Source: Lewinellaceae bacterium
GTDB taxonomy: Bacteria > Bacteroidota > Bacteroidia > Chitinophagales > Saprospiraceae
Reading direction: 5' to 3'
NCBI GenBank assembly: GCA_947459655.1
Contig: CANHEE010000002.1
Location: 1-64,000, forward strand
DNA length: 64,000 nt
Positions 1 to 64,000 of the stretch are shown piece by piece. Positions within the stretch are counted from its first letter, which is position 1, and each line of letters starts with the position of its first letter. Both the position numbers and the translations under genes were made by a program. Below the pieces are notes generated by a model. That model was not told the origin of the DNA. It was given only the letters and a program-made list of their open reading frames with translations, and made no database searches.

Positions 1-2
1 AA

Positions 3-401
3 CCTACCCTGCCGGTTGCTGAACTCATCAAGGGATACACCGACGGCATGACAATTGCCGGTATTTTTAATCCCTATTTTACGCCTCAGCAGCAACAGGT
101 TCACTCGGCATTGCTGATGCTTCGCTATAATCCCTTCCAAAAACTGGAAATAGAAGTGAAATCCAACTACGGATTTTACGCTTCCTGCAACAACCCATAT
201 TTTTTTCTGCAGAAAAACAGCACTGGCGAAATACGGATAGGGAAAGATTTTTCAAGGGTTCGATTCAATCCTTATGATATTCAGGCAAGTTGTAAATATC
301 ATTTCAGCAAACGTCTTGACGCGATACTGAAATACCAGTACCAGGAGACATTTTTCTTCAGCAGAAATCTGACGAATCTATCACTGCATTACCGGCTGTA
401 A
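3..401 (+). CDS. C-terminal part of a probable outer-membrane beta-barrel protein (5' end outside window)
   Basis: The frame is already open at the left edge, so this is a 3'-truncated view of a longer gene; an internal ATG at 48 is not taken as the start. The visible ~132 residues alternate polar and aromatic/hydrophobic residues in short stretches (for example KLEIEVKSNYGFYAS and RLDAILKYQYQETFFF) and end in LSLHYRL, as expected for antiparallel strands of an outer-membrane barrel. The stop lies 3 bases before the glycosyltransferase start, so it heads or belongs to the polysaccharide operon. By analogy with BcsC or AlgE it could be the outer-membrane exit channel or its scaffold. That role is inferred from context; I do not recognise the family from this fragment. 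Confidence 0.6.
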   Translation, partial: PTLPVAELIKGYTDGMTIAGIFNPYFTPQQQQVHSALLMLRYNPFQKLEIEVKSNYGFYASCNNPYFFLQKNSTGEIRIGKDFSRVRFNPYDIQASCKYHFSKRLDAILKYQYQETFFFSRNLTNLSLHYRL

Positions 402-404
402 CTT

Positions 405-2012
405 ATGGACACCCGACTCAGAAACCATCTCTGGAAATTCAGCAAAGCACCCACACCGGGCGGTGCAGACCATTTCGTTTTGCTGGTCCTCACCCTCGCA
501 GGTATTCTGAGCGTTATCAATCTGGCAGAATGGTGGTTTCGCGAGGACCACATCGGTAATATGTTTCTGTACGTGTTGCTGAGCATGTTTTTTTGGTACG
601 GGATCATCAGAATAGTACTCATTTGGATCAACTACCTCAGAATCAGTAAGCCTTCTGAAGTACCTGCGCCGGAAAAAGGACTTTCTGTCGCGGTTTTCAC
701 GACTGCAGCACCCGGAGAGCCGTTGTCTATGTTTGAAAATACCTTTAAAGCACTTCAGAATCTGAACTATCCGCATACCACCTACTTTCTGGATAGTACC
801 GAAGACCCCGCTTTCAGGGCATTGGCTGAGCAATACGGCATTATATGGTTCGACCTCGCCAATTTGCCGGGTGCAAAGGCAGGAAAAATAAATGAGGCTT
901 TACAGCGCACAACTGAAGATTTCATTTTGATACTTGATCCTGACCATATCGTTTTTCCAAACTTTCTGGATCAGACACTGGGCTTTTTCAGGGATGAATC
1001 AGTCGGGTTTGTGCAGGTCAGTCAGGGTTACTACAACATGTACAGGTCATTTACGGCAAAAGGAGCTGCCGAGCAAACATACACCTTTTATGGCCCTACC
1101 CAGATGGGCCTTTTCGGTTACGGCGCAGCTGTCGCGATTGGTGCCAATTGCACCTTCAGAAGGAAAGCACTGGAAAGTATCGGCGGACATGCACAGGGTC
1201 TGGCGGAAGACCTGCAAACTTCTGTTCGGATTCATGCAAAAGGCTGGAAATCAATATATAACCCGGTAATTGTCAGCCGCGGTCTAGTGCCGGAGGATTT
1301 TGCATCGTTTTGCAAACAACAGCTGAAATGGGCCAGAGGCGTGTTTGAGCTCCTCTTCGACGAAATTCCTTATCTGCTGCAAAACCTTCAGTTCTGGCAA
1401 AAACTATCCTACCTGACGATTGGCACCTACTACCTTTTCGGATCCATGACCGCGTTTTTCATTCTGTTTCCGATATTCTATTTTTTTACAAAAATCACCA
1501 TCGGGAATATGGATTTCATTGAGTTCCTGTCCAGAGGCGGTGTCCTTTTGCTGATCGCTGTGTTGATTTATGCATATGTGCAAAAATTCCTCTGCGATCC
1601 CCAAACAGAGCGAGGATTTCACTGGCGCGGAATGATTCTCAAATACTCCTGCTGGCCGGTATTTTTCTATGCTTTTTTACTAACGCTGGCCAGAAAAAAC
1701 ATACCCTACATACCCACGGCAAAAACAGCCGTCAGGGGCTTTATGAATCCATTCGTCAAGCCTTTGATTGCCTATTGCCTAGTTTTTCTGATCACCGTTG
1801 CAGGCGTATACATAGAGCGAAGGTATTTTACGCCGGAAAGTGAGTTACCCTTTTCAGCGCAGAGAACATGGGGAATGCTGGCATTCTCATTTGTAGCATT
1901 TATCCAGTCGATTGGTGGAATACTGGCTTCCTACAGTGGCATGAAAATCAGTAGGGAAGATGCTTGGAGCAGAATTAAAATCACAAACGATAAAAAAATT
2001 ACGGTAATATGA
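405..2012 (+). CDS. Processive GT2 glycosyltransferase, cellulose-synthase (BcsA)-like
   Basis: A 535-residue inner-membrane polysaccharide synthase. Two transmembrane segments (about 23-45 and 52-78) precede a cytosolic GT-A domain (about 92-310), and about five segments follow (335-362, 379-392, 413-430, 453-471, 488-510). Catalytic motifs are visible: D130 in FLDSTEDP, the DxD-type DPD at 178-180, AED at 267-269 (TED-like) and QQLKW at 305-309 (the QxxRW motif with Lys for Arg). YIPTAK at 435-440 resembles the BcsA gating-loop FxVTxK. The protein ends about 25 residues after the last membrane segment, so there is no PilZ domain and no c-di-GMP control by that route. It overlaps the next gene by 4 bases. 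The polymer is unknown; a glucan or mixed heteropolymer is possible. Confidence 0.85.
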   Translation: MDTRLRNHLWKFSKAPTPGGADHFVLLVLTLAGILSVINLAEWWFREDHIGNMFLYVLLSMFFWYGIIRIVLIWINYLRISKPSEVPAPEKGLSVAVFTTAAPGEPLSMFENTFKALQNLNYPHTTYFLDSTEDPAFRALAEQYGIIWFDLANLPGAKAGKINEALQRTTEDFILILDPDHIVFPNFLDQTLGFFRDESVGFVQVSQGYYNMYRSFTAKGAAEQTYTFYGPTQMGLFGYGAAVAIGANCTFRRKALESIGGHAQGLAEDLQTSVRIHAKGWKSIYNPVIVSRGLVPEDFASFCKQQLKWARGVFELLFDEIPYLLQNLQFWQKLSYLTIGTYYLFGSMTAFFILFPIFYFFTKITIGNMDFIEFLSRGGVLLLIAVLIYAYVQKFLCDPQTERGFHWRGMILKYSCWPVFFYAFLLTLARKNIPYIPTAKTAVRGFMNPFVKPLIAYCLVFLITVAGVYIERRYFTPESELPFSAQRTWGMLAFSFVAFIQSIGGILASYSGMKISREDAWSRIKITNDKKITVI

Positions 2013-2785
2013 AGACACTTCTTTTAGCAGGTGGATTTGGTACACGCTTTAGCGAAGCTACTGACCTGATTCCCAAACCAATGATTCAGATCGGCCCCCA
2101 CCCGATTCTGTGGCACATCATGAAAATATACTCCAAATATGGTTACAACGATTTCGTGGTACTGCTCGGCTACAAGGCGTATGTCATCAAGGAGTATTTT
2201 GTCAACTACTTTTTACACCAGAGCGATATTACCATCGATTTGTCCAGCAATGAGGTGAGCATTCTCAATAACAAATCAGAACCCTGGAAGATTACGCTGA
2301 TTGACACGGGACTGGATACAATGACAGGCGGCAGAATCCTTCAGGCAAGGGATATCGTCGGGGACGAAACTTTTATGCTCACCTATGGCGATGGCGTCGG
2401 GGATGTGGATATCCGCCAGCTGGTTGATTTTCACCGAAAACACGGAAAGGCGCTCACCATGACAACAGTTCAACCTGAAGGTAGATTCGGGGGCGTCTCC
2501 TTTGATGGTGACTCAGGTCATGTAAGTTCATTTATAGAAAAACCTGCAGGCGACGGCGGTTGGATCAATGCCGGTTTTTTTGTCTGTGAACCAAAAGCCT
2601 TCGATTACATTACCAATGGTCATGCAACAGTCTGGGAGAAGGAGCCACTTGAAAATCTCGCCAAAGATGGCGAACTTTATGCCTACAAGCACCATGGCTT
2701 CTGGAAACCAATGGATACGCTGCGTGACAATATTCAGTTGAACGAAATGTGGAAAAACAACACGGCAAAATGGAAAATATGGTAG
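2009..2785 (+). CDS. rfbF: Glucose-1-phosphate cytidylyltransferase
   Basis: Makes CDP-glucose from CTP and glucose-1-phosphate, the first step to CDP-activated deoxysugars. The 258 residues match the usual RfbF length. The N-terminus shows the nucleotidyltransferase signature LAGGFGTR at residues 6-13 followed by PKPM near residues 23-26, then WHIMKIYSKYG typical of this subfamily, and GWINAGFF plus ENLAKDGEL further on. It overlaps the synthase upstream by 4 bases and RfbG downstream by about 15, so translation is probably coupled. The pairing with RfbG makes the CDP-glucose assignment firmer than other sugar nucleotidyltransferases such as RmlA. Confidence 0.93.
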   Translation: MKTLLLAGGFGTRFSEATDLIPKPMIQIGPHPILWHIMKIYSKYGYNDFVVLLGYKAYVIKEYFVNYFLHQSDITIDLSSNEVSILNNKSEPWKITLIDTGLDTMTGGRILQARDIVGDETFMLTYGDGVGDVDIRQLVDFHRKHGKALTMTTVQPEGRFGGVSFDGDSGHVSSFIEKPAGDGGWINAGFFVCEPKAFDYITNGHATVWEKEPLENLAKDGELYAYKHHGFWKPMDTLRDNIQLNEMWKNNTAKWKIW

Positions 2786-3888
2786 ACCTTCATTCGTTGT
2801 TCGGCGGAATCTACAAGGGTAAAAAAGTACTTTTGACCGGACATACCGGATTCAAGGGATCCTGGCTCGCTCTATGGCTAACACGGATGGGTGCAGAAGT
2901 CTATGGCTACGCACTACCGAATGAACAGCCTAACCACCTTAATCTGCTTGATCTCAAAATACATCAGGAACTCAACGACATCCGCAACACCGATGCATTG
3001 ATTAGTTACTTTGCCAGTGTTCGGCCGGATATTGTATTTCATATGGCCGCACAGGCACTCGTTCGGACATCCTATGAAGACCCTACAGAAACTTTTTCCA
3101 CAAATGTCATGGGTACACTAAATGTGCTTGAAGCCTGCCGGAAAACGACCTCTGTAAGGGCCATCATCAACGTGACCAGCGACAAATGCTATGACAACCG
3201 CGAGTGGATATGGGGCTATCGTGAAAACGATGCCATGGGCGGGTACGACCCTTATAGTGCCTCCAAAGGTTGTGCAGAATTACTTGGCGCATCGTATCGC
3301 AATTCGTTTTTCAATATTTCTGAATACGGAAAAAAACACCATGTACTGCTGGCCAGTGGCAGAGCGGGAAATGTCATCGGCGGTGGCGACTGGGCTGCGG
3401 ATAGACTGATACCCGATATCGTCCGTTCCACAGCTGCCTCAAAGGCCGTATTGATCAGAAATCCAAAGGCCACCCGACCATGGCAGCATGTTCTCGAACC
3501 GCTCAGCGGATACCTTACACTGGGATGGACATTACTGGAGGGCAATCCCGGCTGCGCCGAAGGATGGAACTTTGGTCCCGACCAGCACAGCAATCTTTCG
3601 GTTGAGGAAGTAGTAGCCGTTTCCCGAAAATACTGGAGTGAAATGAAAGTTGAATACAGCAAAAATCGGGAAGACTACCATGAGGCCAATTTACTGATGC
3701 TGGACTGCTCAAAAGCCAACAAGTTGCTGAAGTGGTATCCGGTTTGGGATATTGAAATGACGTTGGATAAAACCATGTCCTGGTACAGGGATTTTTACAC
3801 AAAAAAACAAGTAAATTCCGAAAATGACCTCATGGCCTATGTATCGGGGGCAACATCCCAACATCTGATATGGACAAAAAAAGACTAA
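2770..3888 (+). CDS. rfbG: CDP-glucose 4,6-dehydratase
   Basis: Extended SDR enzyme converting CDP-glucose to CDP-4-keto-6-deoxyglucose. It shows the NAD-binding glycine motif TGHTGFKGSW close to the N-terminus, the dehydratase active-site signature TSDKCYDN, and the Tyr-Lys pair in YDPYSASKG. RPWQHVLEPLSGYL is also characteristic of RfbG. The start is ambiguous: an in-frame GTG lies at 2749 and ATGs at 2770 and 2779, all inside the end of rfbF; I chose 2770 as the first ATG. About 370 residues, normal for the family. The next gene begins inside its last 19 bases. No RfbH (the 3-dehydrase of the dideoxysugar route) follows. Confidence 0.92.
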   Translation: MENMVDLHSLFGGIYKGKKVLLTGHTGFKGSWLALWLTRMGAEVYGYALPNEQPNHLNLLDLKIHQELNDIRNTDALISYFASVRPDIVFHMAAQALVRTSYEDPTETFSTNVMGTLNVLEACRKTTSVRAIINVTSDKCYDNREWIWGYRENDAMGGYDPYSASKGCAELLGASYRNSFFNISEYGKKHHVLLASGRAGNVIGGGDWAADRLIPDIVRSTAASKAVLIRNPKATRPWQHVLEPLSGYLTLGWTLLEGNPGCAEGWNFGPDQHSNLSVEEVVAVSRKYWSEMKVEYSKNREDYHEANLLMLDCSKANKLLKWYPVWDIEMTLDKTMSWYRDFYTKKQVNSENDLMAYVSGATSQHLIWTKKD

Positions 3889-4772
3889 AGGGCAAACGGA
3901 TACTGGTCACCGGAGGCAGTGGTTACCTGGGCTCCCGTCTGGCACAGGTACTTGAAGATGAAGGAGCATTGGTTTCCTGTCTGTCAAGGACAAAGGCTGG
4001 AGGCGAAAGCGCCTACATTGCCGACATCACGGATTCCAAGGCTGTCAAAAAAGTTATGGAGGAGGTGAAACCGGAAATTGTATACCACCTCGCCGCAAAC
4101 ATTAGCCGCAGCAGAGATTTTGACATCTTTGACGAAATGATGCGGGTCAATGCCTACGGAACCCTAAATGTTCTGAGTGCGTTAAAAGAATCGGGTGATG
4201 TACATTTTATTTTTACATCATCGAGTGAAGTGTACGGAAATACAGCTTCGCCATTTAGTGAAAACCAGTTGCCTAAACCTGTTTCGCCTTATTCTCTGAG
4301 CAAATACACTGCAGAACAAATTGTTCAGACCTATGCAACTTTACAGGGAATTCCATTCACCATATTGAGGTTGTTTAATTTCTTTGGAAAAAACATGCCG
4401 GAAGATTTCTTCATACCTCAAATGGTCAATTCCCTGCTTCGTGGCGAAGATTTTCTGATGACGGGCGGTGCGCAAATGCGGGATTTTCTATACATCGATG
4501 ATGTATCTGAAGCAATGGTTCTTGCAGCAGTTGTTCCAGAAGCAAGAAACGAATTGTTTAACGTATGCAGCGGAACAGGAACCAGACTTGCTGATATTGC
4601 AGCCCATGTTAATCAAGTAATGGACACCAGGGCAAGGATCAAAACCGGAGACCTTCCCTATCGGGAAAATGAAGTTTGGGAGATGATTGGCAGCATCCAT
4701 AAAATCAGAGAAAAACTGGGATTTGAACCCAGAACATCAGTAGCTGAAGGAATTCAACTTTTGCTAAAATAG
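3870..4772 (+). CDS. NAD(P)-dependent sugar epimerase/reductase of the extended SDR family
   Basis: A 300-residue extended SDR with TGGSGYLGSR at residues 14-23 (cofactor site), TSSSEVYG (catalytic Ser/Thr) and YSLSKYTAEQ (catalytic Tyr and Lys). Its position directly after rfbF-rfbG, overlapping rfbG by 19 bases, indicates that it acts on the CDP-4-keto-6-deoxyhexose made there, as a 4-reductase or epimerase. Sequence alone does not separate these; GDP-mannose 4,6-dehydratase-like and RfbJ-like enzymes share the motifs. It ends 5 bases before the GH26 gene, so it is part of the same operon. The fold is certain; substrate and product are inferred. Confidence 0.8.
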   Translation: MDKKRLKGKRILVTGGSGYLGSRLAQVLEDEGALVSCLSRTKAGGESAYIADITDSKAVKKVMEEVKPEIVYHLAANISRSRDFDIFDEMMRVNAYGTLNVLSALKESGDVHFIFTSSSEVYGNTASPFSENQLPKPVSPYSLSKYTAEQIVQTYATLQGIPFTILRLFNFFGKNMPEDFFIPQMVNSLLRGEDFLMTGGAQMRDFLYIDDVSEAMVLAAVVPEARNELFNVCSGTGTRLADIAAHVNQVMDTRARIKTGDLPYRENEVWEMIGSIHKIREKLGFEPRTSVAEGIQLLLK

Positions 4773-4777
4773 ACACA

Positions 4778-5959
4778 ATGAAGAGTCTGCATAAAATATC
4801 GAGATTTTTCTACCTAATGGTTGCGTTACTGCTGGGATTTGCGGTCGTTTTTGCGTTGTCAAAAGTCAGCGAAAAATCAAAAGGCCCTATTGCGACGGTA
4901 CTTGAAAAAGCAGAGAACACGGTGGAAGAAGTGGAAAAAACCATCATAGTTGAACAGCGGTCGTATAGCCGCAAAGACAAACTGAAGTGGTTGAGCCCCA
5001 TCCGAGAGGATAGGGAAAAACTGATTCATTCTGATGTTGTACTCTTTGGAGCTTCTGATCAGAGCAAACGGGAATCTTACGAAAGCATCATCAATCTGGA
5101 AGATTCACTTCGCATGACTTTCCCAATCATCAGTATTTACCAGGCATGGGGCGAAAAAGAAGCGCAAAATTTTCCGATGCGCGAGGTAAAAGCTATTCAC
5201 AGCATAGGCTCTGTACCGATGATTACCTGGGAACCCTGGGTAAGCGAATTCAGTCTGGATAACTTTCCTGAAATTGCCGTTGTGGAAGAGCGCGACAAGA
5301 ACGCCATGTCCTACATTTACTGGGGCAAATACGATGCCTTTATCCGAAAATGGGCACTCGCAGCAAAAAATTTCGGTCATCCTTTCTACCTACGTCTCGG
5401 ACACGAGATGAACGAGCCATATCGTTATCCATGGGGGCCACAGAACAACACCCCACAGGAATTCGTTGCCGGTTGGCAACATGTACACGATGTTTTCACG
5501 CAGGTCGGGGCGACCAATGTCATCTGGGTATGGAGCCCGCATCCGGCTTACGGATTTTTCGATGCCTACTTTCCCGGGTCGCAATACGTTGACGTGGTTG
5601 CAACAGGTATTTTGAATTTCGGAACCAGCGCCAGCTGGAGTAAATGGTGGACATTCGACGAACTTTTTGGACAACACTACAAAGAATTTGCCGCCTTCAA
5701 CAAACCGATAATGATTGCCGAGTTCGGCTCACTCAAACCGGGAGGTGATCGGGCGAAGTGGTTTGGAGATGCATTTCGGGACTTTAAAAAGAAATATCCG
5801 CTCATCAACTCCGTTGTTTTCTTCCACTACCCGGGAGACAAAACCACTTCTGATAAAACGGTTAACTGGTACATTAAAGATGATCCGAAGGTCACTGCTG
5901 AAATCAGAAAACAGATACGCAGCTGGAATCCTTCACACCTACAGCCGGGGTTGGAATAA
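4778..5959 (+). CDS. Membrane-anchored glycoside hydrolase family 26 protein
   Basis: 393 residues. An N-terminal hydrophobic segment (about 10-28, after a Lys/Arg-rich start) is not followed by a clear cleavage site, so it is probably a signal anchor. A short charged helical linker (about 30-75) leads to the catalytic barrel. HEMNEP at 209-214 carries the likely acid/base Glu213 and IAEFGS near 313-318 the likely nucleophile Glu315; WVWSPHP lies between, as in GH26 beta-mannanases and related endoglucanases. It closes the polysaccharide operon, 5 bases after the SDR gene. Synthase operons often carry such hydrolases (BcsZ, AlgL) for trimming or quality control in the periplasm. The linkage it cuts is not readable from sequence. 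Confidence 0.85.
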   Translation: MKSLHKISRFFYLMVALLLGFAVVFALSKVSEKSKGPIATVLEKAENTVEEVEKTIIVEQRSYSRKDKLKWLSPIREDREKLIHSDVVLFGASDQSKRESYESIINLEDSLRMTFPIISIYQAWGEKEAQNFPMREVKAIHSIGSVPMITWEPWVSEFSLDNFPEIAVVEERDKNAMSYIYWGKYDAFIRKWALAAKNFGHPFYLRLGHEMNEPYRYPWGPQNNTPQEFVAGWQHVHDVFTQVGATNVIWVWSPHPAYGFFDAYFPGSQYVDVVATGILNFGTSASWSKWWTFDELFGQHYKEFAAFNKPIMIAEFGSLKPGGDRAKWFGDAFRDFKKKYPLINSVVFFHYPGDKTTSDKTVNWYIKDDPKVTAEIRKQIRSWNPSHLQPGLE

Positions 5960-5993
5960 AAAAAGGCTGCCGTCTAAGAGTAAACAGCAACCT
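5958..5993 (-). terminator. Rho-independent terminator after the acyl-CoA dehydrogenase
   Basis: On the minus strand a 7-bp stem (AGGTTGC with GCAGCCT, one G-U wobble) is followed by a run of seven T. It lies between two convergent genes, and the U-tract overlaps the GH26 stop codon. Confidence 0.6.
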
Positions 5994-6029
5994 ATTTTCA
6001 AGCCCAAAATTTTCATTTAATTGGTGTCG

Positions 6030-7826
6030 TCAGAAGCAGTAACTGTTTGCTTCCAGCAGCGTATCTGCGATAAGCCTGCGTTTGTCCTTTACATTGATTG
6101 GTGGATACTTAAGAAAACGCTTCAGACCCATCAGAAACGTTTTTAATAAATCTCCTGCAGCATAAGAACTGATGGCATCGGTAGCCTGCTTGCCGATTTT
6201 TGCCGTTGCATCTGAGTAGAATACCTGCAGTATAGCGTCATAAACTTCCTGCCTAACCTTTTTATCGGGTAAATTACTTAGTTTTTCCACCCGAAGCAGC
6301 AGTGATTCGGCATTGAAAATTTCAATCATGACATCGGCAATGTTCATGACGATTTCCTGTTCTTCCTTCAGGTTCAGTTGGCCGTCCATCTGCATTTTGG
6401 CAGCCCCACCGGCTGCCATCAGCAGAATTTTTTTAAAGTCTTTCAGTGCCTGTTTTTCATCAGCATATGGTCCGGTCATTTTTTCCATGGATGGCATCGA
6501 AGCCAGTTCTTTCTGAACTGCCCAGGCCGGATTCACGATGTCCAGTTCACCCTTCAAGGCGAGCTTGAAGACCTGATCAACCATCAACAGGCGATTGATC
6601 TCATTGGTACCCTCATAAATTCTATTGATTCTTGCATCGCGGTAGGCTGGAGCAGCGCTGTATTCTTCTGAATAGCCGATTCCACCGTGAATCTGCAGTG
6701 TTTCATCCACCACGTAATCCAGCGCCTCAGAGCCTGCTATCTTCAGAATAGAGCACTCAATGGCATAATCCTCTGCGGCTTCTCGTGTCGCCTTAGCAAA
6801 ATCCAACCCCTGCTCAGCATAGGCTGCTTTGGCATTTTGGAGCAGATTTGATACCCGGTACTGAGAACTATCGGCAGCAAAAACCCTAATAAACTGCTCC
6901 GCCAGTTTGAATTTGATTGCACCAAAAGAACCAATGGATTTGCCGAACTGCATCCGCTCGTTGGCATATTTAACCGCAACATCAATACTCTTTTTTGCAC
7001 CACCAAGACTGAGTGCACCCAGTTTGAAGCGCCCGATATTCAACACATTGAATGCAATGAGATGTCCTTTACCGATTTCACCGAGGACATTCTCAGTTTT
7101 GACGGCCACATTCTCAAGAAAAACCATTCTGGTTGAAGACCCCTTTATACCTAGTTTGGCCTCCTCGTCGCCGAGTGTAAATCCTGGTGTATTGCGCTCC
7201 ACGATGAAACCTGTAAACTTCTCGCCATCAACCTTTGCAAAAACGATAAAAATATCGGCAAACCCGGCGTTGGTAATCCACATTTTCTGACCATTCAGGA
7301 TGTAATGCTTGCCGTCAGGTGACAAATCTGCCCGGGTTCTGGCCGCCAGCGCGTCTGAACCGGATCCCGGCTCTGTAAGACAGTAGGAGGCTTTCAGTTC
7401 ACCAGAGATCAGTTTTGGCAGGTAGTGGTTCTTTTGTTCCTCAGTACCAAAATATAGGATTGGGAGCATACCAATTCCTGTATGTGCAGCATAGGAAACG
7501 GTGAAGGAACCGGCAGGACCCAATACATCGCAAATGATGGTGTTGGTGTTGGTATCCATTTCAGTACCACCGTACTGCTGTGGCATATGTGTACCTAGTA
7601 ATCCCAGCGCACCCATCTTTTCAAGCATGCCAATGGTCACATCGGACTGCATTTTTTCTATGCTTTCCCGTACAGGAAGGATTTCATTGTGCAGAAAGTC
7701 GAGCGCCATGTCTCGAACCATAGCTTGCTCCTCATTGATTTCTTCAGGTATAAAAGTATCTTCAGGAAGAGAGTCTTTGATGATAAATTGACCACCTTTC
7801 AGCACATCTTTTTCAGTTGTTTCCAT
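6030..7826 (-). CDS. Acyl-CoA dehydrogenase, long form with C-terminal extension
   Basis: FAD enzyme for alpha,beta-dehydrogenation of acyl-CoA in beta-oxidation. About 598 residues, roughly 200 more than a short/medium-chain enzyme, with a VLCAD-like extra helical C-terminal domain. Motifs: YCLTEPGSGSDA (FAD/substrate loop), KMWITNAGFAD, IHGGIGYSEEY and RIYEGTNEINR, the last covering the usual catalytic Glu region. The start is ATG at 7826; a TTG two codons upstream is possible but less likely. The gene stands alone and is read from a promoter bracketed by two copies of a palindrome (7854-7867 and 7906-7919), so it is probably repressed by a TetR/FadR-like regulator. No electron-transfer flavoprotein or thiolase genes are adjacent. 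Confidence 0.92.
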   Translation of the reverse strand: METTEKDVLKGGQFIIKDSLPEDTFIPEEINEEQAMVRDMALDFLHNEILPVRESIEKMQSDVTIGMLEKMGALGLLGTHMPQQYGGTEMDTNTNTIICDVLGPAGSFTVSYAAHTGIGMLPILYFGTEEQKNHYLPKLISGELKASYCLTEPGSGSDALAARTRADLSPDGKHYILNGQKMWITNAGFADIFIVFAKVDGEKFTGFIVERNTPGFTLGDEEAKLGIKGSSTRMVFLENVAVKTENVLGEIGKGHLIAFNVLNIGRFKLGALSLGGAKKSIDVAVKYANERMQFGKSIGSFGAIKFKLAEQFIRVFAADSSQYRVSNLLQNAKAAYAEQGLDFAKATREAAEDYAIECSILKIAGSEALDYVVDETLQIHGGIGYSEEYSAAPAYRDARINRIYEGTNEINRLLMVDQVFKLALKGELDIVNPAWAVQKELASMPSMEKMTGPYADEKQALKDFKKILLMAAGGAAKMQMDGQLNLKEEQEIVMNIADVMIEIFNAESLLLRVEKLSNLPDKKVRQEVYDAILQVFYSDATAKIGKQATDAISSYAAGDLLKTFLMGLKRFLKYPPINVKDKRRLIADTLLEANSYCF

Positions 7827-7853
7827 TTTCAATAATTTTAAGGATAATTACTC

Positions 7854-7867
7854 AGCGAATTTTCGCT
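7854..7867. promoter_or_regulatory. Operator palindrome O1
   Basis: AGCGAA-TT-TTCGCT, a perfect 6+6 inverted repeat with a 2-base spacer, inside an 18-base exact repeat (7851-7868) that recurs at 7903-7920. It lies directly downstream of the -7 box at 7869-7876 on the minus strand, over the expected transcription start of the acyl-CoA dehydrogenase gene. Confidence 0.75.
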
Positions 7868-7868
7868 A

Positions 7869-7900
7869 CAAATTTAATATTTTTATCATTAAAAGTCAAT
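7869..7900 (-). promoter_or_regulatory. Promoter of the acyl-CoA dehydrogenase gene
   Basis: Minus strand: ATTG (7897-7900), 20-base spacer, TAAATTTG (7869-7876), matching the Bacteroidota consensus TTTG / TAnnTTTG. It is flanked on both sides by identical palindromes. Confidence 0.7.
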
Positions 7901-7905
7901 TGCTC

Positions 7906-7919
7906 AGCGAATTTTCGCT
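7906..7919. promoter_or_regulatory. Operator palindrome O2
   Basis: Second exact copy of AGCGAA-TT-TTCGCT, just upstream of the -33 box. Its centre is 52 bases (about five helical turns) from that of O1, so two bound regulators would sit on the same face of the DNA. It could also influence the divergent deoC. Confidence 0.75.
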
Positions 7920-8055
7920 AAACATTTTTTAGCAAGTGCCATTGTTTCAAAATAAGGGTATTTTCTAACAAACCCCGACAATTTTTACCTTACTGAGGTG
8001 TTTAAAGGCAACGAAACGACAATTTTTCCGTAGAACGCAAAAACTAAGACCCCGA

Positions 8056-8703
8056 ATGAATATCGCTCAATACATAGATCACACCAATCTTAGTCCGATA
8101 GCGACTACTGCTGACATCAGGAAATTATGCGAGGAGGCTATAGCGTTAGGATTCAAAGCTGTTTGTGTTCCGCCCTATCATGTCAGCAACGCATTTGATT
8201 TTATTGGCGAAAACAAGGTGCTGGTCTCCACTGTCGCGGGCTTCCCATTCGGATATTCAACCCTTCCACCAAAAGTAGAGGAAATTAAAAAGGCCATCGA
8301 CAACGGCGCCCAAGAACTGGATGTGGTATTGAATCTGGCAGCAGTAAAGGAGAAAAAGTGGAATTACGTTCGCAACGAAATAGAGATTTTAACCACAACC
8401 TGCCACCTGCAGGATCGTGTCGTCAAAATTATTTTTGAGACCGGCGTATTGACTAGGGATGAGATCGAAAGACTATGCGAGATTTGTTCGTCCGTCGGTG
8501 TTAATTTTGTAAAAACTTCAACCGGGTATAATGGCGCTGGAGCTACTGCGGATGCAGTCAGATTGATGAGGGCCAATCTGCCATCAAATATCGGAATCAA
8601 GGCTTCAGGAGGAATCCGGACAATGCAGAATGTATTGGATATGATTGAAGCAGGTGCCACAAGGATTGGCAGCAGTTCGGCAGTTTCTATCCTTCAGAAA
8701 TAG
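8056..8703 (+). CDS. deoC: Deoxyribose-phosphate aldolase
   Basis: Class I aldolase splitting 2-deoxyribose-5-phosphate into acetaldehyde and glyceraldehyde-3-phosphate in deoxynucleoside catabolism. The 215 residues form one TIM barrel. Catalytic residues are all present: Asp89 in QELDVVLN, Schiff-base Lys153 in NFVKTSTGY and Lys182 in GIKASGGIR. The length and the N-terminus (INIAQYIDHT-like) fit the family. It is divergent from the acyl-CoA dehydrogenase; about 135 bases separate the second operator from its start, and no clear two-box promoter is seen there. No other nucleoside-catabolism genes are near. Confidence 0.95.
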   Translation: MNIAQYIDHTNLSPIATTADIRKLCEEAIALGFKAVCVPPYHVSNAFDFIGENKVLVSTVAGFPFGYSTLPPKVEEIKKAIDNGAQELDVVLNLAAVKEKKWNYVRNEIEILTTTCHLQDRVVKIIFETGVLTRDEIERLCEICSSVGVNFVKTSTGYNGAGATADAVRLMRANLPSNIGIKASGGIRTMQNVLDMIEAGATRIGSSSAVSILQK

Positions 8704-8743
8704 AATAATTAACCAAACAGATTTTCAAGTTTTATCCCCCTTT

Positions 8744-9235
8744 ATGATGAAAAAACATTTTTACAGTCTGAGTATTGTAGCTGCAATCGCAGCCTTATCC
8801 TGCAATAACCAAGAGAAAAAAAGTGTGATTACACAATTGTCGGATTTCCAGGAAATGCAAAATATTGCCTCAGAACTGGACAAACGGAGTGATAGTTTAC
8901 ACATTTACCAGGGTGCTATCAGAGATATGCTGCATTCCTTCGAGGCATCTTTCCCAAATGATACTTTTACCACAAAATTGCGCTTCCAACTCAGCGAACT
9001 CAACAAGTCGGAATACGCACTCAACGAATGGAAGAAGAGTTACAACAAAAGCGAAGATTCAATATCCATGGATAAGACTGCTTTTGCGCAACTTGGGAAA
9101 AATGAAATTACGGCTGTTAGAAGCGAGTGGAACTACAATATTGGTTCTGCTAAGAAGCTGATTGCGCTCCTGAAAGAAAGAGGAATCATTGTATCCAATG
9201 ACCCTACCATCCAGAGCAGTACTCCTACGAAATAG
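8744..9235 (+). CDS. Small lipoprotein of unknown function
   Basis: 163 residues starting at ATG 8744, immediately followed by a second ATG; upstream in-frame starts run back into deoC and are rejected because the signal peptide begins here. MMKKHFYSLS, a hydrophobic core and ALSC at about residues 18-21 form a lipobox, so the mature protein is probably lipid-anchored at Cys21. The rest is charged and largely helical, with possible coiled coil around residues 35-130 (ELDKRSDSL, FQLSELNKSEYAL). I recognise no domain. It lies 40 bases after deoC and before a strong terminator, so the two may be cotranscribed. Confidence 0.75.
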   Translation: MMKKHFYSLSIVAAIAALSCNNQEKKSVITQLSDFQEMQNIASELDKRSDSLHIYQGAIRDMLHSFEASFPNDTFTTKLRFQLSELNKSEYALNEWKKSYNKSEDSISMDKTAFAQLGKNEITAVRSEWNYNIGSAKKLIALLKERGIIVSNDPTIQSSTPTK

Positions 9236-9253
9236 AAATTATTCATTGAAAAT

Positions 9254-9289
9254 ACAGCTAGCCGTTTCCCTCGGGAATCGGCTAGCTGT
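9254..9289 (+). terminator. Strong hairpin terminator after the lipoprotein gene
   Basis: ACAGCTAGCCG pairs with CGGCTAGCTGT, and an inner TTCCC/GGGAA extends the stem across one T-T mismatch, with a 2-base loop. CTTATTTTC follows. It lies between convergent genes and may serve both, though the U-tract is weak. Confidence 0.7.
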
Positions 9290-9351
9290 CTTATTTTCAG
9301 TCGTTGTTTTGGCTGCTACTGTGGACAGTTAGCCATTCCTCTCGTAAATAA

Positions 9352-11007
9352 CTAATTGGCGTAAACCAACTCACCGTTTACTATTGTGAACAATACTCTT
9401 GCTTTGTTGATTTTCTTGATAGAATCTTTCATTAGATCTACATTCAAAACCACCAAATCAGCAGATTTCCCGAGTTCAAGACTGCCCTTTTCCGCTTCTT
9501 CAAACTGCGCCTTTGCTGCCCAGATGGTCATTCCACGCAGTGCATCAGCCCTACTGAGCGCATTTTCCATCTGAAATCCCGATGCGGGATATCCTTTGCT
9601 GTCTTTTCTGAATACTGCGGCACGGAATGTCCTAAGCGGACTAATATCCTCCACGGGAAAATCGGTACCGAGGGGAAGCCATCCGTTCTGGCTCAAAAGC
9701 TGTCTGTAGGCATAGGCGAATTTCATCCGCTTACTGCCCAGCCGACTTCCTGCCCAGTACATATCTGAGGTCGCATGGGTGGGTTGTACACTCGGAATCA
9801 CCGAATACCGTCCAAACAACTCAATACATTCAGGATCAACTACTTGTGCGTGTTCAATCCGCCACCTGAGATCGTTTTTACCGCCAAGCACTTTGGAATA
9901 GGCGTTCAAAATGCAGAGATTCGCTGAGTCTCCAATGGCGTGCGTGCACATCTGAAGTCCGTTCTGCTTCATGTATACCGCCATTGAGTCAAAATAGGCG
10001 GGTGATTTGAGCATAAACCCGTTCCAGCCCGGTTTATCATCGTAATCCTTAATCAGACAGGCTCCGCGGGAGCCCAATGCACCGTCACCATAAAATTTGA
10101 ATCCGCGCACGTTCAGACGGTCAGTTTTGATAATGCCACGCTCCCGGAAAAAGGTATAGTTTTTAGCTGCATCACTCAGCATGACATACATCTTCATTTT
10201 AAGTCGGCCGGTTTGATGCAATTGCTCAATCATCTCAATCTGGGGAAAGTCAAGTCCGCAGTCTGAAACGCTTGTCAGGCCGGCAGCAAAGCAGTTTTGC
10301 TGCGCCATAACAAGCGACTTTTCTATAACCTGCGCATCAGGTTCGGGTATAATCTGCTGGACAAGATCAGATGCATTGTCTATCAATATGCCGCTGGGTA
10401 TTCCATTGACTATTTCAATTTTTCCTCCTGAAACCGCTGTTTGAGCGGTTATTCCGGCAGCTTTTAAAGCCGCCTCATTAACAATTGCCGCATGACCATC
10501 GACTCTTGAGAGGTACACAGGGGTGGAAGGAAAAAGCCTATCCAGTTCCGATTTATCAGGATATTGTTTGATTTTCCAGTCATTTTGATCCCAACCACGA
10601 CCAGTAATCCATTTTGTACCCGGATTCATCACACCGAACTTTTTTACCCGCTGAATGCATTCTTTCCAGCTACGGGTTCCGGTCAGATCGACCGCATTTA
10701 GACCCAGACCATAATAGTAGAAGTGCGAATGTGCATCTATGAATCCTGGATACACAAAAGCACCGCGCAAATTGATGGTTTTTGAGGCTGAATATGCTTT
10801 TTTAAGCGCTGCATCTGTTCCAATCGCCACTATTTTCCCATTCGAAATCGCAACGGCCTCCGCCGTATTGAACGCATTGTCGATGGTGTAGATACGGGCG
10901 TTTATCATCAGCAGATCTGCCTTTTTTTGCTGCGAAAAAAGACTTGCTGCGAACAACATCTGCGCAAGAAACGCACAAGTAAAAGCCTTAAATGAAAATG
11001 GAATCAT
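9352..11007 (-). CDS. Secreted metal-dependent amidohydrolase (YtcJ-like)
   Basis: About 551 residues. The start is ATG 11007, because it begins a signal peptide (MIPFSFKAFTCAFLAQMLFAASLFSQ) and because a terminator for the upstream gene occupies the sequence before it. The mature part is an amidohydrolase barrel of the YtcJ/NfdA type: GFIDAHSHFYYY (HxH metal ligands), RVDGHAAIVNEAAL, TSVSDCGLDFPQIE, HAIGDSANL and PLGTDFPVEDISPLRTF (metal-ligand Asp). ADALRGMTIWAAKAQF and GKSADLVVLNVDLM close the beta-sandwich, as usual. The family hydrolyses varied amides and N-formyl compounds; the substrate cannot be assigned. Export to the periplasm is inferred from the signal peptide. Confidence 0.88.
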   Translation of the reverse strand: MIPFSFKAFTCAFLAQMLFAASLFSQQKKADLLMINARIYTIDNAFNTAEAVAISNGKIVAIGTDAALKKAYSASKTINLRGAFVYPGFIDAHSHFYYYGLGLNAVDLTGTRSWKECIQRVKKFGVMNPGTKWITGRGWDQNDWKIKQYPDKSELDRLFPSTPVYLSRVDGHAAIVNEAALKAAGITAQTAVSGGKIEIVNGIPSGILIDNASDLVQQIIPEPDAQVIEKSLVMAQQNCFAAGLTSVSDCGLDFPQIEMIEQLHQTGRLKMKMYVMLSDAAKNYTFFRERGIIKTDRLNVRGFKFYGDGALGSRGACLIKDYDDKPGWNGFMLKSPAYFDSMAVYMKQNGLQMCTHAIGDSANLCILNAYSKVLGGKNDLRWRIEHAQVVDPECIELFGRYSVIPSVQPTHATSDMYWAGSRLGSKRMKFAYAYRQLLSQNGWLPLGTDFPVEDISPLRTFRAAVFRKDSKGYPASGFQMENALSRADALRGMTIWAAKAQFEEAEKGSLELGKSADLVVLNVDLMKDSIKKINKARVLFTIVNGELVYAN

Positions 11008-11024
11008 TTTGATTTTGTTTGAAA

Positions 11025-11064
11025 TAAAAAAACCCAACCATCGCAGCAAACTGCAACATTGGGT
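11025..11064 (-). terminator. Terminator after the short-chain acyl-CoA dehydrogenase
   Basis: Minus strand: ACCCAA pairs with TTGGGT, an inner GCAG/CTGC stem lies within the loop, and a run of seven T follows. Its position argues against the longer amidohydrolase start at 11049. Confidence 0.65.
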
Positions 11065-11088
11065 CTCAAAATATTTTAGTAAACAGCG

Positions 11089-12258
11089 TTATTCTCCTAA
11101 TACAGGCACGTAAAGATTGCCGGCAAGCACGTCCCGTGAAATAACTACCTTTTGAATTTCAGAAGTGCCTTCATAAATCTGGGTAATCTTCGCGTCACGC
11201 ATTAGTCGCTCAACGTGGTACTCCTTCACAAATCCGTAGCCACCATGTATCTGTACAGCTTCTACCGTATGTTTCATCGCTACCTGAGAAGCATAAAGTT
11301 TGGCCATAGCAGATGCTGTTCCGTACTCCATGTGGCGATCTTTTAACCATGCAGCCCTGTAAACCATAAGACGGGCAGCTTCGATTTCAGTTGCCATATC
11401 AGCCAGTTTGAATGCAATGGCCTGATGCTGGCTGATCTCCTTGCCAAACGCCTTGCGCTCCTTTGAATAGGCAACCGCCAGTTCATAAGCACCGGCAGCT
11501 ATGCCCAGCGCCTGCGCAGCAATACCAATCCTTCCTCCGGAAAGCGTTTTCATAGCAAATTTAAATCCGAAACCATCTTCACCGATGCGGTTTTCCTTCG
11601 GAACTTTCACATCATTATACATAATGGTATGGGTATCTGAAGAGCGGATGCCTAGCTTGTCTTCCTTCGCTCCAATGACCACACCATCCCATGACGTTTC
11701 GACAATAAGGCAGTTGATACCACGATGTCCCTTCGAAGCATCAGTCTGAGCAATAACCAGATGAAGCTTTGAGGAGCCTCCGTTGGTGATCCAGTTTTTG
11801 GTACCATTCAAAAGATAGTGGTCGCCCATATCGATGGCCGTAGTTTGCTGACTGGTGGCGTCACTTCCTGCTTCCGGTTCTGACAGACAAAATGAACCAA
11901 TCCATTCCCCACTTGCAAGTTTCGGCAGGTATTTGCGTTTTTGCTCGGCCGTTCCAAAGGTCTCCACTCCCCAGCAAACCAGCGAGTTGTTGACCGACAT
12001 CAAGACCGAACAGGAATTGTCAATTTTAGAAATTTCTTCCATCGCGAGCACGTAACTCAGGGTGTCCATACCCCCACCACCATATTCTGGTGAAACCATC
12101 ATTCCAAGGAAACCGAGTTCGCCCATCATTTTTACCTGCTCATGTGCAAACTGCATTTTGGAATCCCTTTCAATTACACCCGGCTTCAATTCTTTCTGTG
12201 CAAAATCCCTGGCGGCTGCCTGGACGGCAAGGTGCTCTTCTGTAAGTTGAAAATTCAT
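11089..12258 (-). CDS. Short-chain acyl-CoA dehydrogenase (butyryl-CoA dehydrogenase-like)
   Basis: A 389-residue FAD enzyme of normal family length, MNFQLTEEH at the start. Signatures: CLSEPEAGSDA, KNWITNGGSS, MKTLSGGRIGIAAQALG, AVQIHGGYGFVKEYHVERLMRDAKI and IYEGTSEIQKVVISR; the Glu in IYEGTSE is the usual catalytic base of short/medium-chain members. It lies 47 bases downstream of fabH on the same strand and ends in its own terminator, so fabH and this gene may share a transcript. It probably acts on C4-C8 acyl-CoA, but chain length is not readable with confidence. Confidence 0.93.
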   Translation of the reverse strand: MNFQLTEEHLAVQAAARDFAQKELKPGVIERDSKMQFAHEQVKMMGELGFLGMMVSPEYGGGGMDTLSYVLAMEEISKIDNSCSVLMSVNNSLVCWGVETFGTAEQKRKYLPKLASGEWIGSFCLSEPEAGSDATSQQTTAIDMGDHYLLNGTKNWITNGGSSKLHLVIAQTDASKGHRGINCLIVETSWDGVVIGAKEDKLGIRSSDTHTIMYNDVKVPKENRIGEDGFGFKFAMKTLSGGRIGIAAQALGIAAGAYELAVAYSKERKAFGKEISQHQAIAFKLADMATEIEAARLMVYRAAWLKDRHMEYGTASAMAKLYASQVAMKHTVEAVQIHGGYGFVKEYHVERLMRDAKITQIYEGTSEIQKVVISRDVLAGNLYVPVLGE

Positions 12259-12305
12259 ATTTTTTGATGTTAATCTGTTAAAGAAAGTACAGTTTTTTGA
12301 TTGTT

Positions 12306-13319
12306 TTAGTGTTTTTCGGCCCTTTCAGCACCATCGTAGGCCCATCTTACCAGCACCGAGCCCCAGGTAAATCCTCCGCCAAATGCTGTGAGCATAATGT
12401 AATCACCCTTTTTGAGTTGCGACTCATAGTCCCAGAGACAGAGCGGGAGTGTCCCTGCAGTAGTATTACCGTATTTTGCGATATTGCACATCACTTTTTC
12501 CTCCGGCATACCTGAATACTCGCCAACAGCGGAAATGATGCGCTGGTTTGCCTGATGCGGAACAATCCATGCCAAATCTGCGGGGGCCATATTGTTTCTT
12601 TCCAGTACTTCCTTCATAGTGGAAGTCATCCCGTTGACAGCGTATTTGAAAACCACCTTTCCATCCTGCCACGCATAGTGTTCGCGTGCTATAACATTTT
12701 CAACAGTGGCAGGGTTTAGGGAGCCACCCGCTTTTTTGTGCAAAAAATGTCTACCCGAACCGTCTCCTCTCAGTTTCGCGTCAATTACCCCGTAACCCTC
12801 CTCATTGGGTTCGAGCAAAACTGCTCCGGCTCCATCGCCAAAAATGATGCAGGTGGCGCGGTCTGTATAATCTACAATTGAGGACATTTTATCGGAACCC
12901 ACCACTACAACCTTCTTGTACATTCCTGATTCCACGTACTTGGATCCCGTAACCAATGCGAATAAAAAACCCGAGCATGCAGCGTTGATGTCAAAGCCAA
13001 ACGCATTGTTTATGCCAATGATGTCACAAATGGTATTGGCATTGTCCGGGAATGTCATATCGGGAGTTACAGTAGCACAAATCAGCAAATCTACTTCTTC
13101 AGGTTTTGTACCCGTCTTTTTTAGAAGGGCTTCAACAGCCTGCACCGCCATATACGAGCTACCCTTGGTGGGGTCTTTCAGAATCCGGCGCTCCTTGATA
13201 CCCGTTCTAGTGGTAATCCACTCATCATTTGTATCGACCATTTTCTCCAGTTCCTGATTGGTCAGGCGGTATTCCGGAACATAACCATAAACACCCGTGA
13301 TTGCTGCAGTTCTGCGCAT
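12306..13319 (-). CDS. fabH: 3-oxoacyl-ACP synthase III
   Basis: Starts fatty acid synthesis by condensing an acyl-CoA primer with malonyl-ACP. 337 residues. The Cys-His-Asn triad is complete: Cys115 in INAACSGFLF, His in IVPHQANQRI and Asn in KYGNTTAGT. NDEWITTRTGIKERR near residues 31-45 is the family CoA-binding signature. A two-box Bacteroidota promoter lies at 13408-13438. The usual fabH partners plsX and rpmF are not adjacent; instead an acyl-CoA dehydrogenase follows. Bacteroidota often carry more than one FabH-like gene, so which one primes branched-chain synthesis is open. Confidence 0.93.
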   Translation of the reverse strand: MRRTAAITGVYGYVPEYRLTNQELEKMVDTNDEWITTRTGIKERRILKDPTKGSSYMAVQAVEALLKKTGTKPEEVDLLICATVTPDMTFPDNANTICDIIGINNAFGFDINAACSGFLFALVTGSKYVESGMYKKVVVVGSDKMSSIVDYTDRATCIIFGDGAGAVLLEPNEEGYGVIDAKLRGDGSGRHFLHKKAGGSLNPATVENVIAREHYAWQDGKVVFKYAVNGMTSTMKEVLERNNMAPADLAWIVPHQANQRIISAVGEYSGMPEEKVMCNIAKYGNTTAGTLPLCLWDYESQLKKGDYIMLTAFGGGFTWGSVLVRWAYDGAERAEKH

Positions 13320-13407
13320 GATGCGTTTTTTGATTTAAAAAATGCGGTAAAATAAAACTTCCCTGCATTTTGCCCCACTGTTTAAAACTGAGGCGAAACG
13401 CGGACTG

Positions 13408-13438
13408 CAAAGGTAATCATTAAATAAAATTATTCAAA
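13408..13438 (-). promoter_or_regulatory. fabH promoter
   Basis: Minus strand: TTTG (13435-13438), 19-base spacer, TACCTTTG (13408-13415), an exact match to the Bacteroidota consensus. Expected start near 13402, leaving an ~80-base leader. Confidence 0.72.
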
Positions 13439-13514
13439 TTTTTGACAGTCCATTAGCCCCGTCCCGAACAAAGGCCGGCCCTTTCATACAGGCAGTCAAA
13501 TGATCATTTAGGGG

Positions 13515-13553
13515 TAAAAAAAGACCCGGATTTTCGTGTGAAAATCCGGGTCT
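13515..13553 (-). terminator. lepB terminator
   Basis: Near-perfect 13-bp stem, AGACCCGGATTTT with AAAATCCGGGTCT and a 6-base loop, followed on the minus strand by seven T. It sits just after the lepB stop. Confidence 0.82.
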
Positions 13554-13569
13554 GTTATTTCTTTCCGGC

Positions 13570-15162
13570 TTACATTTTATAAGCACCAGTGAAAATTCGC
13601 CGCCAACGAATGCCGTTTGTGATACTGGCACCCTTGGTGGAGAACCAGATGAACAGTGGCTTCCCGACCACATGTGTTTCCGGTACAAATCCCCACACAC
13701 GCGCATCCTCTGAATTGTGACGGTTGTCTCCCATCATCCAGTAATAATTCAATTTAAATGTATAAGTTGTACTTTCAACACCATTGATATATACCTTTCC
13801 GTCGGCCTCTTTCAAATCGTTGCCTTCATACACCTGAATGGTACGCCTGTATACACACATGTTAGCAGGGGTGAGGGAAATGCTTTCTCCGGCCTTCGGA
13901 ATGTATAACGGTCCAAAATGATCGGCATCCCACTTGAATCTTGTTGTATCGTGAGGGAAAAAATAGGTCGGGAATGACTCTTGGCGCTGACCATCAGTAA
14001 CTTCAGCCCCCATGGCCTTCAATTGGGCAACTTGTGTTTTATTGAGGTTGAATTGATTGTTCCTATAGTCGGTGTCTGTAATGTTCACCCCGATTTCATC
14101 AAGTTTTGCGGTATTGACTGGTCCACCGCCTTTGGCCTTAACAGTATATTGTAATTGCTGGTTTGGCGCATTGATTGCGGCTTCCCACTGCGTAGAAGGC
14201 GTCCTTAGGTAGAGCTGTTTGTCTATAACCTTGATAGAATCTCCGGCGACAGCCACACATCTTTTGATGTAAAAATCCATCTTGTCCATCGGGCGAACAA
14301 CCATCTCATTCATCAGCGCCTCGCTATTGGGATTGCTGAATACCCCAAACCGACGGTAGTCGTGAATAGAATAAGTACGCTCCGGACGAATAAACACGCT
14401 ATCTCCCTCAGGGTAATTGAAAACCACGGGGTCATTTCGTTTGATGTCTTCAAACTTGAAAAATCGATGGTACCCAAGGCTCGGATTACGCAGATACGAT
14501 TCACCGAGGTTGAAAGGCAGTCTGTTGTGAAGCAATGGAATAGATGCGACTGTCTGAGGAGTGCGTATTCCATAATTTGCCTTGCTGACAAATAGAAAAT
14601 CGCCGACGAGCAGTGAGCTTTCCATTGAAGAGGTGGGGATCACATACGCTTCAATGAGAAACATACGTATGAATGAGGCAGCGAATACCGCAAAGACGAT
14701 GGCCTCCGTCCATTCTCTGATCTCGGTTTTTTTGTAAGGATTATTAAAAGTCAGTTTTTTAACAAGGTAATCGTCCTTGGCTTCTGTGGCTTCCAGAATT
14801 TGTCTGGCATAATCTGCTTCTAGTTCGAGGGTCTTGCCCACATAACTGATTTGGTCTGTACTGCCAATTTTCCAGAATATATAGGGTGTAAAAACCACCG
14901 CCCAAAAACTATCCATGAATTTGTACTGTCCGAATGACCTGACCATGTCCACCGCCATTCCGCAGTAAATAAATATGTTCACGATTGGAAGGAGCAGTAA
15001 TGCTGCCCACCAGCGCGGCCTTCCAATGAGATCGCACCACTCCATAAAATTCACTCCCGGTATCCAGGCTTTGGAAGCCGAAATACCCGCTTTAGCAAAG
15101 AGTCTGGAAAGGGTCAGACAGACCAGTATATACAATACCAACAAATAGATGACAATACTCAT
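13570..15162 (-). CDS. lepB: Signal peptidase I, long Bacteroidota form
   Basis: Cleaves signal peptides of exported proteins at the outer face of the inner membrane. 530 residues, far longer than typical. Residues 1-100 hold about three hydrophobic segments of a separate N-terminal membrane domain; a further one near 152-170 precedes the catalytic part. The Ser-Lys dyad is Ser179 (IPTSSME) and Lys300 (FYIKRCVAVAGD). MMGDNRHNSEDARVWGFVP near the C-terminus is box E. The Ser-Lys spacing of 121 residues (about 55 in E. coli) and another ~150 residues between box D and box E show large insertions in the periplasmic domain. It has its own promoter (15186-15218) and terminator. Confidence 0.92.
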   Translation of the reverse strand: MSIVIYLLVLYILVCLTLSRLFAKAGISASKAWIPGVNFMEWCDLIGRPRWWAALLLLPIVNIFIYCGMAVDMVRSFGQYKFMDSFWAVVFTPYIFWKIGSTDQISYVGKTLELEADYARQILEATEAKDDYLVKKLTFNNPYKKTEIREWTEAIVFAVFAASFIRMFLIEAYVIPTSSMESSLLVGDFLFVSKANYGIRTPQTVASIPLLHNRLPFNLGESYLRNPSLGYHRFFKFEDIKRNDPVVFNYPEGDSVFIRPERTYSIHDYRRFGVFSNPNSEALMNEMVVRPMDKMDFYIKRCVAVAGDSIKVIDKQLYLRTPSTQWEAAINAPNQQLQYTVKAKGGGPVNTAKLDEIGVNITDTDYRNNQFNLNKTQVAQLKAMGAEVTDGQRQESFPTYFFPHDTTRFKWDADHFGPLYIPKAGESISLTPANMCVYRRTIQVYEGNDLKEADGKVYINGVESTTYTFKLNYYWMMGDNRHNSEDARVWGFVPETHVVGKPLFIWFSTKGASITNGIRWRRIFTGAYKM

Positions 15163-15185
15163 TCAGAAATGGATTAGTGAAGGTC

Positions 15186-15218
15186 CAAAGATAGTGAAAT
15201 GCATTCAAAATGCTCAAA
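15186..15218 (-). promoter_or_regulatory. lepB promoter
   Basis: Minus strand: TTTG (15215-15218), 21-base spacer, TATCTTTG (15186-15193). Predicted leader of about 18 bases. Confidence 0.68.
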
Positions 15219-15256
15219 TTATCTCGTTGATGTGGCACTATTTTCCGACAAAATAC

Positions 15257-15298
15257 AAAAAATGAGTCCATTCGACCTTGTCGGAAAGACTCATTTTT
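15257..15298 (-). terminator. secG terminator
   Basis: AAAATGAGTC pairs with GACTCATTTT around a loop holding a CGAC/GTCG inner stem; a T-rich stretch follows on the minus strand. It closes the lptE-secG transcript. Confidence 0.65.
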
Positions 15299-15351
15299 GC
15301 GAACACTCAGGTAAAAAATCTGAGAGAACAACAGCTATGTACGCAAAGTAA

Positions 15352-15615
15352 CTAGTGCGAAAGCAATTCTACATTTCCGGCAGAACCGTTGCTGACTACC
15401 AAAGTAGCGGTAACACAAAGGATAAACAACGCGGCAGCAAGGTACCATGTCCATTTCTCTACGATGTCAGCAGAGCGCGCTGCTCCGAACATCTGATTGG
15501 CAGCATTACCACCGAAAGTAGAATCTACGCCACCTCCTTTCGGATTCTGGATCAGAATAATAGCGATCAGCAGCACACAAATGATTGCGATAATTATTGC
15601 TATGGTAGACAACAT
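15352..15615 (-). CDS. secG: Preprotein translocase subunit SecG
   Basis: An 87-residue inner-membrane protein assisting SecYEG-mediated export. Two transmembrane segments (about 3-23 and 55-76) flank the conserved cytosolic loop with QNPKGGG and STFGGNAANQMFG, typical of SecG. It is the last gene of a four-gene set (hypothetical, lptE, TPR-like, secG), 16 bases after its predecessor. This order next to lptE is common in Bacteroidota. A terminator follows. Confidence 0.93.
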   Translation of the reverse strand: MLSTIAIIIAIICVLLIAIILIQNPKGGGVDSTFGGNAANQMFGAARSADIVEKWTWYLAAALFILCVTATLVVSNGSAGNVELLSH

Positions 15616-15631
15616 GATATGTGATTTTAAT

Positions 15632-16555
15632 TTAGGAAATTTTTAATTTTTCAATTTGAGCCGCAAAGTAAGCACTTTTTTCCGGAATTTGCAACTTTAG
15701 TTTTTCATACATAGCAATTGCCTTTTCCTTGTGGCCCTGTAGCGCCAACAGTCCTGCCAAAGTTTCGGTTGCATTATCCTGTTTTTCGACCAAACTTTTT
15801 TCGGCATATTGTACGAGTTCCTCCGTTTTTTTCCGGCTGGCTTCCTTTTCTTTTCGCCTCTCTGCCTCTTTTTGCAACTTCTCTTCAAGCTTTCTGCGGT
15901 TTGCCTCAAGCTCTGTATCAGAGATGGGCAAAAGGCCCTCTAAAGCACTTCCAAAACCAACCGCATTATAACTCTTGAATCGTCTTTTAGGGGCAGGAGC
16001 AATGCCCTCTGAGGCAGGAACAAATTCTTCCGCGATCTCCATCGCTTCCTGCAGGTTGTCCTGGTCTGACATGTAGTCATTGCTGTGAAACATCAGTCCC
16101 GAGAAAGTAATTTGCTGCTCCTCTTCTTCTACTTCTTCTATCCTTTCCGCTTCTGATACCGAGCCTTTCATGACATTCAGGTCGGCGAGGGTCTTCGAAA
16201 TCAGGCTTTCCTCTTTGGATTCTTTTTGCGGCGGAACCATCTCAGGGATATCTTCCAGGATAGGTGCATCAGACGCTAAGGGCATTTCAATTGCTTCCTG
16301 CTCGCCGGCGCGTTCGGGCGTTTCGTCATCATGCAACTTTCTAAACAGAAAACTTCTGTCGGTGCTGTAGGTTGCCGCTTTGCTCAATAGAGCTGGATGT
16401 TCAGCATCGCCTTCAAGGCGTGCTTTTTTGCAACGGAGAAAATGAAGGTTCTGACAGTATGGATACCGTTCAGTCAATTCCTGCAGAATCTGCACATCAA
16501 GCTCCTCAAGACTCGCCTCCTCCGTCAGGTATTTAATAAAGTTGTATTTTTCCAT
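15632..16555 (-). CDS. Conserved Bacteroidota protein with central coiled coil and terminal TPR-like repeat
   Basis: 307 residues, cytosolic (no signal peptide or membrane segment). The N-terminus (ERYPYCQNLHFLRCKKAR, then KAATYSTDRSFLF) is the conserved part of a Bacteroidota family usually left as hypothetical. The middle is acidic and low in complexity (EEVEEEEQQ). Residues ~215-265 are a charged coiled coil rich in Lys, Glu and Arg. The end (ETLAGLLALQGHKEKAIAMYEKLKLQIPEKSAYFAAQIEKL) reads as one TPR-like helical repeat. It sits between lptE and secG, a conserved arrangement hinting at an envelope-related role. Function unknown. Confidence 0.75.
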   Translation of the reverse strand: MEKYNFIKYLTEEASLEELDVQILQELTERYPYCQNLHFLRCKKARLEGDAEHPALLSKAATYSTDRSFLFRKLHDDETPERAGEQEAIEMPLASDAPILEDIPEMVPPQKESKEESLISKTLADLNVMKGSVSEAERIEEVEEEEQQITFSGLMFHSNDYMSDQDNLQEAMEIAEEFVPASEGIAPAPKRRFKSYNAVGFGSALEGLLPISDTELEANRRKLEEKLQKEAERRKEKEASRKKTEELVQYAEKSLVEKQDNATETLAGLLALQGHKEKAIAMYEKLKLQIPEKSAYFAAQIEKLKIS

Positions 16556-16583
16556 GCAACAGTTTGATTTACAAACCCGAAGA

Positions 16584-17096
16584 CTACCAGTTGTTGAAAG
16601 TCTTCAGAATAATATCGTTGATAATCTGACTGCTCAGCTTTCTGTTCAGGTCATCCTGGACCGCTGCAAGCGTTTCGGTTGAACTAAAATTGTAGTAAAA
16701 CTGAAAGTCCTGGCTATAGTTGTTTTTCTCAGATTTGTTGTCTTTGAAATCAATGTGTACAACCATGGTCAGGCGGTTCAGAGCCGAACCCTGTTGTGCA
16801 TTAGGCGCTTCGGCACTCACTCTATAATCGGCAATATAGCCGCTAAACTCAAGATCGGGACGCTCCTGATTGATTTTCAGACGGGTCTCGTTGCGCAACT
16901 GCAGTTTGAGCTTTTCCGTAAATTCCTGGGCAAGTCCCGGATTGGCCAGCGGTGCCCGGTTTTCCAGATTGGTCACAAAAAAGGAAGTGGTTTCCGGATC
17001 TATTGTAAAGCCCTTGAATGAATAGCAGCCACTGCAAAGTACCACAAGGCACAGGGAAAAGAATACTCCTTTCCCCAAAAGGGATTTTGTCATCAT
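16584..17096 (-). CDS. lptE: LptE-family LPS assembly lipoprotein
   Basis: A 170-residue lipoprotein that in the Lpt pathway plugs and matures LptD at the outer membrane. The signal peptide ends in the lipobox VLCSGC, so lipidation is expected at Cys24. CYSFKGFTIDPETTSFFVTNLEN and the Tyr-containing, beta-rich body match the Bacteroidota LptE family. A second ATG directly follows the first; either could start. The downstream TPR-like gene begins 28 bases later and secG follows, the usual neighbourhood. No sigma-54-type regulator, another frequent neighbour, is seen here. Confidence 0.88.
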   Translation of the reverse strand: MMTKSLLGKGVFFSLCLVVLCSGCYSFKGFTIDPETTSFFVTNLENRAPLANPGLAQEFTEKLKLQLRNETRLKINQERPDLEFSGYIADYRVSAEAPNAQQGSALNRLTMVVHIDFKDNKSEKNNYSQDFQFYYNFSSTETLAAVQDDLNRKLSSQIINDIILKTFNNW

Positions 17097-17118
17097 TGTA
17101 CCGTAAAGCGTCAGCAGC

Positions 17119-17745
17119 CTATTTTTTTTGATTGTACCAGTTGTTGTACTCCATCACAATTTCGTTGATATCGCCAGGCAGGTACTCTCGTTTTCTTATT
17201 TTCTGTACCAAGTCTACATCTTCTGCGAGGTATTCCGACATATCAAGTCTAAAAAGCACATACCTGTAGCGAAACAGGCTACCTTTTCCTTTCTGCAGGT
17301 AGTTAACCACGCTGGATTGCTTACCATTGGGAGTGGATGTGAAGAAATATCCCTTCAGCAGTTTGAGCTGTCCATTGATGGCCAATTCCAGAAACAGGTG
17401 CCTGTTGTCAGAGCCAAATCCTCCGAAAGCCTTCACAGTGTTGGGGCGTGAAACAAAGGTGACATCTCGTCCATTTTCAAGCACTAACGAAAACGCGCTC
17501 AACTGTCCGGGATAGTACCTCGTTTCTGTTCCTGACCTGTCTATAAACCTCACTTTCCACAGGATGTCAGTAAAAGAAAAGTCGCCCCGCGAAGCAGATT
17601 TCGGTAATTTTATCTGTCCCCTGATGGTGTCTTTGGAGGCGGTAACAATGTATCCGTTGAAAAAACGGGGATTCAGTATCATCTGAGATTTCAGTGATAC
17701 AGCAAAGAGACAGACTGCAATGAGAATCAAATTACTTTTCATCAT
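17119..17745 (-). CDS. Secreted protein of unknown function
   Basis: About 208 residues. ATG 17745 is chosen because it opens a signal peptide (MKSNLILIAVCLFAVSLKSQ) and because a -7 box (17766-17773) overlaps the longer alternative start. The mature protein begins MILNPRFFNGYIVTASKDTIRGQIK; this opening, with a repeating pattern of short beta strands and a closing charged helix, resembles small secreted Bacteroidota proteins of unknown role. There is no lipobox and no T9SS tail. It lies 22 bases upstream of lptE and is the likely first gene of the lptE-secG transcript. Confidence 0.7.
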   Translation of the reverse strand: MMKSNLILIAVCLFAVSLKSQMILNPRFFNGYIVTASKDTIRGQIKLPKSASRGDFSFTDILWKVRFIDRSGTETRYYPGQLSAFSLVLENGRDVTFVSRPNTVKAFGGFGSDNRHLFLELAINGQLKLLKGYFFTSTPNGKQSSVVNYLQKGKGSLFRYRYVLFRLDMSEYLAEDVDLVQKIRKREYLPGDINEIVMEYNNWYNQKK

Positions 17746-17765
17746 CGAAAAATATTCGTAAAGCA

Positions 17766-17773
17766 CAAAAGTA
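17766..17773 (-). promoter_or_regulatory. -7 box for the lptE-secG operon
   Basis: TACTTTTG on the minus strand, about 20 bases before ATG 17745. No TTTG is seen at the expected distance, so only the -7 element is supported. Confidence 0.45.
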
Positions 17774-17857
17774 CCGTTTACGCTTCAAAAATAGTACTTT
17801 TTTTTAGCTGTCCAAAGTGGGCATGTAATTGCAACTCCAAAAACATACCGTTGGCCC

Positions 17858-19159
17858 TCAAATTTCCGGGTGACCATTTTTTGTGCCTGCCACCACATGC
17901 CACATATCTTCTTTGCGCAGGTGCTTTCGCGCAAGCTCCATCAGTCTGGCAGGCTGTATGTCAATAATTGACTGCACAAACCGATTGAACTCGCTGATAT
18001 CAATGTTTTCCACAATATATGTTTTGTACAGGTCAGCAATATTGAAAGGACCATCGGCCATACTCAAGAGATTGCCCAGGATGTAGTTTCTGACCATTTT
18101 CATCTCTGCCTTGCCGATTTCCTCGGTTTGCAACCGCTCCATTTCCCTTTCAATTTCAGCAATTACCTTTCCTACGAAGTCATTGCCAACCTCTGTTGAT
18201 ATGTAGAAAAAGCCATCATACATCAGATGTTCCACCGAGGAGTATATGTTGTAGGTATAGCCTTTTTCCTCCCTAATGTTCTCCATCAGTCTGCTTCCAA
18301 AATATCCACCCAAGATGGTATTCAAAACAAACATCCCGGGATAGTCTTCATGGGTCCTGGTAAATAATCGTCTTCCCAACGCGATGGCGGTCTGGTGAGC
18401 ATCCTTTTTTGAAATAAAAATTTGTTTAACTTTTTTTCGGGCAACCACTGAATTGAATCCCTTAGCGCGCTCACCTTTTCGCAAATTTCCTAGGTGTCTA
18501 TTGATTTCTGGCAGCAACTCGGGTGAAACATTCCCGCTCAGCATGATAACCGCGTTACCGGCGTGAAAATAGGTCTCAAAATGCCTTTGCAGATCTGACC
18601 TAGTCAATTCCCTAAAAGCCTTCGCACCACTGTTGTATCCGTATGGGTGGTCTTTTCCAAAGATGGATTCGGTCAATTTCCGGTAGGCAAGCACATCGTT
18701 TTTGGACAATTCGACTTTCAGGTCGTTGATATTGTTTTCAACATAGGTAGACAGCTCTTTTTCACTGAAGGCTGGATAATGAATCAGTTCCGCAAAAACA
18801 GGTAGCAGTTTATCAATGTGCCTGGTAAGACTGTACATGATAAGGCTGGAATAATCCAAGCTAAAGGGGGTGCTAAGACTGCCTCCGTAAAAATCAAAAT
18901 GCTCTGCCACCTCAGCCGAGCTTTTGTACAATGTCCCCTCTTTCAGCAGAGCTGAAGTTGCCCTGGCTACGGTTGGTTTGTGCTCATGAGGCCTGCCTAC
19001 GGTGAAGATGACTTCCAGTTTTACCGCATCTATTTTCCCGGTGTTGACAATGTAAACAGGAATGCCATTATCCAGGTACTGAACATCAAGCGGCGGCAAT
19101 GGAATTTGACGTACCTCGAAAATCTCCGGCTGTTTTGGTTTGCTTTCTTTGTGAATCAT
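17858..19159 (-). CDS. M16-family peptidase homologue lacking the zinc motif
   Basis: 433 residues with the two-domain M16B layout. Active members carry HxxEH about 60 residues in; here the equivalent stretch reads TSALLKEGTLYKSSAEVAEHFDFYGG, with no HxxEH and no downstream Glu partner, so zinc binding and catalysis are not expected. The C-terminal substrate-holding signature is intact (GYFGSRLMENIREEKGYTY, with the conserved Arg and Tyr). This is the pattern of the non-catalytic partner in heterodimeric M16 proteases. In many bacteria the active subunit is adjacent; here the neighbours are yifB (7 bases upstream) and an unrelated gene. There is no signal peptide. A scaffold or regulatory role is inferred. 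Confidence 0.85.
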   Translation of the reverse strand: MIHKESKPKQPEIFEVRQIPLPPLDVQYLDNGIPVYIVNTGKIDAVKLEVIFTVGRPHEHKPTVARATSALLKEGTLYKSSAEVAEHFDFYGGSLSTPFSLDYSSLIMYSLTRHIDKLLPVFAELIHYPAFSEKELSTYVENNINDLKVELSKNDVLAYRKLTESIFGKDHPYGYNSGAKAFRELTRSDLQRHFETYFHAGNAVIMLSGNVSPELLPEINRHLGNLRKGERAKGFNSVVARKKVKQIFISKKDAHQTAIALGRRLFTRTHEDYPGMFVLNTILGGYFGSRLMENIREEKGYTYNIYSSVEHLMYDGFFYISTEVGNDFVGKVIAEIEREMERLQTEEIGKAEMKMVRNYILGNLLSMADGPFNIADLYKTYIVENIDISEFNRFVQSIIDIQPARLMELARKHLRKEDMWHVVAGTKNGHPEI

Positions 19160-19166
19160 AATTGAT

Positions 19167-20720
19167 TTAGCCCGCCCATCCTTCGCGGTCGAGGCTCCTG
19201 AATTGAATGGCTTCCGCCAGGTGTTCTATTTTTATGTCGTTACTATCTGCTAGATCGGCTATGGTTCTTGCCACTTTTAGTATTCTGTCGTACGCACGTG
19301 CCGAAAGCTGAAGGCGCTCCATGGCCGTTTTCAGCAAAACCTGTCCCGCTTGATTAATCTGGCACAACTCTCGCACCATCCGACCCGGCATCTGAGCATT
19401 GCAGTGGATGTCACCGGAACCCTCAAAGCGAAGGGCCTGAATCTCTCGCGCCTTTTTTACCCTGATAGCAATGTCCGCGCTGCTGCACTTGGCAGGCTGA
19501 TAATCTGACAACTCATCATAGGAAACCGGCGTCACCTCCACATGTAGATCAATTCGGTCGAGCAATGGTCCTGAAATTTTGCTAAGGTATTTTTTAACTA
19601 CTCCTGAACCACATACACAATCCTTTTCAGGGTGGTTAAAATAGCCGCAGGGGCAGGGATTCATCGAGGCAATCAGCATGAATCTTGAGGGGTAATCTAT
19701 AGAAATTTTGGCCCTTGAAATCGTGACCCGACCTTCCTCCATAGGCTGCCGGAGCACTTCGAGGACAGTTCTTTTGAATTCAGGCAGCTCATCCAGAAAC
19801 AGCACACCGTTGTGCGCCAGAGATATTTCTCCAGGCTGCGGATGCGAGCCACCGCCGACCAGAGCAACATCAGAAACGGTATGATGCGGAGAGCGATATG
19901 GCCGCGTAGATACCAACGAAGCGTTTGTGGGCAGAATTCCCGCGACAGAGTGAATCTTGGTCGTTTCCAACGCCTCGTGCAGACTCAATGGTGGCAGTAT
20001 CGTTGGCAGCCTTCTCGCCAGCATGGTCTTGCCCGCACCCGGCGGACCGATGAGGATGACATTGTGACCGCCGGCAGCAGCGATTTCCAGTGCTCGCTTA
20101 ATATTTTCCTGACCTTTTACATCTGAAAAATCAACGTCGTAAACATTGTGGGAATCCTCAAATTCTTCCCTGGTATTGACGACTATAGGATCTATTTTTA
20201 GGTCTCCGTTGAGGAAATCAACTGCCTCGCGAAGGTTTTCAATGCCGATCACATCTACATCATTTACAATGGCAGCCTCTCTTGCATTTTCCTTGGGAAC
20301 AATGATGCCCTTGAATTTTTCCTTTCTTGCCTGTATCGCGATGGGTAAGGCACCCTTGATAGGTCGAAGTCCGCCGTCGAGCGACAATTCGCCCATGATG
20401 ATATAGCGGTCAAGATCGGGACAGTTGATTTGTCTACTTGCGGCAAGAATACCAATGGCGATTGGCAGATCGTAGGAAGCACCCTCTTTCCGGATGTCTG
20501 CCGGAGCCAGATTTACAACTATATTGATACGGGGAAATTCCAGTTTATTGTTTCTGATGGCCGCTTCCATACGCTGCAGACCTTCCCGGACGGCATTGTC
20601 AGGTAAACCGACAATAAAATATGCAGGCTTGTCCAAAGAAACGCCTCCAGTGTTGACTTCAATTGTGATGGTTTGCGCATTGACGCCGTAAACAGCGCTT
20701 GCAAATGTTTTTACCAGCAT
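19167..20720 (-). CDS. comM: YifB/ComM-family Mg-chelatase-like AAA ATPase
   Basis: 517 residues: an N-terminal Lon-like fold (about 1-165), a central AAA+ ATPase with Walker [11 protein letters not shown] and [23 protein letters not shown] (Walker B and beyond), the Cys-rich stretch [16 protein letters not shown], and the C-terminal Mg_chelatase_C domain ([19 protein letters not shown]). Homologues promote branch migration during natural transformation (ComM), but the family is present in many bacteria without known competence. It leads a two-gene operon with the M16 homologue and has a promoter at 20746-20774. Confidence 0.92.
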
Positions 20721-20745
20721 ATATGTTTTGCGTTTAAAGAGGATT

Positions 20746-20774
20746 CAAAGATAGAATATCTTTTTCAAACGCAA
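20746..20774 (-). promoter_or_regulatory. comM promoter
   Basis: Minus strand: TTG (20772-20774), 18-base spacer, TATCTTTG (20746-20753). Predicted leader of about 20 bases. Confidence 0.6.
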
Positions 20775-20913
20775 GTATCGGCATATTCCAATAAATTAAT
20801 ATTCAAGGAATTGTGAAATTTTAGCACAATAAAGTTAAGGGAAATATAAATGTTTTTGGAATGGATGCTGTGAACCACGGTTCTTTTCTCCCACCACCTT
20901 TTTCAAATAAAAG

Positions 20914-20921
20914 TATCTTTG
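20914..20921 (+). promoter_or_regulatory. -7 box before the ABC permease
   Basis: TATCTTTG, 12 bases before ATG 20933, so the leader would be only a few bases. No TTG at the usual -33 distance. Confidence 0.45.
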
Positions 20922-20932
20922 TTGATTAGTTT

Positions 20933-21871
20933 ATGCGCACGGGACTTATCATATTTCTGTTTCTGGCATTGTTCGGTGATTTTATCGCCAACGACAGACC
21001 ACTGTTTTGTCAGATCAATGGCAAAGTATATTTCCCCTCACTTCACCAGAAAGGTTTTGAATGGAACCTGGTTCGTGCGGATTCCCTTTACAGCACCCGC
21101 GATTGGCAAACTTTCGACGGATATGAACGGGTACTGAAATCGCCTGTCCCTTTTTCTGCCGGATCTACTGACATAAGCGGCGCGCGATACGTACCGCCAT
21201 TTCAAAACAGCCACTTGCTGGGAACCGACGGATTGGGCCGTGATGTACTTGCGGGACTTATAGAAGGTTGCAGTGTTGCTTTCCGAACGGGCATCTTCTC
21301 CATGCTTCTCGCCGTTTTTCTGGGCATTTTGATGGGCGCCACTGCTGGGTTTTTAGGATCCGTCAACGACTACCTTATTATGAGTCTGATCGAAATCAAA
21401 CGGGCGGTTCCCTCGATCTTGTGGATTTTTGCATTGACGGCCATCATTGACCAATGCACGCTGACCCACATCGTGCTTATCATCGGTCTGTTGAGCTGGC
21501 CAAATATTGCACTACTGATGCGCTCTTCAGTGCTAAGAGTAAAAAAGGCAGATTACGTTATGGCTGCCAGAGATCTCGGATTCAGTAAGTGGCGAATCCT
21601 GTTTTTTCACATCATTCCGAACTGTCTGGGGCCGGTCTATGTTGCAGCCGCTGCGCTGGTGCCGACTGCGGCAATCACTGAATCGGCACTGACTTTTTTG
21701 GGAATTGGACTGCCGCTGAATACCGTTACCTGGGGTTCGATGCTGCGACAGGCACAAAGCGATATTAGCATGTGGTGGCTGGCGCTGTTCCCCGGAATTT
21801 GCCTATTTCTGCTGATTTTGCTGTTCAATACCTTCGCAGAGCGACTCAGAAAAACAAACCAGCAGAACTAA
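20933..21871 (+). CDS. ABC transporter permease, OppC/DppC type, orphan
   Basis: 312 residues. One N-terminal membrane segment (about 3-20) is followed by an ~85-residue periplasmic stretch (NGKVYFPSLHQKGFEW to the LLGTDGLGRDVLAGLIEG motif that opens OppC permease domains), then about five membrane segments. The cytoplasmic EAA-like loop is present: AARDLGFSKWRILFFHIIPNCLGP. OppC normally works with OppB, ATPases OppD/F and a binding protein; none is adjacent, and the neighbours are a divergent comM and the rpsF operon. Either its partners are elsewhere or it has a specialised role. Confidence 0.85.
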   Translation: MRTGLIIFLFLALFGDFIANDRPLFCQINGKVYFPSLHQKGFEWNLVRADSLYSTRDWQTFDGYERVLKSPVPFSAGSTDISGARYVPPFQNSHLLGTDGLGRDVLAGLIEGCSVAFRTGIFSMLLAVFLGILMGATAGFLGSVNDYLIMSLIEIKRAVPSILWIFALTAIIDQCTLTHIVLIIGLLSWPNIALLMRSSVLRVKKADYVMAARDLGFSKWRILFFHIIPNCLGPVYVAAAALVPTAAITESALTFLGIGLPLNTVTWGSMLRQAQSDISMWWLALFPGICLFLLILLFNTFAERLRKTNQQN

Positions 21872-21946
21872 GCACCCTAACCAGCCATTTCAGACCTATT
21901 TATCCGCATTTTTCAGGCAAAAAGCCGCCTAACAACGGTAAAATAT

Positions 21947-21977
21947 TTTGATTTACAAAAAATATAACTTACCTTTG
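21947..21977 (+). promoter_or_regulatory. rpsF operon promoter
   Basis: TTTG (21947-21950), 19-base spacer, TACCTTTG (21970-21977): exact consensus. The leader before rpsF is about 40 bases and A/T-rich. Confidence 0.78.
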
Positions 21978-22024
21978 CAGCCGTTTTAAACTTTTTTTTA
22001 ATTAAATCATTGATTTTCAGTAAA

Positions 22025-22480
22025 ATGAAACAGTATGAATTGACGTTCATCATAGACCCGGTGCTATCGAGTGATGAACTAAAAGCGATAGCACAAAACT
22101 ACATTGATTTTATCACCAAAGAAGGTGGTGAAATCGTACATGTAGATGAAATGGGCCTGCGCCCGATTGCGTACACCATCAACAAGCGCTCTTCAGGCGT
22201 ATTTTATTGTGTAGAATTCAGAATTGATAAGGCTGGATTTATTTCGAAGATTGAACTCAACCTTCGCCGCGATGAAAGAATTATGCGTTACCTGACCATT
22301 TCTTTGGACAAGTTTGGCATTAAATTCAACGAGGACAAGCGTGCAGGTAAGATTGGCACAGTAAAGAAGAAAGCTGACAAGAACAAAAAGAGACCAACTA
22401 CAGCAGCGGAAGAAGTTCCGGTGACTGAAGCAACTCTTCAGGTAGCTACTTCTGAAAATGTCGCTGACAGCGCAGAATAA
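22025..22480 (+). CDS. rpsF: 30S ribosomal protein S6
   Basis: 151 residues. ATG 22025 gives the canonical N-terminus MKQYELTFIIDPVLS; an in-frame start 15 bases earlier is discarded. The S6 fold covers about residues 1-100 (HVDEMGLRPIAYTINKRSSGVFYCVEF, LRRDERIMRYLTI). The remaining ~50 residues are a basic then Ala/Glu-rich tail (KKKADKNKKRPTTAAEE) longer than in E. coli, a common variation. First gene of the S6-S18-L9 operon; S6 and S18 bind each other in the 30S platform. Confidence 0.97.
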   Translation: MKQYELTFIIDPVLSSDELKAIAQNYIDFITKEGGEIVHVDEMGLRPIAYTINKRSSGVFYCVEFRIDKAGFISKIELNLRRDERIMRYLTISLDKFGIKFNEDKRAGKIGTVKKKADKNKKRPTTAAEEVPVTEATLQVATSENVADSAE

Positions 22481-22515
22481 TTAACCCCATTTAAAAAATT
22501 AAAAATCAGTATATC

Positions 22516-22782
22516 ATGGCAAATAGAGATGATATTAAATTTCTGAGCAATCCGAATATTGGCGCACAGCGCAAAAAATACTGCCGTTTCCGCAAATTCG
22601 GAATCAAACACATCGATTATAAGGATGCAGACTTTTTGCTTCAGTTCATCAATGAGCAAGGCAAAATTCTTCCTCGTCGTATCACCGGTAACTCATTGAA
22701 GTACCAGCGCAAAGTGGCTGTAGCCATCAAGCGTGCCCGCCACCTGGCACTTTTGCCTTACACAGCGGATCTTTTGAAATAA
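22516..22782 (+). CDS. rpsR: 30S ribosomal protein S18
   Basis: 88 residues. [21 protein letters not shown] and [12 protein letters not shown] are the standard S18 core, which pairs with S6. It lies 35 bases after rpsF and 73 before rplI, the conserved bacterial gene order. Only one Cys is present, so this is not the CxxC zinc-binding form. Confidence 0.97.
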
Positions 22783-22855
22783 GCAGGTAAAACGGGGCAA
22801 TCCGTAAGCCTGAGACAGTTAATTTTTTTAAAAACGATTAATATTCTATATAAAA

Positions 22856-23311
22856 ATGGAAATTATCCTATTACAAAACGTCGATAAAGTTGGTGATCGC
22901 CACGAAATCGTTAAAGTTAAAGACGGTTTTGCGCGCAACTATCTAATACCAAGAGGTGTGGCACTCGTTGCAAATGAGGGCAACCGCAAGCGTCTGACTG
23001 ACCTGATGCGTCAGCAGGCAGCAAAAGAAGCTAAAATGGTCGGTGAATTCAAGACTATGGCCGAGACACTAAGCAATTCAAACCTGGTTATTGCTGCAAA
23101 AGCAGGAATCACCGGCAGATTGTTCGGAAGTATCGGATCTGCGCAATTGGCCGCAGCAATCCGCAGTCAGTTGGGCATCGACATTGAGCGCAAGAAAATC
23201 GCACTTGATGATGTCAAGGAAATCGGAACACACAGTGCGACCATCAATCTGCACCCTGAGGTTTCTACCACAATAAACTTTGAAGTGACCGGAGAAGGCA
23301 GTAAAGACTAA
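22856..23311 (+). CDS. rplI: 50S ribosomal protein L9
   Basis: 151 residues. The N-terminal rRNA-binding domain is recognisable (MEIILLQNVDKVGDRHEIV, then VKDGFARNYLIPRG), followed by the long connecting helix and a C-terminal globular domain (LFGSIGSAQLAAAI to the end). Last gene of the S6-S18-L9 operon, followed by a clear terminator. Confidence 0.97.
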   Translation: MEIILLQNVDKVGDRHEIVKVKDGFARNYLIPRGVALVANEGNRKRLTDLMRQQAAKEAKMVGEFKTMAETLSNSNLVIAAKAGITGRLFGSIGSAQLAAAIRSQLGIDIERKKIALDDVKEIGTHSATINLHPEVSTTINFEVTGEGSKD

Positions 23312-23337
23312 TACTGCACCCAGAGTCCTTTAATCAC

Positions 23338-23376
23338 AAAAGCCCGGAGCGGAACCATTCCTTCTCCGGGCTTTTC
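23338..23376 (+). terminator. rplI terminator, probably bidirectional
   Basis: AAAGCCCGGAG pairs with CTCCGGGCTTT around a 14-base loop, then TTTTCTTTT. It lies between the convergent rplI and aat genes and also has a T-run on the minus strand. Confidence 0.8.
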
Positions 23377-23392
23377 TTTTACAAGTCCACCC

Positions 23393-24085
23393 TCACGTCG
23401 TGAGTAGACGAAAGGCATCTGGCGATGCCTGTTCGATAGTCCATTTCTCCAGCATTTCCATGAAGTCATTTCGCGAAACTGCCCTCGCACCCAGACTGGC
23501 CAGATGCTTTGTTTCCTGCTGACAGTCAATCAATTCGAAATCCCATTCCGCTAATTTTCGCACCAGTGAAATAAAACCAAATTTGGAGGCATTGCTGACT
23601 TCTGAAAACATAGATTCTCCGAAAAAGACTTTTCCAATCGCAATTCCGTATAATCCTCCAACCAGGTTTCCGGACACATCCCAAACCTCTACCGAATGGG
23701 CGTAACCCATCTTGTGGAGCTCAGCGTAGGCTTCAATAATGTCCTTTCCGATCCACGTTCCTCCCTCCTGCTGTTTTCTGTCTGCTGCAGCGCAGGAAAG
23801 CATTACTTTTCTGAAAGATTTGTTTATTGAAAAGGAAAATTTCTGCTGATTGAAATAGGGTCGCATGCTCCTCGCCACCTTTAATTCCTGCGGAAAAAGG
23901 ACCAGTCGGGGATTGGGCGACCACCACAATATTGGGTCCTCGGGATCATACCAAGGAAATATACCGACGGAATAGGCAAAAATCAGCCGCTCGGGCGAGA
24001 GGTCACCCCCACAGGCAATCAAGCCCTCATCATCCTGCTCCCGCGGATCCGGGAAATAGAGCCCATTTTCATTTATCAGCAACAC
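23393..24085 (-). CDS. aat: Leucyl/phenylalanyl-tRNA-protein transferase
   Basis: N-end-rule enzyme that adds Leu or Phe to N-terminal Arg/Lys of proteins, marking them for ClpAP. About 230 residues with family signatures GLIACGGDLSPERL, YSVGIFPWY, WWSPNPR, GTWIGKDIIEAY, VGGLYGIAIGKVFFGESMFS and LIDCQQETKHLASLGARAVSR. Start choice matters: the longest reading begins at TTG 24109, but that codon lies inside a TATATTTG -7 box (24107-24114), so transcription should begin downstream of it. GTG 24085 (or TTG 24082) then gives the usual N-terminus just before INENGLYFPDP. Divergent from the DUF2851 gene. Confidence 0.93.
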   Translation of the reverse strand: MLLINENGLYFPDPREQDDEGLIACGGDLSPERLIFAYSVGIFPWYDPEDPILWWSPNPRLVLFPQELKVARSMRPYFNQQKFSFSINKSFRKVMLSCAAADRKQQEGGTWIGKDIIEAYAELHKMGYAHSVEVWDVSGNLVGGLYGIAIGKVFFGESMFSEVSNASKFGFISLVRKLAEWDFELIDCQQETKHLASLGARAVSRNDFMEMLEKWTIEQASPDAFRLLTT

Positions 24086-24100
24086 AACTTTAACAAATTT

Positions 24101-24135
24101 TTTGCACAAATATAATCAGAAGCATTCTACCTTCG
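24101..24135. promoter_or_regulatory. Divergent promoter region of aat and the DUF2851 gene
   Basis: Minus strand: TATATTTG (24107-24114) for aat, without a clear -33 box. Plus strand: TTTG (24101-24104), 23-base spacer, TACCTTCG (24128-24135), a weaker match, before ATG 24150. The two overlap, so the polymerases would compete. Confidence 0.45.
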
Positions 24136-24149
24136 ATTCATTATTTTAC

Positions 24150-25442
24150 ATGAAAAACACAAAAGCCGTGAAAGAAAAATTCCTACACTTCCTGTGGAGA
24201 TACAGGAGATTTGATGTCTTAAACATCCGAACCAGCGAAAACCTATCGGTAGAAATCATTGATGCAGGCGAATACAACACACATGCGGGGCCCGATTTTT
24301 TACACGCCAAAATAAAAATTGACGGCATGATGTGGGTTGGCAACGTTGAAATGCACGTCAGAGCCTCTGAATGGACCGCGCATGGCCACAACATAGATAA
24401 GGCCTACAACAATGTCATCCTGCATGTCGTGTATGAAGAAGATGTCATCATCAGGCGGAACGATGGCGAGCGAATTCCCTGTCTGATTATTAAAAACTAT
24501 CTGCGGGAAGATCTCAGCGGTATCTATGAGCAACTGCTGCATAATGCACTATGGATTCCATGCCAGAACCTGATTGAATCGGTCTCTGAAATAAGTAAAA
24601 ACAGTTGGTGGCAGCGGATGCTAATTGAAAGGATGGAGCAAAAAACAGAACGAATTACTGCCGATCTGAGCAGAAGCAGCCGGAACTGGGAAGAGACTTT
24701 TTACATACATCTGGCAAGGAGCTTCGGACTAAAGAACAACGAAATCCCTTTTGAAATGCTGGCGCGGAGTCTGCCGCTTTACCTCATCAGCCGTCACCGC
24801 GACCGTCCTATGCAACTTGAAGCACTTTTTTTCGGCCAGTCTGGCTTACTCAATGAACCGAATTTAAGCGATGATTACCCAAAAATGCTAAAAGAGGAAT
24901 ATCGGTTCCTCAGCCGAAAATACAGATTACGACCTTTGAAAAAATCGCTGTGGAAATTCATGAGAATGCGCCCCTCCGGTTTTCCAACCCTGCGCATTGC
25001 CCAGTTTGCGGCATTCATGGGTGAGACAACAAATATTTTTTCTACCTTTATGGAGGCAACAGATGTCGGCACTATTGAATCATTTTTGCAGAAGGAAATC
25101 AATCCATATTGGGAAAACCACTATATTTTTGATAAAATCTCTGCAGCTCACAAAAGACAGCTGGGAAAAGATAGCGTGAGGCGCATCATTATCAATAGCG
25201 TCTGCCCATTTATGTTTGCCTACGGAAAAGACAGGAACGACCCTGTTTTTCAGGAAAGGGCATTTGACTTGCTGGAACAACTTGAACCGGAAGCAAATGC
25301 AGTAATTGACAAATGGCGTGGCCTGGGCGTCAGCATACAATCTGCAGCGGATTCTCAGGCAATGCTCTACCAGAAAAAATACTATTGTGATGCCAAAAAA
25401 TGCCTTGAATGCAGCATTGGAAATTTTATTTTGAGGTTATGA
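24150..25442 (+). CDS. DUF2851 family protein
   Basis: 430 residues, no signal peptide or membrane segment. ATG 24150 is preferred over an upstream TTG because the family begins near here (KEKFLHFLWRYRRF). Conserved features of this Bacteroidota family are visible: the charged/aromatic opening, SVEIIDAGEYNTHAGPDFLHAKIKIDG, WVGNVEMHVRASEW and HVVYEED, resembling a jelly-roll or nuclease-like core in the first 150 residues, and a Cys-rich end (YYCDAKKCLECSIGN) with three Cys in the last ~15 residues, possibly metal-binding. Function is unknown. Its stop overlaps the next start (ATGA), implying coupling to the CotH gene. Confidence 0.88.
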   Translation: MKNTKAVKEKFLHFLWRYRRFDVLNIRTSENLSVEIIDAGEYNTHAGPDFLHAKIKIDGMMWVGNVEMHVRASEWTAHGHNIDKAYNNVILHVVYEEDVIIRRNDGERIPCLIIKNYLREDLSGIYEQLLHNALWIPCQNLIESVSEISKNSWWQRMLIERMEQKTERITADLSRSSRNWEETFYIHLARSFGLKNNEIPFEMLARSLPLYLISRHRDRPMQLEALFFGQSGLLNEPNLSDDYPKMLKEEYRFLSRKYRLRPLKKSLWKFMRMRPSGFPTLRIAQFAAFMGETTNIFSTFMEATDVGTIESFLQKEINPYWENHYIFDKISAAHKRQLGKDSVRRIIINSVCPFMFAYGKDRNDPVFQERAFDLLEQLEPEANAVIDKWRGLGVSIQSAADSQAMLYQKKYYCDAKKCLECSIGNFILRL

Positions 25443-28105
25443 AAAAATCGGTCATCGTGAAATCCTGCATTTGCTTGCTGGTTTCTCTTTTTACCACATT
25501 TTCAGTGCTAACGGGACAAGTGGTGATCAACGAATATTCCGCCGCCAACCTGACCACCGCACTTGATGATTTCGAGCAATTTGAAGACTGGGTGGAATTG
25601 TACAATACAGCTGACAGTAAGGTGGATTTGTCGGGATATGGTTTATCAGACGATCTCAATCGACCACTGAAATGGAAAATACCTACGGGCGTTGTAATGG
25701 ATGGCAAATCCTACCTTATCATCTGGTGCGACAATAGGGACTCCGTCAGTTTTCTCAAAAATGAACGCCAATTGCATAGTAATTTCAATCTGACCCAAAC
25801 CAGAAAAAATGCGCAAACCATCGTACTGAGCAATGCCGCTGGTAAAATAATCGATCAGTCAGAGATTAAAAAAACACGCAAAGACCAGTCAAGAGGGCGA
25901 CTGCAGGACGGGGAACCAATATGGGTAATTTTCAGTCAGCCAAGTCCCGCCCGTGAAAACTTTGGGATGTACTACACCTCCAATGCCGACAAACCGCGTT
26001 TCAGTCAAAGTGCCGGCTATTATAAAAATTCTTTTCTCCTGAATATCAGCAGTAAAGATCCGAACCTAAATATCTACTACACCACCGATGGTAGCGAACC
26101 GGATACAGGCAGCACGCCGTATAGAATACCGATTCAGATAGACAAACATACCATCGTCAAGGCAGTATGCGTCTCGAATGATGCGCTCGTACAGAATAGT
26201 CTGACAGAATTTGCCACCTATTTTATCGCAGAGAAACCACGCCTCAAGGTCATTTCAATTAGTGGCGGCCTAGAAATGGACTCGTTACTGCTGGGTGACA
26301 GATACAAGTCGCCCTTCGGGACCTTTGAATACTTCAATGAGGACGGAATCAGAAAAGCCGTCACATATGGGGAATTCAACAGCCATGGCAGGGACTCGTG
26401 GATCAATAACCAGCGAAGCGTCGATTTTATCAGCAGGAACGAGTGCGGGTACAACAAAGCCATCAATGAAAAAATATTCAGTCTGAGTCCTCGTGACGAG
26501 TTCCAGCGCGTTATCCTTCGCGCTGCGGGTGATGACAATTATCCTGACGGATCGCTTACGCAGGGCGGCGGTGCACATCTGAGGGACGCTTTTGTGCAAA
26601 ACCTGGCAAAAAAAGGTGGATTGAATCTTGACGTAAGAACTGCAGAAAAAGCTATTTTGTACATGAACGGCAAATACTGGGGAATCTACGACATCAGAGA
26701 AATACCTGACGACCACGATTATACAAAGCACTATTACAATCAGGGCAAATACGATATAGAAATGCTTCAGACCTGGGGAGTCACCTGGGCCAAATATGGT
26801 GATACGCTGACCATCAGTAACTGGGACTCCTTAGCTGCATTTATCACCACCCGCGACATGGCTGATGCAAAAAATTATCAGTATGCTGAAAGTCAAATTG
26901 ATTTCAAGAGCCTTTGTGATTACATTATCGTCAATTCCATAACTGTTTGCTCGGACTGGCTGAATTACAATACCGGCTGGTGGAGAGGTAAAAATCCGGC
27001 AGGGGGGCATCGGAAATGGGGCTACCAGCTATGGGACAACGATGCCTCTTTCGGTTACTACATCAACTACAGCGGTATAAAAGACACCTCGGCTATCAAG
27101 GCAAGTCCCTGCGACATACAATCACTGAGTGACTCAGTAACCATATCATTTGGGACTGTTATCGCCTGGGATACCCTTATTATTGCACTCACTACATTTT
27201 ATCCCGGCGATACAATTTCCGCTGCATTTTCATTCACCTCGTTTGTCGATGTCAACCGCCACATGAGCATTTTTAATGCACTGATGCGCAATGAGCAGTT
27301 CAAACAATACTATATTTCACGTTATCACGACCTGATGAAGACGGTTTTCTCCAAAGAAAATATGCTGCAAGAACTAGATGCTGTTGTCAACAGCATTGCA
27401 CCTGAAATGCCGGCACATATCCGCCGCTGGGGAGGCTCTATGCGGGAATGGACCGGTAATGTGAATCGACTCAGAGACTATATTTTCAGAAGAAGCGATT
27501 ACCTCACTGCGGGATTGCGAGACTGCTACCAGCTAACAGGCCCTTATCCGGTTACATTTGACACCGAGGGTGCAAGCAGTCCCTTGCTCGACATCAACAG
27601 TATTGCTATAAGCAAATTTCCCTATACTTCCAGCTTTTTTGGCAACATCGGCATCGTAGTGAGTGCAAAGCCAAACGATGCACAATCAGAGTTTAAACGT
27701 TGGACAGCCCCAAGCCAGATACCATACAAGGAAGAAAATCCAGGCACTGCAACATTTTATCCCAAATCAGCGGGCGAAATAAAGGCGGTTTTTGGTCCGA
27801 AATTAGTAGGTATAAGCGATTCGCACAATAATGATGTTCCTACTGAATTCATTGTATATCCGACACTTTTTGACAACCAAATCTTTGTAAAATGTACGTC
27901 AGTGATAGACAACAGCATTTCAATCCGACTACTGGATATCAATGGCAGACAAGTCAGTGTGCACCACGGAAAACCATTGGAATCGACCAGTGATCAGGGT
28001 GTTTTCAGTATCGACCTATCAGATAAGCAGCTTTCTCCGGGAATATATCTACTAGATATAGGCACTGGCAGCAAACACGCTTTAAAGAAAGTTGTGAAAC
28101 AATAA
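25439..28105 (+). CDS. Secreted CotH-kinase family protein with lamin-tail domain and T9SS tail
   Basis: 888 residues; the start overlaps the DUF2851 stop. Order: signal peptide (1-~27); lamin-tail domain (about 28-140, VINEYSAAN and DWVELYNTADSKVDLSGYGLSD); chitobiase/CHB-HEX-like domain (about 180-255, IYYTTDGSEPDTGSTPY); CotH domain (about 280-690), with GAHLRDAFVQNLA, YMNGKYWGIYDIREI and the metal/ATP-site-like WGYQLWDNDASFGYY; then a C-terminal T9SS type A-like sorting domain of ~80 residues (SIRLLDINGRQV, LSPGIYLLDIGT). Spore-coat CotH is an atypical protein kinase; CotH domains in Bacteroidota surface proteins mostly lack a known substrate. Expected at the cell surface after T9SS export. 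Confidence 0.9.
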   Translation: MKKSVIVKSCICLLVSLFTTFSVLTGQVVINEYSAANLTTALDDFEQFEDWVELYNTADSKVDLSGYGLSDDLNRPLKWKIPTGVVMDGKSYLIIWCDNRDSVSFLKNERQLHSNFNLTQTRKNAQTIVLSNAAGKIIDQSEIKKTRKDQSRGRLQDGEPIWVIFSQPSPARENFGMYYTSNADKPRFSQSAGYYKNSFLLNISSKDPNLNIYYTTDGSEPDTGSTPYRIPIQIDKHTIVKAVCVSNDALVQNSLTEFATYFIAEKPRLKVISISGGLEMDSLLLGDRYKSPFGTFEYFNEDGIRKAVTYGEFNSHGRDSWINNQRSVDFISRNECGYNKAINEKIFSLSPRDEFQRVILRAAGDDNYPDGSLTQGGGAHLRDAFVQNLAKKGGLNLDVRTAEKAILYMNGKYWGIYDIREIPDDHDYTKHYYNQGKYDIEMLQTWGVTWAKYGDTLTISNWDSLAAFITTRDMADAKNYQYAESQIDFKSLCDYIIVNSITVCSDWLNYNTGWWRGKNPAGGHRKWGYQLWDNDASFGYYINYSGIKDTSAIKASPCDIQSLSDSVTISFGTVIAWDTLIIALTTFYPGDTISAAFSFTSFVDVNRHMSIFNALMRNEQFKQYYISRYHDLMKTVFSKENMLQELDAVVNSIAPEMPAHIRRWGGSMREWTGNVNRLRDYIFRRSDYLTAGLRDCYQLTGPYPVTFDTEGASSPLLDINSIAISKFPYTSSFFGNIGIVVSAKPNDAQSEFKRWTAPSQIPYKEENPGTATFYPKSAGEIKAVFGPKLVGISDSHNNDVPTEFIVYPTLFDNQIFVKCTSVIDNSISIRLLDINGRQVSVHHGKPLESTSDQGVFSIDLSDKQLSPGIYLLDIGTGSKHALKKVVKQ

Positions 28106-28162
28106 CAAATGCATAATGAAAATCAGCCGTCCCGCTTAATGGCGTGCTATGTTAAAAATGCA

Positions 28163-28170
28163 TATCTTTG
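28163..28170 (+). promoter_or_regulatory. -7 box before the CNNM/CBS gene
   Basis: TATCTTTG, 23 bases before ATG 28193; no TTTG at the right distance. Confidence 0.45.
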
Positions 28171-28192
28171 GACTTCCAATTGAAACTACACC

Positions 28193-29446
28193 ATGCTGGT
28201 CAGTGCAATTATCGTTTTTCTGGTTTTGACGGCAATATTTGCCGGTGCTGAAATCGCCTTCATTTCAGCGAGCAAACTCCGTGTGCAACTGAAACGCGAA
28301 CGTGGATCAAGGCAGGGCATGATACTGGCCAGGTTTTATGAGAAGCCTTCAGAGTTTATCGGAACGATGCTGGTCGGAATCAACATCACCCTGGTCGTTA
28401 CTACTTCTCTGGCAACAGAATTTCTGAAACCATTTCTGGAGCCTTATATTCACGAAGAATTTTTGCTATTCACCCTAATAACTATCATTATTACGGGTTT
28501 CATATTGTTGTTTGGCGAATTCATCCCTAAGGTCCTTTTTAAGGCTTATGCTGATGACATACTGTACTACCTCGCTTATCCCCTTCAGATGGTCATGTTA
28601 TTGTTGACTCCGATCACCTGGTTTATGACTTTTTTAGCAAAAAATCTGCTCCGTCTTTTTACAAAAGTTTCCGATGAATATGAAAATCAGGGCTTTACAT
28701 CACTCGATCTTGAGAATTTCGTAAAGAAAAGTGTAAAGGAATCTGAGGAAGAAATTGATTCGCAGTTGTTTGAAAATGCGCTCTATCTGAAGGAGGTAAA
28801 GGTAAAATCCTGCATGTCTCCCCGCTCGGAAATAATTTTCATTGACGTAAATGAGCCAATCGACCGACTGCTGGAGCTTTTCACTGAAACCAAACTTTCC
28901 AAAATCATCATTTGCGATGACGATCTCGACAATGTACTTGGCTATGTGCATCACCACCAGATGCTCAGAAAACCTAAAAGCATCCGATCGATCGTGATGG
29001 ACATCGTAATCATTCCGGAAACTATGCGCGTCGATCAGCTGCTGCAATTGTTTACCAAAAAACGCTCTATTGCTTGTGTTGTGGATGAATTCGGAAGCAC
29101 AGTCGGCATCATTACCCTGGAGGACATCCTTGAGCAAATTTTTGGAGACATTGAGGATGAATACGATGAAGAAGAGTATATCGAAGAAATCATTTCAGAT
29201 AGGGAATTCCGCTTTTCCGGCAGACTGGAAATCAATTACCTCAATGAAAAATACGCGGCACAGGACCTTAAAATCCCTGAAGACAATGATTACTCGACGC
29301 TTTCCGGCTATATTGTTATGACGACGGGGGAAATCCCTGAAGAAGGTTCGGAGATTGAACTCGACGGGTACAAATTTGTCTTCGAACAGGTGAGCAATAA
29401 AAAGATTGAAGTGGTGCGCTTCATCAGATTGCACGACGAGAAATAA
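28193..29446 (+). CDS. Hemolysin-like CNNM/CBS transporter (DUF21-CBS-CorC)
   Basis: A 417-residue inner-membrane protein. The DUF21/CNNM domain has four hydrophobic segments (about 1-20, 58-78, 86-108, 120-145). A CBS pair follows (about 195-320: VKSCMSPRSEIIFIDVNEPIDRLL; KKRSIACVVDEFGSTVGIITLEDILEQIFGDIEDE), then a CorC/HlyC domain (about 335-415). Such proteins handle Mg2+/Co2+ efflux or related tasks. GldE of gliding bacteria belongs to the same family, but its usual partner genes (ssb, gldD) are not here, so I do not use that name. Confidence 0.9.
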   Translation: MLVSAIIVFLVLTAIFAGAEIAFISASKLRVQLKRERGSRQGMILARFYEKPSEFIGTMLVGINITLVVTTSLATEFLKPFLEPYIHEEFLLFTLITIIITGFILLFGEFIPKVLFKAYADDILYYLAYPLQMVMLLLTPITWFMTFLAKNLLRLFTKVSDEYENQGFTSLDLENFVKKSVKESEEEIDSQLFENALYLKEVKVKSCMSPRSEIIFIDVNEPIDRLLELFTETKLSKIIICDDDLDNVLGYVHHHQMLRKPKSIRSIVMDIVIIPETMRVDQLLQLFTKKRSIACVVDEFGSTVGIITLEDILEQIFGDIEDEYDEEEYIEEIISDREFRFSGRLEINYLNEKYAAQDLKIPEDNDYSTLSGYIVMTTGEIPEEGSEIELDGYKFVFEQVSNKKIEVVRFIRLHDEK

Positions 29447-30256
29447 TCATTTGTTTTCAGTCAGCTGCAAACAATCAGACGAAATACCCAGCATGTACAA
29501 TTTTATCATCTTTATCTCTGAGGCAAATTCCGAACCCGGAAAATCCTTCAGCATCTCATCCTTTAGTTTGTTGCCTGCGGCAAGCGTAAATCCGTCCGAT
29601 AATGGACGGTATGACCAATGCCATTTTTCTTCCTCATATCCGGTTCGTCCGGTTGCTTTTGAGGTATAAGGCTGGCAAAAACCAAATTTAGTGGCATTTA
29701 CCTGCAACCACTGGTACACTTTTTTACCTTCTCCACTTAAAAAATAGACATTTTTTAGACTGTTCAAATCGATATCTGTTCCCCAGTGGTGCCGCGAGGT
29801 ACCCGGCATTGAACTGAACCGCAATATGTACCTGGCCCTTTCAATATTACTCATCCTTATCACGCCCTTCATTTCTTTCTGCTTCAGCGCCACCCACTTG
29901 TTGCTCCAAATTTTTTTCTGATCGCTAAAATTTCTGGTTGCCGAAAGAATCGTCAATCTGATTCCCGATTTTTTGGCCTCCACAACCATATTCTTGAAGG
30001 CGATGTACGCTTCTCTACGCAAAAAGGCGTTTTCACGCGAGCAGTATTCCCGATCAATCCTCACAAAATCAGGGTGCTGTGCGGGGTTAAAATGCCCGGT
30101 AAGGTAGGCAACTGAGGTTGTATCCGCAATCAGCGCGGTTATACCTGCAGTTTGCAGTTCCACAACATCCGTTCGTGAATTTAATGAAATAAACGAGCCG
30201 GACCTGGGCTGGAAGCAAACCAAAAAAAGTCCGAGAAGGCATTGCCGCATCATCAT
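29447..30256 (-). CDS. M15 D-alanyl-D-alanine carboxypeptidase (VanY-like)
   Basis: About 269 residues. ATG 30256 (first of three consecutive Met codons) opens a signal-like segment (MMMRQCLLGLFLVCF); earlier starts run into nhaD. The catalytic part carries the M15B zinc motifs: SRHHWGTDIDL (SxHxxGxAxD) and EEEKWHWSY (ExxHW). It trims the terminal D-Ala of peptidoglycan stem peptides in the periplasm. It begins 19 bases after the NhaD gene, which itself follows an M23 gene by 21 bases, so three genes form an operon with two wall hydrolases. Confidence 0.88.
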   Translation of the reverse strand: MMMRQCLLGLFLVCFQPRSGSFISLNSRTDVVELQTAGITALIADTTSVAYLTGHFNPAQHPDFVRIDREYCSRENAFLRREAYIAFKNMVVEAKKSGIRLTILSATRNFSDQKKIWSNKWVALKQKEMKGVIRMSNIERARYILRFSSMPGTSRHHWGTDIDLNSLKNVYFLSGEGKKVYQWLQVNATKFGFCQPYTSKATGRTGYEEEKWHWSYRPLSDGFTLAAGNKLKDEMLKDFPGSEFASEIKMIKLYMLGISSDCLQLTENK

Positions 30257-30275
30257 GTGGAAAAAATCTTTGAAA

Positions 30276-31547
30276 TTATTGCAGAAGCATAAACGCAGCG
30301 ATTCCGGCCAGGTAACCTGCCCCCGCAATCCAGCTGATGTTTCTGAAATACCAAGTGAATTTTATCTCCTCCATCCCCATGGCAGCAACTCCCGCAGCAG
30401 AGCCAATGATGAGCATTGATCCGCCGGTTCCACAGGCATATGCAAGCAAGTGCCAAAATGAACTGTCCATTGGCTCCTGATACATACTTATGGCAGCAGC
30501 CACCAGCGGAACATTGTCAATTATCGCCGAAGCGAACCCCATCAATACACCGGTCAGTGTTTTTGAGGGCAAAACCGCATCCATATTTTGGGCAAAATCT
30601 GTTAGAATACCCTGCGATTCTAGTCCGGCAATGGCAAGGAGAATACCTATAAAAAAAAGCAGACTCGAGAAATCTACCCTCGATAATGCGCGCTGTGCAG
30701 AATACAGATGCCGACGCTCTTCACTGAAATCCTCCTCAGGATGGATGAGTTCAGAAACCAGCCATACAGCCGCCAGTGCAAGCAACATGCCCATATATGG
30801 CGGCAGATGAGTAAATGTCTTGAAAACGGGCACGAAAACCAGTGCCGATAATCCGGCCCAGAACATTAGCTTGCTACTGAGGAGCTCATCTTCCGCCTCG
30901 GCAGTTTTCTCATGTTGCTGAATGGGAACTTTAAAAATGCGGAATCTGGTGCATATGAGCAGTGGTATGACAAGACAGCAAAGAGAGGGAATAAACAACA
31001 GCTTCAGCAGTTCTGTGGCGGAAACTTTCTGGTCTATCCACAGCATAGTGGTAGTGACATCGCCGATGGGTGACCAGGCTCCACCTGCATTCGCGGCGAT
31101 GACCACAATAGAGGCAAACCATATTCTGTCTTCTTTCAGGTGAAGCAGTTTCCGAAGCAGTGCTATAACAACTATGGTGGTCGTCAAATTATCTAGAATG
31201 GCAGATAGTACAAAACTGCCTAAACCGACAATCCAAAGCAGTTTGATTTTACTTCTGGTGGCAACCAGTCTGTTGATCCATGCAAAACCACGGTGCAAAT
31301 CAATCAATTCCACGATTGTCATCGCGCCTTTCAGGAAAAAAATAATCTCCGCAATTTTTCCGATGTGGCGCAGCAGCGTGGCATCTTTATCCGAGGCATC
31401 ATTTACCGGAAGGTCAAAAACAAAAATCAGCGCCCAGATGACCACACCGGTAACCAGTGCTGCAACAGTTTTACTTACCCTTGTAGCGTGTTCGAGAACG
31501 ATAAACAAATAGCCGATGCAGAAAACCGATATAAGCAATGTAGTCAT
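30276..31547 (-). CDS. nhaD: NhaD-type Na+/H+ antiporter
   Basis: A 423-residue inner-membrane protein of the ArsB/NhaD superfamily with about 11 hydrophobic segments. NhaD-like signatures: the Asn/Asp-rich LSAILDNLTTTIVVIALLRK, VVIAANAGGAWSPIGDVTTTMLWI and, in the second half, GFASAIIDNVPLVAAAISMYQ with GTGGSMLIIGSAAGVAAMG; these two inverted halves hold the ion-binding residues. It exports Na+ (or Li+) for protons. Middle gene of the M23-nhaD-M15 operon. Confidence 0.92.
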   Translation of the reverse strand: MTTLLISVFCIGYLFIVLEHATRVSKTVAALVTGVVIWALIFVFDLPVNDASDKDATLLRHIGKIAEIIFFLKGAMTIVELIDLHRGFAWINRLVATRSKIKLLWIVGLGSFVLSAILDNLTTTIVVIALLRKLLHLKEDRIWFASIVVIAANAGGAWSPIGDVTTTMLWIDQKVSATELLKLLFIPSLCCLVIPLLICTRFRIFKVPIQQHEKTAEAEDELLSSKLMFWAGLSALVFVPVFKTFTHLPPYMGMLLALAAVWLVSELIHPEEDFSEERRHLYSAQRALSRVDFSSLLFFIGILLAIAGLESQGILTDFAQNMDAVLPSKTLTGVLMGFASAIIDNVPLVAAAISMYQEPMDSSFWHLLAYACGTGGSMLIIGSAAGVAAMGMEEIKFTWYFRNISWIAGAGYLAGIAAFMLLQ

Positions 31548-31568
31548 AGCATATTTTATTTAAAATCA

Positions 31569-33359
31569 TTATCGGATGAAAGAGGAAACGAAGATCTGTT
31601 CATTGCCCTGTTTGTCTTTGACCATCAGCTTCAGCACGTGCTCGCCGGGTGCTGTTCTTTCATCAAAAAAGTGTACAAGGGTTTTGCTTTTCAAATCAAA
31701 CTCCATCAAGATCCATTTCCCGTCAACTTCAGCACGCCAGACCATGGTTTTGTCAAGTTGCATGTTGTCGCTTACTTTAAAGGAGATCCTATTTACTTTC
31801 TGCATATCTTTCTGAAAGCGCAGTGGTTTTATGGTTGGTTTGACCGTATCCGCAAAAATGAAGAAGGAACCGAAGGACTGCGCCGTAGCAGACAAATCCC
31901 CCTGCGTCCATTCCTTACCACAGTTGGTGAGATTGCCACGTCCGTCCCGGTAGGCAATGCATACCTTTCCCAATAGTGAATCCGGCACAAAGCGCTGCGG
32001 GCGTATCGTCAGCTTTATGCCACGGTGCAATGGTGTGGCAGAATTGTGAATTCGGTATACTGGCGAAAATGCAAGCGTAGATTTTATTTCCGACTCGCTG
32101 ATGTGAATATCGGCAGTTTCGTAAAGTGCCCCTGCCGGAACGTGTACTTTCAGGTTGCCGTGTGAAAAAGAATTGTCCTCATCATAACAAAGCTGCCTTG
32201 CACCGTTTTTCTGTATCCCCTTTTTCACAACACTGTTCCCTGTGCATTTTATCCAGAATTGAAGCGTGTCGCGATTGCCTGCAATATCTCTAGCAACAAA
32301 CTGTATCTTGGACTGCTGCCCAGTTTGCAGGGTAATGACACCATTGTTGATTTTGTCCTTGTAGATGTTCAGCTGGTTGCCGGGGAGGCTAAAGCACCTG
32401 TTGAAATAACCGCCGCCACTCAGTTTCTCAGTATAATCAATGTGCGCGTTAATGTACCTCGTATCTTCAAAGTAAAAGCACTCTGTGTCAAAAGAATAAG
32501 AGGGCAGCCCGTCGCGGTACATTTCAAGGCCGAAAATTCCATTGGTATTGCCCGACCAATCGGCTGAGTCGTAGGCTTTGATGCCAAGTCCAATCCGATC
32601 GGCAGAAACGGCAATGGTGTCATTCTGTATGACGTAGGGCGCATTAGGGTTGGGAGCAATCGTGATGGTTTTCCATTTTTTCCCTTTTTTGACGCGTCTC
32701 TTCCTGGCTTTTTCGCGCAGATAAATTTCCCTGCCTCCTATGGTTTTATTTTCATCATCAAGATGATAGATCTTCAGCTCATAAAATTTCGGAGCCTTTT
32801 CATCTGCAATCGGAAAACCAAATAACAGGGGATTCAGCGCCTCATCGGAACCGGTTCTACGGATTTCAAAGTGCAGGTGCAATCCCTGCGATGCCCCGGT
32901 ATTGCCCATGACGCCAATGTCCTGACCTTGAGCGAACCGAAACAATCCGGTATTGGGCGAAAAATCCAGTTCAAATTTCTCTTCGCTGTACTGCAGGAAT
33001 TTTACAAAAGAATCTACCTCCGGGGTGAAACGCTCAAGATGCGCGTAAACAGTCGTAAAACCATTTGGGTGGTCAATGTAAAGGACATTTCCGTAGCCTG
33101 AGGGCTGCACTTGAATCCTGGAAATCCATCCGTCCGCCGCCGCAATAACGGGCTCTTCCACCCCACTTCTTCTTGGACGAATGTCAATACCGGCATGAAA
33201 ATGATTGGGCCGGAGTTCACCGAAAGTGCCGGTAAGTTCAATATCGTGTTTTACCGGAGAACTGAAATAGCCTCTGGGGTAAATGTTGTTCGCTTCAGCA
33301 TGGCTTAGGCAAAATGCAGTAGAAAGGAGGAATATGTATGAAAAAAGTATGTAACGCAT
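31569..33359 (-). CDS. M23-family metallopeptidase with C-terminal extension
   Basis: 596 residues. Signal peptide of about 23 residues, then a LytM/M23 domain at ~40-180 with complete zinc ligands: His55 and Asp59 (HFHAGIDI), His106 (VYAHLERF) and His160-x-His162 (GLHLHFEIRR). The remaining ~400 residues are beta-rich, with Ig-like stretches (for example GNTNGIFGLEMYRDG and KQGNEQIFVSSF at the end) and no recognised catalytic site. It probably cleaves peptidoglycan cross-bridges or another periplasmic substrate. First gene of the M23-nhaD-M15 operon; a TAATTTTG -7 box lies at 33400-33407. Confidence 0.9.
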   Translation of the reverse strand: MRYILFSYIFLLSTAFCLSHAEANNIYPRGYFSSPVKHDIELTGTFGELRPNHFHAGIDIRPRRSGVEEPVIAAADGWISRIQVQPSGYGNVLYIDHPNGFTTVYAHLERFTPEVDSFVKFLQYSEEKFELDFSPNTGLFRFAQGQDIGVMGNTGASQGLHLHFEIRRTGSDEALNPLLFGFPIADEKAPKFYELKIYHLDDENKTIGGREIYLREKARKRRVKKGKKWKTITIAPNPNAPYVIQNDTIAVSADRIGLGIKAYDSADWSGNTNGIFGLEMYRDGLPSYSFDTECFYFEDTRYINAHIDYTEKLSGGGYFNRCFSLPGNQLNIYKDKINNGVITLQTGQQSKIQFVARDIAGNRDTLQFWIKCTGNSVVKKGIQKNGARQLCYDEDNSFSHGNLKVHVPAGALYETADIHISESEIKSTLAFSPVYRIHNSATPLHRGIKLTIRPQRFVPDSLLGKVCIAYRDGRGNLTNCGKEWTQGDLSATAQSFGSFFIFADTVKPTIKPLRFQKDMQKVNRISFKVSDNMQLDKTMVWRAEVDGKWILMEFDLKSKTLVHFFDERTAPGEHVLKLMVKDKQGNEQIFVSSFIR

Positions 33360-33399
33360 TGTGGACTGCTGTACAGCCCCTGACGGGACCGAATAAATG

Positions 33400-33407
33400 C
33401 AAAATTA
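33400..33407 (-). promoter_or_regulatory. -7 box of the M23-nhaD-M15 operon
   Basis: TAATTTTG on the minus strand, about 40 bases before the start; no clear -33 partner. Confidence 0.4.
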
Positions 33408-33550
33408 ATAAAAAGTCCCTGGAACCGAGTAAAAAGAGCCATCGGGAAGTCCGTTTATGTTTTGCCCTGCTACATTAACGCTGAAATTACCGGAAATCAT
33501 ATGCTGAGTGTCAGACTATGCAAAGAGAAGAAGTTTAATGCTGCAAAGCA

Positions 33551-35209
33551 TCATTTTCTGACAATCCTGACCTCCACCCTTCTGTTTGCGCGTCGTTCCT
33601 GTTCGTTTACCGGTGACAAAAATACCGGTTTTGACCCCCCAAAGCCCCTGATGCTTATCCTTTCAGGCTTAATCCGCTCCCGAACCAGATAATCGCGGAT
33701 GGCGGCGGCTCTTTTTTCCGATAACAGTAGCAACTCCTCCGGATTGCCGGAATTGTCGGTATGACCCTCCACTTGAATACTGATGTTTTTGTCGGCCTTG
33801 AGGACTTCGGAGAGGTAATTCAACTCGTCATAGGACTCAGGTATAATTTCAGGCTCAGATTGTTTGAAGTACAGGTTTTTAAGTGCTATTTTCTCTCCGC
33901 TTTCAATAGGTGTCAGTTCGATTTGCAGCGGGAATCCGTCCGGAAAATGCTGGTATTTTTCTACCTCAATGTAGTGGACAGAAGAAATGAAACCAGACTT
34001 GCGGGCATATACCCGGAATACCTTACCCTTTGGGATACTGAATGAAAATTTCCCCTCACGACTGTAGTTCATTTTCAGGTCATCTGATCCCTTTTCGTGG
34101 AAAATGACATCGGCATCAATAAGTGTGCTGTCTTTGCTGTTGATGATGCTGCCTGCAATACCGACATTCAAAGGCATGGGAGGAGCTGTCCTGACCCTAT
34201 AAATATCACTTGAACCTTCCCGCTTTGAGGTAAAGTAGAGGTAGCCTGTTGCATAGTTGAAAAAGGGCTGGCTGTCATCAAACTCCGAATTAATAGGCCA
34301 CACATAATGTCTGATTTCAGACCAGCGTGTCCACGAATCATCGAGTCTGTCAGCATAGAATAAATCCATTCCTCCCAGACTGCCGGGTCTGTTGGAAGAA
34401 AAATACAGCCTTTTCATATCCAGTGATAAGAAAGGCGTGGATTCACGCCAGCGGCTATTTAAATCTTCCCCCATATGAGTAGGTGCAGACCATTGACCGT
34501 CAGATTTTTTTAGCGAATAATACAAATCGAGGTCGCCAACGGCATCTTTCCTGGAAAGGCCAAGAATCATGACCTTGCCGTCACTACTCATGTTGATGCT
34601 TGTGCCTGATTGTCGTGTGTAAAAATCATCAATCTGCAACGGCTCCGGAAAAGTCCATGTGCTATCATTTAATTGCTTGACCACTGAAAATCCGACATCC
34701 ATTCCTCCCTCCGGAATAAACTGGTTGATGACAACGAAGGTCCGCAACTGCGGCATCAGCGTACTGATGCTGTTCGGCAGTGCATTGTTCAACGGTGTCG
34801 GTGGGTGGACTATTTTATCAAATTCAGCCTTGTCGGAGTTCGCTATCCAGATATCCTGATTAAATGGCGAACGGACCGGATCCTTCACGGGCGCATTGGC
34901 AATCTTGCTATAAACTTCCTTTAATAATGCATAATAGCGGAGAGAATCCAGTTTCCTGGCCTGGTCCTCGCTGTCGATGACCAGAGATTTGTTGAAATCC
35001 CGAAAAGCTGTGCGGGTAAAATAGAGCACCTTCCCATCCCAGTCGGCCAGTGGCGTAATTTCATCGGCCGCAGTATTGATTTCTGCACCTAATTTTTCGA
35101 CTGCATAATCCTGCTGGGCAGAAACTTCCATTACAGGTAGGATAGCCTGTAAAAGCAGCAACAAACATGCCTTGCAGCACAGCAAAAAGGATGGGAGTTT
35201 TATTTTCAT
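33551..35209 (-). CDS. OmpA-family protein with beta-propeller and regulatory-like domain (PorE-like architecture)
   Basis: About 552 residues from ATG 35209; the longer start is excluded because a promoter (35218-35248) overlaps it. Signal peptide 1-~32. Then WD40-like/PD40 repeats (about 160-330: STPFLSLDMKRLYFSSNRPG, QPFFNYATGYLYFTSKREG), a carboxypeptidase-regulatory-like domain (about 335-415) and a C-terminal OmpA peptidoglycan-binding domain (about 435-552: VEGHTDNSGNPEELLLLSEKRAAAIRDYL). Propeller, CRD-like domain and OmpA domain in this order recall PorE of the T9SS, but without N-terminal TPRs and without a convincing lipobox. A periplasmic anchor role is inferred. Confidence 0.85.
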   Translation of the reverse strand: MKIKLPSFLLCCKACLLLLLQAILPVMEVSAQQDYAVEKLGAEINTAADEITPLADWDGKVLYFTRTAFRDFNKSLVIDSEDQARKLDSLRYYALLKEVYSKIANAPVKDPVRSPFNQDIWIANSDKAEFDKIVHPPTPLNNALPNSISTLMPQLRTFVVINQFIPEGGMDVGFSVVKQLNDSTWTFPEPLQIDDFYTRQSGTSINMSSDGKVMILGLSRKDAVGDLDLYYSLKKSDGQWSAPTHMGEDLNSRWRESTPFLSLDMKRLYFSSNRPGSLGGMDLFYADRLDDSWTRWSEIRHYVWPINSEFDDSQPFFNYATGYLYFTSKREGSSDIYRVRTAPPMPLNVGIAGSIINSKDSTLIDADVIFHEKGSDDLKMNYSREGKFSFSIPKGKVFRVYARKSGFISSVHYIEVEKYQHFPDGFPLQIELTPIESGEKIALKNLYFKQSEPEIIPESYDELNYLSEVLKADKNISIQVEGHTDNSGNPEELLLLSEKRAAAIRDYLVRERIKPERISIRGFGGSKPVFLSPVNEQERRANRRVEVRIVRK

Positions 35210-35217
35210 CTTTACCG

Positions 35218-35248
35218 CAAAAGTAATGCTAATACCCTGATTTTCCAA
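35218..35248 (-). promoter_or_regulatory. Promoter of the OmpA/propeller gene
   Basis: Minus strand: TTG (35246-35248), 20-base spacer, TACTTTTG (35218-35225). The expected start near 35212 is only a few bases before ATG 35209, so the mRNA would be almost leaderless. Confidence 0.65.
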
Positions 35249-35276
35249 TGGAATTTAAAATACGCCATTTGTCGTA

Positions 35277-35307
35277 TTGTAGGCGAAAGGGTCGTACATC
35301 ATCTTTG
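35277..35307 (+). promoter_or_regulatory. Promoter of a possible short RNA or leader
   Basis: TTG (35277-35279), 20-base spacer, CATCTTTG (35300-35307; one mismatch to TAnnTTTG). It reads toward the response regulator gene but meets a terminator-like hairpin within 70 bases. Confidence 0.45.
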
Positions 35308-35312
35308 CACTG

Positions 35313-35380
35313 AAAGGTGAAAAAATAGAATGATTCAAAAACCCTGAAGGATAAAACAATTGGCCTTTGGGGTTTTTTGT
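35313..35380 (+). ncRNA. Candidate short RNA or attenuated leader of the response regulator
   Basis: Defined by the promoter at 35277-35307 and a hairpin at 35337-35377 (AAAAACCCTGAAGG pairing with CCTTTGGGGTTTTT, two G-U wobbles) that ends in a T-rich run. No open frame lies upstream that would need this terminator, since the gene to the left is divergent. Either a ~65-base RNA is made, or transcription into the regulator gene is attenuated. A second weak promoter (TTG 35360-35362, TATATTTA 35383-35390) could serve the regulator independently. Confidence 0.35.
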
Positions 35381-35424
35381 TTTATATTTACACAGCGTTC
35401 CACTTCATCACAACAACCGGAGCA

Positions 35425-36099
35425 ATGATTAAAGTAGCAGTAGTAGACGACAAAGCCATCAACAGGCAATCCGTGAGGGAAAGAATCTCTATGGCCTCCG
35501 GCATGCAATTGCACTTTCTGGCCGACAATGGATCTTCGTTTCTGGAGAAAATGAAGACCTGTGCAGCCAGCGGCGATTTTCCTGATGTTGTATTGATGGA
35601 TATCGATATGCCCGTCATGAATGGCATTGCCGCTGTTAATATTGCTAAAGAACTCTATCCCAAAGTAGATTTCCTGATGCTTACCGTCTTCGATGACGAT
35701 GAAAAAATTTTTGAGGCCATAAAATCCGGTGCATCCGGTTATCTGCTCAAAGAGGAAAGCATGGAGAAACTAGCAGAGGCTATTCTACAGGTAAAGGAAT
35801 TTGGAGCGGTAGCGATGTCTCCGATTGTTGCCCGCAAAGCCATGATGATGCTTTCGAGAAACGAGCAACCCCAGAATCCTGACCTTGCAAAAAATGCTAG
35901 AGATGAATACAACCTGACCGACAGGGAAATAGACATTCTCAAAGGCATGGTGGAGGGACTTGACTACCGGCAGATTGGCGAGAGGCTTTTCGTCAGTCCA
36001 CACACGGTTCGTACGCATATTGGCAACATTTACAAAAAACTACACGTCTGCTCCAAAGTCGATGCAGTCAAAATTGCCATAAAACGACAGTGGTTTTGA
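35425..36099 (+). CDS. NarL/FixJ-family response regulator, orphan
   Basis: 224 residues from ATG 35425; an in-frame start 48 bases earlier adds no recognised sequence. Receiver domain (about 1-120) with the acidic pair Asp8-Asp9, phosphoacceptor Asp59 (VLMDIDMP), Thr87 and Lys109 all present, so it should be phosphorylatable. The LuxR-type helix-turn-helix follows (about 158-220: LTDREIDILKGMVEGLDYRQIGERLFVSPHTVRTHI). No histidine kinase is adjacent; the neighbours are an OmpA/propeller gene (divergent) and paaZ (convergent). A strong terminator follows. Confidence 0.92.
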   Translation: MIKVAVVDDKAINRQSVRERISMASGMQLHFLADNGSSFLEKMKTCAASGDFPDVVLMDIDMPVMNGIAAVNIAKELYPKVDFLMLTVFDDDEKIFEAIKSGASGYLLKEESMEKLAEAILQVKEFGAVAMSPIVARKAMMMLSRNEQPQNPDLAKNARDEYNLTDREIDILKGMVEGLDYRQIGERLFVSPHTVRTHIGNIYKKLHVCSKVDAVKIAIKRQWF

Positions 36100-36113
36100 G
36101 GTCTGCCGAAAAC

Positions 36114-36150
36114 AAAAAACGCCCTGATTTTGCCAATCAAAGCGTTTTTT
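36114..36150. terminator. Bidirectional terminator between the response regulator and paaZ
   Basis: AAAAAACGC pairs with GCGTTTTTT around a loop with an inner GATT/AATC stem; both strands end in a T-run. Confidence 0.72.
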
Positions 36151-36176
36151 CCAAACAAAACATCGTATTTTCTTAA

Positions 36177-38225
36177 TTAGTCTTGATTTCGCTTTCTGAC
36201 CATGGTCAGAATGGTGGCTATGGCAACAGTTTCACCCGTTTCATCATATACATCCACAAGCCACTTTACGATTCCCTTCGCAATATCATCCTCTGAACGT
36301 TTTTCCTGGTCTATCTTTTCTTTACAGGTAAATTTAACACCGATGGTCATTCCAGGGTAAACTGGTTTGGTAAAACGGCACTCGTCCAGTCCATAGTTCA
36401 ACAATACCGGCCCCTTCCTGGCATCTACAAACAAGCCCGCAGCTTTGGACAGCACAAAATAGCCGTGTGCAACCCGGCCGGTAAATGGCGTGCCTTCCAG
36501 CGATGTGGCGTCCATGTGGGCATAGAAATTATCGCCGCTCACATTGGCAAAATTGCTGATGTCGGCTTCACTGACGGTGTGCTTTGCCGTTGTCAGGGTA
36601 TCGCCTACCTGAAGGTCTTCAAAATGTTTTCTGAAAGGGTGAATTTGGGTTTCCGTTGGCGCAGCACCTTGCTGGTACACTCCGGTCACCTTTGAAATGG
36701 CCGTCGGATGGCCCTGAATTGCGGTGCGCTGCATGTAGTGCAGCACGCCCCGAATACCGCCAAGTTCTTCGCTGCCACCAGCCCTCCCCGGACCACCATG
36801 CATCATCAGCGGCATTGGAGACCCGTGTCCGGTGCTTTCTTTTGCGCTGTCACGGTTTAATATCAGGATTCTGCCGTGATATGCGGCGGCTCCATAAATG
36901 TAGTCCTGCATGATTGTTTCATCATAGGTCACGATGGTAGACACAAGTGATCCCTTGCCCATGTTCGCTAATTCAATAGCCTGTTCGAGGGTATCGTACG
37001 GCATGATGGTACAAACCGGTCCAAAGGCTTCCACATTGTGTGTGTCGGTATATTCAAACGGCCGCTCATTTAGCATGACAATCGGCGGCATAAATGCTCC
37101 TTTTTCCCTGTTCGCTGCGGTCAGTTCGAATTGCTCAAGGTCACCATAAACGATTGGGGTTTTCTGCGCCAGCCACTGTACCTGCTCCTTCACTCTTTTT
37201 AGCTGCTCACGACTGACCAGGGCACCCATACGAACACCTTCTGCCTGCGGATCGCCAATTTTGGTTTTTGAAAGTTCTTTTGCAAGTGCCTGCTGCACTT
37301 CTCCTGTCATTTCAGCCGGTACGATAATCCTTCTGATGGCCGTACATTTCTGTCCGGTCTTGGTCACCACTTCTTTTCTGACCTCCTTGATGAGCAAATC
37401 GAATTCAGGACTTCCCGGCACGGCATCTCTGCCCAGAATAATTGCGTTCAAACTGTCGGCCTCTATGTGAAAAGAAACCGAATTTTCAATGAGATGCGGC
37501 AGTGCCTTGAGTTTTTTTCCGGTCGCAGCAGAACCTGTAAAAGCGATGACATCGTTCATGCCTGCCGGCATCAGAATGCCGTGACCATTTCCGCAGACCA
37601 GCTGTAAGGAACCCTCCGGCACGATTCCTGAATCAATGATATCCCTGACCATGGCCTCCGTAATGTAAGATGTGATTTCAGAGGGTTTGACAATGGCCGG
37701 CATTCCCCCCATCCAGGCACAGGATAATTTTTCCAGCATCCCCCAGATGGGGAAATTAAAGGCGTTGATGTGTACTGCAACACCGGGCTTTGGTGTTAAA
37801 ATATGGTGCCCGATGAATCCATTTTCTTTGGATAATCTTACCGCGGCTCCTTCAACATGAAAGGGCTTGTCAGGGAATTGTCTTCTCAGACTTGCATAGG
37901 CGAAGAGGGTTCCTATTCCGCCTTCAATATCAATCCAGCTATCGAGTCTGGTGGCACCGCTGCGGTAACTGATTTCATAGTACTTTTCTTTTCTGTCCAT
38001 CAGAAAAAAAGCCAATGCTTTCAGCATCCTGCCCCTTTCCTGAAAGGTCATTTTGCGAAGTACTTTTCCACCTTTGGTGGTGGCATAATCGTACATCGCG
38101 GAATAATCAAGGCCCTCACTACCCACCATGGATATGAGATCACCGGTTACCGAATTGTATTGTGGAATACCTTCGCCCGAAAAAGGCGTCCAGGCACCAA
38201 GGATATAGTTAGAAATATTCATCAT
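36177..38225 (-). CDS. paaZ: Bifunctional aldehyde dehydrogenase / enoyl-CoA hydratase PaaZ
   Basis: 682 residues, full length for PaaZ. The ALDH part (about 1-520) contains [16 protein letters not shown], the catalytic Cys in [10 protein letters not shown], and [14 protein letters not shown]. The C-terminal MaoC hot-dog domain (about 540-680) carries [17 protein letters not shown] with the hydratase Asp/His pair and [13 protein letters not shown]. PaaZ opens the oxepin-CoA ring in phenylacetate breakdown and oxidises the aldehyde. No other paa gene (paaABCDE, paaG, paaJ, paaK) is in the window. It follows pdxH by 27 bases and may be cotranscribed with it. Confidence 0.93.
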
Positions 38226-38252
38226 TAGTTTTTTGTCTTTTTTATAAAACTT

Positions 38253-38894
38253 TCAGGGCGCCAGCCTTTCAATTGTCCAGCTGCCATCGCTAAGACGGTA
38301 CAGGATTCTGTCGTGGAGGCGGCTGCTTCTGCCTTGCCAAAACTCGATTTGTTTTGGCACCACCCTGAAGCCGCCCCAATACTCGGGACAAGGCAGCTCA
38401 AAGGAATTGTGATATTCTTCGGTCAGGAATGCTTCGTTGCTTTCAATCACCTGCCTACTACCGATGACACGGCTTTGTGGAGATGCCCATGCGCCAATCT
38501 GGCTAGATTTGGGTCTGCTTTTGAAATATTCCGCCGACTCCTCAGGTGAGGTCTTGTGTACCTCGCCCACAATTCTAACCTGACGTTCCAGTTCCAGCCA
38601 GTTGAAAACCAGCGCTGCAAAAGGATTTTCGACCAACTCCCGACCTTTGGCACTTTCGTAATTGGTATAAAAAACAAAACCCTTCTCGTTAAATCCCTTC
38701 AACAAAACTACCCTCGCATTGGGAATCGCATTGAAGTCTGCTGTTGCAAGCACCATTGCGTTCGGCTCCCTGATTTCTGAGGACAGCGCCTCATTGAACC
38801 AAAGGCGAAACTGCTGAATCGGGTCATCTACCACATCGCTGATGTCCAGCGATTTTAATTTGTATTCCAACCGCAAATTTGCAACATTTGACAT
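38253..38894 (-). CDS. pdxH: Pyridoxamine/pyridoxine 5'-phosphate oxidase
   Basis: FMN enzyme forming pyridoxal 5'-phosphate, the last step of B6 salvage and DXP-dependent synthesis. 213 residues. Family signatures: REPNAMVLATAD, ARVVLLKGFNEKGFVFYTNYESAKGRELVENP (FMN and substrate contacts), SRPKSSQIGAWASPQSRVI and the characteristic C-terminal RLAP. A TAAATTTG -7 box lies at 38923-38930. PaaZ begins 27 bases downstream; a metabolic link between the two is not evident. Confidence 0.95.
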   Translation of the reverse strand: MSNVANLRLEYKLKSLDISDVVDDPIQQFRLWFNEALSSEIREPNAMVLATADFNAIPNARVVLLKGFNEKGFVFYTNYESAKGRELVENPFAALVFNWLELERQVRIVGEVHKTSPEESAEYFKSRPKSSQIGAWASPQSRVIGSRQVIESNEAFLTEEYHNSFELPCPEYWGGFRVVPKQIEFWQGRSSRLHDRILYRLSDGSWTIERLAP

Positions 38895-38922
38895 CGTTGT
38901 GTGTTTTTCTCATAAAATCCCA

Positions 38923-38930
38923 CAAATTTA
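38923..38930 (-). promoter_or_regulatory. -7 box of pdxH
   Basis: TAAATTTG on the minus strand, about 28 bases before the pdxH start; no -33 box at the right distance. Confidence 0.42.
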
Positions 38931-38992
38931 CAATATTTTACTGATTAGTTGGTCTATACCATATCATCAGCAACAAAATTGGTGATTTAATT

Positions 38993-39649
38993 ATGCTGGA
39001 AGTCAGACACTTGACAAAGACGTACAAAAGCGGTGATAATGAACTGATTGTACTCAACGATATCAGTTTTAATATTGAAAAAGGACAGACTTTTTCCATC
39101 GTCGGACCCTCGGGTTCGGGGAAAACCACGCTACTTGGTCTGTGTGCAGGTCTCGACAAGGCCAGCTCCGGATCAGTCATTCTGGATGGTATAAATATTG
39201 ACTCGATGAATGAAGATGAACGAGCAAAAGTCCGCAACGAACACGTCGGTTTTGTCTTCCAGAATTTTCAGCTTATACCTACACTTACTGCTCTGGAAAA
39301 TGTTATGGTACCCATGGAACTTAAAGGTGACCAACACGCACGCCAGAAGGCCGTCGAACTGCTCGAGAGGGTCGGACTTGGACAGAGACAGCACCATTAC
39401 CCTTCACAGCTTTCCGGAGGGGAACAGCAGCGCGTTTCACTTGCACGGGCATTCTCCAACAGCCCAAAAATCCTCTTCGCAGATGAGCCAACCGGAAATT
39501 TGGACGAAGAGACCGGATCAAAAGTTATCTCTCTCCTTTTTGACCTGAATAAAGAGATGGGGACAACCCTTGTTTTGGTGACACACGATATGGAACTCGC
39601 TTCCAGAACCGGACAAATCATCAGATTGAAAGGTGGTCACATGGTGTAA
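38993..39649 (+). CDS. ABC transporter ATP-binding protein, LolD/MacB-like
   Basis: 218 residues. Walker A GPSGSGKTT near 41-49, Q-loop VFQNFQLIPTLTALENV, ABC signature LSGGEQQRV, Walker B ILFADEPTGNLD and the switch His in LVTHDMEL. The phrase FADEPTGNLD and the short length place it in the MacB/LolD/FtsE group, which drives lipoprotein release or mechanotransmission by an FtsX-like permease. No permease gene is adjacent, so its partner is encoded elsewhere. It is followed by polA in the same direction, 128 bases away. Confidence 0.92.
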   Translation: MLEVRHLTKTYKSGDNELIVLNDISFNIEKGQTFSIVGPSGSGKTTLLGLCAGLDKASSGSVILDGINIDSMNEDERAKVRNEHVGFVFQNFQLIPTLTALENVMVPMELKGDQHARQKAVELLERVGLGQRQHHYPSQLSGGEQQRVSLARAFSNSPKILFADEPTGNLDEETGSKVISLLFDLNKEMGTTLVLVTHDMELASRTGQIIRLKGGHMV

Positions 39650-39752
39650 ATGGCACTCCCACAGGTTTTTGCTTTTTTCTCCTCTCCTTATTCCGTCTCT
39701 ATCAAGTTTATTTACGGCCCACATATACCCACCATCGCTTTGCAAAAAAATG

Positions 39753-39760
39753 TATCTTTG
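39753..39760 (+). promoter_or_regulatory. -7 box of polA
   Basis: TATCTTTG, 18 bases before ATG 39778. A TTTG lies at 39739-39742 but only 10 bases away, too close for a -33 box. Confidence 0.45.
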
Positions 39761-39777
39761 CAGACAAGCAAATTCTT

Positions 39778-42600
39778 ATGTCAAAAACGATTTTCCTCCT
39801 CGACGGGCACGCACTGGTTTACAGGGCGCACTACGCTTTCATCAACCGTCCGCTAATCAATTCCAAGGGATTTGACACCTCGGCCATCTCAGGATTCACC
39901 AGAACCCTGTGGGACATCATACAAAATCAGAAACCGAGTCATCTTGCGGTTTCTTTTGATTTGCCTGGCGGCACGTTTAGAAATGAGATGTTTCCGGAGT
40001 ACAAAGCCAACCGCGATGCACAACCGGAGCAGATTACGATGGCATTGCCCTATATTTTCAAAATCATCGAAGCCTTTCAAATTCCAATTCTTACCAAAGA
40101 AGGCTTTGAGGCCGATGACGTCATCGGAACCATCGCCAAGAAAGCCGAAACAGAGGGATTCAAAGTTTTTATGATGACACCCGACAAGGATTACGGACAG
40201 TTGGTCAGCGAGAACATCTTCATGTACAAACCTTCGCGGAGCGGCAACGAAATCGAAATCTGGGGTGAAAAGGAGGTTTGCGAAAACTGGGGAATCAAAC
40301 ATGTGGATCAGGTCATTGACATCCTCGGATTACAAGGTGATAGTGTGGACAACATCCCGGGTGTGCCAGGTATCGGACCCAAAACGGCTGCAATTCTGCT
40401 TGAAAAATACGGCAGCGTTGAGGGCGTAATTGAACATGCTGACGAACTCAAGGGAAAGCAACAGGAGCTGATGCGCAACTACGCGGAACAGGCACTGCTT
40501 TCTAAAAAACTGGCAACCATCAATGTAGATGTACCTGTTGAATTCGACGAGGAGGCATTGAAAATGGTGGAATATGACCGTCAGAAACTCGCTGAACTTT
40601 TCAAAGACCTGGAATTCAGGTCGCTGGCAACACAAATTCTCGGGGGCTCGTCACTTCCGCAGGAGGCCGAGAAAAAAGAGGCCCCGAAAGCAAAAGCCGG
40701 AAGTGCAGCATCGAGTGGTCAAATGGATCTTTTCGGCGGACCTTCAGCCGATACCGCAGAAGAAATCGCCCATCGCATTGCAGACAAAAATATTGACAAT
40801 ACGCCGCATCATTACGAACTGGTTGAAGGCGATGAGGCTTGTCGCAAACTTGCCGCCGAACTTGCTAAGGCCAAAACCCTTTCTTTCGATACAGAAACCA
40901 CCGGTATCGACGCCACACAGGCCGACCTCGTTGGAATTTCCTTTTCGGTAAAAGAGCACGAAGGTTATTATGTACCTGTCCCTGCTGACAGGAAAGGAGC
41001 AGAAAAAATTGTCGGTATTTTCAGTCACGTACTGGAAAACCCTGATATCATCAAAGTCGGACAGAACATCAAATACGATTACATTATACTGAAAAGCTAT
41101 GGTGTTGAAGTGGCAGGTACACTTTTTGACACCATGCTTGCCCACTACCTTATAGAACCCGAACTGCGGCACAATATGAACTACATGGCCGAAAGTTTAC
41201 TTAATTATGCTCCGGTACCCATTGAGTCGCTCATCGGCGGTAAGGGCATCAAGCAGGGATCGATGCGCGATGTTCCTTTGGAAAAAATTAAGGAATATGC
41301 TGCTGAAGATGCAGACATTACCCTGCAGTTGAAAAACGTGTTGGAAGGAAAACTGAAAAAAGACGAACTCGAAAGCCTGTTTTTTGATCTGGAAACCCCA
41401 CTGGTACCTGTGCTGGCCCACATGGAATCGGAAGGAATACGCGTTGATGCAGATTTCCTAGCGCAGTACTCCAAAGTACTGACCGAAAAAATCATCACCC
41501 TGGAAGACCAGATCATCGCCGCTGCCGGAACGCCGTTCAATATTTCTTCTCCGCGTCAGGTCGGGGAAATCCTTTTTGATAAGATGAAAATTCCCTACAA
41601 AGGGAAAAAACTGAAGTCCGGCCAATATTCTACAGATGAGGACGTGATGTCAGAACTGGCCAAAAACTATCCCATTGCAGCTGATATACTGAACCACCGC
41701 GGACTATCCAAGCTGAAGTCCACCTATGTGGACGCACTGCCAAAAATGATTAACCCCAGGACAGGACGGGTACACAGTAATTTTAATCAGGCCCTGACCG
41801 CCACCGGAAGACTGAGCTCCAACAATCCCAACCTGCAGAATATTCCGATCAAAACACCGGAAGGATCTGAGGTCAGAAAAGCCTTTATACCAAGAGACGA
41901 GCACCACCTGCTGCTATCTGCCGATTACTCCCAGATTGAATTGAGGCTGATTGCTGAAATCAGCGGTGACAAGGGAATGATTGAGGCATTTCAAAGCGGC
42001 AAGGATTTCCACCGCGCCACCGCAGCAAAAGTGTATGAAGTCGATTTTGAGGATGTCACACCGGAGCAACGCAGGAATGCAAAAACCGTCAATTTCTCTA
42101 TTACCTATGGTGCCGGCGCAAGCAACCTGGCATCACAACTGGGTATTCCAAGGTCGGAAGCAAAAGAACTCATCGACAGCTACTGGAAGCAGTTCAGCGG
42201 ACTGCGCACCTATATGGACAACATCGTTCAAACGGCAAGAGATCAGGGTTATGTCACTACGCTACTGGGCAGAAGAAGGTACCTTCGCGACATCAACTCC
42301 AGAAATGCACTGGCCAGAAGCAACGCTGAGCGCATCGCCATCAATTCACCAATACAGGGTACCGCCGCCGACATGATCAAAATTGCAATGATCAATATCC
42401 AGCGTGAAATTGTAAAAAGGAAACTAAAGGCCCGATTGGTCCTTCAGGTGCATGACGAACTTGTCTTTGATGTACCTGCAAGCGAAATGGATATCGTCAG
42501 GCCGATTGTTGAGTCGGGCATGAAAAATGCCATTCCCTCCCTAAAGGTTCCAGTCGAAGTGGGCGTAGGCATCGGGAAAAACTGGCTGGAAGCACATTAA
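39778..42600 (+). CDS. polA: DNA polymerase I
   Basis: 940 residues, full three-domain enzyme. 5' nuclease domain about 1-290 (LLDGHALVYRAHYA, GFEADDVIGTIA, GVPGIGPKTA). 3'-5' exonuclease about 345-530 with its acidic residues retained (SFDTETTGID, GQNIKYDYIIL, YAAEDADITL), so proofreading should be active. Polymerase domain about 560-940 with motif A LLSADYSQIELR, motif B RRNAKTVNFSITYG and motif C LQVHDELVFD. A Lys/Ala-rich linker (~295-330) separates the first two domains. It acts in Okazaki-fragment maturation and repair. A convergent terminator closes the gene. Confidence 0.97.
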   Translation: MSKTIFLLDGHALVYRAHYAFINRPLINSKGFDTSAISGFTRTLWDIIQNQKPSHLAVSFDLPGGTFRNEMFPEYKANRDAQPEQITMALPYIFKIIEAFQIPILTKEGFEADDVIGTIAKKAETEGFKVFMMTPDKDYGQLVSENIFMYKPSRSGNEIEIWGEKEVCENWGIKHVDQVIDILGLQGDSVDNIPGVPGIGPKTAAILLEKYGSVEGVIEHADELKGKQQELMRNYAEQALLSKKLATINVDVPVEFDEEALKMVEYDRQKLAELFKDLEFRSLATQILGGSSLPQEAEKKEAPKAKAGSAASSGQMDLFGGPSADTAEEIAHRIADKNIDNTPHHYELVEGDEACRKLAAELAKAKTLSFDTETTGIDATQADLVGISFSVKEHEGYYVPVPADRKGAEKIVGIFSHVLENPDIIKVGQNIKYDYIILKSYGVEVAGTLFDTMLAHYLIEPELRHNMNYMAESLLNYAPVPIESLIGGKGIKQGSMRDVPLEKIKEYAAEDADITLQLKNVLEGKLKKDELESLFFDLETPLVPVLAHMESEGIRVDADFLAQYSKVLTEKIITLEDQIIAAAGTPFNISSPRQVGEILFDKMKIPYKGKKLKSGQYSTDEDVMSELAKNYPIAADILNHRGLSKLKSTYVDALPKMINPRTGRVHSNFNQALTATGRLSSNNPNLQNIPIKTPEGSEVRKAFIPRDEHHLLLSADYSQIELRLIAEISGDKGMIEAFQSGKDFHRATAAKVYEVDFEDVTPEQRRNAKTVNFSITYGAGASNLASQLGIPRSEAKELIDSYWKQFSGLRTYMDNIVQTARDQGYVTTLLGRRRYLRDINSRNALARSNAERIAINSPIQGTAADMIKIAMINIQREIVKRKLKARLVLQVHDELVFDVPASEMDIVRPIVESGMKNAIPSLKVPVEVGVGIGKNWLEAH

Positions 42601-42602
42601 AC

Positions 42603-42643
42603 AAAGAAGCGGACAATCAAGGTTTTGCTTGTCCGCTTCTTTT
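42603..42643. terminator. Bidirectional terminator between polA and iscA
   Basis: AAAGAAGCGGACAA pairs with TTGTCCGCTTCTTT (14 bp) around a 12-base loop, with T-runs on both strands. It overlaps the iscA stop. Confidence 0.85.
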
Positions 42644-42968
42644 ATACTGCAAAGCTCTCTCCGCAGCCGCAGGTTCTGGCGGCATTGGGATTATTGAAGG
42701 AAAAACCCTTCCCATCCAAACCTCCGGAAAACTCCAGCGTGGTGTTGAAGAGGTAGAGAAAACTCTTCAAATCGGTTACTATTTTTTCTCCGTTATCCTC
42801 AAAAACCTGATCGTTAGGCCTGTCCTCATTGTCAAAATCCATTTTATACGAAAGACCGGAACAACCTCCGCTCACCACGGAGACCCTCACGAAATAGTCT
42901 TTACCCATTCCTTCCTTTTCCCTGATGGACTCAATTTGCTGTTTGGCACTGTCCGCTACGAATAACAT
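42642..42968 (-). CDS. iscA: A-type iron-sulfur assembly protein (IscA/HesB)
   Basis: Carrier that delivers Fe-S clusters to apo-proteins. 108 residues with the three conserved Cys: Cys36 (SGGCSGLSY), Cys100 and Cys102 (CGCGESF). Third gene after iscS and iscU, 43 bases downstream of iscU. Naming it IscA rather than SufA or ErpA rests on this context. Confidence 0.92.
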   Translation of the reverse strand: MLFVADSAKQQIESIREKEGMGKDYFVRVSVVSGGCSGLSYKMDFDNEDRPNDQVFEDNGEKIVTDLKSFLYLFNTTLEFSGGLDGKGFSFNNPNAARTCGCGESFAV

Positions 42969-43011
42969 GGGTCGGGTTTATAAAATTGATGATTAACGAA
43001 TAAATCTAAAA

Positions 43012-43401
43012 TCAGGCGTTCTGACTTTTTTCCTGATAGTCTTTGATGGCTGCCTTGATGGCATCTTCCGCCAGTACCGAGCAGTGGATTTTTACCGGTG
43101 GCAAAGCCAGTTCTTCCACGATGGCCATGTTATCAATGGCCAAAGCCTCGTCTACAGACTTGCCTTTAAGCCATTCTGTCGCAAGAGATGAGGATGCAAT
43201 GGCTGAACCGCAACCAAATGTTTTGAATTTTGCATCAATAATGGTGCGTGTTGCTTCATCAACTTCAATCTGAAGGCGCATAACGTCACCACACTCGGGT
43301 GCACCTACCAGACCGGTTCCAACATTTTTTTTGCTTTTGTCAAGGGTTCCTACATTTCTAGGATTGTGGAAGTGGTCCATTACCTTTTCTGAATATGCCA
43401 T
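43012..43401 (-). CDS. iscU: Fe-S cluster scaffold IscU
   Basis: 129 residues. Cluster ligands Cys37 and Asp39 (GAPECGDV), Cys64 (FGCGSAIASSS) and Cys107 (KIHCSVLAEDA) are all present; LPPVKIHC is the HscA-binding motif of true IscU, which separates it from SufU. It lies 100 bases downstream of iscS. No hscA/hscB genes follow. Confidence 0.95.
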   Translation of the reverse strand: MAYSEKVMDHFHNPRNVGTLDKSKKNVGTGLVGAPECGDVMRLQIEVDEATRTIIDAKFKTFGCGSAIASSSLATEWLKGKSVDEALAIDNMAIVEELALPPVKIHCSVLAEDAIKAAIKDYQEKSQNA

Positions 43402-43501
43402 ATCAGTGCTTTATTTTTTATACTGTCTGCGTACAAACAGGACGTTGTTAATTTGAAAATTATTTTAGAAAGTTTGTCGCTTGAATTACTGATTCATACA
43501 A

Positions 43502-44719
43502 CTAATGCTCAGCCCACTCCACCTGACTTAAGTCAATACCTTCCTTATACATTTCCCAGATCGGACTGAGGTCGCGCATGTGGTTTACACCTTCAGTGAT
43601 GGCTTTTACGGCATAGTCTACATCCTCATCGGTTGTGAATCTTCCGAGGCTGAAACGAAGGGACGAATGCGCCAGATCGTCTCCCAGACCTAATGCAACC
43701 AGTACATAAGAAGGTTCCAACGATGCTGAGGTACAGGCAGAGCCCGAAGAAAGGGCAATATTCTGGTTAAATGTCATCATCAGACCCTCGCCTTCAACAT
43801 GCTTGAAGGAAATATTGGTCACGTGCGGCATCCTGTTGTTGACATCGCCGTTGATATAGGTTTCCTCCATCTTCATCAGACTGCTTTCCAGTCTGTCTCT
43901 GAGTTTGCTGAGTCTTTCTGCATCCGCAGCCATTTCTAGTCTGGCCAGTTCGGCAGCTTTTCCGAAACCGACGATGCCCGGAACGTTGAGCGTTCCGCTT
44001 CTCATGCCGCGCTCGTGTCCGCCACCGTCCATCTGTGCAGTAACTTTGACACGCGGATTCTTTCTACTGACGTACAAGGCGCCCACGCCCTTCGGACCAT
44101 ACATTTTGTGTCCGGTAAAAGACATCAGATGTACACCCATCTCGCGTGGGTAGGTTGGTATTTTACCAACAGCCTGCGTCGCGTCTGAATGGAAAAGAAC
44201 ACCGTGCTTTTTGCAGATTTCACCAATGGCTTTCATGTCCTGTATAACTCCGGTCTCGTTGTTGGCCCACATGATGGAAACAAGAATGGTGCTTGGCCTA
44301 ATAGCTGCCTCCAGTTCTGCCAGGTTGACTCGTCCGAGATTATCCACCTCCAGGTAAGTCACCTCGCCGCCCATCTTTTCGATGCGTTTGCAAGTATCCA
44401 ATACAGCTTTGTGCTCGGTAGTGGCCGTGATAATGTGATTGCCCTTAGAGGCATACATTTCGAAAACACCCTTGAGCGCAAGGTTATTTGATTCGGTAGC
44501 ACCTGAAGTGAAGATAATCTCTTTTTCATCTGCCTGTAAAAGGGTTGCAATCTGCTCTCGGGCATAGTCAACTGCCTCTTCTGCCATCCATCCAGCAGGG
44601 TGGTTTCTGCTTGCGGCATTACCGTGTTTTTCATAAAAGTAAGGCAACATTGCATCAACTACACGAGGATCACAAGGCGTAGTTGAGTTGTTGTCCAGGT
44701 ATATCAACCTCTTCTCCAT
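43502..44719 (-). CDS. iscS: Cysteine desulfurase IscS
   Basis: PLP enzyme that takes sulfur from cysteine for Fe-S clusters and tRNA thiolation. 405 residues. PLP-binding Lys205 in SFTGHKMYGPKG; active-site Cys329 in LSSGSACTSASLEPSYV, the group I form with a long mobile loop. YLDNNSTTP and ATESNNLALKG are standard. It heads iscS-iscU-iscA; no IscR regulator gene precedes it. A TATCTTTG -7 box is at 44752-44759. Confidence 0.95.
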   Translation of the reverse strand: MEKRLIYLDNNSTTPCDPRVVDAMLPYFYEKHGNAASRNHPAGWMAEEAVDYAREQIATLLQADEKEIIFTSGATESNNLALKGVFEMYASKGNHIITATTEHKAVLDTCKRIEKMGGEVTYLEVDNLGRVNLAELEAAIRPSTILVSIMWANNETGVIQDMKAIGEICKKHGVLFHSDATQAVGKIPTYPREMGVHLMSFTGHKMYGPKGVGALYVSRKNPRVKVTAQMDGGGHERGMRSGTLNVPGIVGFGKAAELARLEMAADAERLSKLRDRLESSLMKMEETYINGDVNNRMPHVTNISFKHVEGEGLMMTFNQNIALSSGSACTSASLEPSYVLVALGLGDDLAHSSLRFSLGRFTTDEDVDYAVKAITEGVNHMRDLSPIWEMYKEGIDLSQVEWAEH

Positions 44720-44751
44720 AATACTCTTTATTCTTATTTAGATTAATTCTG

Positions 44752-44759
44752 CAAAGATA
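44752..44759 (-). promoter_or_regulatory. -7 box of iscS
   Basis: TATCTTTG on the minus strand, about 33 bases before the start; no TTTG at the usual distance. Confidence 0.45.
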
Positions 44760-44822
44760 ACACCAAGCGCCGGAATATTGTTCGCTTTTCCGAGTCAAAA
44801 AATGTAAAATTTTTGCAAAAAA

Positions 44823-47066
44823 CTATTTGATTAGCGTGGCAAAACCCTTGAAGCTGTAGGGTTTGTTTCGCGGTCCGGTAAAGGTAACGTGGTACACATA
44901 AACGCCGTCAATGGCCATACTGCCGGTGTTGTCAATTCTACCGTTCCAGGCCTCGTTGGGATCGCGGGTTTCAAACACTCTTTCACCCCAGCGGTTCCAG
45001 ATGGTCATGGTGAAATCGGACATTCCGAACATATTGCCCTTGCCCTTGAATTCATCGTTTAATCCGTCAAAATTGGGTGTGAAGGCATTGGGCAGAAAGT
45101 AGGTGAGCAGCGGCTCCACATCCAGCAACTTACTGATGGTATCGGTGCATCCGCTAGGATGGGTAACAATCAACTTGATTTCCTGCACCCCAGTATCTCT
45201 GAAGGTATAAACAGGGTCGCGTGCGGTACTGCCACCTTCATTCATTCCAAACTGCCATGACCAGCGGTAGGCATTTATTGATTTGTCGGTAAAAGTTGCC
45301 GTGCGCTCAAAATTGCTCAGCTTTTCAGGTGTGTAGGCAAAATCAGCAACCGGTGATCCCTTCACATTAATCAGAGCCGGGAAAACAGCATTCGTCTTGC
45401 AACCAAGTGGCGAAGTGAGATTGAGCTTTACAGTGTAAGTGCCAACGTCAGCGTATATGTGAGTAGGACTCATATCCCCCGAACGCATCCCGTCACCAAA
45501 ATCCCAGTCAAAGAGATACGTATTGTCTATGGGCGTAGACAGATTATTGAATTTGATGCGCAGCGGCTGACACCCCTGCGAAGTATCAGGCTCTACAATG
45601 ACCAGCGAAGGAACGGGATAATAGCGTATGATGCGGGTTGTGCTGGCCTTACAGCCATTAATGTCTTTCACTGTTAGGCGCACATTGTACTCTCCCGGAT
45701 TTTTATATCGGTACTCTGGGTTTCGGACAGCAGACTTGCCGCCATCTCTGAACTCCCAATTCCAGATGCTCATTTGTCCGCTGCCGGTCGTCGAAAGGTC
45801 GGTAAATTTCACCGGTCCGGCAACGCAAGTATCATACGCGTAATTGAAATTGGCCTCGATGCCCGGGAAAATATTTACCTCGAAGTCGGCGGTATCCGTA
45901 CAAGGTTTCAGGCCCGGATTGGCAACCAGGCGTCCTGTGTACTTCCCAAGTCCGGGGAAAACAATGGTCGGATTCAGTTCTTTGGAAACTTGCGTTTGGC
46001 CCAGAATATTGAATTCCCAAAGGTAACCGCTGATTCTGCTTTTATCGATACTTCTGTTGTCAAAAGTAACTTTAGCCGAACCGCAGGAGTTGATCACCAG
46101 CGTTTTTCCAACCAGCGTATCACTCGCGATATTTGCGTCCACAAATACATTGCACAGGGCGATGTTGAACTGAAAGTCGCGGAAGACCTTCGAGAGCAGT
46201 TTGCCCTTCCGGTACTCTTCCACACAGATGCCTACAACATACTGTCCGAGCTGCTTCACCTGTCCGGTCAGAATGCCTGTTTTTCCATTGATAGTCATGA
46301 CACCCGAACCCAGCGGGTATCTGGAACTAAAGTTCTGTCTGAAAACCACAGTGTCGTATGGTGGCGGACAAAGTGGATCTGGGCGAGCTCCAATTTTGCA
46401 ATCTGTTACAAATGCTCCGGTATTCGGACCGCCGCCGTAAAGCGGACTGCAGAAGCGGTAGTACAGTGAGTCACCATCCTTGTCGATTGCGGCATGGTCA
46501 AACACAAATGGGGCGTTGGCACAAACGACCGTTGGTGGAAAGTTTTTGAAAACGGGTGAACTGCTTTCTCCGGACATTGCTTCCGGAGTGATGACTATTT
46601 CATAAGTGGCACCCGAATTCTGGGGATTGACGATATTGGTGATGGTATTGTTTCGGCAGCAGCGCTGGTACACAAAATGGTAGGCAGCTTTGGAAGGGAA
46701 ATCAGGGATAGTAAATTCCCATTCGTAGATGCCTTCTTCAACGCAAACATCGGGAGGAACGGCCATGCAAGGATAAAAGGGCGGCTCAACAGGCTTTTTC
46801 GATTTCAGTGGCTCCTCGAACTGCGTGATGGCCTGGTAGTTTCCACCGATTTCCCTGAAGACACCGATAATTGCACCTTTATCGCCAGGTTCTCCGTCAA
46901 ACGGCGCACCGCCACCCTTGCAGTCTCGGTAGATCCGCATGGTAAAAAAATACTTGCCATTTCCCTTGTACTCGTAGTTGATCACACCGCCGATGATGTG
47001 CCTCCCGAATATTGGAAGAGAGAAAAGCAGTCCCGCGAAAACAGCCAGAAATAATCTTTTACACAT
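44823..47066 (-). CDS. Secreted PKD-repeat protein with gliding-motility-type (CHU_C) C-terminal domain
   Basis: 747 residues. Signal peptide 1-~21. An N-terminal Cys-rich beta region (about 22-310: GGVINYEYKGNGKYFFTMRIYRDC, a pattern common in Bacteroidota adhesin-like proteins) is followed by several PKD-type domains (about 310-645; SGYLWEF, WNWEFRDGG, FDWDFGDG, WSWQFG are the PKD cores). The end (about 650-747: FLPNAFTPNFDGLNDEF, IWNRWGERVFET, DGVYVYHVTF, FKGFATLIK) is the CHU_C / T9SS type B sorting domain. It is probably exported by the T9SS and surface-associated or released. Single-gene unit. Confidence 0.92.
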   Translation of the reverse strand: MCKRLFLAVFAGLLFSLPIFGRHIIGGVINYEYKGNGKYFFTMRIYRDCKGGGAPFDGEPGDKGAIIGVFREIGGNYQAITQFEEPLKSKKPVEPPFYPCMAVPPDVCVEEGIYEWEFTIPDFPSKAAYHFVYQRCCRNNTITNIVNPQNSGATYEIVITPEAMSGESSSPVFKNFPPTVVCANAPFVFDHAAIDKDGDSLYYRFCSPLYGGGPNTGAFVTDCKIGARPDPLCPPPYDTVVFRQNFSSRYPLGSGVMTINGKTGILTGQVKQLGQYVVGICVEEYRKGKLLSKVFRDFQFNIALCNVFVDANIASDTLVGKTLVINSCGSAKVTFDNRSIDKSRISGYLWEFNILGQTQVSKELNPTIVFPGLGKYTGRLVANPGLKPCTDTADFEVNIFPGIEANFNYAYDTCVAGPVKFTDLSTTGSGQMSIWNWEFRDGGKSAVRNPEYRYKNPGEYNVRLTVKDINGCKASTTRIIRYYPVPSLVIVEPDTSQGCQPLRIKFNNLSTPIDNTYLFDWDFGDGMRSGDMSPTHIYADVGTYTVKLNLTSPLGCKTNAVFPALINVKGSPVADFAYTPEKLSNFERTATFTDKSINAYRWSWQFGMNEGGSTARDPVYTFRDTGVQEIKLIVTHPSGCTDTISKLLDVEPLLTYFLPNAFTPNFDGLNDEFKGKGNMFGMSDFTMTIWNRWGERVFETRDPNEAWNGRIDNTGSMAIDGVYVYHVTFTGPRNKPYSFKGFATLIK

Positions 47067-47088
47067 GTTAAAACCCTGATAACAAAGA

Positions 47089-47096
47089 CAAATGTA
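47089..47096 (-). promoter_or_regulatory. -7 box of the CHU_C gene
   Basis: TACATTTG on the minus strand, about 23 bases before the start; -33 element not clear. Confidence 0.42.
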
Positions 47097-47282
47097 CTTA
47101 CTTTAAGTTTAAAAAATGCGAATTCCGAAAATATTCGGTTGGGTGCGGGGGTGGGTGTTCAATTCTGCAGACATCTTAAATCATGATAAAAGTGGTTTAT
47201 TTGTTTTGGATGTCGCAGAGATTTTTGGGTTTGCATTTTGATTTCACGACCTCAATTGTATCCTTACAATTAAAAAGCCCCG

Positions 47283-47319
47283 ATTTCTGCCCCATTTGCC
47301 CGCAGAAATAGTAGATTTG
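47283..47319 (+). promoter_or_regulatory. Promoter region of the AI-2E transporter with an 8-bp inverted repeat
   Basis: TAGATTTG (47312-47319) is a good -7 box, 30 bases before ATG 47349. Just upstream ATTTCTGC (47283-47290) and GCAGAAAT (47302-47309) form a perfect inverted repeat with an 11-base spacer, covering the place where a -33 element would lie. It could be an operator. Confidence 0.42.
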
Positions 47320-47348
47320 CTTCATAATTGAGCTAAAAGAAACGCAGT

Positions 47349-48500
47349 ATGTTCAACAACTGGAGTCGCTGGCTGACCATCGGCCTTGTCGTTTTGGGAT
47401 TGGGAATCATCCTGTCCTATTTCAGCAATATCATTACTTTTTTGCTGATCGCCTGGGTACTGTCTATGATTGGACAGCCGATTATGCAGTTTTTTCAAAA
47501 AATCAGATATAAAAAAGTGGGTCTGAACAGCACGGTGTCTGCCATGCTGACCATACTGAGTTTTTATCTTTTCTTCGGACTACTCCTTTACATTTTCGTG
47601 CCGCCGATTGTGGAACAGGCTCAAAACCTGGCAGGTGTGGATTATACTGCCATCGAAAAAAATCTGGAACAGCCCATGGCGCAGGCCAACGACTGGCTGC
47701 ACCATTACGGGATTTTGCCGCCCAAGCAATCTGCAGTTGACCAATTGTTCGAAAAGGTTCAAAATGTAGTGAGTCCTACCATGCTTAGCAGCATTGTTGA
47801 AACCACCATTTCGACCTTCGGAAGTATTCTGATAGGCGTCGGTTCTGTCACCTTTATTCTGTTTTTTTTCCTAAAAGACCAGAGCCTTTTTGGCGACTTC
47901 CTCGCCGGAACCGTTCCGGCAAGACATGAATCGCGCGTCATCACTGCCCTCGACGACATCCGAACCATGCTCATCCGCTATTTTGGCGGAATCGTGCTAC
48001 AAATGATTGGTATTCTGATTATTGTGGCGGGGGGACTGACTATTCTCGGGGTTAAAAACGCCATTTTGATTGGTTTTTTTGCGGCGGTTCTGAACATCAT
48101 TCCCTACGTGGGGCCCATCATCGGAGCGGCTTTTGCTGCGCTGATTACCTTTTCTTCCTATCTGGATCTCGATTTTTATTCGCAATTGCTCCCGCTTATC
48201 CTAAAGGTGCTGTTGATCTTTCCCATTATGCACCTTATAGATGGGTTTATTTTGCAACCATACATTTTTTCCAGCAGGGTAATGGCCCACCCGCTGGAGA
48301 TTTTTATTGTTGTGCTTATTGGAGCAGATATTTCAGGAGTGGGCGGTATGGTATTGGCCATACCTACCTACACGGTCATCAGAGTGATTGCCAAGGTTTT
48401 TTTCAATGAATTCCGCTTTGTGCAGATGCTAACGGAAAAACTGGAAACCGACCACGAAATCCCCCCGAGAGAAGACGAAAAAGGCAAAAGAAAACAGTAA
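47349..48500 (+). CDS. AI-2E family transporter (PerM/UPF0118)
   Basis: A 383-residue inner-membrane protein with about seven to eight hydrophobic segments: paired ones at the N-terminus (about 8-28 and 30-48), one at 68-90, a long soluble stretch (95-150), then several to ~360. Family traits: FLLIAWVLSMIGQPI, ILFFFLKDQSLFGDF, AVLNIIPYVGPIIGA and AHPLEIFIVVLIG. Family members include TqsA (autoinducer-2 export) and Na+/H+ antiporters, so the name does not fix the substrate. Convergent with the small membrane genes at 48509-49115, with an 8-base gap. Confidence 0.9.
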   Translation: MFNNWSRWLTIGLVVLGLGIILSYFSNIITFLLIAWVLSMIGQPIMQFFQKIRYKKVGLNSTVSAMLTILSFYLFFGLLLYIFVPPIVEQAQNLAGVDYTAIEKNLEQPMAQANDWLHHYGILPPKQSAVDQLFEKVQNVVSPTMLSSIVETTISTFGSILIGVGSVTFILFFFLKDQSLFGDFLAGTVPARHESRVITALDDIRTMLIRYFGGIVLQMIGILIIVAGGLTILGVKNAILIGFFAAVLNIIPYVGPIIGAAFAALITFSSYLDLDFYSQLLPLILKVLLIFPIMHLIDGFILQPYIFSSRVMAHPLEIFIVVLIGADISGVGGMVLAIPTYTVIRVIAKVFFNEFRFVQMLTEKLETDHEIPPREDEKGKRKQ

Positions 48501-48508
48501 CAGTTTGA

Positions 48509-48883
48509 TTAGTCCTGACCGCTATCAATGTGCATCCAATGCATAACTCGGTGAATAATGGGCACAAATAGCAGCGAAATGGTTGACAGAAAAGCCACAC
48601 CGCTATAGATGGCATAAAGAGCGGAAAATATCTTTGCTGCATCGCTGTCCATCTTGTCAACAGGTCCCATGCCGGTCAGAATCATTGAGGCGTTCAGAAA
48701 TGAATCTACCCAAGGTGTACGGGCGTAACTATGGTAGCCCCAGGTACCGATTGCCAGCGAAACCAACAGTACTACCAGACAATAAAAAACAGACTGCAAC
48801 ATCCTGAACATGAAGACTTTGCCGGGAGCGAGGGGCTCATTGTTTTTTTCAAATCCTGTCGTTGGCAGCAGTGTTCTTCTCAT
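48509..48883 (-). CDS. Small membrane protein with two-helix, pore-loop-like layout
   Basis: 124 residues. A cytosolic start, then hydrophobic segments at about 27-48 and 85-108, joined by a loop with a short hydrophobic stretch and SMILTGMGPVD. The TM / short loop with T-G-M-G / TM order is reminiscent of two-helix ion channels, but the filter sequence (usually TxGYG or similar) is not matched, so I do not call it a channel. It starts 4 bases after the DUF2905 gene, which follows recF by 5 bases. Function unknown. Confidence 0.7.
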   Translation of the reverse strand: MRRTLLPTTGFEKNNEPLAPGKVFMFRMLQSVFYCLVVLLVSLAIGTWGYHSYARTPWVDSFLNASMILTGMGPVDKMDSDAAKIFSALYAIYSGVAFLSTISLLFVPIIHRVMHWMHIDSGQD

Positions 48884-48887
48884 GCGT

Positions 48888-49115
48888 TTATTGCGTTAAA
48901 TAACGGAAAATCTTCAGCAGAATATTCAGCAGAATGCTCAGGAGCAGCATGGTAGTAAAGGGAAAATAAAAGCGAAAGTTCTCCCTTTCAATGCAGATGT
49001 CGCCCGGCAAATGACCCAAAAATTGCAGTTTATCGTGAAAAAAATACAGCAAAACGCCCACAAAAACAAGCGCTATTCCAACAAAAATAAGGATTTTACC
49101 GGTAGTGCTATCCAT
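48888..49115 (-). CDS. DUF2905 family small membrane protein
   Basis: 75 residues with two hydrophobic segments (about 8-26 and 52-70). FLGHLPGDICIERENFRFYFPFTTMLLLSI is the family core (GxLPGDI, then a beta-rich linker and FPxTT). Function unknown. It lies between recF (5 bases) and another small membrane gene (4 bases), likely one transcript. Confidence 0.88.
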   Translation of the reverse strand: MDSTTGKILIFVGIALVFVGVLLYFFHDKLQFLGHLPGDICIERENFRFYFPFTTMLLLSILLNILLKIFRYLTQ

Positions 49116-49120
49116 AGTTA

Positions 49121-50224
49121 TTAGATTATTTTGCCGTCCTGCACCTTGAAATGACTGAATTCTACGCCAAGATCTTTGATGATTGTCAGCATGCGGTCTT
49201 CCTGCGTATCAGTAATAATCAACTGCCCGAACTGCTCGCCTGAAAGCAGGGTCAGCAGATGGCGTACCCGCTCCATATCCAACTTATCGAAGATATCGTC
49301 CAGCAGCAAAACCGGATTTTGTCCGGTGAGTTGCCGGAGCACCTCATACTGGGCCAGTTTGATGGCCAACAGAAAAGATTTGAGTTGCCCCTGCGAGGCA
49401 AAACGCTTGGCCGGATTTCCCTCTGAAAAAACAAACTGCAGGTCGTCTCGGTGTATGCCGGCAGTGGTTCGCTGCAGTATTCTGTCTTTTTCACGACTAT
49501 CGGCGAGCAATTGAGCCATGTTATTGCTGTGCAAAGCCGATTCATAGGTGAACAATGGCTGTTCCCTGTCGCCTGAAATGACGCTGTAATAGTGAATGAA
49601 AACAGGCAGAAGACGCTGCAGCAGGCTTTTCCGCTGCTCAAATATATATGCAGCGGGCTCCGTCAACTGACTATCGTAAACGGACAGCAATGCAGCATCA
49701 AAGGTATGTGATTGTGCAAATTGCTTGAGCAGGGCATTCCGTTGTTCCAGCACCTTATTGTACACTACTAACGACTGCAGATAACTGTGGTCAAGTTGCG
49801 AAAGGGTATTGTCCATCAGCCGACGGCGTTCTTCGCTTCCTTCTGTAAGTAGGGCAATGTCGTCAGGGGCGATCATCACAACGGGAAATTTCCCAATATG
49901 GTCGCTCAGTTTTTCGTATGCAACATCTTGACTCTCAAATACCTTTGACTTTCTGGGTTGAACTTTGGCGACAATTTTTGATTTTTTAGACTCGTCTAAA
50001 ATAAAAATACCTTCTAGTCTAAAAAAATCTTCGCCATGAAGCGAAAGATGGGTGTCAGTTGTGTTGAAATGACTTTTGCACATGCAGAGGTAGTAAACGG
50101 CATCGAGGACATTGGTTTTCCCCATGCCGTTCAGTCCCGTCAGACAATTGATTTTTGATGCCAGCTCTAATTTCTGAGAGCGGTAATTCTTAAAATTTGT
50201 CAGTATGAGTCTGTGCAGGTACAA
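49121..50224 (-). CDS. recF: DNA replication and repair protein RecF
   Basis: SMC-like ATPase that helps load RecA at gaps. 367 residues, normal length. Walker A GLNGMGKTNVLDAVYYL near 32-48; the signature region FASQGQLKSFLLAIKLAQYE and Walker B NPVLLLDDIFDKLD follow in the C-terminal half. The start codon is TTG at 50224, giving MYLHRLILTNFKNY, exactly where RecF proteins start; no nearby ATG fits. It is not next to dnaA/dnaN. Downstream are two small membrane genes. Confidence 0.95.
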   Translation of the reverse strand: MYLHRLILTNFKNYRSQKLELASKINCLTGLNGMGKTNVLDAVYYLCMCKSHFNTTDTHLSLHGEDFFRLEGIFILDESKKSKIVAKVQPRKSKVFESQDVAYEKLSDHIGKFPVVMIAPDDIALLTEGSEERRRLMDNTLSQLDHSYLQSLVVYNKVLEQRNALLKQFAQSHTFDAALLSVYDSQLTEPAAYIFEQRKSLLQRLLPVFIHYYSVISGDREQPLFTYESALHSNNMAQLLADSREKDRILQRTTAGIHRDDLQFVFSEGNPAKRFASQGQLKSFLLAIKLAQYEVLRQLTGQNPVLLLDDIFDKLDMERVRHLLTLLSGEQFGQLIITDTQEDRMLTIIKDLGVEFSHFKVQDGKII

Positions 50225-50292
50225 ATTATAGCAGCATTATTTTATCCTCTGTAACTTATCTGTAGATGGTCTACGGAAATCAGGTTATTTTC

Positions 50293-51375
50293 TCACTCCT
50301 CGGTTTCCACAAGCTTGGTCGCGTATTCCGCAAGGCGAAGCGCATCGAGTAGTTCGTCCAGTTCGCCTTCCATGATTTTGTCCAAATTGAAATTCTTGGT
50401 ATCCCCCTCCAGACGGTGATCGGTTACCCTGTTCTGAGGATAATTGTAGGTGCGGATTTTTTCAGAGCGGTCGCCCGAGCCCACAAGCGATTTTCGTTGG
50501 GCCGCAAATTCGCTTTGGCTTCTCTCCCTTTCCTGCTCAACGATTTTCTGATATAGGCGCTGCATGGCAATTTCACGGTTCTGAATCTGTGAACGGCCGT
50601 CCTGGCACTCTTGCACCAGACCGGTTGGAAGGTGGGTAATCCTTACCGCCGATTCTGTCCTGTTGACGTGCTGACCACCTGCACCGCTGGCGCGGAAAAC
50701 ATCGATCTTTAGTTCCTCCGGACGGATATTGATTTCCTTTTCTTCAAATTTTGGAATAACAGCAACGGTTGCTGCCGAAGTATGCACCCGACCTTTGGAT
50801 TCGGTATCGGGAATCCGCTGGACACGGTGTGCACCGGATTCAAATTTCATGCTTCCGTACACATCGTTGCCGGAAACCTCTAGTACGATTTTGCTAAAAC
50901 CACCTACAGTGCCCTCGGTTGCCAGAATGGTTTCGGCACGCCAGCCTTGTTTTGAAAAGTACCTTGTGTACATCCTGTACAGGTCGCCAGCAAAAAGGCT
51001 TGCTTCATCTCCACCCGTTCCGGAACGGATTTCAAAAACCACATCTTTGGAATCTTCCGGATCTTTTGGAATCAGCAGGTATTTTATTTTCTCTTCGATT
51101 TCGGTCAGTTGCGACTGCAACGCTTCGAGTTCCTCTTTTGCCATCTCGCGCATATCGGGATCAGGGTCGCTCAGTGTTTCTCTAGCGTTTTCGATATTTC
51201 CGAGTATATTTTTATATTCAAAATAGACATCTACCAGCGTTTTCAGCTCCTTGTATTCGCGGTTCAGTGCTGCAAAACGCTCCATATCTCCCACTACCTC
51301 GGGATTACCCAAGGACTCTTCGACGTAGAGAAAACGCTCGTGTATTGCCGATAATTTATCCAGATAATTGGCCAT
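50293..51375 (-). CDS. prfA: Peptide chain release factor 1
   Basis: 360 residues. The peptidyl-hydrolysis GGQ motif is in ASGAGGQHVNRTESAVRI; the codon-reading PxT motif is PDT, in RVQRIPDTESKGRVHTS, which suits UAA/UAG reading. No frameshift element is present (that belongs to RF2). Between rlmB (41 bases upstream) and recF (68 bases downstream), all on the minus strand. Confidence 0.96.
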   Translation of the reverse strand: MANYLDKLSAIHERFLYVEESLGNPEVVGDMERFAALNREYKELKTLVDVYFEYKNILGNIENARETLSDPDPDMREMAKEELEALQSQLTEIEEKIKYLLIPKDPEDSKDVVFEIRSGTGGDEASLFAGDLYRMYTRYFSKQGWRAETILATEGTVGGFSKIVLEVSGNDVYGSMKFESGAHRVQRIPDTESKGRVHTSAATVAVIPKFEEKEINIRPEELKIDVFRASGAGGQHVNRTESAVRITHLPTGLVQECQDGRSQIQNREIAMQRLYQKIVEQERERSQSEFAAQRKSLVGSGDRSEKIRTYNYPQNRVTDHRLEGDTKNFNLDKIMEGELDELLDALRLAEYATKLVETEE

Positions 51376-51416
51376 TAATTTTCTTTATTTTTTAGTGCAC
51401 TAAAATACCATGTTAA

Positions 51417-52169
51417 TTAAAGTGCCAGTCTTTGACGCGTTGCCTCGTAAAGCATTATCCCCGCTGCCACCGAGGCATTAAAGGAATTTGTCTCACCGAT
51501 CTGGGGGATAACAAATCTTTCGTTCACCCTGTTCAGTATCGCCCTGCTCACACCCTCACCCTCAGAACCAATCACAATGGCTGTCGGAACCGTGAAGTCA
51601 ATTTCCATGATTTTTTTTCTGCCTGTTAGGTCGGATGCCACTACCTGAATGCCCGACTGCTGCAAATAGGAAATGGTATTGATAAGACTGGATTCGCGAC
51701 AAACCGGAATCCTGGTCAGTGCGCCTGCAGAAGTTTTCAGTGCGTCTTCATTAATGTGTGCAGCATTTTTTGCCGCCTGAATGATGGCGTGGACACCACA
51801 AATTTCTGCCGATCGGGCGATGGCTCCGAAATTTCGCACATCAGTGATTCCATCCAGAATCAACAGTAAGGGAACCTGGTCGTTCTCAAAAAGCCCAGGC
51901 AGCAAATTTTCAATTAGTCCGAATTCTGCCAGAGAAATGAAACCGACAATACCCTGATGATTGCCCCTGACAAATTTGTTCAGCCGCTCTTTAGGAACTA
52001 CCTGCAGCGGAATATCATACTGTTTGCAGGTGTGCCTGACCTCTTTTTCCAGTTCGCCACGAACACCTTCCTGAAACAATACCTTATGGATGGGTTTGCC
52101 TGCCTGAATGGCTTCCAGGACAGGATGCCTTCCGTAAATAATGGTTTCAGTGCTGTTCTGGTGGTGCAT
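51417..52169 (-). CDS. rlmB: 23S rRNA (guanosine-2'-O-)-methyltransferase RlmB
   Basis: 250-residue SpoU/TrmH-class enzyme with an N-terminal substrate-binding domain (IIYGRHPVLEAI, HKVLFQEG) and the knotted SAM domain. Motifs: DGITDVRNFGAIARSAEICG, VIGSEGEGVSRAIL and IPQIGETNSFNASVAAGIMLYE. It methylates G2251 in E. coli; Bacteroidota homologues are assumed equivalent, although closely related tRNA methyltransferases share the motifs. Confidence 0.9.
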   Translation of the reverse strand: MHHQNSTETIIYGRHPVLEAIQAGKPIHKVLFQEGVRGELEKEVRHTCKQYDIPLQVVPKERLNKFVRGNHQGIVGFISLAEFGLIENLLPGLFENDQVPLLLILDGITDVRNFGAIARSAEICGVHAIIQAAKNAAHINEDALKTSAGALTRIPVCRESSLINTISYLQQSGIQVVASDLTGRKKIMEIDFTVPTAIVIGSEGEGVSRAILNRVNERFVIPQIGETNSFNASVAAGIMLYEATRQRLAL

Positions 52170-52244
52170 GTGCTTGGTATAAATGTAAAAAGGCTGCCCG
52201 TTCCGGTCAACCTTGTAATGGAAAACGATAACAGTAAAGCGAAT

Positions 52245-53048
52245 CTAACGATAAAAATCAGGGCATTTCAATGCGCCAAAGTAGTAGACTATTCCCACAC
52301 TCAGCGTGACGAAGGCATCGTTGTTCTTACCATTGCCGCGCTGCCTCCCAGCCGCTCCGATTTTCGGCTCAACAGACCTATCTGATAGTGCTGCAGCAAT
52401 TTCGCCGTGAAGCCTGCGAACGTCACGGATATCCGCATAATTTCCACTAACATCATCAAGATAGTCGGTGCGAACTTTTCTGCCTGCCAGTTCCACATTC
52501 AAACTCCATTTTTCATTCAGATCCATTTTCAGACCTGTCCCGAACACAAAGCCAAGAGATGAGGTGTTGTACTCTGTGTTTAGAAACTGACCCTCTGTAC
52601 CAAGAGGCCTGAGGTCAACCCACTGGCCGTTGTATTTTGCCTGCGGATTGTAGGAAAAAACACATAGACCGCCCAGAAGATAGGGTGAAAAGTTCTCATC
52701 ATAACTGCCGTGCGTCAAGGGTAGAAAATTGAATTCTCCTACGAGTGCGCCTTCAAAAATATTGGAGCGAAAACTAAGGTTGCGACGGTTTTCAAAGGTA
52801 TTCTTTGACCATTTATCGTCTCCCTTGATGCCACCATACATGAGCGTTCCCCTCAGGGAAATCCTATTGTTGAAATTGTACCTCGCAACTGCAGTTCCTG
52901 CTGCACCGGGATGCGTGATGTTCACCTGGGTATTTAGATCGCCAAAATATCCTGTCGCACCGCCGAGCAGACCAATCTCCCAACCCTGCTGGGCCTTCAC
53001 AGACGGCATCAAAAACAAAGCGATAACACAAAAAAGAAGTTGTTTCAC
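52245..53048 (-). CDS. DUF6089 family outer-membrane-like protein
   Basis: 267 residues, GTG start. Signal peptide of about 20 residues (MKQLLFCVIALFLMPSVKAQQ), then the family opening GWEIGLLGGATGYFGDLNT. Alternating beta strands (ISLRGTLMYGGIKG, ALVGEFNFLPL, SPYLLGGLCVFSYNP, LGFVFGTGLKMDL) imply an 8-stranded outer-membrane barrel; the C-terminal end is polar rather than aromatic. Function unknown. A TAACTTTG -7 box is at 53072-53079. Confidence 0.82.
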   Translation of the reverse strand: MKQLLFCVIALFLMPSVKAQQGWEIGLLGGATGYFGDLNTQVNITHPGAAGTAVARYNFNNRISLRGTLMYGGIKGDDKWSKNTFENRRNLSFRSNIFEGALVGEFNFLPLTHGSYDENFSPYLLGGLCVFSYNPQAKYNGQWVDLRPLGTEGQFLNTEYNTSSLGFVFGTGLKMDLNEKWSLNVELAGRKVRTDYLDDVSGNYADIRDVRRLHGEIAAALSDRSVEPKIGAAGRQRGNGKNNDAFVTLSVGIVYYFGALKCPDFYR

Positions 53049-53071
53049 GATAGAGGATTTTATGTCGGGGA

Positions 53072-53079
53072 CAAAGTTA
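53072..53079 (-). promoter_or_regulatory. -7 box of the DUF6089 gene
   Basis: TAACTTTG on the minus strand, about 24 bases before the GTG start; no -33 box at the right distance. Confidence 0.4.
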
Positions 53080-53125
53080 TGATAAAACGTGCAAATCGGG
53101 GGTTTGTTATGTTTTTAATTGAGAT

Positions 53126-53144
53126 GCCATTGAAAAACAATGGC
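53126..53144. other. Perfect stem-loop after the methyltransferase gene
   Basis: GCCATTG-AAAAA-CAATGGC, a 7-bp stem with a 5-base loop next to the stop codon at 53146. No U-tract follows on either strand, so it may be a weak terminator or a 3'-end stabiliser. Confidence 0.45.
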
Positions 53145-53145
53145 T

Positions 53146-54330
53146 TCAGGAATGCGGTACCCGATTGACTGTCCCAAGCAGCTTTTCAAGGTAATGCTCG
53201 CTAATTCCGAATTCTGCCTTGATGTCAGCAATTTTCTGCAAGGCTGCCGGACTGGCCTTGTGTTTCACGCCAATCAGCATCAGGTTTTTGGGGGTGTGTT
53301 CAACAGAAACGAACTCGAGTACCTTGACCTGGTAGCCATTGGCTTCCATCAGCAGCGCGCGAATTCCATCGGTCAGCAATTCTGCCTGCCGTTCCTCCAT
53401 GATGCCAAACCTGGTTATTTCGGCCATAGCCGTCACAGGATTCATTTGTTTACGAAGTTGCTTATGACAACACGGCGCTACAATGATGATTTCTGCCTTA
53501 GCCCTTATGCCCTTTGCTATGGCAATGTCTGTAGCGATATCACAGGCATGAAGGGCGATTAGCATATCCAGTTTTTCGGACTCGTACTCAAAAATGTCTT
53601 TTGCCTGAAAATCCAGCTTTCTGAAACCACACTCCGCTGCGAGGTCGTTGCAAAAATCCACCAGATTCTGGCGCAGCTCTATGCCCGTTACAGATGGTTC
53701 AAGTCCGAGTGAGTTGCGGAGAAAATCGTAAAGGGCAAAGGTCAGGTAACCTTTCCCCGAACCCATATCAACAATGTGCGGTTTGTGTCCCACCGGATGC
53801 TTCCGCAGCACGCTGTCTATGATTTCAATATATTTGTCAATCTGCCTAAATTTCTTTTGCCCTTCCTTCAGCACTTCCCCCTCGTTGTTGGTGATGCCAA
53901 GCGCGTTCAGATAATCAGCGTTTGCAGGTGAAAACGTTCTTTTTTTCACCCTGTCGTGCGTCAAAACCGGAGTTTCCCGAGATTCCGATTTTTTAATCAA
54001 TAGTTTTGCCTTTCTCTTTTTATTGAAAAGCAATGAGTAGTCTGCTTCAGAAGTGAAGAGATCGGCACTTAGAAATTCACTTCCAAGAAGCGGTTCAAGT
54101 GCCTCTGCAAAAGTATCCATAGCCACATTTTTGGTGACATCCCGAGTCTGGTAATGCCAGATCCAGCTGCTCATGCGCTGTTTCCTGATTTCTACTGGCC
54201 GGATGTAAATATTCAGCAGCGTGCGCTCTGCTCCGACATATTTACTGAGGGTCAATTTCTGAAAGGTGTTTTTCTCCAAACTCTCTTTCAGGTGCTTCAA
54301 AAAAAGTATGTTATCCATCCGGTTTGTCAT
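53146..54330 (-). CDS. Class I SAM-dependent methyltransferase (Methyltransf_32-like)
   Basis: About 394 residues from ATG 54330 (another ATG at 54318); the longer reading frame adds a non-conserved leader. The first ~170 residues are a less conserved, basic domain (KKRKAKLLIKKSES). The Rossmann core follows (about 195-340): VDMGSGKGYLTFALYDFL (SAM motif I), GIELRQNLVDFCNDLA, LIALHACDIATDIAI and IIVAPCCHKQLRKQM. The CCHK and HACD signatures match the Methyltransf_32 family, which includes METTL25-like and RRNAD1-like proteins. RNA as substrate is plausible but unproven. Single gene, divergent from porU. Confidence 0.85.
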   Translation of the reverse strand: MTNRMDNILFLKHLKESLEKNTFQKLTLSKYVGAERTLLNIYIRPVEIRKQRMSSWIWHYQTRDVTKNVAMDTFAEALEPLLGSEFLSADLFTSEADYSLLFNKKRKAKLLIKKSESRETPVLTHDRVKKRTFSPANADYLNALGITNNEGEVLKEGQKKFRQIDKYIEIIDSVLRKHPVGHKPHIVDMGSGKGYLTFALYDFLRNSLGLEPSVTGIELRQNLVDFCNDLAAECGFRKLDFQAKDIFEYESEKLDMLIALHACDIATDIAIAKGIRAKAEIIIVAPCCHKQLRKQMNPVTAMAEITRFGIMEERQAELLTDGIRALLMEANGYQVKVLEFVSVEHTPKNLMLIGVKHKASPAALQKIADIKAEFGISEHYLEKLLGTVNRVPHS

Positions 54331-54480
54331 TTTTTGTCTGCCCAAATAATGCCGTGCAGAATCAATGCTTTTGCGGCTGGGCAATACCCACAAAAAAAAC
54401 AGGCTGTTTTATCTGATATTGTGAAATTAAGCGCGAATTTTACAACTGGTTTTCGGCGAATCTGTTAAACTTAGCCAACA

Positions 54481-54508
54481 TTGAATAATACAGAACTGAA
54501 TAACTTCG
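54481..54508 (+). promoter_or_regulatory. Possible porU promoter
   Basis: TTG (54481-54483), 17-base spacer, TAACTTCG (54501-54508). One mismatch in the -7 box and a short spacer, so it is only a candidate; it would exclude the upstream start at 54512. Confidence 0.35.
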
Positions 54509-54568
54509 TTTTTGCAACATTTACAGGCTTCCGACTACCCAAAAGACCGCCAAAAATTACAGCGATTC

Positions 54569-57500
54569 ATGATCAGATACATCCGAATATTCCTTTTTTT
54601 CTCCGCTCTCCCAATCTGTTTACAGGCGCAAGATACGCAGATTTCGAAAATCCTTGAATGGAAAAAAATCAGCGTTCCCGCCTATTCAGATGGCCAAACC
54701 ATGCTGGAAACCGAGACTTTTGAGGGCGCATCGTTCAGCGCAAGAACAAAGGGACTGCCTTGGTTTGGCATGACCACTCCGCTGGCTGGCTACGGAAAAC
54801 TAAATGTCAGATTGAAAAACCTCCGCCTTGAGCCGCTCAGATTAGATCCTGCCATCAACACCTCCGTACTTACAGACGAGGTCAGGATTGAAAGCAGTGT
54901 CAACATGGAGCGAAAAAACTTCCTTGGAGTTGTACGCTTTATCCCCATTGTGAAGACATCGGGCGGCCTGATGAAAATCACTTATTTTGAGCTGGAAATC
55001 AGCCGCACTCCTGAACTTCTGCCCCTTACTTATCGCGGAGGCCCAACCCTGAAATCGGTGCTCAGCGAAGGAACCATCTACAAAATTAGTGTGGAGAACA
55101 CCGGAATCCATAAGATTGATGCCAGGTTGCTCGGAGAATTGGGTATTGACATCAGCAAAATTGATCCCAGAAAAATAAAAATCTATGGCAACGCAAGTGG
55201 AATGCTGCCGGAACTTATTGCCAATACGCGAATTGACGACCTTGCAGAAAACCCCATTTTCGTTGCCGGTGAAGATGACGGCGTTTTTGGCGAAAGCGAT
55301 TACATACTCTTTTACGGACATGGTGCAGACCGATGGGATTACAATGCCTCCAAAAAACGCTTTGAACTGGAAAAAAACGTGTATGCTTTTACTGCAAACT
55401 ACTTTATAAAAATTGACGGCGAAAACGGAAAGCGAATCACTGAAAAAGCATCAGTTGACAATACCGCATACACCAGTACCTCTTTCGATGATTTTTTGCA
55501 TTACGAGAAGGAATCAGTCAATCTGCTCGGCGCATTCAACTACACCACGGGAAGTGGTAGAAAATGGTATGGCGACAAGTTGACGCCCAACAAGTTCTCA
55601 CTGAATTTCAGCGATTTCATCCTGCCCAATATTGATAAAAGCGAAGCGGCGACAGTCAGTTCGGTCATGGCAGTGAGAAGCGGAAAGTCATCTGTTTACA
55701 ACCTCAATATACAAGGGAAATCTTTCTCCGCAAATGCTTTTGGTGTTGCCCTTTCCAGTCCGGAAGATACCTACGCTTACGATGCATCCATCGATGCGCA
55801 ATTTTTTCCAAACAGCGATAATTTCAATACCTCCATCAGCGTATCGGCCGTCAGCGGCGACTTTGAAGCGTGGCTCGATTATATTGAGATCAATGCCCGT
55901 CGATCACTTAAAATGTCAGGGTCTCAGATGATTTTTCAGGACAAGAAAACCCTGGCATTTCCGGCAAGCACATTCGATTTGGCCAATGGCAGCGGAATGG
56001 AAATATGGAACATCACCAATCCCGTTTTTCCGCAGCGGCAAAAATGTACGCTCAGCAATGGCACTTTATCCTTCGGTGTAGAAACGGGAATTCTACAGCG
56101 CTTTATCGCATTCAACCCTGTGGCGACCGACCTTTTTAGACCAAAAGCTGTCGGGAAAATAGAAAACCAGAATCTTCATGGTATACAGAAGGCCGATATG
56201 GTCATCGTTTATCCAAAAGCGTTTGAGGCAGAGGTAAACAGACTGGCTGCGCATCGCAGAAATTTCAACAAACTAAACGTCGTAACCGTACAAGTCGATC
56301 AGATTTTCAATGAATTCTCGTCAGGAGCTATGGATGTTACCGCCATCCGCGATTTTGCAAAAATGCTTTACGACCGGGATGAAAATTTCCGTTACCTTCT
56401 GCTGGCCGGCGACGGCTCTTTCAACCATCGAAACATCGGAGTAGATGCCAATAAAAATGCCAACTGGGTGCCGGTATATGAAACAGAGGAATCGCTCAGT
56501 CCGATTTTCGCATTCCCGTCAGACGACTACTACGGACTGCTCAGTCCGAACGAGGGCAACAGGCTGCAGGGCAGTCTGGATATCGATATTGGAAGGCTTA
56601 CCGCGCAGGATGAGGACCAGCTCAAAGCCATGATTGACAAAATCATCCATTACGACAGCAATCCGGATGCCATGCGCGATTACAGAAACAGGGTGGTTTT
56701 TGTCACAGACGATATTGACGAGTCATGGGAATACGTGTTTCTGCAGCACAGCGAGGAGACCCTCTGGAAAGAGCAGACCACAAAATACCCCGATTTCAAT
56801 TCTGAAAAAGTGTATTTGGATGCCTACACTCAGGTCACCACGCCAGGCGGTCAGCGTTCGCCCGACTGCCAGGAAGCCATCAACAACAATATGTTCAAAG
56901 GATGCCTTGTCATCAACTACGTCGGACACGGGGGGCCGAGGGGCTGGGCTCAGGAGCGTATACTCAACGCCAATGAGGATGTTCCCACCTGGTCCAATTT
57001 CGAGCGCCTACCGCTGATGATTACGGCAACCTGCTCTTTCGCCGGCTACGATAATCCAAACAATTTTACCGCGGGTGAGCAGGTACTTGCCCTCGACAAG
57101 GGCGGGGCTGTGGGGCTTTTCGCCACGGTACGCTCGGTTTTTGCTTCTGCAAACGACGTGCTTACAAAATCTGTCTTTTCAGAAATCTACAAGAAATCCG
57201 GTTACAGTGGCAGGGCGATGGGAGAGATTCTGCGCACAGCCAAAAACAATTCCGGTACGGACACGGAAAACAACCGCAAATTTGCCATGCTGGGCGATCC
57301 GTCACAACGGTTGATGATACCACAATACAACATCAGTACCACAGCCATCAACGGCAAGAACGTTGTCAATGCGACCGTTGCAGACACCGTTGGCGCCATG
57401 AGCAAAGTGACCATAGAGGGGGAGGTAACGGACAGCACCGGAAAAGTGCTGGATTGGTTTGACGGTAAAATCTACCCGACTATTTTCGACAAGGAGCTTA

Positions 57501-58417
57501 CCCTGAAAACGATCCCCAATCTCAAATTTCAGCAGAGCTTCAAGGTACAGAACAGAATATTATTCAAGGGTGTAGCCAGTGTAAAGAAAGGAAAGTTCAG
57601 ATTTGAGTGCATCATCCCGAAAGACATTGACTACAACTTCGGTCTAGCAAAAATCAGCTATTATGCCAGCAACAATGTTTACGATGCCACGGGCTTTGAC
57701 AATTCACACCTTATTGTTGGTGGTGCTGCAAGGAATCCGATAAAAGACGATAAAGCGCCAATAGTTGAGGTGTTCATGGACAATGAATCATTCGTCAGCG
57801 GTGACAATACCAGCAACAATCCTATGTTACTCGTCAGACTGCGCGACGATGTCGGATTTAATGTGTCGGGCAGTAGTGTAGGACACGACATGAAAGCTGT
57901 TCTCGATGACAATACTCAAAATACTTTTCGCCTGAACGAATTTTACGAGGCGGCAAGCGATGACTACACAAGAGGTTATGTCAAATATCCGCTTTCAAAG
58001 CTACAGGAAGGCCTGCACAAAATAAGCGTAAAAGCCTGGGATACCGCCAACAATCCGGGTGAGGGTTTCACCGAATTTGTAGTTGCGGCAAACGGCAAAA
58101 GCGCACTTGAACATGTGCTGAATTACCCCAATCCGTTTACCACCCAGACGGGCTTCCAGTTCCGACACCACCTTTCTGAAGTAAACCTAAAGGTACAGAT
58201 TCGAATTTTTACCGTCAGCGGCAGACTGGTCAAGACCATTTTTACAAATGCTTTCTCTGAAAACGGAAGCGTCAGGGACATCAGCTGGGATGGGAAAGAC
58301 GACTACGGCGAAGACCTCGCGAGAGGTGTTTACCTTTATAAAATCCACATAGAGAGCGCACGGAACGGCAATCTGGCTCAGGAAAGTGACTTTGAGAAGC
58401 TGGTAATTCTAAAATAA
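54569..58417 (+). CDS. porU: Type IX secretion system sortase PorU (C25 peptidase)
   Basis: 1282 residues from ATG 54569, which opens the signal peptide (MIRYIRIFLFFSALPICLQAQ). PorU removes the C-terminal sorting domain of T9SS cargo and attaches it to A-LPS at the cell surface. An N-terminal beta-rich region (about 30-520) precedes the gingipain-like C25 domain (about 540-920) with the catalytic His in INYVGHGGPRGW and Cys in ITATCSFAGYDNP, 35 residues apart, so it should be active. Ig-like segments (about 930-1170) and a C-terminal domain of type A form (LNYPNPFTTQTGFQF, GVYLYKIHIES) end the protein. PorV, often the next gene, is absent; a GH97 gene follows. Confidence 0.92.
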   Translation: MIRYIRIFLFFSALPICLQAQDTQISKILEWKKISVPAYSDGQTMLETETFEGASFSARTKGLPWFGMTTPLAGYGKLNVRLKNLRLEPLRLDPAINTSVLTDEVRIESSVNMERKNFLGVVRFIPIVKTSGGLMKITYFELEISRTPELLPLTYRGGPTLKSVLSEGTIYKISVENTGIHKIDARLLGELGIDISKIDPRKIKIYGNASGMLPELIANTRIDDLAENPIFVAGEDDGVFGESDYILFYGHGADRWDYNASKKRFELEKNVYAFTANYFIKIDGENGKRITEKASVDNTAYTSTSFDDFLHYEKESVNLLGAFNYTTGSGRKWYGDKLTPNKFSLNFSDFILPNIDKSEAATVSSVMAVRSGKSSVYNLNIQGKSFSANAFGVALSSPEDTYAYDASIDAQFFPNSDNFNTSISVSAVSGDFEAWLDYIEINARRSLKMSGSQMIFQDKKTLAFPASTFDLANGSGMEIWNITNPVFPQRQKCTLSNGTLSFGVETGILQRFIAFNPVATDLFRPKAVGKIENQNLHGIQKADMVIVYPKAFEAEVNRLAAHRRNFNKLNVVTVQVDQIFNEFSSGAMDVTAIRDFAKMLYDRDENFRYLLLAGDGSFNHRNIGVDANKNANWVPVYETEESLSPIFAFPSDDYYGLLSPNEGNRLQGSLDIDIGRLTAQDEDQLKAMIDKIIHYDSNPDAMRDYRNRVVFVTDDIDESWEYVFLQHSEETLWKEQTTKYPDFNSEKVYLDAYTQVTTPGGQRSPDCQEAINNNMFKGCLVINYVGHGGPRGWAQERILNANEDVPTWSNFERLPLMITATCSFAGYDNPNNFTAGEQVLALDKGGAVGLFATVRSVFASANDVLTKSVFSEIYKKSGYSGRAMGEILRTAKNNSGTDTENNRKFAMLGDPSQRLMIPQYNISTTAINGKNVVNATVADTVGAMSKVTIEGEVTDSTGKVLDWFDGKIYPTIFDKELTLKTIPNLKFQQSFKVQNRILFKGVASVKKGKFRFECIIPKDIDYNFGLAKISYYASNNVYDATGFDNSHLIVGGAARNPIKDDKAPIVEVFMDNESFVSGDNTSNNPMLLVRLRDDVGFNVSGSSVGHDMKAVLDDNTQNTFRLNEFYEAASDDYTRGYVKYPLSKLQEGLHKISVKAWDTANNPGEGFTEFVVAANGKSALEHVLNYPNPFTTQTGFQFRHHLSEVNLKVQIRIFTVSGRLVKTIFTNAFSENGSVRDISWDGKDDYGEDLARGVYLYKIHIESARNGNLAQESDFEKLVILK

Positions 58418-58429
58418 TCGTAATTTCGC

Positions 58430-58464
58430 TCGTCCTGTTTCGCAAAAAACAGGACGATTTTTTT
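58430..58464 (+). terminator. porU terminator
   Basis: TCGTCCTGTTT pairs with AAACAGGACGA (11 bp, 6-base loop), followed by seven T. Confidence 0.85.
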
Positions 58465-58483
58465 ATCCGAAAATCATTCAACA

Positions 58484-60592
58484 ATGAAATCAATTTCAGC
58501 GGTACTGCTCTGTTTTGTCTTTACAATTTGCACCTTTACGGCTATAGCCCAGCAAAGTGTACTTTCTCCAAACGGAAACATCAGCCTTAGTTTTCAACTC
58601 AGTCCTTTTGGAGAACCCTATTACAAAGTTGTGTACAAAAACAAAATTGTGATCGATAATTCCAGACTGGGTATCAGTCTGAAAGGAGGAGCTTTACGTG
58701 ACAACTTTGAGCTGCTTTCTTCAGAGGAGAAAAAAACGGACGACACCTGGAAACCGGTATGGGGTGAAGAATCTGAAATCAGAGACCGGCACCAAGAGCT
58801 GCTGATCCACCTTCAGGAAAAAAGCGGTCAGCGAAGAAAAATGGACATTGTGTTCCGGGTCTTCGATGATGGTGTGGGTTTCAGATATGAATTTCCCTAT
58901 CAGCAGGATCGACTGCACCATTTTGTCGTTACGGAGGAACACACTGAATTTGCACTCACCGGCGACCACACCGCATTCTGGATACCGGGTGACTACGACA
59001 CCAATGAATACCGCTACAACAAGAGCAAACTCAGTGAGGTGAATGCCTATATCGGAGGCAGTATCAACGAAATATACGCCAAATCGCTTTTCTCCCCGAA
59101 TGCTACCCAGACCCCTTTGACCATGAAAACAACTGAGGGGGTTTACCTCAATATTTTTGAGGCTGCATTGGTCAACTACCCGGCCATGCAGCTGGAAATC
59201 GATAAGAAAAGCTTCCGACTGACCTCTCGTCTGGTACCCGATGCCCAGGGAAATATGGCCTACCTGATTGCACCATGTCACACGCCCTGGAGAACCATAA
59301 TGATTGGTGAAAAAGCCACCGACCTGCTGGCTTCCCGCATGATTCTCAACCTGAATGAACCATCAAAAATCGCTGACCCCTCTTGGATCAAACCATGCAA
59401 ATATGTCGGAATCTGGTGGGAAATGCACATCGGAAAAGGCAGTTGGGAATATTCTGCCCCAGGAAACATCAATAGTGACGCAACTCCCGTGCCAAACGGC
59501 AAGCACTGTGCGAACAACGAAAATGTGAAAAGATACATAGATTTTGCTGCGAAAAATGGTTTCGCCGGCGTACTGGTAGAAGGATGGAACACCGGATGGG
59601 AAGACTGGTTTGGAAAGGGTAAGGAGGAGGTGTTTGATTTTGTAACGCCCTACCCCGACTTTGATGTAGCTGAACTGACCAGATATGCAGAGAGCAAAGG
59701 CGTGAAAATCATTATGCACCATGAAACTTCTGCGTCGGTGACCAACTACGAGCGGCGCATGGATGATGCATATGCTTTCATGAAAAAATATGGATACAAT
59801 ATGGTGAAAACAGGTTATGTTGGCTTCATTATCCCAAGGGGCGAACATCACGACGGACAATGGATGGTCAATCACTACGTCAGAGTTGCCGAGAAAACAG
59901 CCAGAAACAAAATCATGCTGGACGCTCACGAACCGGTCAGGCCGACGGGACTGCACCGCACCTACCCCAACTGGATGGCCTGCGAAGCAGCAAGGGGAAA
60001 TGAGTTCAATGCGTGGAGCGAAGGCAATTTACCTGATCATGAAACCATTCTGCCTTTTACCAGACTTCTTGGTGGTCCGATGGACTATACACCGGGTATT
60101 TTCAGAATCAAGGTAAATCAGTTTGATCCGTCTAAAAAAGAACAGGTACATACAACACTTGCAAAACAATTGGCGCTATATGTGACGCTTTATAGTCCGT
60201 TTCAAATGGCTGCCGACCTACCGCAGAACTATGAGCAGCGGCCGGATGCCTTCCAGTTTATCAAGGATGTGGCGGTTGACTGGGATGAAAGCCGTTATCT
60301 GGATGCAGAAATCGGCGATCACCTGACCATCGCCAGGAGGGCCAAGGGCAAAAAAGACTGGTTTATTGGGTCAATCACCGATGAGCAAGCCAGAACCGTC
60401 GACATAAAACTGGATTTTCTTGAGCCAGGCAAAACGTACAAGGCTATCATGTACAGAGACGCCGACGACGCCGATTGGGAGAAGAATCCGGAGGCCTACA
60501 GAATTGAGGAGAAGACAGTAGAAAGGGGTTCCAAACTACAGATAAAACTGGCTCCGGGTGGCGGTTGTGCAATCCACTGCAAGGCGCTGTAA
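58484..60592 (+). CDS. Glycoside hydrolase family 97 (SusB-like alpha-glucosidase)
   Basis: 702 residues. Signal peptide 1-~22. N-terminal beta-sandwich (about 25-280), catalytic TIM barrel (about 290-600, GVLVEGWNTGWEDWF) and C-terminal beta domain. The three Glu of inverting SusB-type enzymes are present (HHETS, DAHEP, RGNEFN) with relative spacing 0/69/93, the same as E439/E508/E532 in SusB as I recall its numbering. KTGYVG has Gly where retaining GH97 enzymes are thought to carry the nucleophile Asp, again pointing to the inverting type. Periplasmic; no T9SS tail. It lies alone after a terminator, not in a polysaccharide-utilisation locus. Confidence 0.92.
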   Translation: MKSISAVLLCFVFTICTFTAIAQQSVLSPNGNISLSFQLSPFGEPYYKVVYKNKIVIDNSRLGISLKGGALRDNFELLSSEEKKTDDTWKPVWGEESEIRDRHQELLIHLQEKSGQRRKMDIVFRVFDDGVGFRYEFPYQQDRLHHFVVTEEHTEFALTGDHTAFWIPGDYDTNEYRYNKSKLSEVNAYIGGSINEIYAKSLFSPNATQTPLTMKTTEGVYLNIFEAALVNYPAMQLEIDKKSFRLTSRLVPDAQGNMAYLIAPCHTPWRTIMIGEKATDLLASRMILNLNEPSKIADPSWIKPCKYVGIWWEMHIGKGSWEYSAPGNINSDATPVPNGKHCANNENVKRYIDFAAKNGFAGVLVEGWNTGWEDWFGKGKEEVFDFVTPYPDFDVAELTRYAESKGVKIIMHHETSASVTNYERRMDDAYAFMKKYGYNMVKTGYVGFIIPRGEHHDGQWMVNHYVRVAEKTARNKIMLDAHEPVRPTGLHRTYPNWMACEAARGNEFNAWSEGNLPDHETILPFTRLLGGPMDYTPGIFRIKVNQFDPSKKEQVHTTLAKQLALYVTLYSPFQMAADLPQNYEQRPDAFQFIKDVAVDWDESRYLDAEIGDHLTIARRAKGKKDWFIGSITDEQARTVDIKLDFLEPGKTYKAIMYRDADDADWEKNPEAYRIEEKTVERGSKLQIKLAPGGGCAIHCKAL

Positions 60593-60631
60593 AATTGCAA
60601 AGGCAAAAGTCCGGCGCGCTGATCCTTTTCT

Positions 60632-60639
60632 TACCTTTG
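60632..60639 (+). promoter_or_regulatory. -7 box of the DUF4271 gene
   Basis: TACCTTTG, 13 bases before ATG 60653; -33 element not found. Confidence 0.42.
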
Positions 60640-60652
60640 CGTCACGATTGCA

Positions 60653-61600
60653 ATGCGCATGCCAATTAAAATTAAATATACCGGCCTTTGCAGGCTAATC
60701 ATCCCTGCCTTTTTGATGCTCTTCCGGTTGACCGCCGGGGCTCAGGGTAGTGCCAATCCCTTTGATCTTGGAAGGCAAGAGCTAATTGTTGCAGACAGTA
60801 GTGCGTTGAAAGCAGTGCGGCCGGAAATCAGCGGCAACCCATTTGAATTGTTTCCGGGTGGTGGTGGACCATCTGTGGTCAACGAGCGACCGAATACAGT
60901 GGAGGTGCCAAAACTGCAAAAGGCGGAACAGGTCGAAAAACCGCAGCAATTCCTATTTCTGATAGTCATTGCCATCCTGCTTTTGCTCACTGTGCTGGTA
61001 TCAATCAGCAGGGCTCAGATCAAAAAAGTATATAGCGCATTTTTCAACGACATCATTTTACGGTCGCTGTACAGGGAAAAAGGATCGCTTTCGACCTCGA
61101 TTTACCTGTCGCTATATCTGATGTTTATTGCGAATCTAGGCATTTATGTGTATCTCTCGCTCCGCCAGTACAACCTACTTTTCGGCGATTCAGATTTGAG
61201 TACCTTGGCGTATTGCGTTGCCGGAATCGGCGTGCTCATCGCAGCCAAACATATCGTTCTTGGGCTGATTTCCTTTATTTTTCCGGTATCCAAAGATATG
61301 GACACCTACCACTTTGTCATCCTCATGTTCGGCATTCTGACCGGGTTGGTACTGGCACCCGCAAATGTATTTCTTGCCTATGCAGATGCCGGTTTAGCCA
61401 AATTAATAATTACAGGAACAGAAATTTTCCTACTATTATTTTATATATTGCTCTTGTTAAGGAGTCTTTTTTTGGTTAGAAATTATATCGCCTTGCATTT
61501 TTTTCATTTTTTGTTGTATCTTTGCACCATTGAAGTAGTTCCAGTGCTCTTATTGTATAAAATGATTACTCACAAACTTCAATTACCCGTTGTTTACTAA
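60653..61600 (+). CDS. DUF4271 membrane protein
   Basis: 315 residues. An apparent signal peptide (about 1-30) is followed by a periplasmic stretch with two short repeats, NPFDL and NPFEL. About seven hydrophobic segments follow (from ~98 to 305), with charged KKVYSAFFNDIILRSLYREKGSLS between the first and second. FLLYLCTIEVVPVLLLYK at the end is the DUF4271 signature. It lies just before hemD, a pairing recurring in Bacteroidota and the only clue to its role; a link to heme or envelope biology is inferred. A promoter for hemD lies inside its 3' end. Confidence 0.85.
   Translation: MRMPIKIKYTGLCRLIIPAFLMLFRLTAGAQGSANPFDLGRQELIVADSSALKAVRPEISGNPFELFPGGGGPSVVNERPNTVEVPKLQKAEQVEKPQQFLFLIVIAILLLLTVLVSISRAQIKKVYSAFFNDIILRSLYREKGSLSTSIYLSLYLMFIANLGIYVYLSLRQYNLLFGDSDLSTLAYCVAGIGVLIAAKHIVLGLISFIFPVSKDMDTYHFVILMFGILTGLVLAPANVFLAYADAGLAKLIITGTEIFLLLFYILLLLRSLFLVRNYIALHFFHFLLYLCTIEVVPVLLLYKMITHKLQLPVVY
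61493..61524 (+). promoter_or_regulatory. Internal promoter for hemD within the DUF4271 gene
   Basis: TTG (61493-61495), 21-base spacer, TATCTTTG (61517-61524). Transcription would begin near 61530, about 100 bases before the hemD start. Confidence 0.5.
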
Positions 61601-61627
61601 ATCAGTAGAGCATTTTACAGATAATCT

Positions 61628-62413
61628 ATGACATTGACTGAACAGAAGGCTGATTCCAAAATGCAAACATACAAGGCCGTCAAAACAATACTGGTTTCAC
61701 AACCGCAACCCCAGCAAAAATCTCCCTATTACGATATCGAACAGCGATACGGTATTAAAGTAGATTTCAGATCATTCATTCATGTAGAGGGGATGAGTGC
61801 AAAAGACTTCAGAAAGCAGCGTGTTCGCCCTGATGAGTTTAGTGCAGTCATTTTCAACAGCAAAAATGCCGTTGACCATTTTTTTCGCCTCTGTGAAGAA
61901 ATGAGGGTCAAGATGTCGGAGGAAACAAAATACTTCTGCCTCACCGAAACCATTGCCAATTACCTACAGAAATTCATCGTTTACAGAAAACGAAAAGTTT
62001 TCTCGGGAGCAAAATCCATACAGGATTTGCAGTCTGCCCTGCTGAAGCACCGCGATAAGGAGAGATTTTTGCTTCCTTGCTCTACGCTCGGCGCGCAGGA
62101 AATCACCAGTTTTCTCCGCGAGATTAAGCTGGATTTTCAGGAGGCGATGATGTATGAGACTGTCAGCAGCGATCTTTCCGATCTGAGCAACATCACCTAC
62201 GACGTACTGGCTTTCTTCAGTCCGCTTGACATCAAGTCACTGTACGAGAACTTCCCTGATTTCAAGCAGAACGAAACACGTATAGCCGTTTCGGGCGCTG
62301 CCACGATGAAAGCCGCAGAGGAAAAAGATCTCGTAGTACAAATCAAGACCTCTCCTGAGGCACCATCAGTTGTTTTCGCCATTGAGAGCTACATCAAACT
62401 GGCCAACAAATAA
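61628..62413 (+). CDS. hemD: Uroporphyrinogen-III synthase
   Basis: 261 residues, a two-domain bilobed fold. This family is poorly conserved: recognisable stretches are KTILVSQPQPQQKSPYYDIE at the start, AVIFNSKNAVDHFFRLCEE, RFLLPCSTLGAQEITSFLRE, YDVLAFFSPLDIKSLYE and AVSGAATMKAAEEK near the end. It closes the tetrapyrrole ring with inversion of ring D. The next possible start is an ATG at 61661; the first is used here. No other hem genes are in the window. Confidence 0.85.
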   Translation: MTLTEQKADSKMQTYKAVKTILVSQPQPQQKSPYYDIEQRYGIKVDFRSFIHVEGMSAKDFRKQRVRPDEFSAVIFNSKNAVDHFFRLCEEMRVKMSEETKYFCLTETIANYLQKFIVYRKRKVFSGAKSIQDLQSALLKHRDKERFLLPCSTLGAQEITSFLREIKLDFQEAMMYETVSSDLSDLSNITYDVLAFFSPLDIKSLYENFPDFKQNETRIAVSGAATMKAAEEKDLVVQIKTSPEAPSVVFAIESYIKLANK

Positions 62414-62539
62414 AAACTCTCCTTTTGAAGGAACGATTCGGGAAAATTGCTGTTTTCCTATACCGTAGGGCAAAAGACAACAGGTTTGCATCAAGCTGCC
62501 ATTGCCATTTGCCCTATTTTTTTAACAACAAAAACAGAT

Positions 62540-63025
62540 ATGTCTGATTCGGGCTATTCTTTCCGCAGCGGCGGACTTCCGGGTATTATCCTTACCATCC
62601 TTGTGATGATTGCCCTATTTTACATTGCCAAAGGGTTTTTCATTGTGCTTTACTGGCTATCCCCTTTTTTACTGATTGCCACACTTGTACTTGATTATCA
62701 GGTGGTGATAAAGTACATTAAAATGATCTGGTCGTTGTTGCTTCGCAATCCCATCGGTGGTCTGTTGGCAATAGCTCTTTCCGTTCTGGGATATCCCATT
62801 GTGATCTTTTTTCTGTTTGGAAGGGCGTGGTTTGGGCACAAGGTCAGAAAACAACAGCAGCAGGAAGGCGGATACCGGCGACAAAGCCATTATTCGACCC
62901 ACAGTAGCGATGAATTTGTAGCTTATGAAGAAATAACAGACGAGGATTCCGAAGCCATATCCGGCCTTTTTGAAATCAACAGAAACGAACCGCCAAAGCA
63001 GGAACAGCATGACCAACGGCCCTAA
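62540..63025 (+). CDS. Small membrane protein of unknown function
   Basis: 161 residues from ATG 62540; an earlier in-frame start would add a non-conserved 31 residues in the intergenic region. Hydrophobic segments at about 13-36, 38-56 and 71-92, and a basic, Gln-rich then acidic cytosolic tail (KVRKQQQQEGGYRRQ, DEFVAYEEITDEDSEA). I recognise no family. Its stop overlaps the start of the next gene. Confidence 0.65.
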   Translation: MSDSGYSFRSGGLPGIILTILVMIALFYIAKGFFIVLYWLSPFLLIATLVLDYQVVIKYIKMIWSLLLRNPIGGLLAIALSVLGYPIVIFFLFGRAWFGHKVRKQQQQEGGYRRQSHYSTHSSDEFVAYEEITDEDSEAISGLFEINRNEPPKQEQHDQRP

Positions 63026-64000
63026 ATTTTTTCTCTTTTCTTTTGCCGTAGTATTTTGTCTCCAATCCTGCGCCAACATCGCCAATCTGGAGGGTGGAGC
63101 AAGAGACACAACACCGCCGAAACCCGACAGCCTGAGGTCCACTCAAAACTTTCAGACCCGATTCCGCAAGCAGGAAGTTGCCCTGAGTTTCAACGAATGG
63201 ATAAAGTTTGATGACCCATCTCAGGTGGTTGTTTCGCCGCCTCTGGAGAAAAAACCAAATATTCAGTTGAAAGGCAAAACCATCAGATTCACATTTGACG
63301 AGGCAGAAGAACTGCGTCCAAACACCACATACACCCTTAACTTCGGAGAAAGTATCAAAGACATCACCGAAGGCAACAAGTCAAACTACCGCTTTGTATT
63401 TTCTACCGGCGAGCGCATCGATTCCAATACGGTGCGCTTCACAGTGCTGGATGCATTGAAAAATGAACCTGTAGAAAACATTCTGGTGATGATGTACGAG
63501 CAGATGAGCGACAGTGTGGTGAGCGAGGAAAAACCACTGTATTTTGGTAAAACCGGAAAAAATGGTACGTGCTCAATAGAAAATGTGCGCGAGGGAAAAT
63601 TTCGGGTTTTTGCCCTGCAGGACGGAAATCAAAATTTCAAATACGACCTGCCAACTGAAAAAACAGGCTTTCTGTCAACCCCACTGCTCGTGAGACGGGA
63701 TTCCGCGGCAGCGACAACCATTAGACTATTCGAGCCAGATCTGCCTGTAAGGATCAAGGAAAAACGCTCGGAGGAATACGGACAAGTGAAACTGGTATTT
63801 TCAAAAAATGCTACCGGTGTCAAACCAATCATCGAAAACATAGGACAGCGCAGTTTACTGGAATACAGGCAGGATACGCTCCGGATCTGGTATAGTCAGG
63901 GCAATGAAAACCCCTGGAAATGCATCGTACTCAAGGATACAATAACCGTAAAAAACACTGGGAGAGAAGGTTTTCTCACAAAGGCAAAACTGCAGCCTGT
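63009..64000 (+). CDS. Lipoprotein with bacterial Ig-like domain (3' end outside window)
   Basis: Open to the right edge, about 330 codons visible. ATG 63009 lies inside the end of the previous gene. The signal peptide ends in LQSC at about residues 18-21, so Cys21 should be lipidated. ANIANLEGGARDTTPPKPD is the opening of a common Bacteroidota family of Ig-like (Big_5) lipoproteins; next comes the Ig-like domain (about 45-125, VALSFNEWIKFDD, LRPNTTYTLNFGESIKD), then a carboxypeptidase-regulatory-like segment (about 140-220, VENILVMMYEQ, GKFRVFALQDGNQNFKYD). Its role is unknown; it is possibly cell-surface or periplasmic. Confidence 0.8.
   Translation, partial: MTNGPKFFLFSFAVVFCLQSCANIANLEGGARDTTPPKPDSLRSTQNFQTRFRKQEVALSFNEWIKFDDPSQVVVSPPLEKKPNIQLKGKTIRFTFDEAEELRPNTTYTLNFGESIKDITEGNKSNYRFVFSTGERIDSNTVRFTVLDALKNEPVENILVMMYEQMSDSVVSEEKPLYFGKTGKNGTCSIENVREGKFRVFALQDGNQNFKYDLPTEKTGFLSTPLLVRRDSAAATTIRLFEPDLPVRIKEKRSEEYGQVKLVFSKNATGVKPIIENIGQRSLLEYRQDTLRIWYSQGNENPWKCIVLKDTITVKNTGREGFLTKAKLQP

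Follow-up and report, generated by a model that had tools for sequence, protein, structure and literature searches.

The window, which is the whole 64,000-nucleotide stretch analysed here (contig C2), comes from a Saprospiraceae genome of 2.99 Mb that is 99.8% complete. In this window, a FadE-type acyl-CoA dehydrogenase gene (fadE) and a deoC-like aldolase gene are divergently oriented, and the 18-mer CTCAGCGAATTTTCGCTA is present twice in exact form between them, at 7851-7868 and 7903-7920. Each repeat contains a palindromic 14-mer, the spacing between the two being 52 bp, and the palindromes bracket a Bacteroidota-type promoter of the dehydrogenase gene. The features of the locus are as follows.

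6030-7826, minus strand: FadE-type acyl-CoA dehydrogenase, the gene taken to be controlled, 598 aa from the ATG at 7826
7854-7867, no strand assigned: downstream operator AGCGAATTTTCGCT, within the 18-mer 7851-7868, over the predicted transcription start (-3 to +11)
7869-7876, minus strand: -7 box TAAATTTG of the fadE promoter, -12 to -5, consensus TAnnTTTG
7897-7900, minus strand: -33 box ATTG, -36 to -33, a 3/4 match to TTTG
7906-7919, no strand assigned: upstream operator AGCGAATTTTCGCT, within the 18-mer 7903-7920, -55 to -42
8056-8703, plus strand: deoC-like aldolase, divergent from fadE

The dehydrogenase reaches 758 bits against the NCBIfam model NF058590 (cut-off 600), its nearest named homologues are mostly from Saprospiraceae, and the best choice of start codon is ATG 7826 rather than TTG 7832. 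The -33 consensus is TTTG, and the gap between the upstream operator and the ATTG that represents it here is 5 bp. Because the sigma-A motif TAnnTTTG is placed at -12 to -5, as mapped in Flavobacterium (PMC9723704), the transcription start is predicted at 7864, 38 nt before the ATG, and one of the palindromes would therefore lie over the start itself. The arrangement given in the preliminary description, two identical 18-base repeats with palindrome centres 52 bases apart, one over the likely transcription start and the other beside the -33 box, was thus recovered exactly. The aldolase is probably not a target of the operator, the site being next to an aldolase gene in this genome only. Also, a second and shorter acyl-CoA dehydrogenase (389 aa) is encoded at 11089-12258 of the window, adjoining a FabH-like gene and having no operator.

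Throughout the genome, the exact AGCGAANNTTCGCT is found in five copies, all of them intergenic and two of them in the window, versus a single copy of the reversed control pattern. The remaining exact copies and a one-mismatch copy are located as follows.

C47:460: exact AGCGAANNTTCGCT, 83 bp upstream of a FadB-type 3-hydroxyacyl-CoA dehydrogenase
C156:4212: exact AGCGAANNTTCGCT, 13 bp upstream of a thiolase
C14:15449: exact AGCGAANNTTCGCT, 57 bp upstream of an acyltransferase
C68:346: one-mismatch copy AGCGAATATTCGCC, upstream of etfBA

Random scatter of the 14-mer, coding regions included, had been named beforehand as the result that would speak against an operator; such scatter is not seen, since the exact sites are all intergenic and mostly at beta-oxidation genes. 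The fatty-acid regulon that had been proposed is in turn borne out by the sites before the FadB-type, thiolase, acyltransferase and etfBA genes. Among looser motif matches checked in the same genome, the majority fall within genes. Three one-mismatch sites in intergenic DNA, upstream of genes such as those resembling carbamoyl-phosphate synthase and katG (identities judged by eye), were left out of the count.

The same association is observed in relatives. Exact sites are carried by 28 of 61 genomes from the family and order, with a total of 111 sites versus 11 for the reversed control. Inspection of the surroundings of all 111 sites places 76 before genes for acyl-CoA dehydrogenases (ACAD), FadB-type enzymes, EtfB, an Fe-S oxidoreductase, thiolase, acyltransferase, malate synthase or a regulator. 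Orthologs of the ACAD account for 34 site copies at 26 loci, FadB-type genes for 18 and etfB for 11. The membrane Fe-S protein (~460 aa), perhaps the ETF:quinone step of this group, has the operator upstream in five relatives (L147, L154, L189, L214 and L225), and the other assigned sites precede thiolase, acyltransferase, malate synthase and a regulator gene. The extended consensus at assigned targets is TTAGCGAAWWTTCGCTAA, the central two bases being A or T with one exception. The other 35 sites have no assigned target, and 10 of these are inside open frames of at least 150 aa; a FadH-like 2,4-dienoyl-CoA reductase and aconitase, judged by eye from sequence, are among the genes next to unassigned sites. 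Sites in G024, G039 and G056 are inside genes and were treated as chance. Across the class, exact-site counts are mostly unenriched outside the family, except for the promoter between a regulator gene and malate synthase.

The position of the site relative to the promoter is also conserved. At ACAD promoters, exact TAnnTTTG matches cluster 8-10 nt before the site start, and at FadB-type promoters they are found about 15 nt (-16 or -15) before it. At etfB promoters, the motif is instead at +42 to +46 from the site start, and for the upstream ACAD sites at +43 to +45 or +54 to +55. These fixed offsets therefore define two site positions, one over the transcription start (ACAD and FadB-type) and one just upstream of the -33 box (etfB and the second ACAD site), a geometry that, read from promoter sequence, would be compatible with repression and activation alike. 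A second site is present at 16 of the 26 ACAD loci, the window locus included, with spacings of 51-52 or 62-66 bp and none between. These correspond to about 5 or 6 helical turns, in agreement with the paired, phased operators first proposed for the long acyl-CoA dehydrogenase, and this phasing supports an arrangement in which two proteins, or two protein halves, would meet on one face of the DNA.

A candidate for the binding protein emerges from the relatives, where a protein of ~495 aa adjoins operator sites at three loci (L134, L233 and L238). At the last of these, in genome G048, two operators 60 bp apart are found upstream of the regulator gene itself (L238:2540-2613). A search with this protein recovers a relative in 27 of the 61 genomes, including the genome studied here, where the homologue (49% identity) is encoded on another contig.

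G000 contig C28:16452-17921, minus strand: candidate regulator, 490 aa

This location agrees with the expectation that the regulator is encoded outside the window. Among genomes carrying two or more exact sites, the regulator is present in 23 of 24, the single exception being G024, which has two exact sites, both within genes, and no match to the regulator; among those with fewer than two, it is present in 4 and absent from 33. The resulting table (23/4/1/33) gives a Fisher p of 1e-11 for 61 genomes that are related and hence not independent. In three genomes (G003, G022 and G049), the regulator is present and the exact operator is absent genome-wide; G003 and G022 are at the base of the family regulator clade.

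Moreover, the regulator gene itself frequently carries the operator. The exact core is found within ~300 nt upstream of it in 14 of 28 promoters from close relatives and in 12 of 13 more distant, class-wide promoters checked, for a chance rate of 0.0003 per promoter and a reversed control of 0. No site was found upstream of the regulator in the family members L249, L252, L253, L257, L259 and L260. The preliminary description had pointed to a regulator gene with the site in its own promoter, and this is found in part: the gene on C28 has GCGAAAAATCGC 31 bp before its ATG, overlapping its own -33 region, with one mismatch in the core.

The best candidate is, from its sequence and predicted fold, a PrpR/RamB-like protein with an XRE-type HTH, an IrrE-like domain and a CX2CX4C motif, and it likely belongs formally to the ScfR/IsaR family (PrpR, RamB and PccR). 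All 22 members examined match HTH_3 at the N terminus and contain the C-terminal CX2CX4C (C453-C456-C461 in the own protein); 21 of the 22 match the IrrE/M78-like domain PF06114 at E<=0.01, and the HExxH metal motif is absent from all 22. For PF09856, the ScfRs C-terminal domain, the own protein scores 21.6 bits, under the cut-off of 24, and 5 of 22 members match at E<=0.01. Also, it obtains 60.5 bits with the RamB equivalog NF038139, far under the curated cut-off of 700. The best PDB fold matches of its AlphaFold2 model (pLDDT 79) are chains of Mycobacterium tuberculosis PrpR (E 6.5e-11 to 1.4e-8; TM 0.62-0.64 by target length; sequence identity about 20%), followed by IrrE/PprI. On alignment, the CoA-contact residue Phe240 of PrpR corresponds to F230, nearly invariant among members, and His319 to His or Gln, being Gln in the own protein. 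An invariant Cys365 is present in the regulators and may correspond to Cys363, the fourth cluster ligand of PrpR, and the ligand-selectivity residue Phe155 of PrpR falls outside the aligned part. The regulator would probably sense acyl-CoA.

In its order of parts, an XRE-type HTH followed by an IrrE-like part and a C-terminal CX2CX4C, the protein resembles M. tuberculosis PrpR. PrpR, of the IsaR family, is a tetramer that binds CoA and short acyl-CoAs and requires a [4Fe4S] cluster held by CX2CX4C and a fourth Cys (PMC6765138). Its published sites, TTTGCAAA and TTTGCgAA, hold the half-site GC(A/G)AA (PMC6765138). Nonetheless, unlike in PrpR, the operator described here consists of two GCGAA arms oriented the opposite way and separated by a 2-bp A/T spacer, and its targets belong to beta-oxidation rather than to the methylcitrate cycle. 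RamB of Paracoccus, also a tetramer, requires two boxes, responds to CoA-esters and acts both as activator and as repressor (PMC10370305). Members of the PrpR/RamB family in general are described as tetramers that sense CoA-esters (PMC6765138, PMC10370305).

Taken together, we favor, with a probability of roughly three in four, that the repeats are operators of a regulon-wide PrpR/RamB-type factor (ScfR or IsaR family) encoded on C28, which would act as a repressor at fadE relieved by CoA-esters. The ligand-free regulator, probably a dimer of dimers, would occupy the two palindromes of the fadE promoter from the same side of the helix, and initiation would be blocked by the regulator bound at the downstream one. 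An increase in fatty acyl-CoA or another CoA-ester would then release or rearrange the regulator, and upon release fadE, fadB, thiolase and ETF would be induced together. Moreover, the upstream sites near -48 (fadE in the window and etfB) could additionally have an activating role, like that of the dual regulator RamB in Paracoccus. We infer a regulator that responds to acyl-CoA and acts as a repressor or in a dual manner, and across the sites identified it appears to control the whole fatty-acid degradation pathway in the family. Simple repression at both sites, as originally suggested, is plausible, but the -48 position would suit activation as well.

A rather unlikely alternative is that the same protein is mainly an activator, recruiting RNA polymerase from the -48 site, with the site at the start fine-tuning expression or giving feedback. 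The etfB sites and the upstream ACAD sites are consistent with such a role, since their positions correspond and are in phase with the helix (42-46 or 54-55 nt from the site start to the -7 box), and both M. tuberculosis PrpR (PMC6765138) and Paracoccus RamB (PMC10370305) activate. However, in FadB-type promoters (18 loci) and in most ACAD promoters a site coincides with the transcription start or lies close to it, which is where repression usually acts, and the site before the C28 regulator gene overlaps the -33 region of that gene.

A different protein altogether, the TetR- or FadR(GntR)-type acyl-CoA repressor originally proposed, is very improbable. Fatty-acid repressors known in many bacteria are of these types, and the palindrome is of suitable size for them; FadR, TetR-type and other repressors (E. 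coli, Bacillus and Thermus) share the pathway and have acyl-CoA as the likely signal. However, they belong to protein families unrelated to the candidate and were not found at these sites. Scans of the genome for TetR_N and GntR domains returned no GntR domain and only one TetR_N protein, which adjoins a TolC-like efflux gene with no site, and the site instead tracks the PrpR/RamB-like regulator. That the repeats are due to chance, or form an RNA hairpin or a terminator signal without acting as operators, can practically be dismissed: although a small hairpin could form from the palindrome in the 5' leader, the upstream copy falls beyond the transcribed region, and the comparative evidence contradicts this explanation, since throughout the family the motif recurs before the same genes and goes together with a single regulator.

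Returning to the PrpR/RamB-like regulator, its relatives outside the family suggest where it came from. Malate synthase, identified by sequence, is encoded opposite the regulator at 16 of 18 class-wide loci, and in nearly all of those the operator is within the shared promoter region, as for Paracoccus RamB, which is located beside malate synthase (PMC10370305). In a tree of 46 regulators, the main clade of the family (21 rows, support 100/99) nests beside malate-synthase-linked proteins and includes none of the malate synthase neighbors just described. In most genomes of this clade the operator is at beta-oxidation genes, and most of them, including the own genome, have no malate synthase, unlike the glyoxylate-cycle setting of RamB in Paracoccus denitrificans and Corynebacterium. 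A second, divergent regulator group of the family (L266-L268; G020, G010 and G022) is often beside malate synthase and has no GCGAANNTTCGC site; this copy may be the actual RamB-like protein and use a different operator. The simplest reading of these loci is that a glyoxylate-cycle regulator would have been co-opted into beta-oxidation while its operator core stayed nearly constant. A more far-reaching scenario, which we advance tentatively, is that beta-oxidation in Saprospiraceae came under the master control of a rewired RamB-like regulator of the glyoxylate shunt, which retained the operator core and lost the malate synthase link, and that at fadE a tetramer may bridge the two phased operators around the core promoter, toggling between repression and activation by acyl-CoA.

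The protein family itself has been described before; none of the open-licence papers searched describes the operator, its beta-oxidation regulon or the lineage. In those papers, no regulator or operator of fatty-acid degradation is reported for this group, and the operator motif is unmentioned. Pairing the regulator with its site provides a protein that can be tested directly, together with an operator of 18 bp and a list of targets. Moreover, this appears to be a case of one regulator changing pathway with little change in its operator core, and fatty-acid regulons would become predictable across many uncultured Bacteroidota.
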